A stretch of 51,054 nt of DNA from Candidatus Liptonbacteria bacterium. GTDB lineage: Bacteria > Patescibacteriota > Minisyncoccia > UBA6257 > 2-01-FULL-56-20. The notes beneath the pieces were generated by a model. It made no database searches and was not told the origin of the DNA. It worked only from the letters and a program-made list of their open reading frames with translations. The translations under genes were made by a program, and so were the position numbers. How positions within the stretch are numbered: the stretch's first letter is position 1; every line of letters starts with the position of its first letter. Positions 1 to 51,054 of this stretch are shown in pieces. Location of the stretch: positions 1-51,054 of the forward strand of contig JACPLI010000029.1 of NCBI GenBank assembly GCA_016186635.1, given 5' to 3'.

Positions 1-2
1 GG

Positions 3-137
3 GTGAATACCGCCCTTGCGGAGGGGCTGCGGCGGCACCGAGGGTTGCGGCTCCGGCAGAAGAAAACACTCGTGTCCGTCATCCTCTCCCATTTGCAACG
101 ACCGATGAGAGAAAAACCAACACGAAAGTTCCCTTAA
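3..137 (+). CDS. 3' end of an unidentified CDS (partial)
   Basis: Frame 3 is open from the window edge to a TAA at 135. The encoded tail is rich in Arg and Leu and includes the motif LAEGLRRHRG. Codon use is GC-ending like the neighbouring genes, which is the only argument that it is real. No family is recognised, and frame 2 is also open here, so this could be noncoding. The next gene starts 125 nt downstream after a region with an imperfect GC hairpin. Confidence 0.3.
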   Translation: MNTALAEGLRRHRGLRLRQKKTLVSVILSHLQRPMREKPTRKFP

Positions 138-262
138 CCCAAATTTGGGGATGTGTGGGATTGCGCCTCTCCAAAGAGTTTGCTCGGGCAAACGAAAACG
201 CAAGTTTTTGCACTCCCGCGGTAGGTTTCTCCCGCGGCGGGTTTTCTGGTATTCTAACTGCA

Positions 263-1966
263 ATGAATCCCGCAGAAAACTTTGACGCGTACGCGCCCGA
301 CTTCGCCCCATATTCATGGACGGATGCGGAGCGGAAGCTTCTTGAGCCGTTTGTTACCGATCTCGACGGGCTCGTGGCGGTGTTGCGGAATTTACCGCCG
401 GAGATTGCTGGTGCACTCTGCTCGCGCGCGAGCCGCGCGTCGGGCTCGCTCGTGGAAGTGCTCCTCAAGGAGTACTTCCACCCCATCATTAACGGGGAGG
501 ACAAAAAACTCGCGAAGGAACTCGAGGAAACTGTTACATTCCTCCGTGACCACGGCTTCAAGAACATATTAAACAACCAGCGGGCGCAGGCGTTTTATGC
601 GAAGTGGCTCTCGCAGTACGGCGACGATTCCATCGCGCAGATGACGGGTACGCACGTGGTCTTTTGGGGCATCTCGCAGGTGATGATGAAGTTCGTTGAG
701 GACCAGCGGATTGGACTCGAACCGATCGAGAAGTCCACGCGGTATGTGAATTACGGGAATAAGATTGGAGGCCGGCATCTCTACTATGTTCCGAAGCCCG
801 ACCTTGAGCGGATAGGACTCTTCAAGGAATACACGGAGACGCTCGACCATCTTTTTGATACGTATCTTGCGCTCTTGCCGGAGCTTATGGCGCGGCTCAA
901 AGCGAACTATGAGGAGAGAGAATCCATTTTAGAGAAGAAAGCGTTTGATACGCTTCGCGGTTTGCTTCCTATGGCGACATTGTCGCAGGTGGCGTTCCGG
1001 GGCAATGCGCAGGCGCTTGAGTATCTCTTGAACCGCATGACGCGGCATCCGTTGGGGGAATTACGATGGTACGCGCGCGAGCTGAAGCGGGAACTCGACA
1101 AGGAAATCCCGTCGCTCCTCCTTCGCACCGCCGATGAAAAGTCGCGTGAGTATCAAGAGTACCTGAACGCGCGCTACGGCGCAGTGCGGGAGTTTGTGGC
1201 AAAAGAACTGCATGAAGCCCATAAAGACAAATTCTTCCGCGCGGGACCGAAGCCCGAGGTGAAACTCGTGGAGTATGATGCCGACGCGGAAGAGAAAGTC
1301 GTTGCGGGAATTCTCTTTAGGGAAACGCACGGCGGGTGGGAAGAAGCATTGCAAGTAGCAAGAAGCATGAAGCAAGAAGTAAGGAAGAAGTTGCTTTCGA
1401 AGTATCTTCTGAACCGGCAGGCGAGGTGGTGGAAGACGGGGCGCGCGTTCGAGAACTCCTATCTGCGTTTTGAGATAATAATGGATGCTGGCGCATATCG
1501 GGACTTGCAGCGGCACCGGATGATGACCCAGGAGCGGCAGCGATTCTCGGCGCATCACGGATACAATGTGCCTAGAGAAATAACGGAATCCGGTCTTGCC
1601 GCGCAGTTTGAGGAGGCGCTTGTGCGCGCCGGGAAACTTTTCGGGAAAATCGAGGCGCACGACCCGGAGCTCGCGCAGTACGCGGTGCCCATGGCATATC
1701 GTATGCGGTTTTACCAGTGGCAGAATTTCCGCGCGCTGTTTTGGGAAACAGAATTGCGCACTATCTCGCAAGGGCACCCCGATTACCGCTTTATCGAACA
1801 TGAGAAGTACCGGCTTGTGAAAGAAAAATTCCCATTGCTCGGGGAGTTTATGCTGGTGGACACGAATGACTACGCGATTGCCCGCCGCGGTACGGAGGAG
1901 AAAATCGCGGCGAAGGAGAAAGAGATCGTTGAGAAATTAGGGAAAAAGTCTCAAATAAATACATAA
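263..1966 (+). CDS. ThyX-like double-domain protein (FAD-dependent thymidylate synthase family)
   Basis: A 567-residue protein that reads as two ThyX-like halves. The first half carries EKSTRYVNYGNK near residue 156, and the second carries RHRMMTQERQ near residue 417, where ThyX has its RHR motif. Classical ThyX is about 220-250 residues and has RHRxxSxxxxSxR; here the following serine/arginine pattern is altered, so catalysis of dUMP methylation is uncertain. Double ThyX-like proteins are a recurring CPR form. I chose the ATG at 263 over the longer track ORF from 155: a TATTCT box ends 7 nt before it, and the extension has no domain character. pyrE follows after 5 nt, so the two are probably co-transcribed. 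Confidence 0.8.
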   Translation: MNPAENFDAYAPDFAPYSWTDAERKLLEPFVTDLDGLVAVLRNLPPEIAGALCSRASRASGSLVEVLLKEYFHPIINGEDKKLAKELEETVTFLRDHGFKNILNNQRAQAFYAKWLSQYGDDSIAQMTGTHVVFWGISQVMMKFVEDQRIGLEPIEKSTRYVNYGNKIGGRHLYYVPKPDLERIGLFKEYTETLDHLFDTYLALLPELMARLKANYEERESILEKKAFDTLRGLLPMATLSQVAFRGNAQALEYLLNRMTRHPLGELRWYARELKRELDKEIPSLLLRTADEKSREYQEYLNARYGAVREFVAKELHEAHKDKFFRAGPKPEVKLVEYDADAEEKVVAGILFRETHGGWEEALQVARSMKQEVRKKLLSKYLLNRQARWWKTGRAFENSYLRFEIIMDAGAYRDLQRHRMMTQERQRFSAHHGYNVPREITESGLAAQFEEALVRAGKLFGKIEAHDPELAQYAVPMAYRMRFYQWQNFRALFWETELRTISQGHPDYRFIEHEKYRLVKEKFPLLGEFMLVDTNDYAIARRGTEEKIAAKEKEIVEKLGKKSQINT

Positions 1967-1971
1967 CACAA

Positions 1972-2619
1972 ATGCGATCCCCAACTGAAATATTGGAGAT
2001 CCTGAAAAGCGTCGGCGCGATTTTGACCGACAGCCACTTCGTGGGCACGTCGGGGAGGCACATGTCGGTCTACGTGAATAAAGACGCGCTTTACCCGCAC
2101 ACGAAAGAAACCTCCGCAGTATGCGAGGCGATGGCGGCGCGCCATGCGGGTTTGGAAGTCGATACGGTTGCCTCGCCTGTCTTGGGCGGTGTCATTCTCT
2201 CGCAGTGGGTGGCGCATCACCTCTCGCGGCTTAAGGGAAAAGAGGTGCTCGCGGTCTATGCAGAGAAAACGCTCGAGGGCGGATTGGTTTTCACGCGGGG
2301 GTACGACACATTCATCAAGGGGAAGAAGGTGCTCGTGGTCGAAGACACAGTGGCAACGGGCGGTTCGCTTAAAAAGATTTTGGACACGGTGAAAAGCGCG
2401 GGAGGAATCATCGTCGCTGCGATGGTGATGGTGAATCGTGTCCCCGATGAGATAAATACCGGCACGCTCGGCGTGCCATTTTCTGCGCTCGTGGAATTGC
2501 CCACGCCCACCTACGGCGCCGCGGAGTGCCCGCTTTGCAAGCAGGGAGTTCCAGTGAATACCGCCGTGGGGCACGGGAAGAAATTTCTCGCCGCCCAATC
2601 CTCCAATGGCAATAATTGA
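1972..2619 (+). CDS. pyrE: Orotate phosphoribosyltransferase
   Basis: Converts orotate and PRPP to OMP, the fifth step of de novo pyrimidine synthesis. The 215-residue protein has the PRPP-binding loop VLVVEDTVATGGS near residue 119, typical of type I phosphoribosyltransferases, and the usual length for PyrE. It starts 5 nt after the ThyX-like gene and its last 14 nt overlap the start of pyrF, so translational coupling with pyrF is likely. Cytoplasmic. Confidence 0.93.
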   Translation: MRSPTEILEILKSVGAILTDSHFVGTSGRHMSVYVNKDALYPHTKETSAVCEAMAARHAGLEVDTVASPVLGGVILSQWVAHHLSRLKGKEVLAVYAEKTLEGGLVFTRGYDTFIKGKKVLVVEDTVATGGSLKKILDTVKSAGGIIVAAMVMVNRVPDEINTGTLGVPFSALVELPTPTYGAAECPLCKQGVPVNTAVGHGKKFLAAQSSNGNN

Positions 2620-3487
2620 CAAATACAACTCCCGTGCGGACAAGGCGAACTCGCTCGCCTGCGTGGGGCTCGACGCGGATTTTGAAAAGCTCCCCGCACG
2701 GTTCTTAAAAGAAGAGTTCCCGCAGTTTGCGTTCAATAAATATATCATTGACAGTACGCACGAATTCGCCGCCGCGTTCAAGGCGAATATCGCGTTTTAC
2801 GAAGCAAGAGGTGAACAGGGGCTCCGCGAGCTGAAGCTCACGATGGACTACCTCCGCGAGACGCATCCCGACATTTTTACGATTTGCGACGCGAAGCGGG
2901 CGGACATCGGGAACACGAACCGCGGCTACGTCACTTCCATCCTGGATTGGCTGGGTTTCGACGCGCTCACGCTTCATCCCTACCTCGGCCGCGAGGCGCT
3001 CGAGCCGTTTCTTTCCCGTCCCGACAAGGGCGCGATTATTCTTTGCCGCACGTCGAACCCCGGCGCGGGAGAGCTGCAGGATTTAGTAGTGGAGGTCCCG
3101 CCTTCGTCCCGCGAAGCGGGACTTCGGCGAGGCGAAGCAAAGCCTCTCTGGCAGATTGTGGCGGAAAAAGTGCGCGATGAGTGGAACGGCAATAAAAACT
3201 GTATGCTTGTCGTGGGCGCGACGTATCCGGAAGAAATGAAAACGATTCGCGCGCTCATGGGCCTTCGCCGCGCCGGAGTGGGCTACGACCCCACGGAGGC
3301 GGGAGAGATGACGTTTCTCGTTCCCGGAATCGGTGCGCAGGGAGGGGAGCTTGAGGCGGCGGTTAAAGCCGGGTTGAATTCGGCGAAGAAGGGGATGATT
3401 ATAAACTCCTCGCGCGGCGTGATTTTTGCAGATGACCCGGCGAAAGCCGCACAAGAGCTGCGCGATGGGATAAATAAGTTCCGATGA
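2606..3487 (+). CDS. pyrF: Orotidine 5'-phosphate decarboxylase
   Basis: Decarboxylates OMP to UMP. The motif CDAKRADIGNT near residue 94 holds the Lys/Asp catalytic tetrad residues of the family; the length of 293 fits the longer type 2 OMPDC group. Residues about 168-182 (PSSREAGLRRGEAK) are encoded by two adjacent DNA hairpins, so this stretch looks like an in-frame palindromic insertion, not part of the barrel fold. It overlaps pyrE upstream, and its stop overlaps the start of the next membrane gene (ATGA). Confidence 0.93.
   Translation: MAIIDKYNSRADKANSLACVGLDADFEKLPARFLKEEFPQFAFNKYIIDSTHEFAAAFKANIAFYEARGEQGLRELKLTMDYLRETHPDIFTICDAKRADIGNTNRGYVTSILDWLGFDALTLHPYLGREALEPFLSRPDKGAIILCRTSNPGAGELQDLVVEVPPSSREAGLRRGEAKPLWQIVAEKVRDEWNGNKNCMLVVGATYPEEMKTIRALMGLRRAGVGYDPTEAGEMTFLVPGIGAQGGELEAAVKAGLNSAKKGMIINSSRGVIFADDPAKAAQELRDGINKFR
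3107..3137. repeat. Tandem palindromes inside pyrF
   Basis: TCCCGCGAAGCGGGA (6-bp stem, 3-nt loop) is followed directly by CTTCGGCGAGGCGAAG (5-bp stem). Both lie in frame in pyrF. The second hairpin recurs in reverse orientation in pyrD at 5099. Confidence 0.8.
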
Positions 3488-4284
3488 GTCTTGTCCCGCC
3501 TATGGATAATGTATTCGTTTTGAGACTTATTCTTTCATTCCTTGTTGGTGGGTCGTACGTCGCTTTTACGCTTTGGGTTTCTGAAAGGTTCGGCTCGCGA
3601 ATAGGAGGATTACTTGGCGGGCTTCCTTCCACGATTCTTGTGAGCCTTGTTTTTATCGCGTGGAATCAGGGCAATGAGGCGGTTATTACGGCTTTAAGTA
3701 TTGCTCCCGCAGTCCTCGCTGCCTGCACGTTCTTTTTGATTGCATTTGTGAATCTCCATAAGTATGGGAGGAGCCTCGCGACAGGAGGAGGGCTTCTCCT
3801 CTGGTTTTGCACAAGTTTTATTCTCGTCACAATTGGTCCGCGCAATATATTTATCTCTACCGCCATCGCGGTTGTTTTTTTGGGTGCGGCAATAGTCTTT
3901 TTGCGAAGATTTCCGGATGGAAAAGTTTTCAAAGCGTCACTCACTAAAGGAGAGTTCTTCTTCAGGGTGGTTTTCGCAGGAACGATCATTGCCCTCGCGG
4001 TGCTCGCGAGTAAGTTGCTCGGGCCCTTATGGGGAGGGATGATGGCTGGCTTTCCTGCCGGATTTTTGCCATCAATGTTTATTCTTGAGCGCAAGCACGG
4101 GATTCGCTTTGCCGCTTCCGTTGCGAAGAACATGCCATACGGCAATATCGCAATGATATTCTTCTTGCTCACCCTATTTTTCTTGATCCCCGTTGCGGGG
4201 ATGGTTTGGGCGACGCTCGTTGCTTACCTTGCTTCACTGCTTTGCGCGTTTCTCATCAATAGATATTTTTTGGCAAAATATTGA
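3484..4284 (+). CDS. Multi-pass inner-membrane protein, unknown function
   Basis: A 266-residue hydrophobic protein with about eight predicted membrane segments in two similar halves. GGLLGGLPSTILVSL is in the first half, and WGGMMAGFPAGFLPS in the second, which suggests an internal duplication as in small transporters. I do not recognise a characterised family. It sits inside the pyrimidine cluster, overlapping the pyrF stop and ending 2 nt before the preferred pyrD ATG, so a link to pyrimidine or nucleobase transport is possible but only contextual. An alternative start is the ATG at 3502. Confidence 0.75.
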   Translation: MSLVPPMDNVFVLRLILSFLVGGSYVAFTLWVSERFGSRIGGLLGGLPSTILVSLVFIAWNQGNEAVITALSIAPAVLAACTFFLIAFVNLHKYGRSLATGGGLLLWFCTSFILVTIGPRNIFISTAIAVVFLGAAIVFLRRFPDGKVFKASLTKGEFFFRVVFAGTIIALAVLASKLLGPLWGGMMAGFPAGFLPSMFILERKHGIRFAASVAKNMPYGNIAMIFFLLTLFFLIPVAGMVWATLVAYLASLLCAFLINRYFLAKY

Positions 4285-4286
4285 CG

Positions 4287-5429
4287 ATGAGCATATACGA
4301 ATCAATTCTCCGTCCGCTCCTCTTCGCACTCTCGCGGCGCGACCCGGAGGTGGCGCACGGATGGGCGCTCGCGGCGCTCCGCATTTTGGGGAAGCTCCCG
4401 TTCATTCGCTCCCTGTGCGCCATGCATTACAGGGTGAGCGACGCTCGTCTCGGGCATAGCGCTTTCGGCGTGGATTTTCCGAATCCCGTGGGGCTTGCCG
4501 CCGGATTCGACAAAAACGGGGACGCTTTAAAGGGGCTTGAAGCGCTGGGATTCGGATTTATTGAATTAGGGACGGTGACGCGCCACGCACAACCGGGGAA
4601 TCCGCGCCCGCGCATGTTCCGGCTCGTCGAAGACAAGGCGCTCATCAATCGGATGGGCTTTAACAACGAAGGAGCGGATGCGGTTGCGGCGCGCCTGAAG
4701 AAATTAGGGAAACTTTCGGTTCCGCTCGGGATAAGTATCGGGAAATCCAAAATCACGCCGCTTGAGGAAGCGGCGGAGGACTACGCCTACTCATTCCGCG
4801 CGCTCTACCCCTACGGCGACTATTTCGCGGTGAACGTGAGCTCGCCGAACACGCCGGGACTCCGCACGCTCCAGGCGGCGGAGGAGCTTGACCGGATTCT
4901 TCTGCGGCTCACAGCGGAGCGCGAGAAGCTGCGCGTGGAGCTGAAGGCGCCGTCAAAATCCATACTTGTGAAGATCGCGCCGGACTTGGATTTTGAAGCA
5001 ATCGATGCAGTGCTCAAAGTCTGCGCCGCGCGGGGAGCGGCGGGCATCATTGCGGTGAATACCACAACAGGGAGGGAGGGGGTTAAGGATGAAGAGGGGC
5101 TTCGCCTCGCCGAAGCGGGTTGCGATCCCGCGAAGGCGGGTGGGCTGAGCGGCAAGCCGCTTTTTCAAAAGGCGCTCGATATTGTGCGGCACGTGCGGGA
5201 ACGCGCGCCGGAGTTTGCGATTATCGCCGGGGGAGGAATCTTCACCGCGGAGGACGCGCTTGCGATGCTCGGCGCGGGCGCCGACCTCTTGCAGATATAC
5301 ACCGGGTTTATCTACCGGGGACCCGGGGTTGCTCGCCAGATAAACCGCGGGCTTCTTCGGCTGATTGCGCGTCGTCATTCCCGCGGAAGCGGGAATCTAG
5401 GACCTGGATCCCCGCGTGCGCGGGGATGA
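4287..5429 (+). CDS. pyrD: Dihydroorotate dehydrogenase, class 2 (quinone-type)
   Basis: Oxidises dihydroorotate to orotate with FMN. The N-terminal helix region MSIYESILRPLLF and the LAAGFDKNGD, NVSSPNTPGLR and IAVNTTTGR segments match class 2 PyrD. The track starts at a TTG (4281), but the ATG at 4287 gives the normal N terminus. Two palindromes encode LRLAEAG and DPAKAGG in frame near residues 271-284. The last ~18 residues and the stop codon come from a REP-like palindrome at 5374, so the ancestral C terminus was probably shorter. Confidence 0.93.
   Translation: MSIYESILRPLLFALSRRDPEVAHGWALAALRILGKLPFIRSLCAMHYRVSDARLGHSAFGVDFPNPVGLAAGFDKNGDALKGLEALGFGFIELGTVTRHAQPGNPRPRMFRLVEDKALINRMGFNNEGADAVAARLKKLGKLSVPLGISIGKSKITPLEEAAEDYAYSFRALYPYGDYFAVNVSSPNTPGLRTLQAAEELDRILLRLTAEREKLRVELKAPSKSILVKIAPDLDFEAIDAVLKVCAARGAAGIIAVNTTTGREGVKDEEGLRLAEAGCDPAKAGGLSGKPLFQKALDIVRHVRERAPEFAIIAGGGIFTAEDALAMLGAGADLLQIYTGFIYRGPGVARQINRGLLRLIARRHSRGSGNLGPGSPRARG
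5099..5140. repeat. Palindromic insertion inside pyrD
   Basis: GCTTCGCCTCGCCGAAGC (5099-5116) is the reverse complement of the second pyrF hairpin apart from an end base. CCCGCGAAGGCGGG (5127-5140) follows. Both are read in frame. Confidence 0.75.
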
Positions 5430-5430
5430 C
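5374..5430. repeat. REP-like double hairpin at the pyrD 3' end
   Basis: GTCATTCCCGC and GCGGGGATGAC bound the element as inverted ends. Inside are two 8-bp hairpins with 4-nt loops (ATTCCCGC-GGAA-GCGGGAAT and ATCCCCGC-GTGC-GCGGGGAT). Read in another frame it gives the widespread SFPRKRES/IPACAGM signature of bacterial REP repeats. It supplies the pyrD stop codon and may serve as a transcript 3' end. Confidence 0.8.
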
Positions 5431-5491
5431 TTCGGACGTGTTGCAGTAGCTTTGGTCAGTGTGCTATCATTCACCCAATTTATAGAGCGAT

Positions 5492-6472
5492 ATGAGCGGG
5501 CAACCATGGAATCTTAAAGAGCAGCTTCTCGCCGCAATACGGGCGAAGGGGGGATTTGTGAATTGTCATGCTCACTTTGACAAAGCTTTCTACATTACCA
5601 AGGACAGCTTGGACAAAAGCATGAAGTACACCATGGAAGAAAAATGGCGGTTGAGCGACGACATAAAACTGCGCTCCACGCAGGACGAAATTGAGAATCG
5701 CATCAGAACCGGATTGGATATTTTGTTGGCGCAGGGATGCAAAGCTACGATGACTTTTGTAGACGCTTACAGTGCGGTCGGGCACAAGGCAATTGACGCG
5801 GCAGTTAAAGTTAAAAAAGAGTATGCAGGTAAAATACAGATCCTCATAGCGACGCAGCCGTTGGATGGCCTTTTAACCCCTGAGGCACAAAAACTGTATG
5901 AAGAAATCACTGCGAAAGCAGATATTGCCGGTGGGCTGCCATCCAAAGATCGCCCTCGTCAGGAGGAAAATATGGATGTGATGTTCCGCATTGCCAAGAA
6001 TTTGAACAAACCAATCCATGCACATATAGACCAGTTAGGCCGTCATGATGAATTTGATACGGAAAAGTTGGTTCAGGCGACTGTTAAGCATGGGTATGAA
6101 GGTAAAGTGACCGCGGTGCACGTGGTTTCAGTCTCGGCTCAGCCGAAAGCGTATCGGAAAGAGATGTACAAAAAAATGGCGGCGGCGGGCATGAGCGTAG
6201 CGTGTTCGCCTTCAGCGATGCTCTCGCAGGTAATGTTTGAAGACAGCGTGAGTCCCATGCATAATTCAATCGCGAATGTTCCTGAAATGCTTGAAGCAGG
6301 CATTGTGGTGGGTCTGGGGGTAGATAACGTGAGTGATTTTTACTTGCCGTTCGTTGATGGCGACATGTGGATTGAGCTCAGAATGCTGATGGAAGCGTGC
6401 AGATTCTATGACTTTGATAAACTGGTCGACATTGCGACTGTGAATGGCAGAAAATTATTGGGAGTAACATGA
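5492..6472 (+). CDS. Cytosine-deaminase-like amidohydrolase
   Basis: A 326-residue metal-dependent hydrolase of the amidohydrolase superfamily. Metal ligands are visible as H26xH28 (NCHAHFD), H176 (HAHIDQ), H210 (AVHVVS) and D278 (LGVDNVSDFY), an arrangement like cytosine deaminase and AtzC-type deaminases. Those enzymes usually have Glu where this protein has Gln181 in HIDQ, so activity on the standard cyclic amidine is doubtful. It is short because almost no strand precedes the HxH motif. Codon use is more AT-rich than its neighbours, suggesting transfer. TATCAT at 5465 and TATAGA at 5481 are possible -10 boxes. Confidence 0.75.
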   Translation: MSGQPWNLKEQLLAAIRAKGGFVNCHAHFDKAFYITKDSLDKSMKYTMEEKWRLSDDIKLRSTQDEIENRIRTGLDILLAQGCKATMTFVDAYSAVGHKAIDAAVKVKKEYAGKIQILIATQPLDGLLTPEAQKLYEEITAKADIAGGLPSKDRPRQEENMDVMFRIAKNLNKPIHAHIDQLGRHDEFDTEKLVQATVKHGYEGKVTAVHVVSVSAQPKAYRKEMYKKMAAAGMSVACSPSAMLSQVMFEDSVSPMHNSIANVPEMLEAGIVVGLGVDNVSDFYLPFVDGDMWIELRMLMEACRFYDFDKLVDIATVNGRKLLGVT

Positions 6473-6539
6473 CAATCCTGCCGTTACCATAATTATGAAG
6501 TAGCCCCTACTACTTTCTACATTCTACTTGCTACTTACC

Positions 6540-7826
6540 ATGCCTAAACTCTGGCAATCCAAATCCACCAAGCTCCACCCCCTCGTCGAGAAGTATACGG
6601 TGGGGAACGACTACATTTTGGACGCGCGGCTCTTGCCGTTTGACATCGAGGCGTCGCTTGCGCACGCGCAAGCGCTTCACAAAGCGAAGATACTTACCGC
6701 CGCCGAGCTCCGGAAACTCACGCGCGGATTGAAGCAGATTTTGAAACTCCACAGCCAGGGAAAGTTCGTGATTCAATCCTCGGACGAGGACTGCCACACC
6801 GCGATCGAAGGATTCCTCACCGCGAAGCTCGGCGCCCTGGGCAAAAAAATTCACACCTGCCGCTCGCGGAACGACCAGGTGCTCGTCGCGACGCGGCTCT
6901 ATACGCGGAAGAAGTTGAAGCAAATCAGCCACGAGCTCGTGAAGACGCAGAAAGTGTTCCTCGCGATGGCGAAGAAATACGAATTTGTGCCGATGCCGGG
7001 GTACACGCACACGCGGCGCGCGATGCCTTCGAGCGTGGGGCACTGGGCGGCGGCGTATTTGGAAGAACTTTTGAATGACCACAAGCTTTTGGAGTCCGCG
7101 TACGACTTGAATGACCAGAATCCGCTGGGTGCCGCCGCCGGGTTCGGCGTAAACATGCCAATTGACCGGCGTCTCACCACGAAGCTCCTCGGATTCCGGC
7201 GGCTGCAAGTAAACTCACTTTATTGTGTGAACAGCCGCGGCCCCACGGAGTCCTACATCCTCTCGGTTTTGACCAAAATCGTGATGACCTTGGGGCGGCT
7301 CTCAAACGAGATGATTTGGTTTACGACGCCGGAGTTCAACCTCTTTTTTCTCCCGCCGGAGTTCACGACCGGTTCCTCCATCATGCCGCAGAAGAAAAAT
7401 CCGGACGTATTCGAAATCCTCCGCGGCAACGTAAACGTGATTGTGGCATTGCAGACGCAGGTGAAAGACATCTCGAAGAACCTTATCTCCGGCTACAACC
7501 GCGATACGCAGCTCACGAAGGAACCGCTCATCAAAGGGTTAGGTATTGCCCGCCGGAGCTTGGAAATCGCCGCGCTCGTGATGGCGAGGGTAAAACCGAA
7601 CAAGGCGGCGCTTATGAAGTCCTTGGCGCCCGAATTTTTTGCGGTGCATGAGGCAAACCGGCTCGTAAAGAAGGGGATGCCCTTCCGCGACGCCTACGCG
7701 CATGTGAAGGAGCACCTCCACGAACTCAAAATGGAAAACCCCGTGAAAGCGATAAAGGAAGTGCTCTCCATCGGCGGCCCGGGGAACTTGCAGCTTAATT
7801 CCTATAAGTCAAGCAAGGAGTTATAG
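6540..7826 (+). CDS. argH: Argininosuccinate lyase
   Basis: Cleaves argininosuccinate to arginine and fumarate. The fumarase/aspartase-superfamily signature GSSIMPQKKNPD lies near residue 279, and GYTHTRRAMPSS carries the catalytic-loop histidine region. At 428 residues it is slightly shorter than usual. I used the ATG at 6540, not the track start at 6528, because MPKLWQSK matches the family N terminus. No argG or other arginine gene is in the window, so the pathway role is unclear. The upstream spacer is a degenerate TACTTNCTAC tract. Confidence 0.93.
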   Translation: MPKLWQSKSTKLHPLVEKYTVGNDYILDARLLPFDIEASLAHAQALHKAKILTAAELRKLTRGLKQILKLHSQGKFVIQSSDEDCHTAIEGFLTAKLGALGKKIHTCRSRNDQVLVATRLYTRKKLKQISHELVKTQKVFLAMAKKYEFVPMPGYTHTRRAMPSSVGHWAAAYLEELLNDHKLLESAYDLNDQNPLGAAAGFGVNMPIDRRLTTKLLGFRRLQVNSLYCVNSRGPTESYILSVLTKIVMTLGRLSNEMIWFTTPEFNLFFLPPEFTTGSSIMPQKKNPDVFEILRGNVNVIVALQTQVKDISKNLISGYNRDTQLTKEPLIKGLGIARRSLEIAALVMARVKPNKAALMKSLAPEFFAVHEANRLVKKGMPFRDAYAHVKEHLHELKMENPVKAIKEVLSIGGPGNLQLNSYKSSKEL

Positions 7827-7847
7827 GAAGTTGTATACTATAAGGAT

Positions 7848-7946
7848 ATGCGCACAAAAAACTCTTCCGATTCGCCGGGAGCGTTTGTGAATATCGTGAC
7901 GGTGCTTGTCGTCGCGTGGATTGTCTACGCGATGTTCACGCAGTGA
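7848..7946 (+). CDS. Small single-pass membrane protein (32 aa)
   Basis: Too short for the ORF track. A polar N terminus (MRTKNSSDSPG) is followed by one membrane segment (VNIVTVLVVAWIVYAMF). A TATACT box at 7834-7839 ends 8 nt before the ATG, which suggests a leaderless transcript. Function unknown. Confidence 0.5.
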   Translation: MRTKNSSDSPGAFVNIVTVLVVAWIVYAMFTQ

Positions 7947-7961
7947 ATTTGACATATCGAC

Positions 7962-7980
7962 ATATCGAAATTTTGATATA
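7962..7980. repeat. Left 19-bp direct repeat flanking the four-helix-bundle gene
   Basis: ATATCGAAATTTTGATATA, itself nearly palindromic, is repeated exactly at 8471-8489. A related but degenerate sequence lies upstream of rpsR near 32276. Confidence 0.85.
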
Positions 7981-7985
7981 TAGGT

Positions 7986-8453
7986 ATGGCATCAATTCAG
8001 AAGTTCGAGGACCTTATTTGCTGGCAGAGGTCCCGTGAACTTGCGAATTTCGTTTTTAATGTTACCGACGTCCCGAAGTTTAAAGATTTCGATCTTAAGC
8101 GCCAAATTCGCCGCGCGGCAATCTCTCCCATGTCAAATACTGCAGAAGGGTTCAACCGCGGCACGCAAGCGGAGTTCGTGGATGCGCTCTTTATCGCGAA
8201 GGGAGAAGTGGGAGAAGTACGAAGTCAGTTCTATATCGCGCACGACCGTGGATATATTGACATGGCGCAATTTGAAAAAGGAATACAACTCACCGATGAG
8301 TGCTCGCGCCTTATTCACAGTTTTTCCGAAAAAGTGAAGGGGAGTTCTCGAAGAGGATTACAGTTCAAACATGTTTTAAAGCCTGACCCTGACAAGGAAT
8401 TGATAAAGCGGTACGTGCCGGAAGTGTATAAAAGAATGTACGGCGGTAGGTGA
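7986..8453 (+). CDS. Four-helix bundle protein (23S rRNA intervening-sequence protein family)
   Basis: A 155-residue all-helical protein. FEDLICWQRSRELA, the central RRAAISPMSNTAEGF segment and GEVGEVRSQFYIA are typical of the four-helix bundle (S23/IVP) family, which also includes Avd-like accessory proteins of retroelements. Known members form homopentamers with a basic channel; their role is often unknown. No reverse transcriptase or rRNA gene is nearby. The gene lies between two exact 19-bp repeats, the left one ending 5 nt before the ATG, so it may be a mobile cassette. Confidence 0.85.
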   Translation: MASIQKFEDLICWQRSRELANFVFNVTDVPKFKDFDLKRQIRRAAISPMSNTAEGFNRGTQAEFVDALFIAKGEVGEVRSQFYIAHDRGYIDMAQFEKGIQLTDECSRLIHSFSEKVKGSSRRGLQFKHVLKPDPDKELIKRYVPEVYKRMYGGR

Positions 8454-8470
8454 AATATCGAAATCTCAAA

Positions 8471-8489
8471 ATATCGAAATTTTGATATA
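8471..8489. repeat. Right 19-bp direct repeat flanking the four-helix-bundle gene
   Basis: Exact copy of the 7962-7980 repeat, between the four-helix-bundle stop and the end of the convergent TPM gene. Confidence 0.85.
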
Positions 8490-8497
8490 GTATGTTC

Positions 8498-9379
8498 TTA
8501 CCATCTTCCGCTCGCCCCTCCTCCGCCCGAGCGCCCGCCGCCGAACCCTCCAAATCCGCCTCCGCCGAACCCACCCCGCCCGCCGCCTATCCACCATGGT
8601 GGACGGTGATGCGTGGCGACACTTTCCGCATACTTGTGCGAGACGATGTAGTCGAAGAGAAGTCCGAGTGGGGAGAGCACGGCGATTGCCGCAATGCCCC
8701 AGTAGAGGAACCCGAAGATGAGTCCGAGCACCACGCCCGCGACGCCGCCGATGACGCCGCCCAGCCACCATGACTTTGAGCGCCCGAGGATGCTCGCGAG
8801 CCACATCGGGATTGCGAAGAGTAGCCAAAACCAATCAACCGAAACCCCTCCTCCGTTTCCGTTTTGCGCTCGCTCTGCGGAGGGAATTACTTCGCCCCGC
8901 GTCGCGTCTATGATTTTATCCACGGCATTTGCGAGCCCTGCGGCATACTCCTGCGTTTTGAATGCGGGAGTTAGCACATTCTGGAGAATCCAGTAGCTCT
9001 GCGCGTCGGTGAGCACCCCTTCAAGCCCGTAGCCCACCTCGATGCGGAACTTCCGGTCGTCCCGCGCGATGAGGATGAGCGCACCGTTGTCCGCGCCGGA
9101 TTTCCCGATCCCCCAGTCCTTGAAAAGTTTCTCCGCGAAGTTCTCAACGGTGTCGCCGCCGAGCGAGGGGATAGTGACGACGCTGATTTCGTTCTTGGTC
9201 TGCAGCGCGAACGAGGAAAGTTTAGATTCAAGAATCGTTCGTTCCTGCGGGGCGAGCATCCCCGCAAAGTCGTTCACGAATCCCGTGGGCTTGCCGGGGT
9301 TTGTGTAGGCGTGCGCGGCAGGGAAAGAAAGTAGTATGTAGTACGCAGTGAGTAGTAGGAACGCGAGAGCCCTTGGCAT
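8498..9379 (-). CDS. TPM-domain (YgcG-like) membrane protein with Gly-rich tail
   Basis: A signal peptide (ALAFLLLTAYYILLSFPAAHA) is followed by a TPM domain (about residues 30-165, with KNEISVVTIPSLGG and EVGYGLEG), two or three membrane segments near 180-245, and a tail of Gly/Phe/Arg ending GGGGASGRW. This is the YgcG architecture: an extracytoplasmic TPM domain anchored by C-terminal helices. It lies just downstream of lemA on the same strand, the usual lemA-ygcG pairing, thought to act at the membrane or cell envelope, mechanism unknown. Confidence 0.88.
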   Translation of the reverse strand: MPRALAFLLLTAYYILLSFPAAHAYTNPGKPTGFVNDFAGMLAPQERTILESKLSSFALQTKNEISVVTIPSLGGDTVENFAEKLFKDWGIGKSGADNGALILIARDDRKFRIEVGYGLEGVLTDAQSYWILQNVLTPAFKTQEYAAGLANAVDKIIDATRGEVIPSAERAQNGNGGGVSVDWFWLLFAIPMWLASILGRSKSWWLGGVIGGVAGVVLGLIFGFLYWGIAAIAVLSPLGLLFDYIVSHKYAESVATHHRPPWWIGGGRGGFGGGGFGGFGGGRSGGGGASGRW

Positions 9380-9434
9380 TATTTTTGAGCCGAATTTATT
9401 TACTACTTACTACTCTCTACTTACTACTTACTCG

Positions 9435-9989
9435 TTAGAGCTTCACCGCCGGCGCGTTTTCCGCACCTTCTGCCGCCTCGAAGTATCCACGCTCTCCGAA
9501 CCCTGCCATGTTTGCGATGACATTCGAGGGAAACCGCTTCACTGCTACGTTCAGGCTTCGCACCGCGTCGTTGAACCGGGCGCGTTCCACGCTCACGCGG
9601 TTTTCCGTCCCTTCAAGCTGCGCCATGAGGGTTTGCACCGTGTCGGAGGATTTGAGCTGCGGATAATTTTCCATAATCGCGAGAAGCCGCGCGAACGCCG
9701 TTTCCACTTCGCCCGCTGCTTTTGCCTTTGCGTCGACACTGCTCGCGCCCGCGTATCGCGTCCGCGCTTCCGCAAGTGCCGTGAAAATAGTCTGTTCCTG
9801 TTTCATCGCGCCCTTTACGGACTCGACGAGGTTAGGAATCAAATCCAACCGCCGTTGGTATTGCGTCTCGACTTGCGCCCATTGCCCGTCAATGCCCTCG
9901 TTTTTGCCGACGAGCGAGTTATAGGTGCCGACCCCGTAGAGGAGCACGACGACCACGACCGCGAGCACAACCCACCATGTTTTGTTCAT
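9435..9989 (-). CDS. lemA: LemA family protein
   Basis: A 184-residue protein with an N-terminal membrane anchor (VVLAVVVVVLLYGVGTYNSLV) and the LemA helical domain: YQRRLDLIPNLVESVKG, then ARFNDAVRSLNVAVKRFPSN and the typical FxxxxYFEAxEGA-like end. It is the upstream partner of the TPM gene. The 55-nt spacer between them is a degenerate TACTACT-type tract. A TATATT box lies 9 nt before the ATG on the minus strand. Confidence 0.92.
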   Translation of the reverse strand: MNKTWWVVLAVVVVVLLYGVGTYNSLVGKNEGIDGQWAQVETQYQRRLDLIPNLVESVKGAMKQEQTIFTALAEARTRYAGASSVDAKAKAAGEVETAFARLLAIMENYPQLKSSDTVQTLMAQLEGTENRVSVERARFNDAVRSLNVAVKRFPSNVIANMAGFGERGYFEAAEGAENAPAVKL

Positions 9990-9991
9990 CC

Positions 9992-10083
9992 CGTTAGAAA
10001 TATATAAATTTTATATACTACGACTTTACTACGACTATGTTTCCCGAGAAATATTTGCTTTGTCCGAGCAAACATTTCTAACG
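9992..10083. repeat. Intergenic inverted repeat between divergent lemA and DUF1189-type genes
   Basis: CGTTAGAAAT (9992-10001) and ATTTCTAACG (10074-10083) are perfect inverted arms around an AT-rich spacer that contains the lemA promoter region. It could be a shared control site or a small palindromic element. Confidence 0.5.
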
Positions 10084-10117
10084 AGATTCATATCCTTATT
10101 ATAGCACCGCGCCTTTC

Positions 10118-10146
10118 TTGCGGCAATCCCGCTCGTAAGATACTAT
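10118..10146 (+). promoter_or_regulatory. Sigma-70-type promoter of the DUF1189-type gene
   Basis: TTGCGG, 17-nt spacer, TACTAT. The -10 ends 7 nt before the ATG at 10154, so the mRNA would be leaderless. Confidence 0.5.
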
Positions 10147-10153
10147 ATGCGTA

Positions 10154-11029
10154 ATGCAATTTTTGAGGACCATCGGGGAGAGCGTCTACTCGCCGGATTT
10201 CTACCGCGCGCTCCGCGCGAGACCACTTTCGTTCTCGCTGAAATATTATTACTCGCTCGCCGCAATCGTCGCGGTGGTGGGTACTGCGTTCGTTTCACTC
10301 TATCTTCCGCAGGCACAGCCCCAGTTGAGGGCTTTTTTTGAGAACGCAGTGAACGCATTCCCGGCAGAGCTTGCGGTGACGTTCAAGGATGGAGCGGCCT
10401 CGGCGAACGTGAAGGAACCCTACTTTATCAAGTATCCGCGGGCGCTCGGCGGAGCGAGCGAAACGGGTGGGAGCGGGGCGGCTGATGGAAAGCCGCCGGA
10501 ATATCTCCTCGTGATTGACACTGCTTCCCCGCTCTCCATCGAAAAGTTCAGGAGTTACGGCGCTGCGGCGCTCCTCGCGAAACGGGACCTTGCGGTTGCG
10601 GGACGGCGGGGTGAAGTGCGGGTGTACTCCCTCGAGCTGGTTCCCGACGTTACCGTGGACAAAGCGTGGGTCGAGAAAACGGTGGGGCAGTTTACGCCAT
10701 ATCTCAAGTTTGTGGGGCCCATTCTCGTACTTCTCTTTTTCATCCTTATTCTTGCGCTTTTTACTTTTGAACTTGTGTATCTTTTTGTGAGCGCGCTTCT
10801 CGTGTGGGGGCTTTTGCGGCTCAAAGGCATCAAAACGGGATACGGGGCGGCATACCGCACTGGCATCCACGCCATCACGCTCGGTATTTTCGTGAATATC
10901 GCGGCAATGGCGTTTCAAATTCCTCTTGGCGTCCCATTTCTCTTCACCATTCTCATGCTCGCCGTGGTCGCGGTGAACTGCAGGAAAGAGGGGATTGTTT
11001 CATCCTCATCCCCGTTGTCCTCGTCATAA
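10154..11029 (+). CDS. DUF1189-type membrane protein
   Basis: A 291-residue protein. The N terminus (RTIGESVYSPDFYRALRARP followed by a hydrophobic helix) is typical of the DUF1189 family. A soluble extracytoplasmic segment of about 140 residues comes next, then three or four membrane helices from about residue 185. Function is unknown for the family. It stands alone, divergent from lemA, with a short degenerate CATAAGTCAT tract after the stop. Confidence 0.78.
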   Translation: MQFLRTIGESVYSPDFYRALRARPLSFSLKYYYSLAAIVAVVGTAFVSLYLPQAQPQLRAFFENAVNAFPAELAVTFKDGAASANVKEPYFIKYPRALGGASETGGSGAADGKPPEYLLVIDTASPLSIEKFRSYGAAALLAKRDLAVAGRRGEVRVYSLELVPDVTVDKAWVEKTVGQFTPYLKFVGPILVLLFFILILALFTFELVYLFVSALLVWGLLRLKGIKTGYGAAYRTGIHAITLGIFVNIAAMAFQIPLGVPFLFTILMLAVVAVNCRKEGIVSSSSPLSSS

Positions 11030-11127
11030 GTCATCGGTTATAGGTCATAAGTCATAGGAGAATTTCTACAAGTAAGTCAAGACTTGTAACAATTTTCTCT
11101 ATGTGAGTATACTCTCGATAGAGTTCT

Positions 11128-11157
11128 TTGACATAGCGTAGTAAAGAGCATTATAAA
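11128..11157 (+). promoter_or_regulatory. Strong sigma-70-type promoter
   Basis: A consensus TTGACA at 11128 is followed after 18 nt by TATAAA at 11152. It would drive the secreted coiled-coil gene at 11180. Confidence 0.7.
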
Positions 11158-11179
11158 GGCCGAAATATATACCTAAATC

Positions 11180-11866
11180 ATGAAAAAAATTACGTTGTGT
11201 CTCGTTATTCTGGTGTTGGGGCTGGGTTTGCAGGGGGGGATGGTGCGCGCCGAAACGGTGGGTACGAACGTGAGAGCTTTAGACGTGGCAGAAGCTGCCG
11301 CAATGCAGGAGCAGCTCACCATGTTGAAAGCTGCGGTTGCGGATCTGGAAGCACAAGTAGTGCTACGGCGCGTCTTGCAGCAAACGCTCGATGTCCTGAA
11401 TGTGCTCGTGCGTGAGGTGAAGGATAAACTGGAAAATCCGAACCTTGCGGCCCGGGAAAAGACAATGATAGGCGGTGGACTCGCCGGAGTTTCGAGACAA
11501 CTCCTTTCGCTCCGAGACACGCTGAGTGCTCCCGCCTCTCCAAAACCGATTGCTCGTGCGCGTCCGTTGCCCCAGGTGAAGATGGAGCCAGTGGTAGCGG
11601 AGCAGCCGGAAGTAATGAAGCAATCCGAAGAACTGGCGGCAGTTGCAGTAAGCGAACCGAGTAAATCCGCTGAAGCCGCGGTGATTCCGAAGGAAGCTTC
11701 CAAGGAAGCGCAGACCGCCTCGCTTTCGGAGAAAGGGGGATGGTCCACTCCGCTTGCGGTAGTGCTTGTGCTTTTGGGAATTGGAGCGTTCCTGTGGTGG
11801 CGCGGAAGAGAGAAGAAAGAAGTTCAAGTGTTGCCCGCAGTCCCGACTGAAAATCCCCCACACTAG
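11180..11866 (+). CDS. Secreted coiled-coil protein with C-terminal membrane anchor
   Basis: A 228-residue protein of unknown family. An N-terminal signal sequence (ITLCLVILVLGLGLQGGMVRA) is followed by a coiled-coil region (about 35-90, with AMQEQLTMLKAAVADLEAQV), an Ala/Pro/Glu-rich linker and a C-terminal membrane helix (LAVVLVLLGIGAFLWW) followed by RGREKKE. The topology suggests an envelope protein anchored at its C terminus. A strong promoter precedes it, and the stop codon lies inside the terminator hairpin. Confidence 0.7.
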   Translation: MKKITLCLVILVLGLGLQGGMVRAETVGTNVRALDVAEAAAMQEQLTMLKAAVADLEAQVVLRRVLQQTLDVLNVLVREVKDKLENPNLAAREKTMIGGGLAGVSRQLLSLRDTLSAPASPKPIARARPLPQVKMEPVVAEQPEVMKQSEELAAVAVSEPSKSAEAAVIPKEASKEAQTASLSEKGGWSTPLAVVLVLLGIGAFLWWRGREKKEVQVLPAVPTENPPH

Positions 11867-11879
11867 GGGGATTTTCAGT
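11847..11879 (+). terminator. Hairpin overlapping the stop codon of the coiled-coil gene
   Basis: CTGAAAATCCCCC and GGGGGATTTTCAG form a 13-bp stem; the loop holds the TAG stop. There is only a weak T-run in the 3' arm, so it may work as an RNA 3'-end stabiliser. Confidence 0.6.
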
Positions 11880-11906
11880 TGCAAGCGAAGAAATAATCGG
11901 TACAAT
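11879..11906 (+). promoter_or_regulatory. Promoter of pyrH
   Basis: TTGCAA, 16-nt spacer, TACAAT. The -10 ends 8 nt before the pyrH ATG, again a leaderless layout. Confidence 0.55.
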
Positions 11907-11914
11907 TCCTTTCA

Positions 11915-12604
11915 ATGCGCCACTCGTTCGGAAAAACGATCGTCATCTCTCTTGGGGGCTCCGTTGCCTTTCCCGACGGCATCAACTCCCGATTTCTCCT
12001 GGAGTTTCGCAATGTAATAGAGGGATTTGTGAAACAGGGGAAGAAATTTGTGATCGTGGTGGGTGGAGGAGGAATTTGCCGGGTTTACCAGCGCGCCGCC
12101 GCGGAAATTGCTCCTATTACTGACGACGATAAAGACTGGATCGGAATTTATGCGACACGCTTCAATGCTTCGCTCGTCCGAAGCATATTCGGAGCGCGGG
12201 CACACCCTCTATTGATTCAAGAACCCCGGAAAATGAAAAAACTTTCTCACCCAGTTACCTTCGCGGGCGGCTGGAAACCGGGCTGGTCTACGGACTTTAT
12301 GGCAACCATGCTTGCGGCGGACTTTGGAGCGAAAGAGGTCATCAATATCGGGAAGCCGAGGTTCGTTTACGACAAGAATCCCGATGCGCACCAGGGGGCG
12401 AAGCCCTTCCGCGAACTGCGCTGGAAGGAGTACCGCGCGCAGATGCCCAAAAAATGGACCCCGGGTTTCCACGCGCCGGTTGACCCCGTCGCCGCGAAGT
12501 TTTGCGAGAAGCACAATATGAAAATGTTCGTTGTGGGCGCGAACCTCAAGAATCTCGCGTCGTTGTTGAAAGGGGAGGAGTTTGAGGGTACGATTATTCA
12601 ATAA
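11915..12604 (+). CDS. pyrH: UMP kinase, archaeal type
   Basis: Phosphorylates UMP to UDP. The amino-acid-kinase fold shows in TIVISLGGSVAFPDG near the N terminus, VIVVGGGGICRVYQ near residue 45 and GGWKPGWSTDF near 120. The sequence is closer to the archaeal-type UMP kinase than to E. coli PyrH, which is common in CPR. With pyrE, pyrF and pyrD it gives four pyrimidine genes in the first 13 kb. The next gene starts at its stop (TAATG overlap). Confidence 0.88.
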   Translation: MRHSFGKTIVISLGGSVAFPDGINSRFLLEFRNVIEGFVKQGKKFVIVVGGGGICRVYQRAAAEIAPITDDDKDWIGIYATRFNASLVRSIFGARAHPLLIQEPRKMKKLSHPVTFAGGWKPGWSTDFMATMLAADFGAKEVINIGKPRFVYDKNPDAHQGAKPFRELRWKEYRAQMPKKWTPGFHAPVDPVAAKFCEKHNMKMFVVGANLKNLASLLKGEEFEGTIIQ

Positions 12605-13356
12605 TGAAAAAAATAATTACAATCGTTGGCGTAGTTGTCCTTTTAGGACTTGGCGGATTTGCAGTAACAAAATTTTCTCGACCCGCAGATCCCGATCTTG
12701 CAGGAAAGGAAAAGGCAATTGCTCAGATTAAAGAAAAGTATTCGAGAGAGAGAAATCCAGAGGTTTACATTCTTTCTCAACCGAAAGAAATCGCGATGCC
12801 GGAAAGTTTTGCGGCATATCCTTTGAATAATTATCTGGGGCTTGAATTCAGAGTTCCCGAAACGAATCAGTTAGATAAACAATCGGAGAAGTTTCGATCG
12901 ATGAAAAAACTTCTTTTCCCAAATGGGAAGTCGCTGATAGTGTCGTATGCTGCTGGTACAAGTACGCCTAGAGCTGAACTGTCGACACTATTTAATAAAG
13001 AGGATGCTGAAAAGTTTATGCCCGTAGGCGGAGATACGATATATTCTTGGTACGCATTTCGAAATTTTGTTTTAGAAAGCAGTCCGGATAATTTAAGCAC
13101 TTCTATGACGATTCCAGAAATAGAAGCGAGAGAAGTGGCTATCAAGTGGAAGCGCTCTGATGTATTCGTAGCGCCAAATAGCAAGGTCTATTCATTTGAG
13201 ACTTCGAACGGGAAGGGGTTTTTATCGGAAGCAGCAAAGGGTAGTAGGATGATTGCGCTTTTCTTTGGTCCATATACATACGAACTCGCACTCTCCCCAG
13301 GATTTTCTGAGAGAGACGTTGATGTTATTCTTGCATCTGCGCGGCGAGTGGAGTAG
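12604..13356 (+). CDS. Membrane-anchored protein, unknown function
   Basis: A 250-residue protein with an N-terminal membrane helix (IITIVGVVVLLGLGGFAVT) and a predicted extracytoplasmic domain with no family I recognise. Codon use is clearly more AT-rich than pyrH, with which it overlaps by 1 nt, so it may have been acquired separately. The nested tRNA locus begins 14 nt after its stop. Confidence 0.6.
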   Translation: MKKIITIVGVVVLLGLGGFAVTKFSRPADPDLAGKEKAIAQIKEKYSRERNPEVYILSQPKEIAMPESFAAYPLNNYLGLEFRVPETNQLDKQSEKFRSMKKLLFPNGKSLIVSYAAGTSTPRAELSTLFNKEDAEKFMPVGGDTIYSWYAFRNFVLESSPDNLSTSMTIPEIEAREVAIKWKRSDVFVAPNSKVYSFETSNGKGFLSEAAKGSRMIALFFGPYTYELALSPGFSERDVDVILASARRVE

Positions 13357-13369
13357 AAATAGTGCTATT

Positions 13370-13404
13370 GGAGGGTTCGCCTAGCGGCTATGGCACACGG
13401 CTTG
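13370..13404 (+). pseudogene. 5' half of a split, degraded tRNA-Ser
   Basis: Starts with a full acceptor 5' strand (GGAGGGT) that pairs perfectly with ACCCTCC at 13614, then a D-arm (GCC/GGC stem, GCGG loop), position 26 and an anticodon-stem strand with one extra G. It stops at CTTG, where the last G would be anticodon position 34. Joined to the 3' half, the loop reads TTGGAAA, anticodon GGA (Ser). Confidence 0.6.
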
Positions 13405-13572
13405 TTCCCGATTTGTCCAAAGATTCAAGCAGGCGTAGAATCTTTGGGAACAAATCGCAATCCCGTATAAAGCGGAAGGGTGCAGGAGTGGTTTAACTGG
13501 CAGTCCTGGAAAGACTGTGTACTAGAAATAGTACCGCGAGTTCGAATCTCGCCCCTTCCGCTTTATACGGGA
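13405..13572 (+). mobile_element. 168-nt insertion in the tRNA-Ser anticodon loop
   Basis: The insertion has two modules. Module 1 is a hairpin (arms CGATTTGT-CCAAAGATTC and GAATCTTTGG-GA-ACAAATCG). Module 2 is an intact tRNA-Ser(GGA) enclosed by the 13-bp perfect arms TCCCGTATAAAGC (13461) and GCTTTATACGGGA (13560). No nuclease ORF is present. It could be a remnant of a homing element or an unusual intron-borne tRNA. Confidence 0.55.
13474..13560 (+). tRNA. tRNA-Ser(GGA), intact, nested
   Basis: Acceptor GGAAGGG/CCCTTCC, anticodon stem CAGTC/GACTG around CTGGAAA (anticodon GGA at 13508-13510), long variable arm, T-arm GCGAG-TTCGAAT-CTCGC, discriminator G at 13560. CCA is not encoded. Flanking inverted repeats would extend the acceptor helix to about 20 bp in the precursor. 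Confidence 0.92.
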
Positions 13573-13621
13573 GAAAGCGTGCGGGAGCAATCCCTCGTGG
13601 GTTCGAGTCCCACACCCTCCG
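13573..13621 (+). pseudogene. 3' half of the split tRNA-Ser
   Basis: Contains GAAAGCGTG (loop end and anticodon 3' strand), a class II variable arm (GGGAGCAATCCC), a perfect T-arm (GTGGG-TTCGAGT-CCCAC), acceptor ACCCTCC and discriminator G. The long variable arm fits serine. Confidence 0.6.
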
Positions 13622-13648
13622 CAAGTCAAAGTTTTTTCCGCCTGCTAA

Positions 13649-13868
13649 GAATAACCGACAAAGGGAGCGCAAGTTCCCGAGCCACTCGGGAGCTGCCTGC
13701 GATGAGCAGTGCCGGAACCTCGCCGTTACGAAGAGGAAGCTGATACACGTTACCGAAGGGTAACCGTCAGCATGAGGTCCGGAGCGGCGACGCCCGGGTG
13801 AAAACAAGGTGGTACCACGAACACCCTCGTCCTTGTTCCTGGATTAGTCGAACAAGCGGGGTGTTTTT
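13649..13868 (+). promoter_or_regulatory. T-box riboswitch leader
   Basis: The 3' part is diagnostic: AAGGTGGTACCACG (13806-13819) is the T-box sequence. Its antiterminator partner is CGTCCTTGTT, and this competes with a terminator stem. Upstream are several helices, including GTTACC-GAAG-GGTAAC inside GCTGA/TCAGC, and CCGGAACCTC pairing with GAGGTCCGG. T-boxes read uncharged tRNA and normally control synthetases or amino-acid genes. Here it follows tRNA-Ser, and the next gene encodes an RHH/zinc-ribbon protein. I cannot assign the specifier codon; the 5' boundary is approximate. Confidence 0.75.
13821..13868 (+). terminator. T-box intrinsic terminator
   Basis: ACACCC/GGGTGT outer stem with an inner CTTGTTC/GAACAAG stem, followed by TTTTT. 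It is mutually exclusive with the AACAAGG/CCTTGTT antiterminator. Confidence 0.8.
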
Positions 13869-13871
13869 AAT

Positions 13872-13901
13872 TTGACATTTGTAATACAGTTGTAATACAA
13901 T
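13872..13901 (+). promoter_or_regulatory. Promoter with direct-repeat operator upstream of the RHH gene
   Basis: TTGACA, 18-nt spacer, TACAAT. Within it TTGTAATAC occurs twice with 11-bp spacing (13879 and 13890), the one-turn phasing expected for cooperative ribbon-helix-helix binding. Autoregulation by the next gene is inferred. Confidence 0.5.
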
Positions 13902-13934
13902 GTAATTGCCGATAATTAAACACCTACCAACGCA

Positions 13935-14267
13935 ATGCCAGATGACAGCAAGGATTACGTGATTAACTTGCGGGTTTCAAGGGCGACGTACGATAAAATA
14001 AAGCGAAAGGCCGTGGAGAACAAAGAAAGCATATCGAATCTCATCCGCAAAGCCATTGATGACAGCGCGGAGATCATCGGCGACCTTTCGAGTGAGATCC
14101 TCGGCAAGCGGGATAAGTTCAAAGATGTCGTGGGATACCACAAAGCGAAAGCCGCGCGGGACTTGGAGTGCGCCCGGTGTGGCACCGCGATTGCGGCGGG
14201 CGGCGTGGTTACCGTCGGCGAAACCGAAGGTGCCAAAAAGTTCTTTTTCTGCGAGAATTGCAAGTAA
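13935..14267 (+). CDS. Ribbon-helix-helix protein with C-terminal zinc ribbon
   Basis: A 110-residue protein. Residues about 5-45 (YVINLRVSRATYDKIKRKAVENKE, then SNLIRKAI) look like a ribbon-helix-helix DNA-binding domain. The C terminus has CARC and CENC, a two-CxxC zinc ribbon. It is probably a transcription regulator. It overlaps the following ABC1 kinase by 1 nt (TAATG), so both are likely made from one transcript controlled by the promoter at 13872 and possibly by the T-box upstream. Confidence 0.75.
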   Translation: MPDDSKDYVINLRVSRATYDKIKRKAVENKESISNLIRKAIDDSAEIIGDLSSEILGKRDKFKDVVGYHKAKAARDLECARCGTAIAAGGVVTVGETEGAKKFFFCENCK

Positions 14268-15700
14268 TGGCGTGGCCGAGCACAAAGGTTCCGCGGCGGG
14301 CGTTCGAAATCGTGCGCGTATGCGCAAAGTATTTTCTTTTCCACAAGTTTACTTCCCGCCGGAAGGAGGGACTGGGGAAGCGCCTCAAGCGCGCGTGCGA
14401 GGAGTTGGGGCTCGCATTCGTGAAAATCGGGCAGATTCTTTCCATGCGGTACGACCTTCTCCCGCGAGAGGATTGCGAGGCGCTGCAGGGGCTTCTTGAC
14501 GACGTGAATCCCATTCCGGCTGCGACCATCGTCCGGATTATTGAAGTGGAGTACGGTGTGCCCTTGGACGCGGTGTTTTCGGAGTTTGACGAAACGCCGC
14601 TCGGGTCGGCATCCGTAAGCCAAGTGCACAAAGCCCGGACGCGGGACGGCGTTGCCGTTGCCGTGAAAGTGAAGCGTCCCGGCGCTGATGCCAAGTTTGC
14701 GAGCGACATTGTGATTCTGAAGTCGCTTGCGCGCATCGGCATGTTTTTTTCGCCCACGCTCCGGCACGTGCGGGCGGTGGAGTTGGTGCGCTATTTCGAG
14801 CGCTGGATACGGCAGGACCTCGACTTCGTACAGGAAGTGCGAAACATAAAACGCATCAAAGAACAATACCGATTCGGCGAGCGCAATTTCCGCGCCGATT
14901 TGGGAAAAGGCGTATTCATCGCGCCGTTCGAAAATCTTTGCGCCGCGAACGTCATCGTCATGGATTTCGTGGACGGCATTCCCATGAACCGGAAGGAAGA
15001 ACTGCGAACGCGCGCGGACTATGACGTGGAAAAAAGCGTGCGGACGTACGTCAACGCCGCCATGCGCAACTGGTTCAGGGAAGACAACGACGTGTATCTT
15101 TTTCAGGCGGACCCGCATCTCTCGAACATCCTCGCGCTGCCGCATGGGGACGCCGCGAACGTTGACTGTGGGCTTGTGTCCGAGCTCTCGCGCAGGGAAG
15201 CGGTGCAATGCAAAAGGTTGATTATGGCGGTGTACGCGAGAAATCTTGAAGACATTCTGCGAATCGCCGCAGAGATAACGGGCACGGACTACCCTGCGTA
15301 TGCGCCGGTGCTGCGCCCCGATTTTGTGAGGTATCTCGAGCAAACGCGGCATGAGGGTCTTGGATTTTGGTTTTTGGAATTCGTGAGAATCATGGTGAAG
15401 CACAGAATAAAATTCCCGCTGTTTCTTACCACGTTTGGCAGAACGAATGTGGTGCTCGACGGACTGATTGCGACCTATCTTCCGGGGAAGAGCACACTCG
15501 ACATTCTCGGGAAGGAGTTGCGCCGGCAGGCAATCAAAGAAATGATTGCGAACGTGGTGGGCGGAGACTGGCTTGGGGTTGCCTATGCGCTCACGGAGAA
15601 GATAAAGAAGAGTCCGCGGCTTGTGACAAAGGTTATTGACAGGTATTTCGAAGACCCGCTCCGGGCGGTGCGGGATTTTGCGGAAGCCGTTCGAGCTTAG
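14267..15700 (+). CDS. ABC1/UbiB-family atypical kinase
   Basis: A 477-residue protein of the ABC1 (UbiB/COQ8) family. The KxGQ motif is in FVKIGQILSMR, the Ala-rich nucleotide loop in PLGSASVSQVHKA, the lysine strand in VAVKVKRPG, the QDLDFVQE signature follows, and the catalytic/metal segment is ADPHLSN with VDCG. Homologues act in quinone or lipid metabolism as ATPases. No quinone genes are visible here. I used the ATG at 14267; the track start at 14168 lies inside the RHH gene. Confidence 0.9.
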   Translation: MAWPSTKVPRRAFEIVRVCAKYFLFHKFTSRRKEGLGKRLKRACEELGLAFVKIGQILSMRYDLLPREDCEALQGLLDDVNPIPAATIVRIIEVEYGVPLDAVFSEFDETPLGSASVSQVHKARTRDGVAVAVKVKRPGADAKFASDIVILKSLARIGMFFSPTLRHVRAVELVRYFERWIRQDLDFVQEVRNIKRIKEQYRFGERNFRADLGKGVFIAPFENLCAANVIVMDFVDGIPMNRKEELRTRADYDVEKSVRTYVNAAMRNWFREDNDVYLFQADPHLSNILALPHGDAANVDCGLVSELSRREAVQCKRLIMAVYARNLEDILRIAAEITGTDYPAYAPVLRPDFVRYLEQTRHEGLGFWFLEFVRIMVKHRIKFPLFLTTFGRTNVVLDGLIATYLPGKSTLDILGKELRRQAIKEMIANVVGGDWLGVAYALTEKIKKSPRLVTKVIDRYFEDPLRAVRDFAEAVRA

Positions 15701-15748
15701 CTTTCTTTTCTCTGATACAATCGGATATTGTTGGGCAGGGCATCATTC

Positions 15749-16066
15749 ATGAAATTCAACCTCGAGTCCATAATCAAAACCATCACGAAGCCGTGGACTC
15801 CGGTGCGGCTGGACACTTTTGACGACAAGGCGTTGTGGATCGCAATGTTCCACGGCGAGTACCACGAGCACTCGCACGAGTACGACGAATTCTTTTTGGT
15901 ATATCGCGGCGCGATTACCATATGGACGGAGAAGGGGAGTATCGAACTCAAAGAGGGCGAGGGATACACGGTTCCGAAAGGAGTGAAACACAAGCCAAGC
16001 GCGAACATCCCTTCCTATGTTTTGATGGTTGATGCGGAGGCGTCGAGCACAGCAAAACAGGCGTAA
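15749..16066 (+). CDS. Single-domain cupin protein
   Basis: A 105-residue beta-barrel of the cupin superfamily. The metal motif is visible as HEHSHEYDEFFLVYRG, followed by EGEGYTVPKGVKHKPSA. Such small cupins bind metals and may be isomerases, dioxygenases or sensors; the substrate cannot be told. TACAAT lies at 15716, about 27 nt before the ATG. The neighbour downstream is adenosine deaminase with its own promoter. Confidence 0.85.
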   Translation: MKFNLESIIKTITKPWTPVRLDTFDDKALWIAMFHGEYHEHSHEYDEFFLVYRGAITIWTEKGSIELKEGEGYTVPKGVKHKPSANIPSYVLMVDAEASSTAKQA

Positions 16067-16069
16067 TTC

Positions 16070-16097
16070 TTGCGGTTCCGCGCGCATACTCTATAAT
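16070..16097 (+). promoter_or_regulatory. Promoter of the adenosine deaminase gene
   Basis: TTGCGG, 16-nt spacer and a perfect TATAAT at 16092-16097. The start codon is at 16132. Confidence 0.55.
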
Positions 16098-16131
16098 TCC
16101 TCGCAACAGAGATTTCTCAATCGCAGTCACC

Positions 16132-17166
16132 ATGACGCAACGAACCATAACGCCGCGCGCGGAGCTCCACACCCATCTGGGCGCCGCCGTTGACCCTGTC
16201 ATCATGTGGACGATTGCGCACCGGCAGGGGATACGGCTCCCCGTGAAGGACTATTGGGCGTTCGAGGACATGATTACGATGTCCTCGAACGAGAAAAACA
16301 AGGGCGTGTATGAGATGGACAGGGACTACTACCACCTCACTGAACTTATCCAATCATCCCCGGAGGCAATTGAAGAAGCGGTGCATTCGGTCATAGGCGG
16401 CGGCTACCGCAAGTGCAACCTTGTTTTGCAGGAGCTCCGGTTCAGTCCGATGAAGCGGAACCGCACGGGAGAGCGCGACCTCGACTTTATCATCCTTGCG
16501 GCGCTGTGGGGAATGCGGCGCGCGATGGTGGAGTACCCGCAAGTGACCGCGGGGCTTCTCATTTGCCTCGACCGGACGTTTACGCCTGCGCAAAACGCGA
16601 TCACGCTCGAGAAGGCGATCCGCTACCACGCGGACGGCATTGTGGGCATTGACGTGGCGGGTCCCGACCACCACGCGTTTTCCATGGCGGCGCATGCGCC
16701 GCTTTTTGCACGCGCACGCGAGGCGGGGTTGGGACTCACCGTGCACGCGGGAGAGACTGGCAATCTTGAGGAACTCCAGTACGTGGTGCGCACGGTTCGT
16801 CCCCAGCGCATCGGGCACGGGCTCGCGGCGGCGCGCGACAAAAAACTCCTCAAAGAGATAGCGAAACAGGGAATCACCCTCGAGCTTTGCCCCACGTCAA
16901 ACCTTCGCAACAACATTTTGAAAAGCGTGGACGAATTGCGCACGATTATCCGCACGTTCCTTGATAACAGCGTGCGCATAACCATCAATACCGATGGACC
17001 CGAAATGTACCGGACGAGCGTGGTGAAAGAAGAAGAATTCCTTCTTGCGGAGGGCATTATGACGCGACAGGAAATCGAGCAGTGCACGAACTGGGCCTTT
17101 GAAGGGACATTTATCCCCCGTCTTCCCGTTACCCCGCGTGCGAGAGCGAAACGAGGTAGCCGATAA
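16132..17166 (+). CDS. add: Adenosine deaminase
   Basis: Deaminates adenosine to inosine with Zn. Ligands and catalytic residues are visible: H13xH15 (ELHTHLGA), HAGE at 205-208 with catalytic Glu208, H229 in IGHGL, and D288 in TINTDGPEM. Length of 344 is normal. It could handle adenosine released by the SAM-hydrolase-like enzyme encoded 3.4 kb downstream, though they are not in one operon. Its 3' end overlaps the convergent ZIP transporter gene by 38 nt. Confidence 0.9.
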   Translation: MTQRTITPRAELHTHLGAAVDPVIMWTIAHRQGIRLPVKDYWAFEDMITMSSNEKNKGVYEMDRDYYHLTELIQSSPEAIEEAVHSVIGGGYRKCNLVLQELRFSPMKRNRTGERDLDFIILAALWGMRRAMVEYPQVTAGLLICLDRTFTPAQNAITLEKAIRYHADGIVGIDVAGPDHHAFSMAAHAPLFARAREAGLGLTVHAGETGNLEELQYVVRTVRPQRIGHGLAAARDKKLLKEIAKQGITLELCPTSNLRNNILKSVDELRTIIRTFLDNSVRITINTDGPEMYRTSVVKEEEFLLAEGIMTRQEIEQCTNWAFEGTFIPRLPVTPRARAKRGSR

Positions 17167-17890
17167 GAAGGAGTCCCGCGAGGAAGGGGAGCAGCACGCC
17201 GTACGTGCGTTCGTGCCCCGCACGGTGGTGAATTTCGGGAATCAAGTCCGAGGCGGCGATGTAGGTGAAAATGCCGGCGACCGCGGCGAGGAGGAAGCTC
17301 AACTGCCCCGCGAAGAATCCCGAGGCAAAGTAGCCCACAATCGCGCCCGCCACGGAGCAGAGCGAGGAGAGCACGTTCGCGGCGATGATTTTTACTTTCG
17401 ACCATCCGCGGTCGAGAAGAATCGCGAAGTCTCCGATTTCCTGCGGGATTTCGTGCGCGGCGATTCCCAATGCGGTTATGAGTCCCAGCGCGGGATTCGC
17501 CATCCATGCGAGCGCGATTACCACGCCGTCCAGAAAGTTGTGCAAACTGTCTCCCAATATGAGGAGCGGGGGCAGGGTTTCGGTGTGCGCTTCGTGCTTG
17601 CCTTCCTCCTCGTGCCGGTGCCCGTGCGTAACACGCATGAGCACCCGTTCCAGCGCGAAGAATATGACGAACCCCACAAGAAATGCCTGAAGCACCGGAT
17701 GGGATTCCTCAACCGCCTCGAGCGCCTCCGGAAGGATGTCGAGGAAGCTCACTCCCAGGAAGGCGCCCGCCGCGAAGCTGACGAGCGAGGTGACGTGCGG
17801 AGTGATGAACCGGGGCTTCCAGATAATCAAAAGCCCTCCCACGAGAGAGAAAAGCCCCGCAACAAGTCCATAGAATATGAGTTCGAGCAT
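17129..17890 (-). CDS. ZIP-family divalent metal transporter
   Basis: A 253-residue membrane protein with about eight helices. The conserved helix IV motif DSLHNFLDGV and helix V motif AAHEIPQEIGD form the metal site, and a His-rich loop (HGHRHEEEGKHEAH) sits between helices III and IV, as in ZIP proteins. It likely imports Zn, Fe or Mn. I used the start at 17890 (MLELIFYG); the longer track ORF adds a non-membrane extension. Confidence 0.9.
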   Translation of the reverse strand: MLELIFYGLVAGLFSLVGGLLIIWKPRFITPHVTSLVSFAAGAFLGVSFLDILPEALEAVEESHPVLQAFLVGFVIFFALERVLMRVTHGHRHEEEGKHEAHTETLPPLLILGDSLHNFLDGVVIALAWMANPALGLITALGIAAHEIPQEIGDFAILLDRGWSKVKIIAANVLSSLCSVAGAIVGYFASGFFAGQLSFLLAAVAGIFTYIAASDLIPEIHHRAGHERTYGVLLPFLAGLLLIGYLVSLSHAG

Positions 17891-18054
17891 GACGTTTCGT
17901 AAATGCAAATTACTTGCGTTTACTGAAATGGTACCTTCGGCGCGGGCGGTGTCAAGCGGGAGGCGGGAGTACGGCAATCGGGTGGAGGAGTGTCTTGAAA
18001 AAATGGTAGAATGGGAATGGTCGTAACAATAACCAATAATTCATCATTCATACT

Positions 18055-18462
18055 ATGCATGCATTGTTGCATCGTTTGGAGAATCGCGATTTGGGGATTC
18101 TCTTTGTGCGGATTGCGGTGGGGGTCGTGTTCCTGCACGCGGGGTGGGGGAAGTTATCGGATATGGCTCCGGTCGTGACGGGCTTCGTCGGGATGGGATT
18201 TCCGGCGTGGGTGGCGCACCTCGTGGCTTACTGCGAATTCCTTGGCGGCATCGCGGTGCTCCTCGGGATTTTTGTGCGGTACGCGGGAATAATCCTCGCG
18301 GTTATCATGCTCGTGGCGTTTTGGAAAGTGCACGCGGCGAACGGCTTCAGTCTCGCGAACGGGGGGTATGAATATGTATTCGTGCTCTTCTTCTCCGCAC
18401 TTGCGCTCGTGACGCAGGGCGCGGGGAAGTACTCGCTCGCACGGTTTCTCCGCGGGCAATAA
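18055..18462 (+). CDS. DoxX-family membrane protein
   Basis: A 135-residue four-helix membrane protein. FVRIAVGVVFLHAGWGKLSD and YCEFLGGIAVLLG are typical of the DoxX family, whose members are linked to redox or envelope functions. It begins a run of short membrane-protein genes on the plus strand. Confidence 0.85.
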   Translation: MHALLHRLENRDLGILFVRIAVGVVFLHAGWGKLSDMAPVVTGFVGMGFPAWVAHLVAYCEFLGGIAVLLGIFVRYAGIILAVIMLVAFWKVHAANGFSLANGGYEYVFVLFFSALALVTQGAGKYSLARFLRGQ

Positions 18463-18483
18463 GCAGGACATTCTCCTGCCCTT

Positions 18484-19035
18484 ATGACTTGGCTCCTTAT
18501 TGTATTAGCACTCTTTATTCAAGAGCCGGCTTCAACTGATGCCGCAATTTTCCAAGCAAGGCACCTCGGTTTGAATCTTTGGTTATTTAATTCCATTTGG
18601 GCCGCTGCCACAGTTGCCGACATATGGGTTGGTTATTTTTTGGGAAAATGGATTCAAAAGAGGTTTGCGGACGGAAAATTCGAAAAGTTTTCTCATACAT
18701 GGGCTGAAAGAGTTGAAAATTTCATCGGAGAGAGAGGGGAAAAATTTGCATTAGTTCTCTTGGGCATCATAAACTTTCCCTACCTCAATTCATTTCTCGC
18801 TTCCTGGCTTAAATTTCCATTCAAGAAAGTGTGCATCCTCATTTTTATCGGGGATGCAGTCTACTGGGTAATAGCATGGGGTATTAATCTTGGAGTGAGA
18901 AGTCTTATCACAGATTCCCGCCTCGCGCTGTATGTGGTGGTCGGCATTGGTCTTATATTCGCCATAGTTTCAAAAGCCATTCTTGACAGAGTACTAAAAT
19001 TAAATCTCAAAAATAAGGGTAAAGAAACAACATGA
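18484..19035 (+). CDS. Small multi-pass membrane protein, possibly VTT/DedA-like
   Basis: A 183-residue protein with four or five helices. FGxWxGxxxG-like spacing (VGYFLGKWIQKRF) and a re-entrant-looking NFPYLNSFLASWLKFPFKK segment recall DedA/VTT proteins, but the similarity is weak. Codon use is AT-rich compared with DoxX upstream. Its stop overlaps the next start (ATGA), so the two are coupled. Confidence 0.6.
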   Translation: MTWLLIVLALFIQEPASTDAAIFQARHLGLNLWLFNSIWAAATVADIWVGYFLGKWIQKRFADGKFEKFSHTWAERVENFIGERGEKFALVLLGIINFPYLNSFLASWLKFPFKKVCILIFIGDAVYWVIAWGINLGVRSLITDSRLALYVVVGIGLIFAIVSKAILDRVLKLNLKNKGKETT

Positions 19036-19268
19036 AATTCACAGTAAACAGCCTTATTTTCGAGAAATTCCCGGGATTGCACATCGGCGTGGTCGTAGCG
19101 AAGGGAGTGAATAATGCCGGCGGCGCGCTTGCGGAGGTTGAAACAAAACTTCGCGAAGAGGAAATTGCAGCGGCGGTGAAGGAGCTCAAAGAACTGGTGA
19201 AACGGTATTGCGGTGGAGTATGTATATACGCGGTGCTCGAAAAAGAAAACCCGAAGATGCCAATCTGA
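19032..19268 (+). pseudogene. N-terminal fragment of a B3/4-domain protein
   Basis: The 78 residues begin KFTVNSLIFEKFPGLHIGVVVAKGVNN, typical of B3/B4-domain proteins related to the PheT editing domain, which are normally about 220-240 residues. Here the reading frame ends after a short helical region and a different tail, so about two thirds is missing. It may be a decayed editing protein or a functional mini-protein; coupling to the upstream gene by an ATGA overlap is intact. Confidence 0.55.
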
Positions 19269-19276
19269 ACCTTGAG

Positions 19277-19318
19277 TCACAACATTCCAACATTCTATAG
19301 AATGTTGGAATGTTGTGA
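19277..19318 (+). terminator. Perfect hairpin after the B3/4 fragment
   Basis: CACAACATTCCAACATTC and GAATGTTGGAATGTTGTG form an 18-bp perfect stem with a TATA-type loop. It lacks a T-run. It separates the membrane-protein run from the methionine leader. Confidence 0.55.
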
Positions 19319-19338
19319 AGGGTGTTCCCGATGGCTAT

Positions 19339-19366
19339 TTGCATTTTGTTTCGGTTGCGCTACACT
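19339..19366 (+). promoter_or_regulatory. Promoter of the methionine-rich leader
   Basis: TTGCAT, 16-nt spacer, TACACT. The leader ATG lies 13 nt after the -10. Confidence 0.5.
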
Positions 19367-19378
19367 CAAACCCATAAC

Positions 19379-19435
19379 ATGACTCTGCGGAATTCAATGA
19401 TGATGGTAATGATGACCCCCGCCCACGGAGGCTGA
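19379..19435 (+). CDS. Methionine-rich leader peptide (18 aa)
   Basis: ATG to TGA encodes MTLRNSMMMVMMTPAHGG; five of six consecutive codons (7-12) are Met. It is followed by a terminator and then a SAM-hydrolase-like gene, the layout of transcription attenuation by ribosome stalling. CGGAGGCTG around the leader stop can pair with CAGCCTTCG (one G-U), which is also the 5' arm of the terminator. Low charged tRNA-Met would then favour read-through. Confidence 0.65.
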   Translation: MTLRNSMMMVMMTPAHGG

Positions 19436-19475
19436 TTTACGCACTCGCCCAAATAACAAACGTAAATTGCACCAG

Positions 19476-19500
19476 CCTTCGTCGAACCGAAGGTTTTTTC
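19476..19500 (+). terminator. Attenuator terminator before the SAM-hydrolase-like gene
   Basis: CCTTCG-TCGAAC-CGAAGG followed by TTTTTTCTTTTT. Its 5' arm overlaps the predicted antiterminator. Confidence 0.75.
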
Positions 19501-19531
19501 TTTTTGATTAGCGCAATCAACAACCACAACA

Positions 19532-20317
19532 ATGAATATCACCATAATCAACGATTCGCGCGACGACAATGCGGCGGGACGGCAGAAGGTACGCGCGCAT
19601 AACCTTTTCGGCGTGGCGCCTCACTTCATCGGCGTCACCCACGAGCTTGAAGCGGCGGGGAACATCATTGATGCGCTTGATGCTCTGGACGGCGCGCCGG
19701 GAGTGATTCTCGTGAACATCGCCCCTCGGAACGGCGCGGCGAAGAAATGGAAGAACGGGACGCCGTTCGGCTACTTCCGCTACCGGAGAACGCTTGTGGT
19801 CTCCGCCGTGGACGGGCATATTTTGTGCCTCGCGAGAAAATTCGCCTTGAGCCGGGACGTGCGCGTGCTCGACACCGAATCCGCCGCCGCGCTCCTCGCG
19901 GAGAAGGGGATTATTGCGCCCGCCGTTGCGGGGCACGTCGTGAAGAGCCAGTTCCGAAGCTTTGATTTCCTGCCGCGGATTGGGTTCTGCCTCGCAACGC
20001 ATCCCGCGCTCAAGATTGGCGAGCCGGTTCCCTTTGCTTCGATTCCCGAGGCGCCCCGCGCGCTTTGGTACGTGGATAATTTCGGCAACTGCAAAACAAC
20101 GCTTCTTACGGAGGACGTGTGCCCGGATGCGGAGAGGCGCGTTGCGACAACGCTCGGCGCGCTCCGCCTCTACGACCGGCTGAAAGACGTTCCGGAGGGA
20201 GAAGCGGCGCTTATTGTGGGGAGCTCCGGTCTGGGACGCGCGCGTTTTTTGGAGGTTGTGGTGCAGGGGAGAAGCGCGGCGGAGGAATTCGGTCTTGAAG
20301 TGGGGAGTGAGATTTGA
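19532..20317 (+). CDS. SAM hydrolase / SAM hydroxide adenosyltransferase-like protein
   Basis: A 261-residue protein related to the DUF62 (SAM_adeno_trans) family: ITIINDSRDDN at the N terminus in place of the usual TDFG strand, ITHE-like VTHELEAAGNIIDA, a VSAVDGHILCLA segment, and the C-terminal YVDNFGNCKTTL barrel motif. Family members hydrolyse SAM to adenosine and L-methionine. Key N-terminal residues differ from the canonical enzyme, so activity is inferred. A Met-rich leader and terminator precede it. Confidence 0.7.
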   Translation: MNITIINDSRDDNAAGRQKVRAHNLFGVAPHFIGVTHELEAAGNIIDALDALDGAPGVILVNIAPRNGAAKKWKNGTPFGYFRYRRTLVVSAVDGHILCLARKFALSRDVRVLDTESAAALLAEKGIIAPAVAGHVVKSQFRSFDFLPRIGFCLATHPALKIGEPVPFASIPEAPRALWYVDNFGNCKTTLLTEDVCPDAERRVATTLGALRLYDRLKDVPEGEAALIVGSSGLGRARFLEVVVQGRSAAEEFGLEVGSEI

Positions 20318-20337
20318 TTCTCGTTGCATGCGGAATT

Positions 20338-20412
20338 ATGCTTACGTACATGGATTCTCACGAGAGTGTCATAGATAGAGAAGACATCGAGGGCCTTATG
20401 CCTTATGATTAA
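20338..20412 (+). CDS. Short acidic ORF (24 aa)
   Basis: ATG to TAA encoding an acidic peptide (DSHESVIDREDIEG). It lies in the 140-nt gap between two genes. No ribosome site or family is evident; it may not be expressed. Confidence 0.2.
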   Translation: MLTYMDSHESVIDREDIEGLMPYD

Positions 20413-20456
20413 GAATAAAGAAATGCTCGTGTGGCAACGCGAATCAGACCTGCGCG

Positions 20457-20774
20457 ATGTTGAAGCGCTTAGAAAACTATGAACGAATATACGCCGCAAT
20501 GCAGATTTTCTCTATAACATTAATTACGGCAATCGCCACATTCCTGCTTTTCCTTTGGTACAACGGCTTTTCCGGAAAGCCACTCATCATTTCCGGCTGG
20601 CAGATCCACCACAGCGTGGTTGGCGTATCCTTGTTTTTAATCGGATTGTTTCTGGAGCATCAAACGGTTCTTTCTATAGGGCTCGGTTTGTATGTAAGCC
20701 ATGTGGCGGAAGAAATATATTTCGAAGGAGAAAGTTTGGGGCATGCACTTGTTATTTTTGTAACGCGCGCATAA
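20457..20774 (+). CDS. Small membrane protein with conserved His/Glu
   Basis: A 105-residue protein with three membrane helices. Polar residues sit at helix ends (WQIHHSVVG, YVSHVAEEIYF), which suggests a metal site, but no family is recognised. The ATG at 20496 (MQIFSIT) is an alternative start. The next gene begins 4 nt after its stop. Confidence 0.55.
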   Translation: MLKRLENYERIYAAMQIFSITLITAIATFLLFLWYNGFSGKPLIISGWQIHHSVVGVSLFLIGLFLEHQTVLSIGLGLYVSHVAEEIYFEGESLGHALVIFVTRA

Positions 20775-20778
20775 CAAG

Positions 20779-21057
20779 ATGGACGACCGCATCCAAAATC
20801 TTGAAAACGAAATCCGCGCCATCAAGGAGCGCAACCTTCGCGTGGAGGCGGACAAGGCGTGGGAGACTAGCAGCTTTCGCGTTTTCACGCTCTGTGCGAC
20901 TACCTATGTGGTCGCGGCATATGCGCTCTATGTGATTGGCGTGGGAAACTTTTTCTTGAGTGCGCTGGTCCCCACCGCCGGGTTTTTCCTCTCGGTGCAA
21001 ACGCTTCCCGCAATCAAGAGGTGGTGGATACGGCGATACCATGAAAAATCTTTTTGA
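20779..21057 (+). CDS. Small two-helix membrane protein
   Basis: The 92-residue protein has an N-terminal charged coiled-coil (MDDRIQNLENEIRAIKERN), the segment KAWETSSFR, and two membrane helices. I do not know its function. Its 3' end overlaps the methyltransferase start by 17 nt, so the two are co-transcribed. Confidence 0.6.
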   Translation: MDDRIQNLENEIRAIKERNLRVEADKAWETSSFRVFTLCATTYVVAAYALYVIGVGNFFLSALVPTAGFFLSVQTLPAIKRWWIRRYHEKSF

Positions 21058-21610
21058 TGTTCTCGCGCCGTTCTATAATGCGCTCCACATCGGGAGCAGG
21101 CGCACATTCGAAGCAATAGCGAAGATTGCGGACTTTTGCCCGTCGGACACGGTGCTCGACCTCGGCGGCGGCACGGGCCGCATTGCGCGGTTCCTCGTGG
21201 AGAAAGTGGCGCGCGTTATCGTGCTCGACCCCTCGGAGGGGATGATTCGGCAGTGCCGGAAGCGCCACGGGCTTGAGTGTGTGGTGGGGAAGGGAGAGGA
21301 ATTGATGCTTGAGGACGGCGCGGCGGACAAAGTGTTCCTCGTGGACGCCTTCCACCACATTCCCGACCAGCGCGCCGCGGTGCGGGAAATAAAAAGAGTG
21401 CTCAAGCCCGGCGGGAGAGTGATAGTCGGAGAGTTCAACCCCGAGACGCGCGGCGGGAAGATGGTGGTGTTCCTCGAGCGCTTCCTCCGCGCAGGGAGCA
21501 CGTTTCACACACCTGCGGCACTCGCAGCGCTTTTCGGAGAGTACGGTTTCTCCACACGAATTGTGGACGAGGGAGGGAAAGTGTACTACCTTATCGCGGA
21601 AAAGGCGTGA
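21041..21610 (+). CDS. Class I SAM-dependent methyltransferase
   Basis: A 189-residue Rossmann-fold methyltransferase. Motif I is VLDLGGGTGRIARFL, motif II VIVLDPSEGM, and the post-motif VDAFHHIPD and LKPGGRVIVGEF are typical of the UbiE-like group. The substrate is unknown. I used the ATG at 21041; the longer track start lies in the upstream gene. It is a potential user of SAM near the SAM-hydrolase-like gene. Confidence 0.85.
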   Translation: MKNLFDVLAPFYNALHIGSRRTFEAIAKIADFCPSDTVLDLGGGTGRIARFLVEKVARVIVLDPSEGMIRQCRKRHGLECVVGKGEELMLEDGAADKVFLVDAFHHIPDQRAAVREIKRVLKPGGRVIVGEFNPETRGGKMVVFLERFLRAGSTFHTPAALAALFGEYGFSTRIVDEGGKVYYLIAEKA

Positions 21611-21634
21611 TCACGCTAATTGCAATACCCCAAC

Positions 21635-21650
21635 ATTCTTAAGTTTGTTG
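21635..21650. repeat. Left arm of inverted repeat around the wHTH gene
   Basis: ACATTCTTAAGTTTGT, with a reverse complement (ACAAACTTAAGAATGT) just after the gene near 21978. Each arm also sits in a local imperfect palindrome (CCAACA/TGTTGG here, CCTTACA/TGTAAGG there). Possible operator or mobile-unit end. Confidence 0.6.
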
Positions 21651-21688
21651 GTATGTTGTGAGTGGGGACTGTAAGGTATAATGCGGAT

Positions 21689-21973
21689 ATGGAAAAAGCA
21701 AAAACTTCTAAACAGATGGAGCGCCACCTTAAGGGTATGGCGAACCATTACCGCATTGATATCCTGTTTCTTATCGCGGAGCGGGAGGGGATTACACTCG
21801 ACGATATTGTCACAGCACTTGAGGCGAACGAGAAGACCATCGGCGAGCATACGCGGCGTCTTTATCAAGCGGGACTTATCAACAAAAAGTATCGTGGTAA
21901 GTTTGTAGAACATAGCCTGTCTCCATATGGGAAGACCTTCGTGCGCTTCCTGAAGTCGTTCCAGCGCCAATGA
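21689..21973 (+). CDS. ArsR-like winged-helix regulator
   Basis: The 94-residue protein contains MERHLKGMANHYRIDILFLIAEREG, then LEANEKTIGEHTRRLYQAGLI as the recognition helix, and a wing (KKYRGKFVEHSLSPYGK). A TATAAT box ends 6 nt before this ATG, so the mRNA may be leaderless; a longer GTG start at 21662 lies upstream of that box and is rejected. No metal-binding Cys pair is present, so the ligand is not obvious. The gene lies between inverted copies of a 16-bp sequence. Confidence 0.8.
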   Translation: MEKAKTSKQMERHLKGMANHYRIDILFLIAEREGITLDDIVTALEANEKTIGEHTRRLYQAGLINKKYRGKFVEHSLSPYGKTFVRFLKSFQRQ

Positions 21974-21977
21974 CAAT

Positions 21978-21993
21978 ATCCTTACAAACTTAA
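21978..21993. repeat. Right arm of inverted repeat around the wHTH gene
   Basis: ACAAACTTAAGAATGT, reverse complement of the left arm; it precedes the next gene by about 20 nt and could place that gene under the regulator. Confidence 0.6.
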
Positions 21994-22013
21994 GAATGTA
22001 AGGATGTCGTGAT

Positions 22014-23234
22014 ATGACAGGCATGACATTTACAACGGGAAAGGATGGACTTGCGCCGATTGTTGCGCTTATTATCGTTGCTGTGCTCCTTGCGGGAGGT
22101 GGAGCGGCGTACCTCGCGGTTTCGCCGAAGGAGCCCATGCGAGAGCCGGAATCCCCTGCGCCCGTGGAACGCAGGGAGAAAGGGATGTCTCTCGAGGTGA
22201 AGGAGCAGGCGGAGAACGCACCTCCGATGCGAGAAGCAACGGTGCCCGCCGCTCCGGCGGAGACCCCGAAGCCACTCGCATTGTCGCCGTTGCCCCCAGC
22301 TCCCGTACCGCAGAAAGTTTCTCCTCACGTGCAGAGAATTGCGGTGCCCCCGCCGTTGCCTTCTGCCACTCTCGCCACTACTTCTGCAAATGTGAAACTC
22401 GGGGAGCTTGAGCGGGAAATTGTTATCGTTGCCGGTGATGCACGTCCCATCGGTCCTGAGCATTATGCGCGTCTCAAAGCCGGACTTGATGCGGAAGCCG
22501 CGGGGGGAGCCGATGCGAATACAGTCGCAAAGCTCCGGACCATGCTGCAGACCGTAAATCCGGATGCAATTCCACTTCTTTTATCCTCGCCCCCATCTTC
22601 TTCTCCTTCCACCGAGCAAGACCCGCCGGTTGCGCAGAAAAGTTGTGAGAACAATCTGGCTCCGGTGTTCACAAACCACATTACTGATATGAGTAAAGTG
22701 AATTACATAGTTCCGCCGCCCACGATGGGCGCCGGGCCGAGCTTAAAGCCGCATAGCTATATCGGCACCGACCATGCGCGTGTGCCGGTCTACGCGCCGA
22801 TTGCCTCGACGCTCAAAAGTGGTTCGTACTACGTTGGTGGGCCGTATATGCTTGAACTTTCGGCAAGCTGCGAGGTAACAGTGCGCTTCGGGCACATTAC
22901 CGAGCCGGTGGATGCTATCAAGAAATTGCTCCCGAGTGAACCGAAACAAGACAGCAGGACAGAGGAACTTGCCCCCGTCTCGTTCGCGGCGGGAGAACTC
23001 TTGGGATATACGACCGGTACTGACCTTGCCGGGAACTGGGATTTCGGGGTCTATAACTCCGTAACGCACAATCGCTATGCCGATGACCCCGCGTGGAACA
23101 ATAGCGCGACCTACACCACCGCCGTGTGCCCCTTCGATTATTTTGCGGCAGATTTGAAAGCGGTGTATGTTGCAAAATTCAACTCCACGGCATTGGGCGG
23201 CAATCCGCCTCACGGGGAATCGTTTTGCCGTTAG
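22014..23234 (+). CDS. Membrane-anchored Pro-rich protein with a degenerate M23-like domain
   Basis: A 406-residue protein: an N-terminal membrane helix (APIVALIIVAVLLAGGGAAY), a Pro/Ala/Glu-rich linker to about residue 130, a helical segment, then a C-terminal domain with YIGTDHARVPVYAPIAS and a FGHITEP strand that resembles a LytM/M23 fold. The HxxxD and HxH zinc motifs are not complete, so peptidase activity is unlikely or altered. Secreted or surface role inferred. Confidence 0.6.
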   Translation: MTGMTFTTGKDGLAPIVALIIVAVLLAGGGAAYLAVSPKEPMREPESPAPVERREKGMSLEVKEQAENAPPMREATVPAAPAETPKPLALSPLPPAPVPQKVSPHVQRIAVPPPLPSATLATTSANVKLGELEREIVIVAGDARPIGPEHYARLKAGLDAEAAGGADANTVAKLRTMLQTVNPDAIPLLLSSPPSSSPSTEQDPPVAQKSCENNLAPVFTNHITDMSKVNYIVPPPTMGAGPSLKPHSYIGTDHARVPVYAPIASTLKSGSYYVGGPYMLELSASCEVTVRFGHITEPVDAIKKLLPSEPKQDSRTEELAPVSFAAGELLGYTTGTDLAGNWDFGVYNSVTHNRYADDPAWNNSATYTTAVCPFDYFAADLKAVYVAKFNSTALGGNPPHGESFCR

Positions 23235-23292
23235 TCCTTCCATAGCGGGTCCCTCTATGAAAAGGGGATGATTGCGACTATCATCAAGTGAC

Positions 23293-24018
23293 ATGCAACC
23301 CGTAAAAATACTAGCAGGGGACATACAACTCGAAGGTAATATTTTTCTTCCGCCGAAGCTCGAAGGCAAAGCTCCGGCGATTCTTCATATCCATGGTGGA
23401 GGAAAAAGTGCGCAAGAGAGAATATTCGAAATGGCAAAACTCCTCTCGGCAATGGGTTTTATTTGTCTCGCGTTCGATCGCCGTGGGCATGGGAAAAGTC
23501 CCGGGAACTTTGCCGAACTTTCCCGCAAAGATTTTTTGGAAGATTGCATTGCCGCCTATGATTTCCTCGCGAAGCAGGAAGGAGTGGATAAAGAAAATAT
23601 AAGTGTAGTGGGTCCTAGTTTCGGGAGTTATCTCGCGGCTCTCCTTACCAAAGAAAGGGAAGTTTCTCGCCTTGTCCTTCGGGTCCCCGCGGATTATCCG
23701 GATGAGGGATTCGAAACTCCCAACGTAGAAATTTTCGAAAAATCGGAGGGACCGGAATGGTGGATAAAAGCCAAAGAATGGAAAGAGACCGTTGCCTTAC
23801 GGGCCTTGCATGAATTCCGCGGACCGATTCTTCTTATCGAATCCGAGAAGGATGACGTCATTCCTCATCAAACTGTGGAAAATTACAAAAATGCCGTGGA
23901 AGAAGAGGGGCAATTAACGTATGTGCTGATGAAAGACGCCCCGCACAGCCTTCGCGAGCGGCCGGACCTCCAGCGGGAATTCGAAAAAATCGTAGTAGAC
24001 TGGATGATCAATCAGTAG
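23293..24018 (+). CDS. Alpha/beta hydrolase
   Basis: A 241-residue serine hydrolase. The oxyanion strand is HIHGGGKS, the nucleophile elbow GPSFGSYLA, the acid region IESEKDDVIPH and the histidine DAPHSLRE. AFDRRGHGKS is typical of the family. The substrate is unknown; small acyl ester or peptide hydrolysis is plausible. I used the ATG at 23293, which gives the normal first strand. Confidence 0.85.
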   Translation: MQPVKILAGDIQLEGNIFLPPKLEGKAPAILHIHGGGKSAQERIFEMAKLLSAMGFICLAFDRRGHGKSPGNFAELSRKDFLEDCIAAYDFLAKQEGVDKENISVVGPSFGSYLAALLTKEREVSRLVLRVPADYPDEGFETPNVEIFEKSEGPEWWIKAKEWKETVALRALHEFRGPILLIESEKDDVIPHQTVENYKNAVEEEGQLTYVLMKDAPHSLRERPDLQREFEKIVVDWMINQ

Positions 24019-24042
24019 AGCGTGTATGGTATACTGGTACGC

Positions 24043-24168
24043 ATGATGGGATACGGCGGCTGGGGCATGATGGGGGACTGGGGGTGGTTCGGGGGACTCA
24101 CGGGGCTCGTGGTCCTCATTGACCTCGTCCTTCTCGGCATCTGGCTCTGGAAACAAATCAAGAAGTAG
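24043..24168 (+). CDS. Small Met/Gly/Trp-rich membrane peptide (41 aa)
   Basis: Below the track limit. The N terminus MMGYGGWGMMGDWGWFGG is followed by one membrane helix and a KQIKK tail. TATACT at 24030 ends 7 nt before the ATG (leaderless layout). Its 3' end overlaps the convergent ATP-grasp gene by 11 nt. Function unknown; such Met/Trp-rich peptides recur in CPR genomes. Confidence 0.55.
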   Translation: MMGYGGWGMMGDWGWFGGLTGLVVLIDLVLLGIWLWKQIKK

Positions 24169-24967
24169 TAGTGTGGAGTGTGTGAAGCGCCGTGAGGAAA
24201 CGCGCAAGAAACTTTGTGCGTGTTTCTTTTTGTATCTCGAGAAGGGAAAGATACGGGCACCAGTCCTCGATTTCCATGAGGAGAAACTCGCCGTGTTTCG
24301 TAAGCGCGAAGTCAATCCGCTGTATCCCATAGGGGAGCGTGTTCCACGCGACGAACTCTTGCGCGATTTGCATTTGTGCCGCGGTCGGTGTGAACGGCGC
24401 GAGTTCCCAGCGGTGCCGGATGTCGCGGGTGCCAAGCACATGCTGCAGTTCGCCATCAATATAGTAGAAGGAAATCTCCTGCTGCAACTTCAGCAAAGGT
24501 TGGATGATGTATTCTTTTGGGGTTTCCCGAAGAAGTTTTTCCCGCGTGAGCCGCCGTATACCCACGCCCACTCCCCCATAAAAGGGTTTGATGAGGTATT
24601 CCGTTGCGGGCGGCAGCGTGTCCAGTTTATTAACGCTGCTCACGGAGGGGATGACGGGCAACCCCCTTTTCCAGAGCTCCACAAGATATTTTTTCCCTTG
24701 CATGTCTCCGGACCCCGCGGGCGGGTTGTAGACTTTGAGTTTTTTCTCGACGAACCGCCGATGCATTGCCGCATATTCCTTACGGTGCGGTTTTGTAGGC
24801 CAGATATTGCGGACAAGAATTATGTCGGCGCTGTCCTCGCATTTCTCCGCTTCCAAAGGGTGTGCCACAGTGACGTGATATGTGTGCAGCAAAAAATCCG
24901 CCAAGAAACTGTCTTCTTTCGGCTCGATATTCTGCGGGTTGGTCAAAAGTAGGAGCGATGGTTTCAT
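24158..24967 (-). CDS. ATP-grasp domain protein (glutathione-synthetase-like)
   Basis: A 269-residue ATP-grasp ligase-like protein. The ATP-binding loop region is EYLIKPFYGGVGVGI, and the metal-binding strand is GIQRIDFALTKHGEFLLMEIED. The order, with an N-terminal Rossmann-like part, resembles RimK or glutathione synthetase. The final carboxylate is in EIEDWCPYLS, where many ligases have E-x-N, so the reaction cannot be assigned. It is divergent from the ABC exporter across a 32-nt gap. Confidence 0.78.
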   Translation of the reverse strand: MKPSLLLLTNPQNIEPKEDSFLADFLLHTYHVTVAHPLEAEKCEDSADIILVRNIWPTKPHRKEYAAMHRRFVEKKLKVYNPPAGSGDMQGKKYLVELWKRGLPVIPSVSSVNKLDTLPPATEYLIKPFYGGVGVGIRRLTREKLLRETPKEYIIQPLLKLQQEISFYYIDGELQHVLGTRDIRHRWELAPFTPTAAQMQIAQEFVAWNTLPYGIQRIDFALTKHGEFLLMEIEDWCPYLSLLEIQKETRTKFLARFLTALHTLHTTTS

Positions 24968-24999
24968 GCGGTTTCCATTAATGCTAGCATTACGTTTGT

Positions 25000-26769
25000 A
25001 TGGAAACTGTGCTTAATCCCGCGCGCCACACGACGCCGTTCCGGTTCTTTGTGGTGGTCAATAAGCCCGAGCTGAAGTGGATTGCGCTCATCGTTTTGTT
25101 CTACGGGATTGGGTCGGTGGCGATTCTCATCACGTCGTATTTTCTAGGGCGGACGATTGACGCGCTCACGCTTAACACGGGGGAGAACATCACTACGCTT
25201 CTCGTACTGCTTCTCGTATTTGTGGCGTGCCACGAACTCTTTTATCGCTTAGGGCACATCTGCGAGGTGTTTGTGCTTGCGCGGGTTCGTAATCGCACCA
25301 AAAAAGCATTGTTCGACCACACAGCGTCGCTCTCATTTGGCTACTTTGCCGACCGTTTCGCGGGTGAAATCGCGCACAAGATTGCGGGGACCGCGGATGC
25401 ATTCGAGCGACTCGTTGTGATTACCACGAACTACATTATGGAGAACAGTGTTTTCTTTGTGTTTTCTGCGATAACCCTTGGGGTGGTCCATTCGGCGTAT
25501 GGTGCGTTTATGGCGGTATGGGTAGCGGGGTTTATAGTTGGCGCGTGGGCAATTGCGAAACGCATGGAACGGCAGGCAGGCGTCTACGCTGCCGCTGAGG
25601 CAAAGACGACGGGTGCGCTCGTGGATGTGTACGGGAATATCAGCGCGGTGAAGGTGTATGGGGGTGCGCGGAATCTAAAAACTGCGCATGAGCGGGTGGA
25701 CGCCGAGACGACGGCGTTTCTTTCATTGGGGAAGTGGGATGTGCTTACCTTCCATTACCAGGGCATTTTTCTCATTCTCTTGTGGGTGGGGTTTGTTGGA
25801 GTGAGCGCGTGGCTCTACGGGCGTGCGCTCATCACGCTGGGGCAAGTGGTATTCATTGCAGGCGTGGCGCTCCGTTTCGTCGAGATGATTTGGAGTGTAG
25901 GGAAGAACCTTGCGGACTTCATCCGTTTTCGTGGCGAAGCGATGCAGAATCTTTCGGACTTGGTGGTGGCGCCGGCGATTGTTGACGGCGCGCACGCCGG
26001 AGCGGCGCGGCAGAGTAAGGTGCGGGTTGAGTATCGCGACGCGACTTTTGGGTATCTGCACGAGCAGCCAATACTTGAGAATTTTTCGATCGCCGTGCGC
26101 GCAGGCGAAAAAATAGGTATTGTGGGGCTCTCCGGCGCAGGGAAGACCACCTTCGCGAATCTCTTGCTTCGCTTTTTCGATGTGCAGCGCGGGGAAATTC
26201 TTTTGAACGGCATGAATATCCAAAACTTCACGCAGGAATTTTTGCGTTCGCACATCTCCTTTATCTCGCAAGACACCCCGCTCTTTCACGCAACGATTGC
26301 GGAGAACATTGCCTACGGGAGCCCCGCGGCTTCGCCTGCGGACGTCGAGCGGGCGGCAAAGCTCGCGTATGCCGATGACTTTATTGCGGACTTGCCGCAG
26401 GGGTACGAGAGCGTGGTGGGGGAGCGTGGGGTGAAGCTTTCCGGCGGGCAGCGCCAGCGCATTGCGATTGCGCGGGCGCTTCTCGCGGATCGGCCGCTTT
26501 TCCTCCTCGACGAAGCGACGAGCGCTTTGGATTCCGAGAGCGAAGGGAAAATCCAGAAGGGGCTCGCTGCGCTTATGGAACAGAAAACCGTGATTGCGAT
26601 TGCGCACCGGCTTTCCACGCTCTCACACATGGACCGGATTGTTTTCCTCGAAGGCGGAAAAATCGTGGAGGACGGGACTCACGCGGAGCTCCTCGCGCGC
26701 GAAGGAAAATACGCGAAGCTCTGGCGCTTGCAGGCTGGAGGATTTCTCCCGTCGGTCGCGAATATATGA
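25000..26769 (+). CDS. ABC exporter, fused permease and ATPase
   Basis: A 589-residue half-transporter of the MsbA/multidrug type. Six membrane helices lie in about residues 20-300, then the nucleotide-binding domain: Walker A GLSGAGKTT near 376, Q-loop ISQDTP, signature LSGGQRQR near 479, Walker B LFLLDEATSALD near 500 and H-loop IAIAHRLS. It should work as a homodimer exporting lipids or small molecules. TAGCAT ends 9 nt before the ATG. Confidence 0.92.
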   Translation: METVLNPARHTTPFRFFVVVNKPELKWIALIVLFYGIGSVAILITSYFLGRTIDALTLNTGENITTLLVLLLVFVACHELFYRLGHICEVFVLARVRNRTKKALFDHTASLSFGYFADRFAGEIAHKIAGTADAFERLVVITTNYIMENSVFFVFSAITLGVVHSAYGAFMAVWVAGFIVGAWAIAKRMERQAGVYAAAEAKTTGALVDVYGNISAVKVYGGARNLKTAHERVDAETTAFLSLGKWDVLTFHYQGIFLILLWVGFVGVSAWLYGRALITLGQVVFIAGVALRFVEMIWSVGKNLADFIRFRGEAMQNLSDLVVAPAIVDGAHAGAARQSKVRVEYRDATFGYLHEQPILENFSIAVRAGEKIGIVGLSGAGKTTFANLLLRFFDVQRGEILLNGMNIQNFTQEFLRSHISFISQDTPLFHATIAENIAYGSPAASPADVERAAKLAYADDFIADLPQGYESVVGERGVKLSGGQRQRIAIARALLADRPLFLLDEATSALDSESEGKIQKGLAALMEQKTVIAIAHRLSTLSHMDRIVFLEGGKIVEDGTHAELLAREGKYAKLWRLQAGGFLPSVANI

Positions 26770-26817
26770 TTGAGGAATTATGGATGACTGTGTGAGCGTG
26801 CTGATTGTGGACCAAAC

Positions 26818-26849
26818 CCAGTTTACTTTAGTCAACTAAAGTAAACTGG
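26818..26849. repeat. 32-nt palindrome upstream of the NADAR gene
   Basis: CCAGTTTACTTTAGT pairs perfectly with ACTAAAGTAAACTGG around a CA loop. A shorter relative lies at 27614-27639, so the NADAR unit is bounded by similar palindromes. There is no T-run, so it is not a typical terminator. Confidence 0.75.
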
Positions 26850-26924
26850 ATTAACGTATCAAGCGTGCCAATTTCGGTGTATAGCAAGCTTGGATTTAGG
26901 GGATATGAGTCGTAGAATGTGAGT

Positions 26925-27395
26925 ATGTATCCAGCATCGAGTGAAGGACTAAACAAAGAAACCGGCGAGGCGGTGTATTTTTTCACGCCCGCGTTTGCGC
27001 CATTCGATAGTTTCTCGGCGCATGCGACTCACGTGTGGGGTATCACGTTTCCCACGGCGGAGCATGCATACCAGTGGAAGAAATTTTCCGCGGCGGATCC
27101 GGAAGTTGCGAAAGCAATTCTTGCCGCGCCGAGCCCGCATGCGGCGAAAGCAATTGCGGACAAGAACAAGGGTAAAGTGCCGCAGTCGTGGTTTCCGGGA
27201 CGCGCGGCGGTGATGGAAGAAGTGTTCCGCGCGAAGGCGGCGCAGAATAAAGACGTGCGGGAAGCGCTCAAGAGAACGGGGAAGCGGATGATTATAGAAA
27301 ATTCTCCCGTGGATAACTTTTGGGGCGCGGGACCGAATGGGAAAGGAGAGAATGTGGTGGGGAAGATTTGGATGAAGATACGCGACTCAATATGA
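26925..27395 (+). CDS. NADAR-family protein (YbiA-like N-glycosidase)
   Basis: A 156-residue protein of the NADAR family. FSAHATHVWGITFPTAEHAYQWKKF and a C-terminal VDNFWGAGPNGKGENVVG are characteristic, including the conserved Glu/Trp and the WG-x-GxxGxG end. Members hydrolyse the N-glycosidic bond of riboflavin intermediates or reverse ADP-ribosylation of nucleic acid bases. No partner ADP-ribosyltransferase is seen nearby. I took the ATG at 26925; a GTG lies two codons upstream. Confidence 0.88.
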   Translation: MYPASSEGLNKETGEAVYFFTPAFAPFDSFSAHATHVWGITFPTAEHAYQWKKFSAADPEVAKAILAAPSPHAAKAIADKNKGKVPQSWFPGRAAVMEEVFRAKAAQNKDVREALKRTGKRMIIENSPVDNFWGAGPNGKGENVVGKIWMKIRDSI

Positions 27396-27407
27396 GAAAA
27401 CTACTTC

Positions 27408-27596
27408 TTGCATCGAGCATTAAATCTCCTGCCGTTTCTTATCAAGTCGCACTACAAAGACGAGTTCGCGGACTTGTTTCGCGAGAAGGTGCGGTATGCG
27501 TCAGCCCCCGTGCGCATTCTCCGCGACGGGCAGGGAATTTTGGTGGAGGGCGATGCGTACCGGTTTGTGGGCGAAGGAGAAGAGGTAAAGTTATAA
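27408..27596 (+). CDS. Short ORF after NADAR, start uncertain
   Basis: The convincing reading (YKDEFADLFREKVRYASAPV ... YRFVGEGEEVKL) is in the frame starting at a TTG at 27408. The ATG at 27392 that overlaps the NADAR stop is in another frame and reads into low-complexity sequence. Either a non-ATG start or a frameshift has occurred. No family recognised. Confidence 0.35.
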   Translation: MHRALNLLPFLIKSHYKDEFADLFREKVRYASAPVRILRDGQGILVEGDAYRFVGEGEEVKL

Positions 27597-27613
27597 TCGT
27601 TCGTGTCATTTCA

Positions 27614-27639
27614 GTTTACTTTACCTAACTAAAGTAAAC
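27614..27639. repeat. Second GTTTACTTTA palindrome
   Basis: GTTTACTTTA and TAAAGTAAAC with a CCTAAC loop. It closely resembles the palindrome at 26818 and overlaps the left end of the structured region that follows. Confidence 0.65.
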
Positions 27640-27730
27640 CCCACACCACGGGTGTACACCCATGGCGTGGGGGCACTACGCTTCGCGAGGGCATACCCCG
27701 TCTTTACCGGCGGGGCTTTCTGGTGTGGGG
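27639..27730 (+). other. Structured intergenic region upstream of asparaginase
   Basis: CCCCACACCA (27639) and TGGTGTGGGG (27721) enclose about 70 nt with inner hairpins (GGGTGTACACCC, and CCCCG/CGGGG near the 3' side). It could be a structured leader or a small mobile palindromic unit. No known riboswitch core is recognised. Confidence 0.45.
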
Positions 27731-27842
27731 TAAACTTGAGTAGCCCGTGTTTTGTGATACCTTGGATTTGGAAGGATTGCATTCGTGCAGCGCGTGCATT
27801 TTCGGGGCAGATGTCTATAATGTTTCTTACTGGTCTACGCGC

Positions 27843-28907
27843 ATGAAAAAGCCAAAGATTCTTTTAATCGGGTACGGGGGCACTATCTCGATGGTGGTGC
27901 GGGACAATAAGGTGGTTCCCGCGGAAAATATCCGCGAAATTATGGCGCTTTTGCCGAGGATTTCCGAGCTCGCGGAGATTGATATGGACGCGCTCTCGAA
28001 CAAAGACAGCACGAACGTGAACCACCTCGACTGGACGCGCATTGCCCAGCACATCACGGGCGCCATGGAGCGCTACGACGGGTTCCTCATCACGCACGGC
28101 ACGAACGCCATGGCGTACACGGCGTCCGCCCTTTCCTTGGCGCTGGGGCGGGGACTCAAGAAGCCGGTCGTGCTCACGGGGTCGCAATTGCCGCTCACGG
28201 TCTACGGCAACGATGCGCGGTTCAACTTCGAAAACGCGGTGAAAGTTTTGGTGCGCGCGTGCGAGGAGCACATCGCGGAAGTGATGGTGGTCTTCGATGA
28301 CTTCGTGCTCCGCGGGGGGCGCACCGTGAAGGTAAGCGAGTCATCGTTCCGCGCGTTTTTCTCTCCCGCGTTTTCTCCCGTCGGCGACATTACCTCAAGC
28401 GGCGTGAGTTTTAACTATCACGCATACCATCGCGATGAGAAAGCTCCGTTTGAACTGAAACCCAACTTTTCCGGGCGCATCATGAGCGTGGACCTTACAC
28501 CCGGGCAACTCCCCGACCTTTTCGAGGCGATTATCTCTTCGAGGAAGTGCGGCGGCATTATCCTGAAGTCCCACGGCGCAGGGAGCGTTCCCACGGAGGG
28601 ACCATACAATTTTATTCCGTTCATCAAGGAAACCGTGCAGAAGTATCACCTCCCCGTGATTATTTCCACGAAATTCCTGGGCGGCAATCCTTTCAAAGAA
28701 GTGAACGACGAATGTGCGGTGCTCGCGCTTGAAGCGGGCGCGATTCCCTCGGGAGACATGACGGACGTTATGACCGAGGTGAAGCTCATGTGGATTATGG
28801 CGCAGGGGATTCGCGATACCGCCGCCGTGCGGAAGGCGATTTTGAGCGATTATGCGGGGGAGATTACGAGCGAGAAGGTGCGGGCTTTTGCGGAGCGCGC
28901 GCGATGA
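27843..28907 (+). CDS. L-asparaginase (type I/II, AnsA-like)
   Basis: Hydrolyses asparagine to aspartate and ammonia. The first catalytic Thr is in GYGGTIS (Thr14) and the second motif is ITHGTNAMAYTASALS, followed by the conserved TGSQLP. Length 354 is normal. No signal peptide, so cytoplasmic. I used the ATG at 27843; a TATAAT box lies at 27816. Its stop overlaps the metallopeptidase start (ATGA). Confidence 0.9.
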   Translation: MKKPKILLIGYGGTISMVVRDNKVVPAENIREIMALLPRISELAEIDMDALSNKDSTNVNHLDWTRIAQHITGAMERYDGFLITHGTNAMAYTASALSLALGRGLKKPVVLTGSQLPLTVYGNDARFNFENAVKVLVRACEEHIAEVMVVFDDFVLRGGRTVKVSESSFRAFFSPAFSPVGDITSSGVSFNYHAYHRDEKAPFELKPNFSGRIMSVDLTPGQLPDLFEAIISSRKCGGIILKSHGAGSVPTEGPYNFIPFIKETVQKYHLPVIISTKFLGGNPFKEVNDECAVLALEAGAIPSGDMTDVMTEVKLMWIMAQGIRDTAAVRKAILSDYAGEITSEKVRAFAERAR

Positions 28908-29317
28908 TTCTTGATGCATTTGAGACAATTGTCGCCGAGGAAGCGGCAAAGATTCCGGAGAAGTTTTTGAAGCGGCTCAAGAACGTGGCGTTCGTGGTGG
29001 AAGAGGAGCCGGGCGGGGAGCTGCTTGAAGAGATGGAAATTCCGGAGGGCGAGACGCTTCTCGGCGTGTTTGAGGGCGCGAATTTGGGCGAGCAGGGGGC
29101 GGGGCCCTGGGAGATGCCCGGCCGGATTGTGGTGTTCAAAAACCCCACGGAGGAGGAGGCGGAAGAGACCGGGGCTTCCGTCCGCGAGGTGGTGCGTGAC
29201 ACGCTCTGGCACGAAGTCGCGCATTACCTCGGCATGGACGAGCATGAGGTCACGCGCGCGGAGGAGCGGCGAGAAACTGGAAAGAAAAAGAATGATGATA
29301 AGAATGAGAATGACTAA
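28904..29317 (+). CDS. Zincin-like metallopeptidase-fold protein
   Basis: A 137-residue protein with the HExxH motif in LWHEVAHYLGMDEHEV, typical of the short zincin-like metallopeptidase family (COG3824 type), which is widespread but uncharacterised. The third ligand is likely the downstream His/Glu. The C-terminal KKKNDDKNEND is low-complexity. It is coupled to asparaginase by overlap. Confidence 0.8.
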   Translation: MILDAFETIVAEEAAKIPEKFLKRLKNVAFVVEEEPGGELLEEMEIPEGETLLGVFEGANLGEQGAGPWEMPGRIVVFKNPTEEEAEETGASVREVVRDTLWHEVAHYLGMDEHEVTRAEERRETGKKKNDDKNEND

Positions 29318-29364
29318 AGACAAACCGCTTGAAATATGTGGAGAGGGTATGGTGTAGTAACCTT

Positions 29365-29949
29365 ATGGCTATTCCCTCCGACAGAGCGGATGAAACAATT
29401 ACTGCGGAGGTCCAGCGGGGGAATGCGGAGGCGTTCGGCGAGCTTATCCGGCGGTATGAGGAAAAGCTTTTACGGTACGGGCGGCGGTTCCTCGCGGACC
29501 GCGACGACGTGAAAGACATCGTGCAGGACGCGTTCCTCAAGGCGTACGTGAATATCAAGGGATTCGACTCGTCGCGGAAGTTTTCGCCGTGGCTCTATCG
29601 CATCGCGCACAATGAGTTTGTGAATGCCCTGAAGAAAAGGTCCGGGCGGGAAATGTTCAGTCTTTTTGATTTTGACACGATTTTGCCGCATCCGGTTGCG
29701 GAGGAAACTGCCGACGGCGAAGCCCAGCGGAACGAGCTGAAGCGCGCGCTTGACCGGCATCTCGCCTCTATCGGGGCGAAATATCGGGAGCCCCTTGTGC
29801 TGTATTACTACGAAGACATGGATTACAAAGAAATTGCCGATATTTTGCGGATTCCGGTCTCGACGGTGGGCGTCCGTTTGCGGCGGGGGAAGGACGCACT
29901 GAAGAACGCCGCAGTGAAACTGCAATTATCCCATGGCGGACAATCTTAA
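29365..29949 (+). CDS. ECF-type RNA polymerase sigma factor
   Basis: A 194-residue sigma-70 family protein. Region 2 is visible as AFGELIRRYEEKLLRYGRRF with DVKDIVQDAFLKAY and FSPWLYRIAHN; region 4 is EPLVLYYYEDMDYKEIADIL with VSTVGVRLRRGKDAL. No region 1.1 or 3, so it is an extracytoplasmic-function type. Its last 17 nt overlap the next membrane-protein gene, the usual place for an anti-sigma factor. Confidence 0.9.
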   Translation: MAIPSDRADETITAEVQRGNAEAFGELIRRYEEKLLRYGRRFLADRDDVKDIVQDAFLKAYVNIKGFDSSRKFSPWLYRIAHNEFVNALKKRSGREMFSLFDFDTILPHPVAEETADGEAQRNELKRALDRHLASIGAKYREPLVLYYYEDMDYKEIADILRIPVSTVGVRLRRGKDALKNAAVKLQLSHGGQS

Positions 29950-30616
29950 AGACACAATACTCGGCGCCATTAAAGAGGGGCATACAAAGATGCGCCCGCG
30001 GTGGCACTTTGTAGCCGAACGCGCGTTCATCGGGGCGGGGGCGGTGCTTCTTCTCCTTGCGCTTTTATATCTCGCAAGCTTCATGGTGTTTGCGCTCCGT
30101 GAGAGCGGCGCGTGGTTTGCGCCGCAGTTCGGCTCGCGCGGGTGGCTCACCTTTCTCCGCTCGCTTCCGTGGGTACTCATTCTACTCTCGGTGGGTTTCA
30201 TCGTGGCGCTTGAGGCGCTTGTCCGGAAATATCAGTTCGCATATCGCACGCCCCTTCTCTACTCGCTCGTGGGGGTTGTGCTCCTTGTGGCGCTGGGCGG
30301 GCTCATCGCGGCGCCGCTCCACCGGGGACCTTTCGCCGCCGCGTGGCGCGATGCGCTGCCGGGGTTTGTGGGGAAATGGTACCGGCAGTTCGGGATGCCC
30401 CACATGCGCGATATCCACCGCGGCATGGTGCGGCGGATAATGCCCGAGGGATTTGTGGTTGAAGATGCAAGGGGCGCGACTTCAAGCGTGATGCTGCGCC
30501 AGTGGCGGGGGCGCCCCTTTTATCCTCCGTTCCGCGAGGGGGACAGAGTATTCATTTTTGGAGATGCGGCGTCGAGCGGGATTGAAGCATACGGCGTTGA
30601 GCAGGTTGAGGAGTGA
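29933..30616 (+). CDS. Membrane protein coupled to the ECF sigma gene
   Basis: A 227-residue protein with a short cytoplasmic N terminus (MADNLKDTILGAIKEGH), three membrane helices (about 28-55, 75-95, 105-125) and a C-terminal region with an OB-like strand pattern (FREGDRVFIFGDAAS). By position it could be the anti-sigma factor or a sensor for it, although no ZAS-type zinc motif is present. Function inferred from context. Confidence 0.65.
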   Translation: MADNLKDTILGAIKEGHTKMRPRWHFVAERAFIGAGAVLLLLALLYLASFMVFALRESGAWFAPQFGSRGWLTFLRSLPWVLILLSVGFIVALEALVRKYQFAYRTPLLYSLVGVVLLVALGGLIAAPLHRGPFAAAWRDALPGFVGKWYRQFGMPHMRDIHRGMVRRIMPEGFVVEDARGATSSVMLRQWRGRPFYPPFREGDRVFIFGDAASSGIEAYGVEQVEE

Positions 30617-30787
30617 TGTTTTCCCCGTACGCTTCTACGTGAAAGGGAGCGCATGCGGAGATTGTAGTAAGGAATGTGAGGAGACCGGGCGCGCTGCGGA
30701 TTTCGGCTTTTGACGCAGCGATGCCCGGTTTTCCGTTGTTGCGAGCGAACGTGAAAGATATGCGGGCGCGATTCGGTATCAGTAGAT

Positions 30788-30808
30788 GTGCGGCACGAGA
30801 GATGCCGC
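30788..30808 (+). other. Hairpin in the spacer before the secreted helical protein
   Basis: TGCGGCA-CGAGAGA-TGCCGCA, a 7-bp stem. The 236-nt spacer holds nothing else clear; the hairpin could be a transcript end or leader structure. Confidence 0.4.
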
Positions 30809-30852
30809 ACGCAAAGAGTCGAGTATTACAAAACATTCATCAATTCATCAGA

Positions 30853-31293
30853 ATGAAGCGATTTCTTGCATATGTGTTTGTGGCGGTTGCCGCGGCGGGG
30901 CTCGCGGGCGCAGGCGTTGTTTCCGCGCACGGGTTCGGGTTCGGTTTCGGCACGAAGAACCTCACGCCCGACGAGATTGCCTCGCACCACCAGGAGATGT
31001 TTGCGCAACAGGCGGCGCTTCTTGGTGTGAGCGTTGATGAGGTGAAAAAGGGCTGGGCAGAGGGGAAGGGCATTTTCCAGATTGCCGCGGAGCAGGGCAT
31101 CACGAAGGAGCAGCTTCAGCAGAGAATGACGGATGCCCGCACGGCGCACATGAAATCCCAGTTTCAGGCGCTTGTGAGCAAAGGTGTGATTACGCAGGTA
31201 CAGGCGGATGCTCGGCTGAAGTTTATGGAGAGCCATGCGCGCGGCGGTATGGGCATGATGATGGGAAAGGGGTTTCAATTCGGCGCGCGCTAG
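30853..31293 (+). CDS. Small secreted helical protein
   Basis: A 146-residue protein with a signal peptide (FLAYVFVAVAAAGLAGAGVVSAHG), then helices with LGVSVDEVKKGWAEGKGIFQ and GITKEQLQQRMTDART, a pattern like tandem short helical repeats, and a Met/Gly-rich end (GGMGMMMGKG). It probably acts outside the membrane. Unknown function; the Met-rich tail could bind copper, which is speculative. Confidence 0.65.
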   Translation: MKRFLAYVFVAVAAAGLAGAGVVSAHGFGFGFGTKNLTPDEIASHHQEMFAQQAALLGVSVDEVKKGWAEGKGIFQIAAEQGITKEQLQQRMTDARTAHMKSQFQALVSKGVITQVQADARLKFMESHARGGMGMMMGKGFQFGAR

Positions 31294-31318
31294 CGTCTCA
31301 CAAAACAAATGCACGGAC

Positions 31319-31354
31319 GAAACCCGCGCGCATTCCGGTGTGCCGCGGGTTTTA
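31319..31354 (+). terminator. Terminator of the secreted helical protein gene
   Basis: AAACCCGCG and CGCGGGTTT form a 9-bp stem with a 14-nt loop, ending in a short T-run. Confidence 0.65.
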
Positions 31355-31951
31355 TGCCGCGCCAGCGCCTGTTTCCGCGGGCGGCGTTTCGCGGGGGGGA
31401 GGGGTAGGAGCAGTCTGAATGCGGAGCGCCCGCGAGGTGCGCCGGAGCATAAAGCGCACGACAAGCGCGCTTCCGATGCCCACTGCGGCGCCGCCGAGAA
31501 TATCAACAGGCCAGTGGATGCCCGAGGCGATGCGCGCGATGCCGTTTACGAGCGCAAACGAGAAAAACCACAACCCCCATTTTCTGTTATGGAGTAAGAA
31601 TACAGTGGCGAGCGCAAAATAGAACGCCGCGTGCCCGGAAGGGAACGAAGTTCCGGGAAGCGGGTCCTGCACCAGCGGCGAGAGGGAGAGAACCTCGAAC
31701 GGGCGCGGTGCGTGGTAGAAGAATCGGATGCCTTCGGTGAGGAGTCCGCGTGAGAGAAGGAGGGCGAGCAGCGTCTCCAGCAGAAAGAACAATCGCTGCC
31801 GACGGTTGCGCTCCGCGAGAAGGAAACCGATGGCAATGAGTACGAGAAGGTAGGAGAAATACTTTGCAAAGAAGACGATTGCGGCATCGAGGAGCGGATG
31901 CGCATGCGCAACACCGAAGAGCCATTGGGCGAGGGAAGCGTTTATAGCCAT
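31352..31951 (-). CDS. PAP2-family phosphatase
   Basis: A 199-residue membrane phosphatase. The PAP2 motifs are RFFYHAPRP, then SFPSGHAAFYF with the catalytic His, and ASGIHWPVDILGG. Five or six helices. Likely substrates are undecaprenyl or other lipid pyrophosphates. The C terminus is a Pro-rich tail (TPPPRETPP). It stands alone on the minus strand after rpsR. Confidence 0.88.
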   Translation of the reverse strand: MAINASLAQWLFGVAHAHPLLDAAIVFFAKYFSYLLVLIAIGFLLAERNRRQRLFFLLETLLALLLSRGLLTEGIRFFYHAPRPFEVLSLSPLVQDPLPGTSFPSGHAAFYFALATVFLLHNRKWGLWFFSFALVNGIARIASGIHWPVDILGGAAVGIGSALVVRFMLRRTSRALRIQTAPTPPPRETPPAETGAGAA

Positions 31952-32048
31952 TAGAAATTAGCCATGAGTACTTAGGCGAACGCGGCTCAAGAGAAAGAAT
32001 AACAAAAAAAGCCATTAAATTCTAATGGCTAATGGCTCACAACTAATG

Positions 32049-32081
32049 GCTCCATTTGTCCGTTACCGACGGACAAATGGA
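32049..32081 (-). terminator. Hairpin at the 3' end of rpsR
   Basis: CCATTTGTCCG and CGGACAAATGG with a TTACCGA-type loop, overlapping the last codons of rpsR. The surrounding spacer consists of GCCATTA-type near-repeats. Confidence 0.5.
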
Positions 32082-32266
32082 AGGAGCGCCATGAACCGCG
32101 CGTACTTAATCGCTTGGGCGAGTTTCCGCTGGTGCGATGCGCAGACGCCCGTGTGCTTCGGGTCGATGATTTTCGCCTGGCTTGAAACGAAGCGTTTCAG
32201 AAGGTCAACTTCCTTATAGTCAATCGTTTTTAAGTTTTGGGAGCAGAAGAAGCACTGTTGGGGCAT
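32063..32266 (-). CDS. rpsR: 30S ribosomal protein bS18
   Basis: A 67-residue protein with CFFCSQNLKTIDYKEVDLLKRFVS and ITGVCASHQRKLAQAIKYARFMALLPF-type C terminus, the bS18 fold that binds 16S rRNA beside bS6. Neither rpsF nor ssb is adjacent, so the usual operon is broken. TATACT on the minus strand (32274-32279) ends 7 nt before the ATG. Confidence 0.93.
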   Translation of the reverse strand: MPQQCFFCSQNLKTIDYKEVDLLKRFVSSQAKIIDPKHTGVCASHQRKLAQAIKYARFMALLPFVRR

Positions 32267-32310
32267 GGGCGATAGTATATATCGAAATTTCGAAATGTCG
32301 ATATATCGAG

Positions 32311-32871
32311 TTATATTTTCTTGACTTGAAGGGAGTCGAGTTCCACTGCGGTATCGCGCCCGAAGATGGGCACGAGCACTTTGATGCGGTTGCGCGTCTC
32401 ATCCACCTCAGATACTTTCCCGTCATATTCTTTGAAAGGACCGTCGATGATCTTGACGAGGTCGCCCGCCTTAATGTCCACGGTGAATTTGCTCTCGTCC
32501 TGCCCGATGCGCGCGAGGAGCGATTCTACCTCGGCTTTTGAAAGGGGAGTGGGCTTGGTGTTGTCGGGACCGACGAAGCCAGTGACGCGCGGCGTGTTGC
32601 GCACCACGTACCATGAGTCTTCGGTGAGAATCATTTCGACAAGTACATAGCCGGGGTAGATTTTTTCCTCAATCGTCTGGCGCCTGCCGCTTTTCACGCG
32701 GATTCTCTTTTCCTTGGGGACAATGACGCTAAAAATCTTATCGCCCATGGCGAGGGATTCAATGCGCTGTTTCAGGTACCGCGCCACCGCTTCTTCGTAT
32801 CCGGAGTACGTTTGCACGGCGTACCATTCCCGCGTGGCAGCACTCGTTTCTTCTTGGAGTTTTTTGGTCAT
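32311..32871 (-). CDS. nusG: Transcription elongation/antitermination factor NusG
   Basis: A 186-residue protein with an NGN domain (REWYAVQTYSGYEEAVARYL, YPGYVLVEMILTEDSWYVV, TGFVG) and a C-terminal KOW domain (KAGDLVKIIDGPFKEYDGKV). It links RNA polymerase to Rho or the ribosome. It lies 3 nt after secE in the conserved secE-nusG order; no ribosomal L11/L1 genes follow here. Confidence 0.95.
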   Translation of the reverse strand: MTKKLQEETSAATREWYAVQTYSGYEEAVARYLKQRIESLAMGDKIFSVIVPKEKRIRVKSGRRQTIEEKIYPGYVLVEMILTEDSWYVVRNTPRVTGFVGPDNTKPTPLSKAEVESLLARIGQDESKFTVDIKAGDLVKIIDGPFKEYDGKVSEVDETRNRIKVLVPIFGRDTAVELDSLQVKKI

Positions 32872-32874
32872 GGG

Positions 32875-33063
32875 TTAGCGGGCGATGAGGGTTTTGATAA
32901 CCGTTGTGAAGCCGTAGTCAAAGGCGCCCAAAAAAACTGCAAGTCCCATGGAAATGCCCACGACGACGGTGGTGAGGCGAATCGCCTCGTTCCGTGCGGG
33001 CCAGTTTACATGCCGGAGCTCTTCGCGGGATTCCTTAAGGAAATTTCTTAATTTGCGAAACAT
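32875..33063 (-). CDS. secE: Preprotein translocase subunit SecE
   Basis: A 62-residue single-helix form of SecE: the amphipathic KLRNFLKESREELRHVNWPARNE precedes one membrane helix. It stabilises SecY. I used the ATG at 33063, since the longer track start adds residues not seen in the family. A good promoter lies upstream. Confidence 0.92.
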   Translation of the reverse strand: MFRKLRNFLKESREELRHVNWPARNEAIRLTTVVVGISMGLAVFLGAFDYGFTTVIKTLIAR

Positions 33064-33088
33064 GCAGGGGGAGAACTTAAACTGGTTC

Positions 33089-33117
33089 TTTATACCAAAG
33101 TTGCGCTGAAAGCGCAA
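33089..33117 (-). promoter_or_regulatory. Promoter of secE-nusG
   Basis: On the minus strand: TTGCGC, 17-nt spacer, TATAAA, with the -10 26 nt from the secE ATG. Confidence 0.55.
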
Positions 33118-33123
33118 GTACGC

Positions 33124-33241
33124 GATACCAATATACTAATGCATGCGAATGATACGAATAGTACTAATAGTGAGTTGGGAAAATGCGTTTCTTGGTATTC
33201 GTATTATTAGTACCATTCGTACCAATTCGTATATTGGTATC
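33124..33241. repeat. Long imperfect inverted repeat between secE and gyrB
   Basis: GATACCAATATA (33124) and TATATTGGTATC (33230) are perfect outer arms of a 118-nt structure whose inner parts are near-repeats of CGAATGATACGAATA and TATTAGTACCATTCG. It ends at the gyrB stop codon, so it may act as the gyrB transcript end. It resembles the AATGCGAAT-type repeats at 44303 and 48666. Confidence 0.65.
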
Positions 33242-35293
33242 TTATATATCCAAGTTCTGCACCGATGCCGCGTGCGTCTGGATGAACTTCTTTCGGGGTT
33301 CCACTTCGTCGCCCATGAGAATATCGAAGAGCCGGTCCGCTTCCGCGGCGTCTTCAATCGTGACCTGTTTCAGTATCCGGCGCTCCGGATTCATCGTGGT
33401 TTCCCAGAGCTGTTCCGGATTCATTTCTCCCAGACCCTTGTACCGCTGGACGTTGGTCCCGGAGCGCGAGTCGGTTGCCGCTTCGATGTTGGGCGGCGTT
33501 TCTTTTTCTGTCTGAGCGGTATTCGTGTGCGTGTCGCGCTTCGCGCTTCGCGATGCACCGAGCTCTGCGAGAATTTTCTCTTTCTGCGCGTCGCTCCATG
33601 CGTAACGGACTGTCTTCCCTGCCTGGATGCGGTAGAGCGGCGGCTGTGCCACGTAGAGATACCCGTTTTCGACGACGGGCTTGAAGTGCCGGAAGAAGAG
33701 CGTGAGGAGGAGTGTCCGGATATGCGCGCCGTCAACGTCGGCGTCGCTCATGAGGACAATCTTGTGGTAGCGGATGCTTCCCAAATCGAACTCGTCGGCA
33801 ATGGCGGTGCCGAGCGCCACGACGAGCGAGCGGACTTCGGCGTTCGCAAGCATTTTGTCGAGGCGCGCCTTTTCCACATTCAAGGGTTTGCCGCGCAGGG
33901 GGAAAATCGCCTGTGTCCTCCGGTCGCGGCCCTGCTTCGCGCTGCCGCCCGCCGAGTCACCCTCGACGATGAAAAGTTCCGACTCCGCGGCGTTCTTCGA
34001 AGTGCAGTCCGCGAGCTTGCCCGGGAGCGTGAGCCCCTCCAAGGCGCCCTTCCGGAGCACGGTCTCTTTCGCGGCTTTTGCGGCAATGCGGGCTTTTGCG
34101 GTGAGGAGCACTTTCTCGATGATGCGCCGCGCCTCCTGCGGATGCCGCTCAAGGAATTCCTTCAGTGATTCGTTTACCACCGCTTCCGTCGAGGTGCGCG
34201 CTTCCGGGTTTCCGAGCCGCGCTTTCGTCTGGCCCTCGAATTGCGGCTCGCGGAGCTTCACCGAAATCACCGCTACCATGCCTTCGCGCACGTCGTCCGC
34301 GGTGAAGTTCTCATCTTTCTCTTTGAGGTACCCTTCGGCGCGCGCGTAGTTATTCAAGGTTCGCGTGAGGGCGGAGCGGAAGCCGGTGAGGTGCATACCG
34401 CCGTCGGGAGTATAGATGTTGTTCGCGAACGAAAGTTCCTCGGTTTTGGAATCATTAAGGTAGAGGAATGCGGCTTCGATGTCGAGCTCGCTGTGCACTT
34501 TCTGGACATGGAATACGTCTTCCTGGAGGGGTTTCTTCTCGTAGGTGAGGTGCTTCACGAAGGAGAGAAGCCCGCCTTCGAAGTAAAACCCATGGCAGGC
34601 AGGGACGTCTCCGCGCCGGTCAAAGAGGTTGATGCGCACGCCTTTGGTGAGATACGCCTGCTGGCGCAGGTGGTCGAGCACCCGTTTTTCATTCCACTGC
34701 GTTTCCGCGAAAATCTGTTTATCGGGAAGAAAACTTACTTTCGTGCCAGTGTGTTCACACGAGCCCGCTTTTTTTACTTTGCCGGCTGGCGCGCCGCGTT
34801 TGTACTCCTGCGCGTAGCGGATGCCGCCGCGGCAGACTTCCGCGCGGAGCCACTCCGAGAGCGCGTTTACGACGGAGACGCCCACGCCGTGAAGCCCGCC
34901 CGAGACCTTGTACGACTCGCCGCCGAACTTGCCGCCGGCGTGGAGGGTGGTCATGACGGTCTCGAGCGCGGACTTCTTCGTCTGGTGGTGGGTCTCGACG
35001 GGGATGCCGCGCCCGTCGTCGGTTACGGCGACGGAGCCGTCATTCAAGAGCTCCACGGTGATATTCTTCGCGAAGCCCGCCATCGCTTCATCAATCGAGT
35101 TGTCCACGACCTCCCAGATGAGGTGATGGAGCCCGTCGGGGCCGGTGGAACCGATATACATCCCCGGGCGTTTCCGCACCGGTTCAAGCCCCTCAAGGAC
35201 GTAGATATCCTTCGCTTCGTAGGAGGCGGGCTTGGGTATTCTGCCTTTCTCCCCGTCTCTTTTTACGCTCGTTTTCGCTCCTTTTTTTGCCAT
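33242..35293 (-). CDS. gyrB: DNA gyrase subunit B
   Basis: A 683-residue type IIA topoisomerase subunit. The GHKL ATPase motifs are EVVDNSIDEAMAGF, DDGRGIPV and GGLHGVGVSVVNALS; the TOPRIM metal site is EGDSAGGSAKQG and DADVDGAHIRTLL; RQAIFPLRGKPLNVEKA-type linker is present. It supercoils DNA with GyrA, which is not in the window. The family's C-terminal YKGLGEMNPEQLWETTM is intact. I used the ATG at 35293. Confidence 0.96.
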   Translation of the reverse strand: MAKKGAKTSVKRDGEKGRIPKPASYEAKDIYVLEGLEPVRKRPGMYIGSTGPDGLHHLIWEVVDNSIDEAMAGFAKNITVELLNDGSVAVTDDGRGIPVETHHQTKKSALETVMTTLHAGGKFGGESYKVSGGLHGVGVSVVNALSEWLRAEVCRGGIRYAQEYKRGAPAGKVKKAGSCEHTGTKVSFLPDKQIFAETQWNEKRVLDHLRQQAYLTKGVRINLFDRRGDVPACHGFYFEGGLLSFVKHLTYEKKPLQEDVFHVQKVHSELDIEAAFLYLNDSKTEELSFANNIYTPDGGMHLTGFRSALTRTLNNYARAEGYLKEKDENFTADDVREGMVAVISVKLREPQFEGQTKARLGNPEARTSTEAVVNESLKEFLERHPQEARRIIEKVLLTAKARIAAKAAKETVLRKGALEGLTLPGKLADCTSKNAAESELFIVEGDSAGGSAKQGRDRRTQAIFPLRGKPLNVEKARLDKMLANAEVRSLVVALGTAIADEFDLGSIRYHKIVLMSDADVDGAHIRTLLLTLFFRHFKPVVENGYLYVAQPPLYRIQAGKTVRYAWSDAQKEKILAELGASRSAKRDTHTNTAQTEKETPPNIEAATDSRSGTNVQRYKGLGEMNPEQLWETTMNPERRILKQVTIEDAAEADRLFDILMGDEVEPRKKFIQTHAASVQNLDI

Positions 35294-35300
35294 TTTTATT

Positions 35301-35324
35301 AAAAACCGTCGCACGGGGCGACGG
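35301..35324 (-). terminator. Terminator between the EamA transporter and gyrB
   Basis: On the minus strand CCGTCG-CCCCGTG-CGACGG is followed by TTTTT. It lies after the EamA gene. A TACAAT box (35329-35334) partly precedes it, so gyrB transcripts may start at the base of this hairpin. Confidence 0.65.
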
Positions 35325-35365
35325 GGTAATTGTACTACGGTTTTGCTTCTCTCACAAGCAGGTTT

Positions 35366-36235
35366 TTACTGTCCAAACCACCACGAAATGAGTGCGGTGC
35401 CGGTGATGACGAGTACGATGCCCAGCCGCTGGTGCCACGCCACTTTTTCCCGATTAATGACGATTCCGATGAGGACAAGCCCTGCGATATAGCTCTCGCT
35501 GATGGTGGTGGCGATGGAGATGGGTATGAGGGTCATCGCGTAACCGTAAAAGGTCCAGGCGAGGTTATCGAATATGCTCGCGGGTATGACGTTCGTGATG
35601 CCGTGCCGAAAGTGCGAGGCGAGTATGGTGAGTTTGCCGTGTAAAAAGAGATACAAGAAACAGGCAATCGCAAGGAATGAGTGGACGAACCAGATGGTGG
35701 CGAGCGGGGAGATGGTCTGGCTTCCCACGCCCCAGAGGTAGTTCATAAGTCCCATGCCGATTGAGCCGATGCCCGCCCATACAACTCCTTTCTCGAGGAT
35801 TGTTTTATGGAAGTGAAGGTGAGTGAGGTGTTTTGCAACGGTGAGGAGAATTCCCGCGAAAACCATAAAGATGAGGAGATACACATATGCGGGGAGATAC
35901 TCGCGCGCGAAAATGTAGCTGAAGGCAACGGTGAAAGGGAGTTCGAGTCCATAGACCGGCTCTATCACGGCAAGTTTGCCGCGCTTCACGCCTTCAAAGA
36001 GGAAGAGCGCCGCGACAAGCGTAATTACCGAGAGCGTGAGGAGAAAGACGAGCTGTTCCTGATTCGCAAAGAGCGCGGGGAGTTCGGTGCGCACGAAGGG
36101 AAAAATGCCGACGAGTCCCACTGCGCCGATAAAGAAAAGCGTTTCCCAGTCGCCGACTTTCCGCGTCGAGCGTTGGATAAAAAAATCACCGCCGATCCAT
36201 GCGAAGAGCGCCCCGAACGCGAAAAGAATGCCCAT
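35366..36235 (-). CDS. EamA/DMT-family transporter
   Basis: A 289-residue protein with ten membrane helices in two EamA repeats (GILFAFGALFAWIGGDFF starts the first; GVVWAGIGSIGMGLMNYLWG the second). Such proteins export metabolites or amino acids. The upstream gene on the same strand ends 3 nt before it, so the two form an operon. Confidence 0.85.
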   Translation of the reverse strand: MGILFAFGALFAWIGGDFFIQRSTRKVGDWETLFFIGAVGLVGIFPFVRTELPALFANQEQLVFLLTLSVITLVAALFLFEGVKRGKLAVIEPVYGLELPFTVAFSYIFAREYLPAYVYLLIFMVFAGILLTVAKHLTHLHFHKTILEKGVVWAGIGSIGMGLMNYLWGVGSQTISPLATIWFVHSFLAIACFLYLFLHGKLTILASHFRHGITNVIPASIFDNLAWTFYGYAMTLIPISIATTISESYIAGLVLIGIVINREKVAWHQRLGIVLVITGTALISWWFGQ

Positions 36236-36238
36236 GTG

Positions 36239-36772
36239 TTATTTGTTTTGCGCGAGAGGACGGATTCCGCGCAAAGACACAGAGACTTCGTTTTTCCTGA
36301 GTTTTGCCGCGGCACGCGGCGATTTTTTGGAACTCACGGGGCGGAGCTGCGCCGCAAGCCCGAATGCAAGCGCGATAATCACAAGATTTTTCACAATATA
36401 CTGCCCCTCAAGCGTGGGGACGAAAAGTCCTGCCCAGGTAAGCGAGGGGAGAAAGACGAGCGGGAGTGCGGTTACGCAGAGGTGCGGCACGAGGAGCGCG
36501 GTCGCGACCCGTTCAAATCCCGGCGCGAGAAAAAACACGCCTATGAGCATCTCATATATTGCGAAGCCGATGATGAACGTGTCGAACGAGAGGAACGGCA
36601 TCGCGCGGTCAAGGAGTTCGCCGATAAGGGGATTTGCGGGGCTCGCGCCGAAGAGTTTGAGTGTCCCGAACCAGAAGTAGACGATGAAGAGTGCTCCGCG
36701 CGCAAGCGGCAGAGCAGCCCGGCGGAGCGCTTTGATGATGCGAACGTCGATGTTCCTTACGGCGCGGGGCAT
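36239..36772 (-). CDS. DoxX-like membrane protein
   Basis: A 177-residue protein with four helices; ARGALFIVYFWFGTLKLFG and a PLIGELL segment resemble DoxX/DUF417-type proteins. The C terminus is a basic cytoplasmic tail. Co-transcribed with the EamA gene. It is divergent from glpX. Confidence 0.75.
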   Translation of the reverse strand: MPRAVRNIDVRIIKALRRAALPLARGALFIVYFWFGTLKLFGASPANPLIGELLDRAMPFLSFDTFIIGFAIYEMLIGVFFLAPGFERVATALLVPHLCVTALPLVFLPSLTWAGLFVPTLEGQYIVKNLVIIALAFGLAAQLRPVSSKKSPRAAAKLRKNEVSVSLRGIRPLAQNK

Positions 36773-36834
36773 TAGCGGTAAGTATAGCGCATTCGAGGTG
36801 TATTTTTCTGGGGATGAGATAGAATAGGGGGACT

Positions 36835-37833
36835 ATGCAGCGGGAGCAGTCATTGTTTGAGCACTTGGCACTCGACTTCGTGCGGGTCACCGAGCTCGCG
36901 GCGATCGCGGCGGCGCGATGGATAGGGAAAGGCGACGCGCACGCGGCGGACGGTGCGGCGGTGGATGCCATGCGTGCGGCGATGAGCCGAATCCAATGTG
37001 CGGGGAAAATCGTGATTGGCGAGGGCGCGAAGGACGAGGCGCCGGAACTCTTTGTGGGAGAGAAAGTGGGGAACGGGAAGGGCGTGGCGCTTGATATCGC
37101 GGTGGACCCGCTTGAGTGTACGTCGAGCGTCGCCTTTGGACGCACGAATGCGCTCACCGTGATTGCCGCGGCGCCGAAGGGGATGCTCTACCATGCGGCG
37201 GACTCCTACATGCAAAAGCTCGCAGTGCCGCCTGCCGCGAAGAACAAAGTAGACCTCGATGCGCCCGCGAAGGACACCATCCGCGCGGTGGCGCACGCGC
37301 TTGGGAAGGACGTTCCCGAGATTACCGTTGCGATACTTGACCGTGACCGGCACAAGCAGCTTATCAAAGATGTCCGCGCCGCGGACGCGCGCGTCCAGCT
37401 TTTTACGGACGGCGACGTGGCAATGGCGATTGCGACATGCCTTGCCGAATCTCCCGTCGATATCCTGATGGGAACGGGAGGAAGCGCCGAGGCGGTGCTT
37501 TCGGCGTCCGCAATGAAAACCTTGGGTGGCGGATTTTTTTGCCGGTGGCGTCCGAAAGATGAGAAACATATCGCGCGCCTCCGCGCCGCGGGCGTCACCA
37601 AATTCGACACGCTTTTTTCCGCGGAGACGCTTGCGAAAGGGGATGAGGTCACGTTCACCGCAACCGGCGTGCTTGCGGGACCGCTCGCGGAGGGGGTGGT
37701 CTTCGCCGCCGACCACGTCACGACGCATTCGGTCGTGATGTCTTCGCGCGAGAAGCTCGTGCGCCGCATCGAGACGCGCCATGCCTACCCTGCCTACCGG
37801 ACAGGCAGGCGGCAGGCAGGCCATATGGCATAA
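36835..37833 (+). CDS. glpX: Fructose-1,6-bisphosphatase, class II
   Basis: A 332-residue GlpX-type phosphatase. The metal/active-site motifs are VIGEGAKDEAPEL and AVDPLECTSSVA, and GTGGSAEAVLSA is conserved. It makes fructose 6-phosphate, a gluconeogenic or pentose-cycle step that pairs with the downstream aldolase. TAGAAT ends 9 nt before the ATG. The last ~15 residues (AYRTGRRQAGHMA) are encoded by a GCAGGCAGG palindrome, so the natural end was probably shorter. Confidence 0.9.
   Translation: MQREQSLFEHLALDFVRVTELAAIAAARWIGKGDAHAADGAAVDAMRAAMSRIQCAGKIVIGEGAKDEAPELFVGEKVGNGKGVALDIAVDPLECTSSVAFGRTNALTVIAAAPKGMLYHAADSYMQKLAVPPAAKNKVDLDAPAKDTIRAVAHALGKDVPEITVAILDRDRHKQLIKDVRAADARVQLFTDGDVAMAIATCLAESPVDILMGTGGSAEAVLSASAMKTLGGGFFCRWRPKDEKHIARLRAAGVTKFDTLFSAETLAKGDEVTFTATGVLAGPLAEGVVFAADHVTTHSVVMSSREKLVRRIETRHAYPAYRTGRRQAGHMA
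37789..37822. repeat. CCTGCCT/AGGCAGG palindrome at the glpX 3' end
   Basis: CCTGCCT-ACCGGAC-AGGCAGG followed by a further CAGGCAGGCC. It is read in frame in glpX and ends about 20 nt before fba. Confidence 0.7.
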
Positions 37834-37840
37834 TTACCCT

Positions 37841-38785
37841 ATGATTATCACCACAAAGGAGCTGTTTGCCGCCGCCTATCGGAAATTCTCGCTCGGCGCG
37901 TACAACATCAACAACCTCGAGCAAATCGTGGGGCTTTTCCGCGGGAACCGCGATTCGAAAGCGCCGTTTATTATTCAAATTTCGAAAGGCGCGCGGAGCT
38001 ATACGGACAAGACCTTGCTCGAAGCGCTCATCCGGCAGTGCGGCACATTATTCCCGGATTTGCTCTTTGCGGTGCATCTTGACCACGGCGATGAGCAAAA
38101 TTGCCATGATTCAATCGACTCAGGATTTTACTCGTCGGTGATGATTGACGCCTCAATGGAACCGTTTGAGAAAAATGTGGAAATCACGAAGCGCGTGGTG
38201 GAGCACGCGCACGCGAAAGGAATCCGCGTGGAGGCGGAAATCGGCCAGCTTGGCGGGGTGGAAGAGCACATCAATGTGGATGAGGCGAATGCGCATCTTA
38301 CCGACCCGGCGCAGGCGAAGGAGTTTGTGGAAAAGACGGGGTGCGACAGTTTGGCGGTCGCAGTGGGCACTTCGCACGGAGCATATAAGTTTTCAGGAAG
38401 CCAGAAGATTCATTTCAATCGGCTCCAGGAAATTGCGGCCGCGCTGCCGGGCGTGCCGCTCGTGATGCACGGTTCCTCTTCGGTGCCGCAGGATGAAGTG
38501 GCGAAAATTGAGGCGGCGGGCGGGAAACTCTCGGGGGCAAAGGGAGTGTCGGAGGGTGACTTGGAGAAGGTCTACGAATATGGCGTGGTGAAAATCAACA
38601 TCGACACCGACGGGCGGCTCATTTGGACGCGCGTGCACCGAGAGTACTTCAGAGACACGCCGAAGGGCATTGACCTCCGCGACCCGGGAAAAGTTTTCAT
38701 GCAGGAGTACGCGAAGTTTATCGCACACAAAAACGAGATTTTCGGCTCCGCGAACCAGCTTGAAGCGGTCCGGGCGCTCCTCTAG
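37841..38785 (+). CDS. fba: Class II fructose-bisphosphate aldolase
   Basis: A 314-residue zinc aldolase. LHLDHGDEQNCHDSI-type sequence holds the first Zn ligand, VEAEIGQLGGVEEH and VAVGTSHGAYK follow, and LVMHGSSSVPQD contains the second metal histidine. It interconverts fructose 1,6-bisphosphate and triose phosphates, next to glpX, with which it probably forms a transcript. I used the ATG at 37841; the track start lies in the palindromic repeat. Confidence 0.92.
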   Translation: MIITTKELFAAAYRKFSLGAYNINNLEQIVGLFRGNRDSKAPFIIQISKGARSYTDKTLLEALIRQCGTLFPDLLFAVHLDHGDEQNCHDSIDSGFYSSVMIDASMEPFEKNVEITKRVVEHAHAKGIRVEAEIGQLGGVEEHINVDEANAHLTDPAQAKEFVEKTGCDSLAVAVGTSHGAYKFSGSQKIHFNRLQEIAAALPGVPLVMHGSSSVPQDEVAKIEAAGGKLSGAKGVSEGDLEKVYEYGVVKINIDTDGRLIWTRVHREYFRDTPKGIDLRDPGKVFMQEYAKFIAHKNEIFGSANQLEAVRALL

Positions 38786-38805
38786 AAAAAAAGACGGGCA
38801 CCGCG

Positions 38806-39456
38806 TCAGAACTCTATCGGTACACCTCCTTCAAGGACAGTGAAGCGGATGCCTTTGGCGCCGAGCGCTTTCGCGGGGAGATTGTGCGCGATGCCGGGGA
38901 ATTTGAGGTTGCCGTCGTGGACGGGGAAGCACGCGCGGGGCGAGAGCGCGAGCGCGTAATCAGTTGCTTCGCCGATGGTGAGCCACGGACCCGCCACGGG
39001 GAGCGCGAGGATTTCCACCGGGCGCTGGGGATTGGTGAGTGCATCGCCCGGGTAGAAGAGGCGGTTGTTGATGAAGTACCCGGTATTTTGTGATTGCGGG
39101 ACGGACGAATGAATCACCGCATGCCTCTCGCCGATTGCCTCGAGGAATACTTCTCTCTCGGTCGCATGCGCTCCATGCTCAAGGAGCGTTGTGGCGATGC
39201 CCTCTTTTTCGAGAATGTTTCGGACGGTCGTGTTCGTGATTATTTTTGCTTCCGGATTTTTCTGAAGTATGGTTTTTATGGATTTGGTGTGGAGATGGTC
39301 CGGGTGCTCGTGGGTGATAAGCACGACGTGGATGTCGGTAAGGGTTTCAAACCCCGCAGACCAACCCCCGGGGTCGGTGAGGAGCCGCAGCCCTTTTTCT
39401 TCTATGAGGAGGCAACAGTGCCCGAATTTTGTGATGTGTATGGGGTAATTATACAT
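38806..39456 (-). CDS. Metallo-beta-lactamase-fold hydrolase (UPF0173-like)
   Basis: A 216-residue MBL-fold protein with THEHPDHLH as the metal motif, FYPGDALTN and a late CFPVHDGN histidine. It resembles UPF0173-type hydrolases of unknown substrate. It converges on fba with 20 nt between stops. I used the ATG at 39456 (MYNYPIHI) as the start. Confidence 0.85.
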   Translation of the reverse strand: MYNYPIHITKFGHCCLLIEEKGLRLLTDPGGWSAGFETLTDIHVVLITHEHPDHLHTKSIKTILQKNPEAKIITNTTVRNILEKEGIATTLLEHGAHATEREVFLEAIGERHAVIHSSVPQSQNTGYFINNRLFYPGDALTNPQRPVEILALPVAGPWLTIGEATDYALALSPRACFPVHDGNLKFPGIAHNLPAKALGAKGIRFTVLEGGVPIEF

Positions 39457-39493
39457 ATAACCGATGCTTTGCTGTGCATGATACACTTGGGAC

Positions 39494-39625
39494 ATGCCAA
39501 CTACTGATAAAATAAAGACAAGCGCGGTATCTGAACTTGAAGAAGACCAAATGTGGGAGATGCTTGCCGAGCGCCGGGACGCAGAAGGCGCGCGCTACCT
39601 TTCTCACGACGAAGTGTGGAAATAG
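39494..39625 (+). CDS. Short antitoxin-like ORF (43 aa)
   Basis: The peptide ends ARYLSHDEVWK, like the C terminus of small Phd/RelB-type or addiction-module antitoxins. TACACT ends 6 nt before the ATG. No clear toxin follows: the next open stretch at 39700 is low-quality and ends in a long hairpin. It is an orphan or a decayed toxin-antitoxin pair. Confidence 0.45.
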   Translation: MPTTDKIKTSAVSELEEDQMWEMLAERRDAEGARYLSHDEVWK

Positions 39626-39804
39626 TTTTCTGCGGATACCTCTTGTCATCCAGCACAGGTCGCGGTGGTGTACGCCGAGGGAGAGGAGCGGGTGCACGAA
39701 TGAAATTCCGGCGATTTCCTCGGCGGCATGCGCTTGAATACGACGCCTGGGACGATGAAGCCGCTGTAGGGATTTTCCTCATAGCTTTTCCCCTGTGGGA
39801 TATG

Positions 39805-39843
39805 AATGCAAAGGGATGCCGATGTGTGGCATCCCTTTGCATT
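39805..39843 (+). terminator. 16-bp perfect hairpin
   Basis: AATGCAAAGGGATGCC and GGCATCCCTTTGCATT with a GATGTGT loop and no T-run. It ends the region after the antitoxin-like ORF. Confidence 0.55.
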
Positions 39844-39929
39844 TGTGGTGTGACTCGGTCTAGAACTTTCTAGGCATAAGCTCCACAAGGGCTCTTTGGA
39901 GTTCGTTCTAGTCGGCAGATTGAGGTGGG

Positions 39930-40013
39930 TCGGTCGGAGTGGTTAAGGTTCTTCTGCTAATATTGTTCTTTCCGGATCATCGGGGCTATGCAGCCCGTAA
40001 TCGCCACGACCGA
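39930..40013 (+). pseudogene. tRNA-like relic (Ser-like?)
   Basis: TCGGTCG and CGACCGA form a 7-bp acceptor-like stem around a GAGTGGTTAA D-loop-like segment, a TCTGCTAAT stretch like a GCT anticodon loop, and a GGGCT/AGCCC hairpin. The anticodon stem does not pair and there is no TTCGA T-loop, so it is not a working tRNA. It lies at the left edge of the AT-rich island whose right edge is tRNA-Ser(GCT). Confidence 0.3.
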
Positions 40014-40040
40014 GTCGCTCCTCGATAAAAAATGTTGTCT

Positions 40041-40139
40041 GCGGTGTATTCTTAAAATAGCTCGAACCGAATTTCCTCGCCGCGCTTTGCGCGGCTCGGA
40101 TGTGACGGGGCAAAAATGAGCGGCTCCGCCGAAAAAATT
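40041..40139. repeat. Left arm of a 99-bp perfect inverted repeat
   Basis: Every base matches the reverse complement of 40883-40981. It contains the 7-3-7 hairpin GCCGCGC-TTT-GCGCGGC and an ATG-containing segment. The arms flank the HAD gene. Confidence 0.92.
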
Positions 40140-40180
40140 AACAATTTCAAGATTTTCTTTGGCGGTAAATTCTTAAAAAT

Positions 40181-40807
40181 TTAAATACTTATACCAAAAA
40201 ATTTTAACTTATTTTCTAAATCATGAATATTGCCAGTTACGTAAACAGCAGTTTTTATCCCCAAATCTTTAGCGGGTTTCAAAACTTCTTCGCTGTCATC
40301 TATGAAAACCATTTCCATCGGATTGAGTTCAGATTTTTCTACCAAAACATCAACAAATTCTTTTTGTGGTTTATTGAAATGATAGTCGTAAGAATAAATT
40401 TCAAGGTCAAAATATTTTCTAAAGCCATATTTATTTTCAAGATATTCAACTCTACTTTTTATGTTCCCGGAGAAAATAAAAAGTTTATATTTTCCATGAA
40501 GTTTATTAACCAAATTGAAAATATCCTCGTCAAGAATATAGCCATCATACCAATAATCCTTAATCGTGTGGGCATCGTATCCTTCTGGAAGTTGCTGTTG
40601 TACAAATCCCCAAAAATCTTCATCGGTAATAAGACCCGCTCTCAAATTACGACTTTTTGGAGAAGTAAGGACATTATGGACTACCTCCTTATCGTATTTT
40701 TTTTCTTTAAACAATTTTTCGATGGCGACAGATTTTCCTTCTCGAAAAAGTACTCCGCCCAAATCAAAAACAATTGCCTTAATATCAGAAGAATTTGTAT
40801 TCGTCAT
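40181..40807 (-). CDS. HAD-superfamily hydrolase (subfamily IA)
   Basis: A 208-residue phosphatase-like protein. Motif I is IVFDLGGVLF (nucleophile Asp), motif II FIFSGN, motif III a Lys in HFNKPQKEF, and motif IV FIDDSEEV. The cap is alpha-helical. The track ORF starts at 40906 inside the 99-bp repeat and includes a remnant of the recombinase C terminus (KQIGSNHIL); the ATG at 40807 gives the normal HAD start. It is AT-rich and lies between the inverted-repeat arms, so it may flip as a cassette. Confidence 0.85.
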   Translation of the reverse strand: MTNTNSSDIKAIVFDLGGVLFREGKSVAIEKLFKEKKYDKEVVHNVLTSPKSRNLRAGLITDEDFWGFVQQQLPEGYDAHTIKDYWYDGYILDEDIFNLVNKLHGKYKLFIFSGNIKSRVEYLENKYGFRKYFDLEIYSYDYHFNKPQKEFVDVLVEKSELNPMEMVFIDDSEEVLKPAKDLGIKTAVYVTGNIHDLENKLKFFGISI

Positions 40808-40834
40808 TTGATGAAAAAATTTCTTTTGCCCTTC

Positions 40835-40862
40835 CAAAATATGGTTCGAGCCGATTTGTTTT
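40835..40862 (-). repeat. 28-bp inverted copy of the recombinase 3' end
   Basis: Reverse complement of 42437-42464, the segment encoding KQIGSNHIL in the serine recombinase. It shows that a second recombinase gene end once lay here. Confidence 0.85.
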
Positions 40863-40882
40863 CGGGTTATTTGGCAGTTTGG

Positions 40883-40981
40883 AATTTTTTCGGCGGAGCC
40901 GCTCATTTTTGCCCCGTCACATCCGAGCCGCGCAAAGCGCGGCGAGGAAATTCGGTTCGAGCTATTTTAAGAATACACCGC
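40883..40981. repeat. Right arm of the 99-bp perfect inverted repeat
   Basis: Exact reverse complement of 40041-40139. It ends about 120 nt before the recombinase start. Confidence 0.92.
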
Positions 40982-41102
40982 CAGTTGGAATTTTTCAAGC
41001 CAGAGGAAGCCGCCTCGCTTCGCTCGGCGGCCAATTTGTATTCATTTTTGGGCGAAAACGAAAAGCTTTTATCAATAAAGGCAAAAGAAATTTTTTAATA
41101 AT

Positions 41103-42686
41103 ATGAAATACATAATCTACGCAAGGAAATCAACTGAAAGTGAAGAGCGACAGATTTTGAGCATTGAATCCCAAATTTCTGAATTAAAAGAATTTGCCGC
41201 CAAAGAAAATCTTGAAATTGTTGCTTCGCTTTGCGAAGCCCAAACTGCCAAAGAACCTGGGCGAATGAAATTTGCCGAAATGTTGTCATTTTTGGAATCA
41301 GGGAAAGCAGATGGGATTTTGAGTTGGAATCCGGATCGTCTCGCCCGAAATTCCATAGACGGAGGACAGATTATTTACCTGCTGGACACAGGAAAGATCA
41401 AAGACCTGAAGTTTCCAACCCATTGGTTTGAAAATACACCGCAAGGAAAATTCATGCTGAACATTGCCTTTGGGCAAAGCAAATACTATATAGATAATCT
41501 TTCTGAAAACATTAAGCGTGGACATAGAGCAAAGTTGAGAAAAGGTATCTGGCCGAGCTTTGCCCCACTCGGATATGTGAATAATCACAAAACGAGAGAC
41601 GTTGATATTGATAATGAAAAAGCTCCGCTAGTCCGTAAAGGTTTTGAACTTTACGCAAATGGTAAATATACACTGAAACAGATTGCTAAAATCTGGAAAG
41701 ATCTCGGACTGCGGAGCTACAAAGGCAATGTTCTAGCGGTTTCCTGTGTCCAGCGAATTTTGAAAAGCACATTCTACTATGGAATTTTTGAGTTCAATGG
41801 CGAGACGTATCAAGGATCGCACGAGCCGTTAATTTCAAAGAAACTTTTTGATAAGTGCCAAGAAGTAATGAAAGATCGCGGACATATCAAAACGAGGAAA
41901 GCCGATAAAACTTTTCCGTTTCGTGGATTATTTATCTGTGGAGAATGTGGCTGCGCGATAACGGCCGAGACACAAAAAGGACACAACTATTATCGCTGTA
42001 CCAAGAAACGAGAAGTGTGTTCACAAAAATATGTCCGCGAAGAAATACTGACAGAGCAAGTGAAAAATTTTCTTCAAAAAGTTTCTTTGCCGAGTCAAGA
42101 CACGGAAAAAGTTTTACGCGAATTAGACAAAGATGAGCAGAAAGCAAGAGAGGATAGCAAAATGTTCGTGGAAAATCTCAAAAGTGAGTTAGCCAATATT
42201 GAGGCAAGGTTAGACAAATTGCTTTCTGCTTACCTCGATGAAGTGATCACATCGGAAGAATATGCCGCGCAAAAACAAAAAATGCTCGACCAGAGAGTAG
42301 GGCTAAAAGAGAAAATCCACGAAATTGAAGACAAAGGAATGTTTTGGCTCGAACCGGCTCGTGCGTGGGTAAAATCCTTGAATCAAGCGGATAAATTGCT
42401 TTCGTCTGAGGACAAATCAGAAATGACAACATTTCTAAAACAAATCGGCTCGAACCATATTTTGATTGATAAATCCTTTTCTTTTTTGCCCAAAAAGCCC
42501 TTTCAAATCCTAGCCGAGCGGCGCGTTCCGCGCCACGAGGCATCATCTTTCCACTTGCGAAATCCTGAACTGCGGAGGGGGTGGGAATCGAACCCACAAG
42601 GCCCCTTACGAGGCCGCAGTTTAGCAAACTGCTGGAATGACCGTTATCCGACCCCTCCTTCTCACATGAGAAGAATATATAAATAG
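41103..42686 (+). CDS. Large serine recombinase
   Basis: A recombinase of about 470-527 residues. The catalytic Ser10 is in YARKSTESEER; the N-terminal resolvase domain continues to DRLARNSIDGG; a recombinase domain follows (FAPLGYVNNHKTRDV), then a zinc ribbon (CGECG, later CTKKREVCSQ) and a coiled coil. These enzymes integrate elements at specific att sites without tyrosine chemistry. The C terminus reads through the antisense of tRNA-Ser(GCT), so the normal stop has been lost by insertion. AT-rich compared with the genome. Confidence 0.92.
   Translation: MKYIIYARKSTESEERQILSIESQISELKEFAAKENLEIVASLCEAQTAKEPGRMKFAEMLSFLESGKADGILSWNPDRLARNSIDGGQIIYLLDTGKIKDLKFPTHWFENTPQGKFMLNIAFGQSKYYIDNLSENIKRGHRAKLRKGIWPSFAPLGYVNNHKTRDVDIDNEKAPLVRKGFELYANGKYTLKQIAKIWKDLGLRSYKGNVLAVSCVQRILKSTFYYGIFEFNGETYQGSHEPLISKKLFDKCQEVMKDRGHIKTRKADKTFPFRGLFICGECGCAITAETQKGHNYYRCTKKREVCSQKYVREEILTEQVKNFLQKVSLPSQDTEKVLRELDKDEQKAREDSKMFVENLKSELANIEARLDKLLSAYLDEVITSEEYAAQKQKMLDQRVGLKEKIHEIEDKGMFWLEPARAWVKSLNQADKLLSSEDKSEMTTFLKQIGSNHILIDKSFSFLPKKPFQILAERRVPRHEASSFHLRNPELRRGWESNPQGPLRGRSLANCWNDRYPTPPSHMRRIYK
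42520..42534. repeat. 6-3-6 hairpin in the recombinase tail
   Basis: GGCGCG-TTC-CGCGCC. Another 7-3-7 hairpin, GCTTCGC-TTT-GCGAAGC, lies in the same gene at 41223-41239. Confidence 0.7.
42573..42658 (-). tRNA. tRNA-Ser(GCT)
   Basis: On the minus strand: acceptor GGAGGGG/CCCCTCC, anticodon stem GCAGT/ACTGC around TTGCTAA (anticodon GCT), long variable arm, T-arm GTGGG-TTCGATT-CCCAC, discriminator G, CCA not encoded. It marks the right edge of the recombinase island. Confidence 0.93.
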
Positions 42687-42746
42687 ATTGAGTTTATCAA
42701 TGTTTTAGCGTAAGGTGTATAGCACATAGCGAATAGCAAATGGCAT

Positions 42747-44303
42747 ATGGCAAATAGCGAAAACAAAAACTTTCCGCCAAAGGCGGATCCGCCTCGGGCG
42801 GAAAAGCCGCGGCCGCCGGTCGTGGTGGTGATGGGACATGTGGATCACGGGAAGACGACGCTCCTCGACTACATCCGCAAGGCGAACGTCGCCGAGCGGG
42901 AGGCGGGAGGCATCACGCAGGCAGTGGGGGCCTACGAGATAGAACATCGAACGTCGAACTCCGAACAGTCGCAGAAGATTACTTTCATTGACACGCCCGG
43001 GCACGAGGCGTTTGTCGCCATGCGCTCGCGCGGCGCGGCAATTGCAGACCTCGCAATACTCGTCGTCGCAGGCGACGAAGGGGTGAAGCCGCAGACAAAA
43101 GAGGTTATCGGGATTTTGCAGAAGTCGGAGACGCCGTTCGTCGTGGCAATCACGAAGGTGGACAAGCCGGGCGCGAATGTCGAGAAGATAAAAAGCGAGC
43201 TTGCCGAGGCGGGGGTGTTGCTTGAGGGGTATGGCGGGCAGGTAAGCTGGCACGGGGTTTCCGCAAAAACAGGCGAGGGGGTGAATGACCTTCTTGATTT
43301 GATTCTCCTCACGGCGGAAGTGGAGGAGCTTTCGTATGACCCAGCGCTTTCCGCGTCCGGCTTCGTGCTTGAGGTGCGGAAAGACAAACGGCGGGGGCTT
43401 GAAGCGACGGTGATTGTAAAAGACGGCACACTCCGGCGGGGGGATATGATCGCGACATCCTCGGCGGCGGGCAAAGTGAAAATCCTCGAGGACTTTTTGG
43501 GGAAATCCGCCGTGGCGCTTGAGGCATCCGCACCCGCGCGCATCATCGGGTTTTCCGCCAAAGGCGGATCCGCCTCGGGCGGAGAAGGGGTTCCTCTCGT
43601 GGGCGAGGAGTTCCGGACGGGGGCTGAGCAGTTTGCGCAAAGCGATAAAGCGGCGGTTCCGCGCCTTGCGCGCGCGGGGAGGGAGATGGATTCAAACAAG
43701 GACGAGCACGTGCTCCGCGTGATGCTCAAAGCGGGAGACGCGGGTTCGCTTGAGGCGCTCGCGGTGGTCATCCGCGGCATTGACGCGAAGGAGATGACGG
43801 TGGAAGTGGTGAATGAATCAGTGGGGGACATTACCGACGGCGATGTGAAAGAAGCGATTGCCACGAACGCGGCGATTGTGGGGTTCAAGGTAAAACTTGA
43901 GCGGGGCGCGGCGAACCTCGCCGACGCGCAGCACATCCGGGTGGTGACGTCGAACATCGTCTACGACCTCCTTGAAGCCGTGGAAGAGTTTGTCCGGAGC
44001 GCGGGGAAACCCTTGATTGTGGGCGTGCTTGAAGTACTCGCCAGTTTCAACAAAGAAAAGCTGAATGAGCAGCTGGTGGGCGGGAAAGTTACGGAAGGAA
44101 TTTTCCGCAACAAAGGTATTTGTGAAGTAGTGCGCGTGGAGAACGGTATGGATAAAATTGTGGCGAGCGGGAAGGTGATGAACCTGCGCGACAAAAAGGC
44201 GGATGCGGCGCAGGCGGAGAAAGGGAAAGAAGCGGGGGTGCTCGTGGATGCGCCTGTGGAAATTATGAAAGGCGACAGGCTGGTGTTGCGGGAGAAGCGA
44301 TAG
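42747..44303 (+). CDS. infB: Translation initiation factor IF-2 (short form)
   Basis: A 518-residue GTPase lacking the long N-terminal region of other bacterial IF-2. G1 is GHVDHGKTT, G2 GGITQAVGAY, G3 DTPGHEAF, G4 TKVDKPG, then domains II-IV with the fMet-tRNA-binding C2 part (VLEVLASFNKEKL). It places initiator tRNA on the 30S subunit. Two identical 30-nt double hairpins are read in frame: near residue 10 (PPKADPPRAE) and near 270 (SAKGGSASGGE), the latter in domain II. rbfA follows as usual. Confidence 0.95.
   Translation: MANSENKNFPPKADPPRAEKPRPPVVVVMGHVDHGKTTLLDYIRKANVAEREAGGITQAVGAYEIEHRTSNSEQSQKITFIDTPGHEAFVAMRSRGAAIADLAILVVAGDEGVKPQTKEVIGILQKSETPFVVAITKVDKPGANVEKIKSELAEAGVLLEGYGGQVSWHGVSAKTGEGVNDLLDLILLTAEVEELSYDPALSASGFVLEVRKDKRRGLEATVIVKDGTLRRGDMIATSSAAGKVKILEDFLGKSAVALEASAPARIIGFSAKGGSASGGEGVPLVGEEFRTGAEQFAQSDKAAVPRLARAGREMDSNKDEHVLRVMLKAGDAGSLEALAVVIRGIDAKEMTVEVVNESVGDITDGDVKEAIATNAAIVGFKVKLERGAANLADAQHIRVVTSNIVYDLLEAVEEFVRSAGKPLIVGVLEVLASFNKEKLNEQLVGGKVTEGIFRNKGICEVVRVENGMDKIVASGKVMNLRDKKADAAQAEKGKEAGVLVDAPVEIMKGDRLVLREKR
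42773..42802. repeat. Tandem 15-nt hairpins in infB, copy 1
   Basis: TCCGCCAAAGGCGGA followed directly by TCCGCCTCGGGCGGA, each with a 6-bp stem and 3-nt loop. The same 30 nt recur at 43554. Confidence 0.92.
43554..43583. repeat. Tandem 15-nt hairpins in infB, copy 2
   Basis: Identical to copy 1 at 42773, read in a different frame and yielding Gly/Ser-rich residues within domain II. Confidence 0.92.
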
Positions 44304-44392
44304 GAGTATTCGCGAATAATGCTAATCTGGATTTCAATAATGCGAATGGATTTGCATTATTTGCCTCCATTCGCGATATTAGCGATTACTCC
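44303..44392. repeat. Nested inverted repeat between infB and rbfA
   Basis: GGAGTA/TACTCC outer arms and GCGAATGGA/TCCATTCGC inner arms. Its first 24 nt recur with two mismatches at 48666-48689, so it is a dispersed intergenic repeat. Confidence 0.65.
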
Positions 44393-44728
44393 ATGAACCA
44401 TCGTCCCGACCGCGTTGCAAGTTTAATTCAGGAGGAGCTTGGCGCGCTCCTCGTGCGGGAGTTGGAATTCCCCGGCGCGCTTGTCACCGTGAGCGGCGTG
44501 GAGGTGACGAAGAAGCTTGACCTCGCCCGTGTGGAGGTGAGCGTACTGCCGCACGAGCGCGAAGCGGAGGTGATGAAGACGCTTGCGGCGGCGCAGGGGG
44601 AGTTGCAGTTTAAGCTTGGGAGGAAGCTCAACATCAAGCCGATGCCCACGCTGAAGTTCGAGATAGACCACGGTGTGGAAAACGCGGCGGCGGTGGAGAA
44701 GAGGCTGCTTGAGGATGAGGGTAAGTAA
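44393..44728 (+). CDS. rbfA: Ribosome-binding factor A
   Basis: A 111-residue KH-fold protein. RPDRVASLIQEELGALL, then VTVSGVEVTKKLDLARVEVSV and LKFEIDHGVENAAAVEKRL are typical of RbfA, which matures the 16S 5' end in the 30S subunit. It is the usual partner of infB, separated here by a palindromic repeat. Confidence 0.92.
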   Translation: MNHRPDRVASLIQEELGALLVRELEFPGALVTVSGVEVTKKLDLARVEVSVLPHEREAEVMKTLAAAQGELQFKLGRKLNIKPMPTLKFEIDHGVENAAAVEKRLLEDEGK

Positions 44729-44763
44729 GAATGATAATGAAAAGAAAGAGGTATCTCTTTATT

Positions 44764-44790
44764 CCAATGTTCTCAAGAACATTGGAATAA
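44764..44790 (+). terminator. Hairpin after rbfA
   Basis: TTCCAATGTTCT-C-AAGAACATTGGAA, a nearly perfect stem, without a clear T-run. Confidence 0.5.
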
Positions 44791-44800
44791 GACGGAGCCG

Positions 44801-44855
44801 CTTGAAAAAACATCGGCAAAAGGAGATACTGAAAAGGCGTTTTAGTTTGGCCTAG
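44801..44855 (+). pseudogene. 3' remnant of a GIY-YIG nuclease gene
   Basis: About 16 codons (LKKHRQKEILKRRFSLA) match the C terminus of the GIY-YIG protein at 44925 (HQQKEILKKRFGLA). As in that copy, the stop codon lies inside the following tRNA 5' end. The rest of the gene is gone. Confidence 0.6.
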
Positions 44856-44882
44856 TGGCGAAGTGGCTAACGCGGCGGTCTG
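44849..44882 (+). pseudogene. 5' half of a split, degraded tRNA-Cys-like gene
   Basis: GGCCTAG, TG, D-arm GCG/CGC with an AAGTGGCTAA loop, anticodon-stem strand GCGGT and loop start CTG. The G at 44882 would be anticodon position 34 (GCA). Acceptor and anticodon stem pair poorly with the 3' half at 45276, consistent with decay. Confidence 0.5.
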
Positions 44883-44912
44883 TCTCGCTACGCGAGATCC
44901 CGCGGAGCGGGA
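44883..44912 (+). repeat. Tandem 15-nt hairpins at the left tRNA-Cys junction
   Basis: TCTCGCTACGCGAGA then TCCCGCGGAGCGGGA, each 6-3-6, followed by CAAAAC as in a tRNA-Cys anticodon loop. Same geometry as the infB elements and as 45246. Confidence 0.85.
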
Positions 44913-44924
44913 CAAAACTTCCTT

Positions 44925-45173
44925 ATGTACTATGTTTATTTCCTCGCGAGCGAGCGGAATCGAGACCTTTACATTGGCTCGTCGGAAAGTTTAGAAAGAA
45001 GGGTGCGACTTCACAACGCAGGGAGAGTGAGGTCAACGAAGGCATATCGGCCATGGAAGGTGCTCGGTTATGAAACATACATAACAAGGAGTGAGGCAGT
45101 GCGACGGGAGATGTTCTTGAAAAATCACCAGCAAAAGGAGATACTGAAAAAGAGATTTGGATTGGCCGCGTAG
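44925..45173 (+). CDS. GIY-YIG nuclease domain protein
   Basis: An 82-residue single-domain nuclease: MYYVYFLASERNRDLYIGSS holds the GIY-YIG motif, R in the LERRVRLHNAG helix and the KSTKAYRPWK and EAVRREMFLK segments are conserved. This is the short UvrC/YhbQ-like type, also used as homing endonucleases. Its stop codon lies in the acceptor stem of the next tRNA-Cys. It sits inside the anticodon-loop insertion of the split tRNA, so it is a candidate mover. Confidence 0.88.
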   Translation: MYYVYFLASERNRDLYIGSSESLERRVRLHNAGRVRSTKAYRPWKVLGYETYITRSEAVRREMFLKNHQQKEILKKRFGLAA

Positions 45174-45235
45174 CCAAGTGGTAAGGCAAGGGTCTGCAAA
45201 ACCCTTATACGTGGGTTCAATTCCCACCGCGGCCT
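45164..45235 (+). tRNA. tRNA-Cys(GCA), intact, nested
   Basis: Acceptor GGCCGCG/CGCGGCC, D-arm GCC/GGC, anticodon stem AGGGT/ACCCT around CTGCAAA (anticodon GCA), T-arm GTGGG-TTCAATT-CCCAC, discriminator T as usual for Cys. It lies between the halves of the degraded tRNA-Cys-like gene. Confidence 0.93.
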
Positions 45236-45245
45236 CAAGGGTCTG

Positions 45246-45275
45246 TCTCCCTGTGGGAGATGTCCCGAAGGGACA
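45246..45275 (+). repeat. Tandem 15-nt hairpins at the right tRNA-Cys junction
   Basis: TCTCCCTGTGGGAGA then TGTCCCGAAGGGACA, preceded by GGTCTG and followed by CAAAAC. Compared with 44883 the stems differ at several positions but pairing is kept, that is, compensatory changes. Confidence 0.85.
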
Positions 45276-45314
45276 CAAAACGACTATGCGGGGGTTCGAA
45301 TCCCCCTCTAGCCT
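45276..45314 (+). pseudogene. 3' half of the split tRNA-Cys-like gene
   Basis: CAAAACGAC (loop end and stem strand), TATGC, T-arm GGGGG-TTCGAAT-CCCCC, acceptor TCTAGCC and T discriminator. Confidence 0.5.
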
Positions 45315-45319
45315 CGAAC

Positions 45320-45820
45320 ATGAAAGTCCAGAAACTTTTTATCGCAACCAAAGCATTCATCGTGCGCAACCCCGTAAATCCCGCCGAGGCGGGACACGGG
45401 GCAAGCGGGAAGGTTTTGATTGTCCGTGAATCAAATAAGTACGAAGAGGGGACGAATGCGGCGAAGTTTGACGTTCCGGGCGGGCGACTCACGCCCGGCG
45501 AGCGGTTTGATGGAAGTTTGCGGCGGGAGGTAAAAGAGGAAACCGGGCTTGAGGTGAAAATCGGGAAACCGTTTTTCGTGAACGAGTGGCGCCCCGTGGT
45601 GAAGGGCGAGCAGTGGCAAGTTGTCGGCATTTTCTTTGAATGTACCCTGAAGTCGGACTTCTCGGAGAAGTCCGACTTCCCGAAATTGACGGATGCGAAA
45701 GTGATTTTAAGTGGAGACCACGATGCGTTTGAGTGGATTCTGCCGGAGGAATACGCGAAGTACCCGCTTATCGAGAATCTCAAGGTTGCATTTGAGGCAT
45801 ATCTTGCGAGGAGGCAATAA
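45320..45820 (+). CDS. Nudix hydrolase
   Basis: A 166-residue Nudix protein. The Nudix box is GGRLTPGERFDGSLRREV followed by KEETGLEV, complete for metal-dependent pyrophosphohydrolase activity. Two palindromes are read in frame: NPAEAGHG near residue 20 and LKSDFSEKSDF near 113. The substrate (a nucleoside diphosphate derivative) is unknown. The start at 45320 begins just after the split tRNA. Confidence 0.9.
   Translation: MKVQKLFIATKAFIVRNPVNPAEAGHGASGKVLIVRESNKYEEGTNAAKFDVPGGRLTPGERFDGSLRREVKEETGLEVKIGKPFFVNEWRPVVKGEQWQVVGIFFECTLKSDFSEKSDFPKLTDAKVILSGDHDAFEWILPEEYAKYPLIENLKVAFEAYLARRQ
45379..45394. repeat. Palindrome in the Nudix gene, copy 1
   Basis: TCCCGC-CGAG-GCGGGA in frame. Confidence 0.7.
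45649..45679. repeat. 31-nt palindrome in the Nudix gene, copy 2
   Basis: GAAGTCGGACTTCT and AGAAGTCCGACTTC form a 14-bp perfect stem with a CGG loop. It encodes the repetitive KSDFSEKSDF. Confidence 0.85.
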
Positions 45821-45841
45821 AAATCATACATTGGTAGCATC

Positions 45842-45925
45842 GGGCGAGTGGCGTAACTGGCAGCCGCACACGACTTAAGATCGTGTGGCCGAAAGGCCGT
45901 GTGGGTTCGACCCCCACCTCGCCCA
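45842..45925 (+). tRNA. tRNA-Leu(TAA)
   Basis: Acceptor GGGCGAG/CTCGCCC, anticodon stem CACGA/TCGTG around CTTAAGA (anticodon TAA), variable arm GGCC-GAAA-GGCC, T-arm GTGGG-TTCGACC-CCCAC, discriminator A. Its 3' end is repeated at 46051. Confidence 0.93.
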
Positions 45926-46064
45926 CAATGTTGAGTGTTCCGAGGTGGGAGTTGAACCGAAAGAGGGGTCGGGAGGAAAGTATGAGGTTCCTCCCGTGTA
46001 GGAAATTACTCAAAACCGAGGGTTGTGAGGGAGCGAAGCGACGTTCGCCTCCCACCTCGCCCAC
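45913..46064 (+). mobile_element. Element-like segment bounded by a duplicated tRNA-Leu 3' end
   Basis: CCCACCTCGCCCAC occurs at 45913-45926 (tRNA-Leu 3' end) and again at 46051-46064. Inside, CGAGGTGGGAG (45941) and CTCCCACCTCG (46049) are inverted. The enclosed 124 nt carry the 43-nt structured repeat. This is what an integration at a tRNA 3' end, then shrinkage, would leave. Confidence 0.55.
45963..46045 (+). ncRNA. Structured RNA repeat, copy 1
   Basis: The first 43 nt (45963-46005) are identical to 47386-47428: a CGGGAGG/CCTCCCG stem with an AAAGTATGAGGTT loop, then GTGTAGGAAA. A small GGAGC-GAA-GC hairpin followed by GACG ends it, as in copy 2. No known RNA family is recognised. Confidence 0.5.
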
Positions 46065-46159
46065 TTGAAAAGTACCTGCATCTTTCCCTATACTCCCTCC
46101 CGAGGGTTCCTTAAAACGAGGAAGGGGCTGCACAACAAACATCAACGAAAGGAGTTGTT

Positions 46160-46468
46160 GTGGCGCACGTAAATCATTTGGGGCCGAAGGCAATAGGAAA
46201 TGCTCGGCAACACACGATTATCAGATATGCACGGCCGTTTCTCTACAAGGTGGATGGTTGGTCAGAAGTAAAGAGATGGACATCTTCGACTATCACTGGG
46301 GCGGGTCGTGCGGAAAGGGGAATTAGGGTTTGGTATGTGAATGTGGGGCTTCGGATTAAAGTCTACGACACAACCGAGTCCCAAGGGTTTTTCCTCTACA
46401 CGCACCAGCGGGAAGCGGTGATAGAGCGGTTGCGCGGGGAGTTTGAATCGTGTGAGATAGTTCAATGA
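46160..46468 (+). CDS. Hypothetical protein, strong ribosome site
   Basis: A 102-residue protein starting at GTG, with AAAGGAG five nt upstream, one of few good Shine-Dalgarno sequences in the window. It appears to be a small beta-rich protein (WYVNVGLRIKVYDTTESQGFFLY). No family recognised. It is followed by a short spacer and the NYN RNase. Confidence 0.6.
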   Translation: MAHVNHLGPKAIGNARQHTIIRYARPFLYKVDGWSEVKRWTSSTITGAGRAERGIRVWYVNVGLRIKVYDTTESQGFFLYTHQREAVIERLRGEFESCEIVQ

Positions 46469-46525
46469 AGCGGCGGCTTGAAAAGAGTCGCCGTTTTCAT
46501 TTGGGGGCAGCGCCCCGTGGGGCGG

Positions 46526-46553
46526 TTGTTTTCAGTGATTTTTGCGATACAAT
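46526..46553 (+). promoter_or_regulatory. Promoter of the NYN gene
   Basis: TTGTTT, 16-nt spacer, TACAAT. The -10 ends 6 nt before the ATG. Confidence 0.5.
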
Positions 46554-46559
46554 ATTCGA

Positions 46560-47102
46560 ATGGTCAGCGAGCAGAAGCCGTTTGAGGAAAAGAAGCGAGT
46601 TAACCTCGCCTACATTGATGAGGCAAACCTCGATAAAGCACTACGCAATCAGTTGAATTGGAAGCTTGATTATAAAAAGTTCCGCGTGTGGCTTACCGAA
46701 AAATATAAGGTTGAACGCGCGTACATTTTCATTGGTTTGATTCCCAAGTATAAAAACCTTTATAAATATTTTCAGGATTGCGGATTTAAACTTGCCTTCA
46801 AGGACGTAATTTATCAGAAAGGTGGCATGCCTAAGGGCAACTGCGATTCTGACTTGCTTATGCAGGCAAGTGTTGATTTTTACGAAGGCGATCTTGCAAA
46901 TGCCGTTCTTGTGGCGAGTGACGGAGATTACGCGCCGCTGGTGAAGTTACTGCATAGCAGGGGGCGGCTTGCAATAATACTTTCGCCGACCACGGTGGAG
47001 AAATGTTCGCTTCTCTTAAAAAGGACGGGAGCACCCATTGCGTACATAAACGATCAGCGCTCCATTTTGGAACTGAAAGAGCCCACAACTCTACTCCCCT
47101 AA
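46560..47102 (+). CDS. NYN-domain (PIN-like) RNase
   Basis: A 180-residue protein with the NYN/LabA fold: AYIDEANLD holds the first acidic pair, CDSDLLMQA and VASDGDYAPLV the others, the four-Asp metal site expected of PIN-like nucleases. It probably cleaves RNA. Leaderless promoter layout. Confidence 0.85.
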   Translation: MVSEQKPFEEKKRVNLAYIDEANLDKALRNQLNWKLDYKKFRVWLTEKYKVERAYIFIGLIPKYKNLYKYFQDCGFKLAFKDVIYQKGGMPKGNCDSDLLMQASVDFYEGDLANAVLVASDGDYAPLVKLLHSRGRLAIILSPTTVEKCSLLLKRTGAPIAYINDQRSILELKEPTTLLP

Positions 47103-47110
47103 AATGAAAA

Positions 47111-47148
47111 AGCCCCCGATGCGGACGGAACCGCATAAGGGTCTCTTT
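47111..47148 (+). terminator. Hairpin with GGACGGAACC loop after the NYN gene
   Basis: ATGCGG-ACGGAA-CCGCAT within weaker outer pairs (AGCCC.../GGGTCT). A hairpin with the same loop and closing pairs precedes pheT. Confidence 0.55.
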
Positions 47149-47319
47149 CGTGGTGAATACTTGCATACTACACCTTGACTTGGAAAATGCAACAAGTGGA
47201 TAAATAAGCCCTATAGAACCTACATAATTCGACTTTATCCACAGCAGTTATTTCTTGCGGCAGTTTTTGAGTGAACTGCCGCTTTCCTTTTGTGAGGGCT
47301 TGTCTCGTGTCCCGCCGTG

Positions 47320-47506
47320 GCGGGATTTCGAGGGTTGTACCCCGTGGTTCCGCTCCGGCGGAACTTTACGGGGTGTGCCCCGAAGGAGGGGTCGGGAGGA
47401 AAGTATGAGGTTCCTCCCGTGTAGGAAAACCGTCAGCAGGCGGAAGTTAGAAACCGTGGGTTTCTAAGGAGCCCCGAAAGTAGCGGGGCGACGGGTGTGG
47501 ATAACC
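47320..47506 (+). ncRNA. Structured RNA repeat, copy 2 with extended stems
   Basis: Contains the 43-nt repeat (47386-47428), preceded by ACCCCGT...ACGGGGT around a GTTCCGC/GCGGAAC hairpin, and followed by AAACC-type hairpins and GCCCCG-AAAGTAG-CGGGGC-GACG. The 575-nt gap from 47103 to 47678 holds no convincing gene except this RNA-like region. An upstream TCCCGC-CGTG-GCGGGA hairpin belongs to the same palindrome-rich stretch. Confidence 0.5.
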
Positions 47507-47678
47507 AAACTCTTGACTTGATGGCGGAACGGGTAGAAAGTTAAAAGGTTGTAATTTGAAAAATATCGGCTGCATATGCAAGGGCATGAGAGTAGGTGTT
47601 TTTGCAAATGCGGCTGATTGCAAAGGCAATAGGGGCGATGGAGCCGCAGAAACAACAAACAAAAGGGTTAAGAAGCCT

Positions 47679-47846
47679 ATGAAACGTCAAACTCATCGAG
47701 CTGTGACGAAGGTCGCAGCGACTCATGCGGCAGTCATTGGCACCACCAAGGTGGCAGCGGAAACTCCAACTCATCAAGTTTCAACTGGCACGCCGATGGT
47801 GGCGACTAACGCACAATCCGGCACGGCTCGCACTGACGGCACCTAA
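47679..47846 (+). CDS. Ala/Thr-rich short ORF (55 aa)
   Basis: ATG with AAGAAG upstream; the product is rich in Thr and Ala (KVAATHAAVIGTTKVAAETP). Low complexity and no family. It could be extended upstream to 47556 from a TTG. May be spurious. Confidence 0.3.
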   Translation: MKRQTHRAVTKVAATHAAVIGTTKVAAETPTHQVSTGTPMVATNAQSGTARTDGT

Positions 47847-47926
47847 TCATAAGCCGAAAGTGTGAACTTGGGGGCAGTCCTTGCGACTTGCCCCCGTATT
47901 TTTTTGAGAAGTATTTTTACGATTTA

Positions 47927-47955
47927 TTGCATCCTTTTGTATACAGCGCTAGGAT
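47927..47955 (+). promoter_or_regulatory. Promoter of pheS
   Basis: TTGCAT, 17-nt spacer, TAGGAT; the -10 ends 7 nt before the pheS ATG. Confidence 0.55.
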
Positions 47956-47962
47956 AGGAAGA

Positions 47963-48664
47963 ATGCAGGAAGGCCATCTTCACCCCATATCCCGCGCGAT
48001 TTTGGATATTCGCGCTATTTTTGCGGAAATCGGGTTTGAGGTGGCGATAGGACCGGAGCTCGAGACCGAGCACTATAATTTCGACGCATTGAATATCCCA
48101 AAAGAACATCCGGCGCGGGACATGCAGGACACGTTCTGGGTAAAACCGCTTTCCGCGCGGAAACTTTTGCGCACACATACCTCGCCGGTGCAGATTCGCT
48201 ACATGGAGAAAAAACTTGCGGCGGGAATTATGCCGCCGTATCGGGTAATTGTGCCGGGGAAAGTGTTTCGGAACGAAGCGACTGATGCGACGCACGAGGC
48301 GCAATTTTTTCAGGTGGAGGGATTATACGTGGATAAAAACGTATCGCTCGCGCATCTCAAGGGCACGCTACTCTATTTTTTCAAAAAGTTTTTTGGCGAC
48401 GATGTTGAGGTTCGTTTTCGCCCGAGCTTTTTTCCGTTCACCGAGCCGTCTGCGGAGGTTGACATGAAGTGGAAAGGCAAGTGGCTCGAGATGGCGGGGT
48501 CGGGGCTTGTGCATCCCAATGTGTTGCGCGCCGCCGGAGTGCCTGAAGGGTACACGGGGTTTGCCTTTGGTTGCAGCATTGACCGCCCCGTGATGCTCAA
48601 ATACGGCGTTACCGATATCCGCTATTTCTACAACGGGGATTTGCGGCTCGTAGACCAGTTTTAA
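47963..48664 (+). CDS. pheS: Phenylalanyl-tRNA synthetase alpha subunit (short)
   Basis: A 233-residue catalytic subunit without the N-terminal coiled-coil arm that contacts tRNA in other bacteria. Motif 2 is VFRNEATDATHEAQFFQVEG, motif 3 is FGCSIDRPVMLKYG, and GHLHPISRAI begins the class II core. It charges tRNA-Phe together with PheT 185 nt downstream. Confidence 0.93.
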   Translation: MQEGHLHPISRAILDIRAIFAEIGFEVAIGPELETEHYNFDALNIPKEHPARDMQDTFWVKPLSARKLLRTHTSPVQIRYMEKKLAAGIMPPYRVIVPGKVFRNEATDATHEAQFFQVEGLYVDKNVSLAHLKGTLLYFFKKFFGDDVEVRFRPSFFPFTEPSAEVDMKWKGKWLEMAGSGLVHPNVLRAAGVPEGYTGFAFGCSIDRPVMLKYGVTDIRYFYNGDLRLVDQF

Positions 48665-48665
48665 C

Positions 48666-48689
48666 GGAGTAATCGCGAATAATGCGAAT
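48666..48689 (+). repeat. Copy of the infB-rbfA intergenic repeat
   Basis: Starts GGAGTAATCGCGAATAATGC; 22 of 24 nt match 44303-44326. AATGCGAAT is repeated again shortly after. Confidence 0.7.
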
Positions 48690-48754
48690 CAAGGCAAATA
48701 ATGCGAATGGCACTTCTTAATGAACAAGCTGCGGGGAAAGTTGGAGTATAAAAA

Positions 48755-48796
48755 GAAAGGCACCGCTTAAGGACGGAACCTTAAGAAATGCCTTTC
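48755..48796 (+). terminator. Two-tier hairpin with GGACGGAACC loop before pheT
   Basis: GAAAGGCA/TGCCTTTC outer stem and CTTAAGG-ACGGAA-CCTTAAG inner stem. It could end the pheS transcript or act as a leader for pheT. Confidence 0.6.
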
Positions 48797-48848
48797 CCTA
48801 GAAATACATGATTATCTTATGTGAATTGTCTAATCTGTCAAGCGTCCT

Positions 48849-50837
48849 ATGTTGATATCGTACCAGTGGTTGCAAAGTTATTTTGAAGAAAAACTTCCGT
48901 CTCCGGAGAAGCTTGCGGAGTTTTTTACGTTTCACTTCTCGGAAGTGGAATCCCTCGACAGGTTCGATGGACTCACTGCAGGCAAGCTCGGGACAGGGGA
49001 TTGGATGTTCGATTTGAAGATTCTTCCCGACCGCGCCTGCTACGCCCTCTCGCATCGCGGTGTGGCGCGGGAAATTGCTGCGGTGTTGGGGAGAGAAATT
49101 ATGCTCCCGAAGTATGCGTCACCGGCGGTGGCGAGCACAGACAACCTTTCAATTGTGATTGAAGACAAGAATGATTGCGCCCGCTATATCGGGCGCCGTG
49201 TGGAGAATCTGAAAGTGGGCGAGTCGCGCCAGGAGCTCAAAGACTGGCTCGCGGCGATCGGCCAGCGTTCCATCAACAACGTGGTAGACGCGGCAAATTA
49301 TGTGATGTTCGATATGGGCCAGCCGCTCCACGCGTTTGACGCGGGGGTTGTGCGCGGCGCGGTGGTGGTGAGGCGGGCGAAGAAGGGCGAAAAAATTGAG
49401 CTCTTAAAGAGTGAGAAAATGGCTTCAGGGGGGATTCCCGCTGACTGGAGACGCACCGGTTTTTTGGATGAAAATACTTTGGTAATTGCTGATGATGAAG
49501 GGCTATTGGGTATTGCGGGCGTGAAGGGCGGGAAACGCGCGGGAGTGGGTCCCACGACGACGCGGTTGATTCTCGAGGCGGCGCACTTTAATCCGACACT
49601 GCTTCGCAAAACCTCGGAGCGGTTTGATTTACGCACCGATGCCTCAAAGCGATTCGAAAACAATCCTTCGGCGGCGCTTGCGGCAATTGCAATGCAGGAA
49701 TTTTCCGCACTGCTGGCAATGACATGTCCCGATGCAAAGTTCGGGGAAGTAGTAGATGAGTATCCTGCGCCGGAGGCGCCGCACGCCGTTGAGGTTCAAG
49801 TGGCAATGATTGAGGCGAAGCTTGGACTAAAACTTGGCGCCGAAGCTATTCGAGGAACGCTCGAGCGGTTGGGTATTGTGGTGTTGCAGAAGGGAAGCGG
49901 AACATTTACGCTTCAAATTCCGCCGGAGCGGCAGGATTTACGGATCCCCGAAGACATTGTGGAGGAGGTTGGGCGGCTCGTCGGGTACGACAAAATCCCC
50001 GCGACACTCCCGCCTTCGCCCCCGGAGGGCTACGGCGGGCAATGTCCGCCAAAGCAGTTCTATTGGGAGTGGCACATCCGCGCATTTTTGGTGGGCGAAG
50101 GATTCTCGGAAGTGATGACATCCTCGTTTTCCGAAAAAGGGGAAGTGGCAATCGAGAAACCGCTTGCGGAAGACAAAAAATATGCCAGGTCCCAGTTGCG
50201 CGGCTCTTTTGCCGCGGCGCTTGGTATGAACGCGCGGAATGCGCCGCTTTTCGGCGCGGATGAAGTGAGAATGTTTGAAATCGGGAAAGTCTTCCCCGCC
50301 TTCGCTAAAGCTACGGCGGGCAAGCCGGCCGCGGGAGAGCACACCGCGCTTGCAATCGGATATGCGGGACCTAAAAAGAAGGGGAAGGATATGGTCGCGG
50401 AAACGGTAAAAAAACTTTCCTCCCATCTTGGCGCGGAGCTCAAAGGCGAGACAAAAGAAGGCGTATTCGAGTGCGATCTCGATGCGGTTATAGAAAAACT
50501 TCCCGAGCCAAGGGAGTGGAACCTGAAAATTGAAAATTCGAAAATTGAACATTTCCGCCCGTTTTCCCAATATCCCTTCATCGTGCGCGACGTGGCGCTC
50601 TTTGTGCCCGCAGGGACAAAACCAGAGGCAATCCTGAAATGTATTCAAAAAGAGGCGGGGACGCTCGCGGTGCGCTCGTGGAAGTTCGACGAATTTGAAA
50701 AAGGCGGGAAGCAATCCTTCGCGTTCCGCATCGTATTCCAGTCGTTCGAGAAAACCTTGACCGACGCGGAAGCAAACGCAGTGATGGAGAAGATTTACGT
50801 GGTGCTCAAAAAGGAATTCCAGGCAGAGATCCGGTAG
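48849..50837 (+). CDS. pheT: Phenylalanyl-tRNA synthetase beta subunit (short)
   Basis: A 662-residue subunit lacking the N-terminal OB-fold tRNA-binding domain; it starts in B1 (MLISYQWLQSYFEE). The B3/B4 editing domain (INNVVDAANYVMFDMGQPLHAFD), the B5 helix-turn-helix and the C-terminal anticodon-binding FDX-ACB domain (FPFIVRDVALFV) are present. Two related palindromes are read in frame, giving PPSPPEGYGGQ near residue 390 and FAKATAGKPA near 485. Confidence 0.94.
   Translation: MLISYQWLQSYFEEKLPSPEKLAEFFTFHFSEVESLDRFDGLTAGKLGTGDWMFDLKILPDRACYALSHRGVAREIAAVLGREIMLPKYASPAVASTDNLSIVIEDKNDCARYIGRRVENLKVGESRQELKDWLAAIGQRSINNVVDAANYVMFDMGQPLHAFDAGVVRGAVVVRRAKKGEKIELLKSEKMASGGIPADWRRTGFLDENTLVIADDEGLLGIAGVKGGKRAGVGPTTTRLILEAAHFNPTLLRKTSERFDLRTDASKRFENNPSAALAAIAMQEFSALLAMTCPDAKFGEVVDEYPAPEAPHAVEVQVAMIEAKLGLKLGAEAIRGTLERLGIVVLQKGSGTFTLQIPPERQDLRIPEDIVEEVGRLVGYDKIPATLPPSPPEGYGGQCPPKQFYWEWHIRAFLVGEGFSEVMTSSFSEKGEVAIEKPLAEDKKYARSQLRGSFAAALGMNARNAPLFGADEVRMFEIGKVFPAFAKATAGKPAAGEHTALAIGYAGPKKKGKDMVAETVKKLSSHLGAELKGETKEGVFECDLDAVIEKLPEPREWNLKIENSKIEHFRPFSQYPFIVRDVALFVPAGTKPEAILKCIQKEAGTLAVRSWKFDEFEKGGKQSFAFRIVFQSFEKTLTDAEANAVMEKIYVVLKKEFQAEIR
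50009..50039. repeat. CCCGCC/GGCGGG palindrome in pheT, copy 1
   Basis: CCCGCCTTCGC and GCTACGGCGGG arms around a variable centre; the same arms are found at 50295. Confidence 0.8.
50295..50320. repeat. CCCGCC/GGCGGG palindrome in pheT, copy 2
   Basis: Same outer arms as copy 1 with a shorter centre (GCTAAAGC). Gives the FAKATAGKPA peptide often seen in CPR proteins. Confidence 0.8.
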
Positions 50838-50870
50838 CTCCTCTTCTTTTTCCTCCTCTGTTTTAACGAT

Positions 50871-50906
50871 TATCACTTTTCTCCGTACGTACGGAGAAAA
50901 GTGATA
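50871..50906. terminator. Perfect palindrome between convergent genes
   Basis: TATCACTTTTCTCCGTAC and its exact reverse complement, with no unpaired loop. It can end both the pheT transcript and the opposing gene. Confidence 0.7.
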
Positions 50907-50941
50907 TAGAAAATTTCAATGACGACTATAAAAAGAAGGGA

Positions 50942-51054
50942 CTAGTACAGATGTTTGACCTTTTCTATGCTTAACTCGTGCCCCGCAAACTCATCAAAGG
51001 AAGCCGTCTCGGGAATCGGGATGTGCTGCGCCTCGTCCGCTTCTTCGTCCTCGA
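50942..51054 (-). CDS. C-terminal end of an unidentified CDS (partial)
   Basis: Minus-strand reading frame open from the window edge to a TAG at 50942. The tail is acidic (EDEEADEAQHIPIPE ... SIEKVKHLY). Convergent with pheT. No family recognised. Confidence 0.5.
   Translation of the reverse strand, partial: EDEEADEAQHIPIPETASFDEFAGHELSIEKVKHLY

Follow-up and report, generated by a model that had tools for sequence, protein, structure and literature searches.

Homing-endonuclease insertions in the cox2, atp6 and rps3 genes of fungal mitochondrial DNA regenerate the C-terminus of the gene and leave duplicated C-termini behind (PMC4019555). Integrative elements using a tyrosine or serine integrase restore the 3' end of a tRNA and leave a displaced att-like repeat. 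The locus analysed here lies in a stretch of 51,054 nucleotides from a Candidatus Liptonbacteria bacterium, the whole of which is referred to as the window. It resembles the former insertions in that a conserved gene is hit, with a complete end upstream and the old end displaced downstream, and the latter elements in its restored tRNA 3' end and displaced repeat. The two RNA copies of the window are read here, on a balance of evidence that favours this view without settling it, as members of a family of ORF-less mobile elements with a structured RNA core and a duplicated target end.

The preliminary description, made from sequence alone, had reported two copies of an unrecognised structured RNA sharing an exact 43-nt repeat with a CGGGAGG stem, set in hairpin-rich surroundings and each closing with a GC hairpin and then GACG, with copy 1 linked to tRNA-Leu and copy 2 upstream of pheS. 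These observations held: the 43 nt from 45963 and from 47386 are identical and contain CGGGAGG...CCTCCCG, within a repeat pair of 49 nt (45957-46005 and 47380-47428, 98% identity, spacing 1423), both copies end as described, and both regions outperformed dinucleotide shuffles in folding (z = -3.8 for copy 1, z = -5.2 for copy 2). Copy 1 is positioned immediately 3' of tRNA-Leu(UAA) (45842-45926) and copy 2 upstream of pheS. The count of two was incomplete, with about 13 core copies of what we read as a dispersed mobile family in the host genome, and the flanking arms had not been described; copies of the tRNA 3' end bracket copy 1 and comparable arms are found at copy 2.

The usual layout, derived by reading individual loci, consists of a complete gene end (X), a short spacer that often holds a terminator, the beginning of X repeated in inverted orientation (X'), a few bases, the core, and a second direct copy of X (X''). 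X' is able to pair with X'', closing the core as helix P1. The parts of the two copies were assigned as follows (window positions).

45904 to 45926, plus strand: copy 1 X, the functional 3' end (T-arm and acceptor) of tRNA-Leu(UAA), GGTTCGACCCCCACCTCGCCCAC, from a repeat search
45941 to 45958, plus strand: copy 1 X', the inverted tRNA-end copy, CGAGGTGGGAGTTGAACC, 89% complementary to X; the 5' arm of helix P1, with a conceivable guide role
45959 to 46043, plus strand: copy 1 conserved core, comprising AGGGGUC, P2, GUGUAGGAAA, P4, P5 and GCGACG (covariance model, 94 bits)
45970 to 45996, plus strand: copy 1 P2 hairpin, CGGGAGGAA...TTCCTCCCG, from fold and covariation
46009 to 46029, plus strand: copy 1 P4 hairpin, CTCAAAACC-GAG-GGTTGTGAG, from fold and covariation
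46033 to 46039, plus strand: copy 1 P5, a minimal GC-GAA-GC hairpin whose length differs within the family
46043 to 46064, plus strand: copy 1 X'', the displaced second tRNA-Leu 3' end, GTTCGCCTCCCACCTCGCCCAC, 91% identical
47195 to 47203, plus strand: copy 2 possible X, AGTGGATAA, on weak evidence
47235 to 47248, plus strand: copy 2 X', TTATCCACAGCAGT, with roughly 130 nt of GC palindromes between it and the core
47380 to 47493, plus strand: copy 2 conserved core, in which P5 is long and a CCG...CGG hairpin (P3) is added (covariance model, 91 bits)
47393 to 47419, plus strand: copy 2 P2 hairpin, from repeat and fold
47447 to 47467, plus strand: copy 2 P4 hairpin, TTAGAAACC-GTG-GGTTTCTAA, from fold and alignment, with compensatory changes relative to P4 of copy 1
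47471 to 47489, plus strand: copy 2 P5 hairpin, GCCCCG...CGGGGC, then GACG
47491 to 47504, plus strand: copy 2 X'', ACGGGTGTGGATAA

The only two perfect DnaA-box-like sequences of the window (TTATCCACA; 47235-47243 and 47496-47504) flank copy 2 in opposite orientations and coincide with its X' and X''. A replication origin at copy 2 was rejected, as GC skew does not change sign. An NYN-domain (RNase-like) protein is encoded between the two RNA copies (46542-47102) and was not recurrent at other copies. Short GC palindromes of the CCCGCCGAGGCGGGA type are scattered at 45370-45400, 47300-47340, 42747-44303 and 48849-50837; they are intergenic and also occur in frame in infB, pheT and a NUDIX ORF, encoding peptides like PPKADPPRAEK.

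Two outcomes had been named beforehand as refuting an unrecognised structured RNA, namely a confident Rfam match and a lack of covariation in homologues, and neither was obtained. Rfam 15 at gathering level identified only tRNAs in the window, and a search of nine loci at E<=5 returned nothing plausible on the element. In 109 aligned copies 98.5% of cells were paired, and cells changed on both sides numbered 305, compared with 99.5 in shuffles, while slid control structures failed. This alignment was fitted to the covariance model and is hence biased toward the modelled structure; a MAFFT alignment of nine sequences gave the same structural answer. P2 was 99.5% paired over 106 distinct sequences, with both-side changes at 4/7 pairs, and P4 was 98.4% paired, with both-side changes at 7/9 pairs. 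P2 and P4 are thus well supported and covary strongly, and P5 is variable; the unpaired parts RRGGGGUC, GUGUMGGAA and GCGACG are conserved. The claim of an unrecognised structured RNA is therefore supported by the missing Rfam family, the model-detected homologues and the covariation, incomplete as the original reading was. On the strand read here G-U pairs outnumbered A-C mismatches by 27 to 11, which favours this strand as the structured one and, in turn, RNA as the probable active form, perhaps as a component of a ribonucleoprotein, with the caveat that RNA activity is unproven and no expression data were available.

About ten places were found by DNA search in the window's genome (921 kb, 97.9% complete), and nine of these were used to build the covariance model (CM). 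The CM search of CPR genomes proposed in the preliminary description was run with this model and recovered homologues across order and class: 13 matches at E<1e-4 in the window's genome, matches in 37/61 relatives (mostly of the same order, with a maximum of 16 copies per genome) and in 60 of the 188 genomes of the class. In a phylum-wide sample 12/145 genomes had a match, half of these outside the class, where the RNA is only sporadic. Scanning 84,980 species genomes for an exact pattern gave at least 111 stretches whose displayed titles were almost only Patescibacteria, including Lipton-, Staskawicz-, Wolfe-, Nealson-, Harrison- and Yanofskybacteria and others. No match to the RNA family was found in the viral contigs, phages and plasmids searched.

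The elements are approximately 100-200 nt long and without an ORF, the conserved part being the structured RNA. Direct flank repeats scoring >=12 were detected at 89/150 elements, as against 6/450 with flanks swapped; the roughly 40% of copies without a clear direct repeat may reflect age or another origin. Identical direct repeats of 96 nt (L068), 58 nt (L166) and 32 nt (L143) probably represent recent target duplications. An exact match of >=8 nt between X' and X was present in 101/154 elements and in 17/154 with flanks swapped (tRNA elements, 63/80 and 11/80; non-tRNA elements, 38/74 and 6/74), and the linker from X' to the core had a median of 3 nt. In two tandem loci (L142, L074) X'' of the first unit doubles as X of the next. 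Over the columns common to both, X' and X'' were about equally similar to X, a result that hinges on the choice of columns, since other choices gave opposite, biased answers. The X/X'' duplication of about 17-100 bp runs from the insertion point past the gene end, often past a terminator or promoter, and the target gene therefore stays intact.

In the window's genome hppA carries an element, and the gene is uninterrupted in two genomes of the same genus (G001, G002) and in the other relatives with a homologous hppA end. The tRNA-Leu(UAA) element is present in G000 and G001 and absent from eight other genomes compared. These empty sites in most relatives, together with the shared layout, lead us to infer ORF-less mobile elements. 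In hppA the C-terminal residues encoded by X and X'' are the same, with numerous synonymous differences between the two; the upstream copy looks richer in A+T than the remainder of the gene, suggesting its arrival with the element or by recombination. Within-genome spread is seen in one genome whose cores before nusG and nusA are identical, and sites recurring across genera carry cores that are not each other's closest relatives. The recurrent sites are listed below; apart from the proteins that were scanned for, target-protein names are what we take them to be from the translated ends.

tRNA genes, in the T-arm at GTTC
rpsI, before codons Q-W (P|QW), in about ten genomes
translational GTPases, at IIAHID (GTPase starts)
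GT2 C-terminus, at FWVTPK
rplK C-terminus
rpsG C-terminus

The essential genes hit at their ends (tRNAs, ribosomal proteins) thus stay whole, and the insertions are dispersed and lineage-variable, with the target duplicated, the inverted arm at a fixed place and the core folded.

At least 16 of 160 sites are leader-like, with the copy at a constant distance ahead of a start codon or of a 16S rRNA gene (for example L145 2642-2756, upstream of 16S rRNA), and these do not fit simple gene-end insertion. The start-codon context is ACCAYNATG or GTGACTTCWATG, with no obvious SD, and the genes, which we take by inspection to be nusA, nusB, nusG, secY, rpsN, rpsR, rplN, rpmF, atpE, clpC, priA and rpiB, follow the copies. 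The placement implies transcription of the core at least there, which is probable, with no expression data to confirm it.

Candidate partner proteins and known classes were examined in turn. A TnpB/Cas12f-type nuclease was found in 0/61 genomes, with a control search positive in 6 known genomes, and membership of the HEARO/OMEGA (TnpB) class was rejected on this basis; a search for IscB (RRXRR) was likewise negative in all 61, but control genomes also gave no signal. Y1 (HUH) transposases occur in 14/61 genomes and are missing from the copy-rich window genome (13 copies), leading to rejection of REP/IS200-like membership. Reverse transcriptase RVT_1 was not found in G000, G003 and G024 (9-13 copies each; drafts 94-98% complete), and retroelements (group II, retron, DGR, SINE-like) were rejected for its absence from these copy-rich genomes; neither enzyme is a required partner. 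Group I intron membership was rejected for want of an Rfam intron-core match. No ORF is present between X and X'', which excluded a homing-endonuclease element, and a tRNA-integrating element was rejected on the approximately 0.1-0.2 kb between repeats and the missing ORF. When assessed against MITEs, the core ends (RRGGGGTC...GCGACG) are not inverted repeats and the target duplications are long and variable; DDE transposases were outside the search. The number of GIY-YIG genes correlated with copy number (rho 0.50, p 3e-5, 61 genomes, uncorrected for relatedness), but only 2/109 copies had such a gene within 2.5 kb and several genomes rich in copies have few of them; a linked GIY-YIG gene was rejected, since number correlates and position does not. 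Clustering of the ORFs beside copies for a recurrent partner returned target and housekeeping genes only, plus one HTH protein with a LAGLIDADG-like segment, located <=2.5 kb from four copies (L072, L053, L103, L124), which remains a tentative partner. The mobilising enzyme is unidentified, no linked protein having been found in these searches.

Under the mobile-element reading, an enzyme acting in trans would make a staggered cut in the target, the core would then be copied in, and fill-in of the staggered ends would yield X and X''. X' may derive from guide pairing with the target or from the broken target end folding back and being copied, in many cases with the turn at the terminator palindrome. 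Such a turn is clear in L143 and L040; in L068 approximately 20 unrelated nt lie between duplication and inverted arm, which speaks for a guide origin. Whether X' is a targeting guide, as it might be, or a fold-back copy is undecided, and adaptation to new targets is undemonstrated. Selection would retain only insertions whose duplication extends past the gene end. A bolder reading, put forward only as a possibility, takes X' and the core as a guide RNA and the family as a natural 'home and rescue' drive: a trans-acting nuclease, as yet unknown and guided by the arm complementary to the conserved gene end, would cut empty alleles, and repair would bring in the element along with one more copy of that end, the essential gene staying in working order.

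The copies could instead be a host cis-regulatory RNA, a leader for housekeeping genes and a trailer after tRNAs, copied because it is useful. The leader-like copies with their shared context and the identical cores before nusG and nusA support this; most copies, however, occupy the opposite setting, behind gene ends or antisense to gene starts and accompanied by a duplication of the target, and the leader genes share no common pathway, so that we regard it as unlikely. We are similarly doubtful of a DNA-level element, whose single-stranded hairpins are recognised by a nuclease or recombinase (for instance the abundant small GIY-YIG proteins) and whose RNA is incidental. It would accommodate the correlation of GIY-YIG number with copy number, the lack of an obvious promoter between terminator and core, and the hairpin that X-spacer-X' would make in single-stranded DNA, but the preference for G-U on the strand read, the probable transcription of the leader-like copies, the several copy-rich genomes with few GIY-YIG genes and the rarity of such genes next to copies argue against it.

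Least credible of all is a remnant origin, in which homing-endonuclease or integrase insertions regenerated gene ends and left the RNA behind as their noncoding residue. Regenerated ends and displaced copies are known for fungal mitochondrial homing endonucleases (PMC4019555), tRNA-integrating elements likewise regenerate gene ends, and 1 kb upstream the window contains a split tRNA-Cys with a GIY-YIG ORF. Against this, compensatory changes accompany conservation of the core throughout the class, which is unexpected of remnants, no ORF-bearing form was found, and the inverted X' is left unexplained.

The tRNA-Cys locus (window 44803-45317) was noted in its own right. The gene is apparently split at the anticodon loop, its 5' half lying near 44853 and its 3' half near 45281, and both halves have two-hairpin inserts there; between the halves are a GIY-YIG ORF (44925-45173) and an intact tRNA-Cys (45164-45236), and a second GIY-YIG C-terminus remnant is at 44803-44849. 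It has the look of another gene-regenerating homing insertion. Separately, at 41103-42686 a large serine recombinase, set in low-GC DNA, ends over tRNA-Ser(GCT) (42572-42658, minus strand); an integrated element is probable here.

Patescibacteria account for a large, mostly uncultured share of bacterial diversity. If the mobile-element reading is true, they harbour a new kind of mobile element, reaching 16 copies in a genome, which enters genes for tRNAs and ribosomal proteins yet leaves them intact, and possibly a new programmable (base-pairing) DNA-targeting system. For annotation it matters that gene ends are displaced, that ORFs arise spuriously and that leader-like copies precede nusA, nusB, nusG, secY and 16S rRNA.

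No account of an ORF-less, RNA-cored element with an inverted target copy was found in the open-access literature searched (the search was incomplete, with subscription papers and preprints outside it), and the family, carried by tiny Patescibacteria, is apparently undescribed. Whereas the homing-endonuclease insertions are of kb size with an endonuclease ORF, the elements here have no ORF, a folded RNA core and an inverted target copy. Unlike tRNA integrative elements, the family has no integrase gene, spans only about 0.1-0.2 kb, possesses the inverted arm and structured core, and also occupies the ends of ribosomal-protein and GTPase genes. It shares with HEARO/OMEGA RNAs (IscB, TnpB) a structured RNA beside a target-matching arm, a possible guide geometry and stand-alone copies, but has no Rfam match and no TnpB in any relative, duplicates the target end, and bears its arm as an inverted copy 5' of the core. 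Like MITEs and REP elements it is short, ORF-less, hairpin-rich, multi-copy and presumably moved in trans; it differs in lacking clear terminal inverted repeats of its own, in its long, variable target duplications ending beyond the gene end, and in the absence of a Y1 transposase from the copy-rich window genome. With group I and group II introns it has in common a structured RNA whose 5' segment can pair with target sequence on either side, but it is without an intron core or reverse transcriptase, and the gene is restored by duplication, not by splicing.
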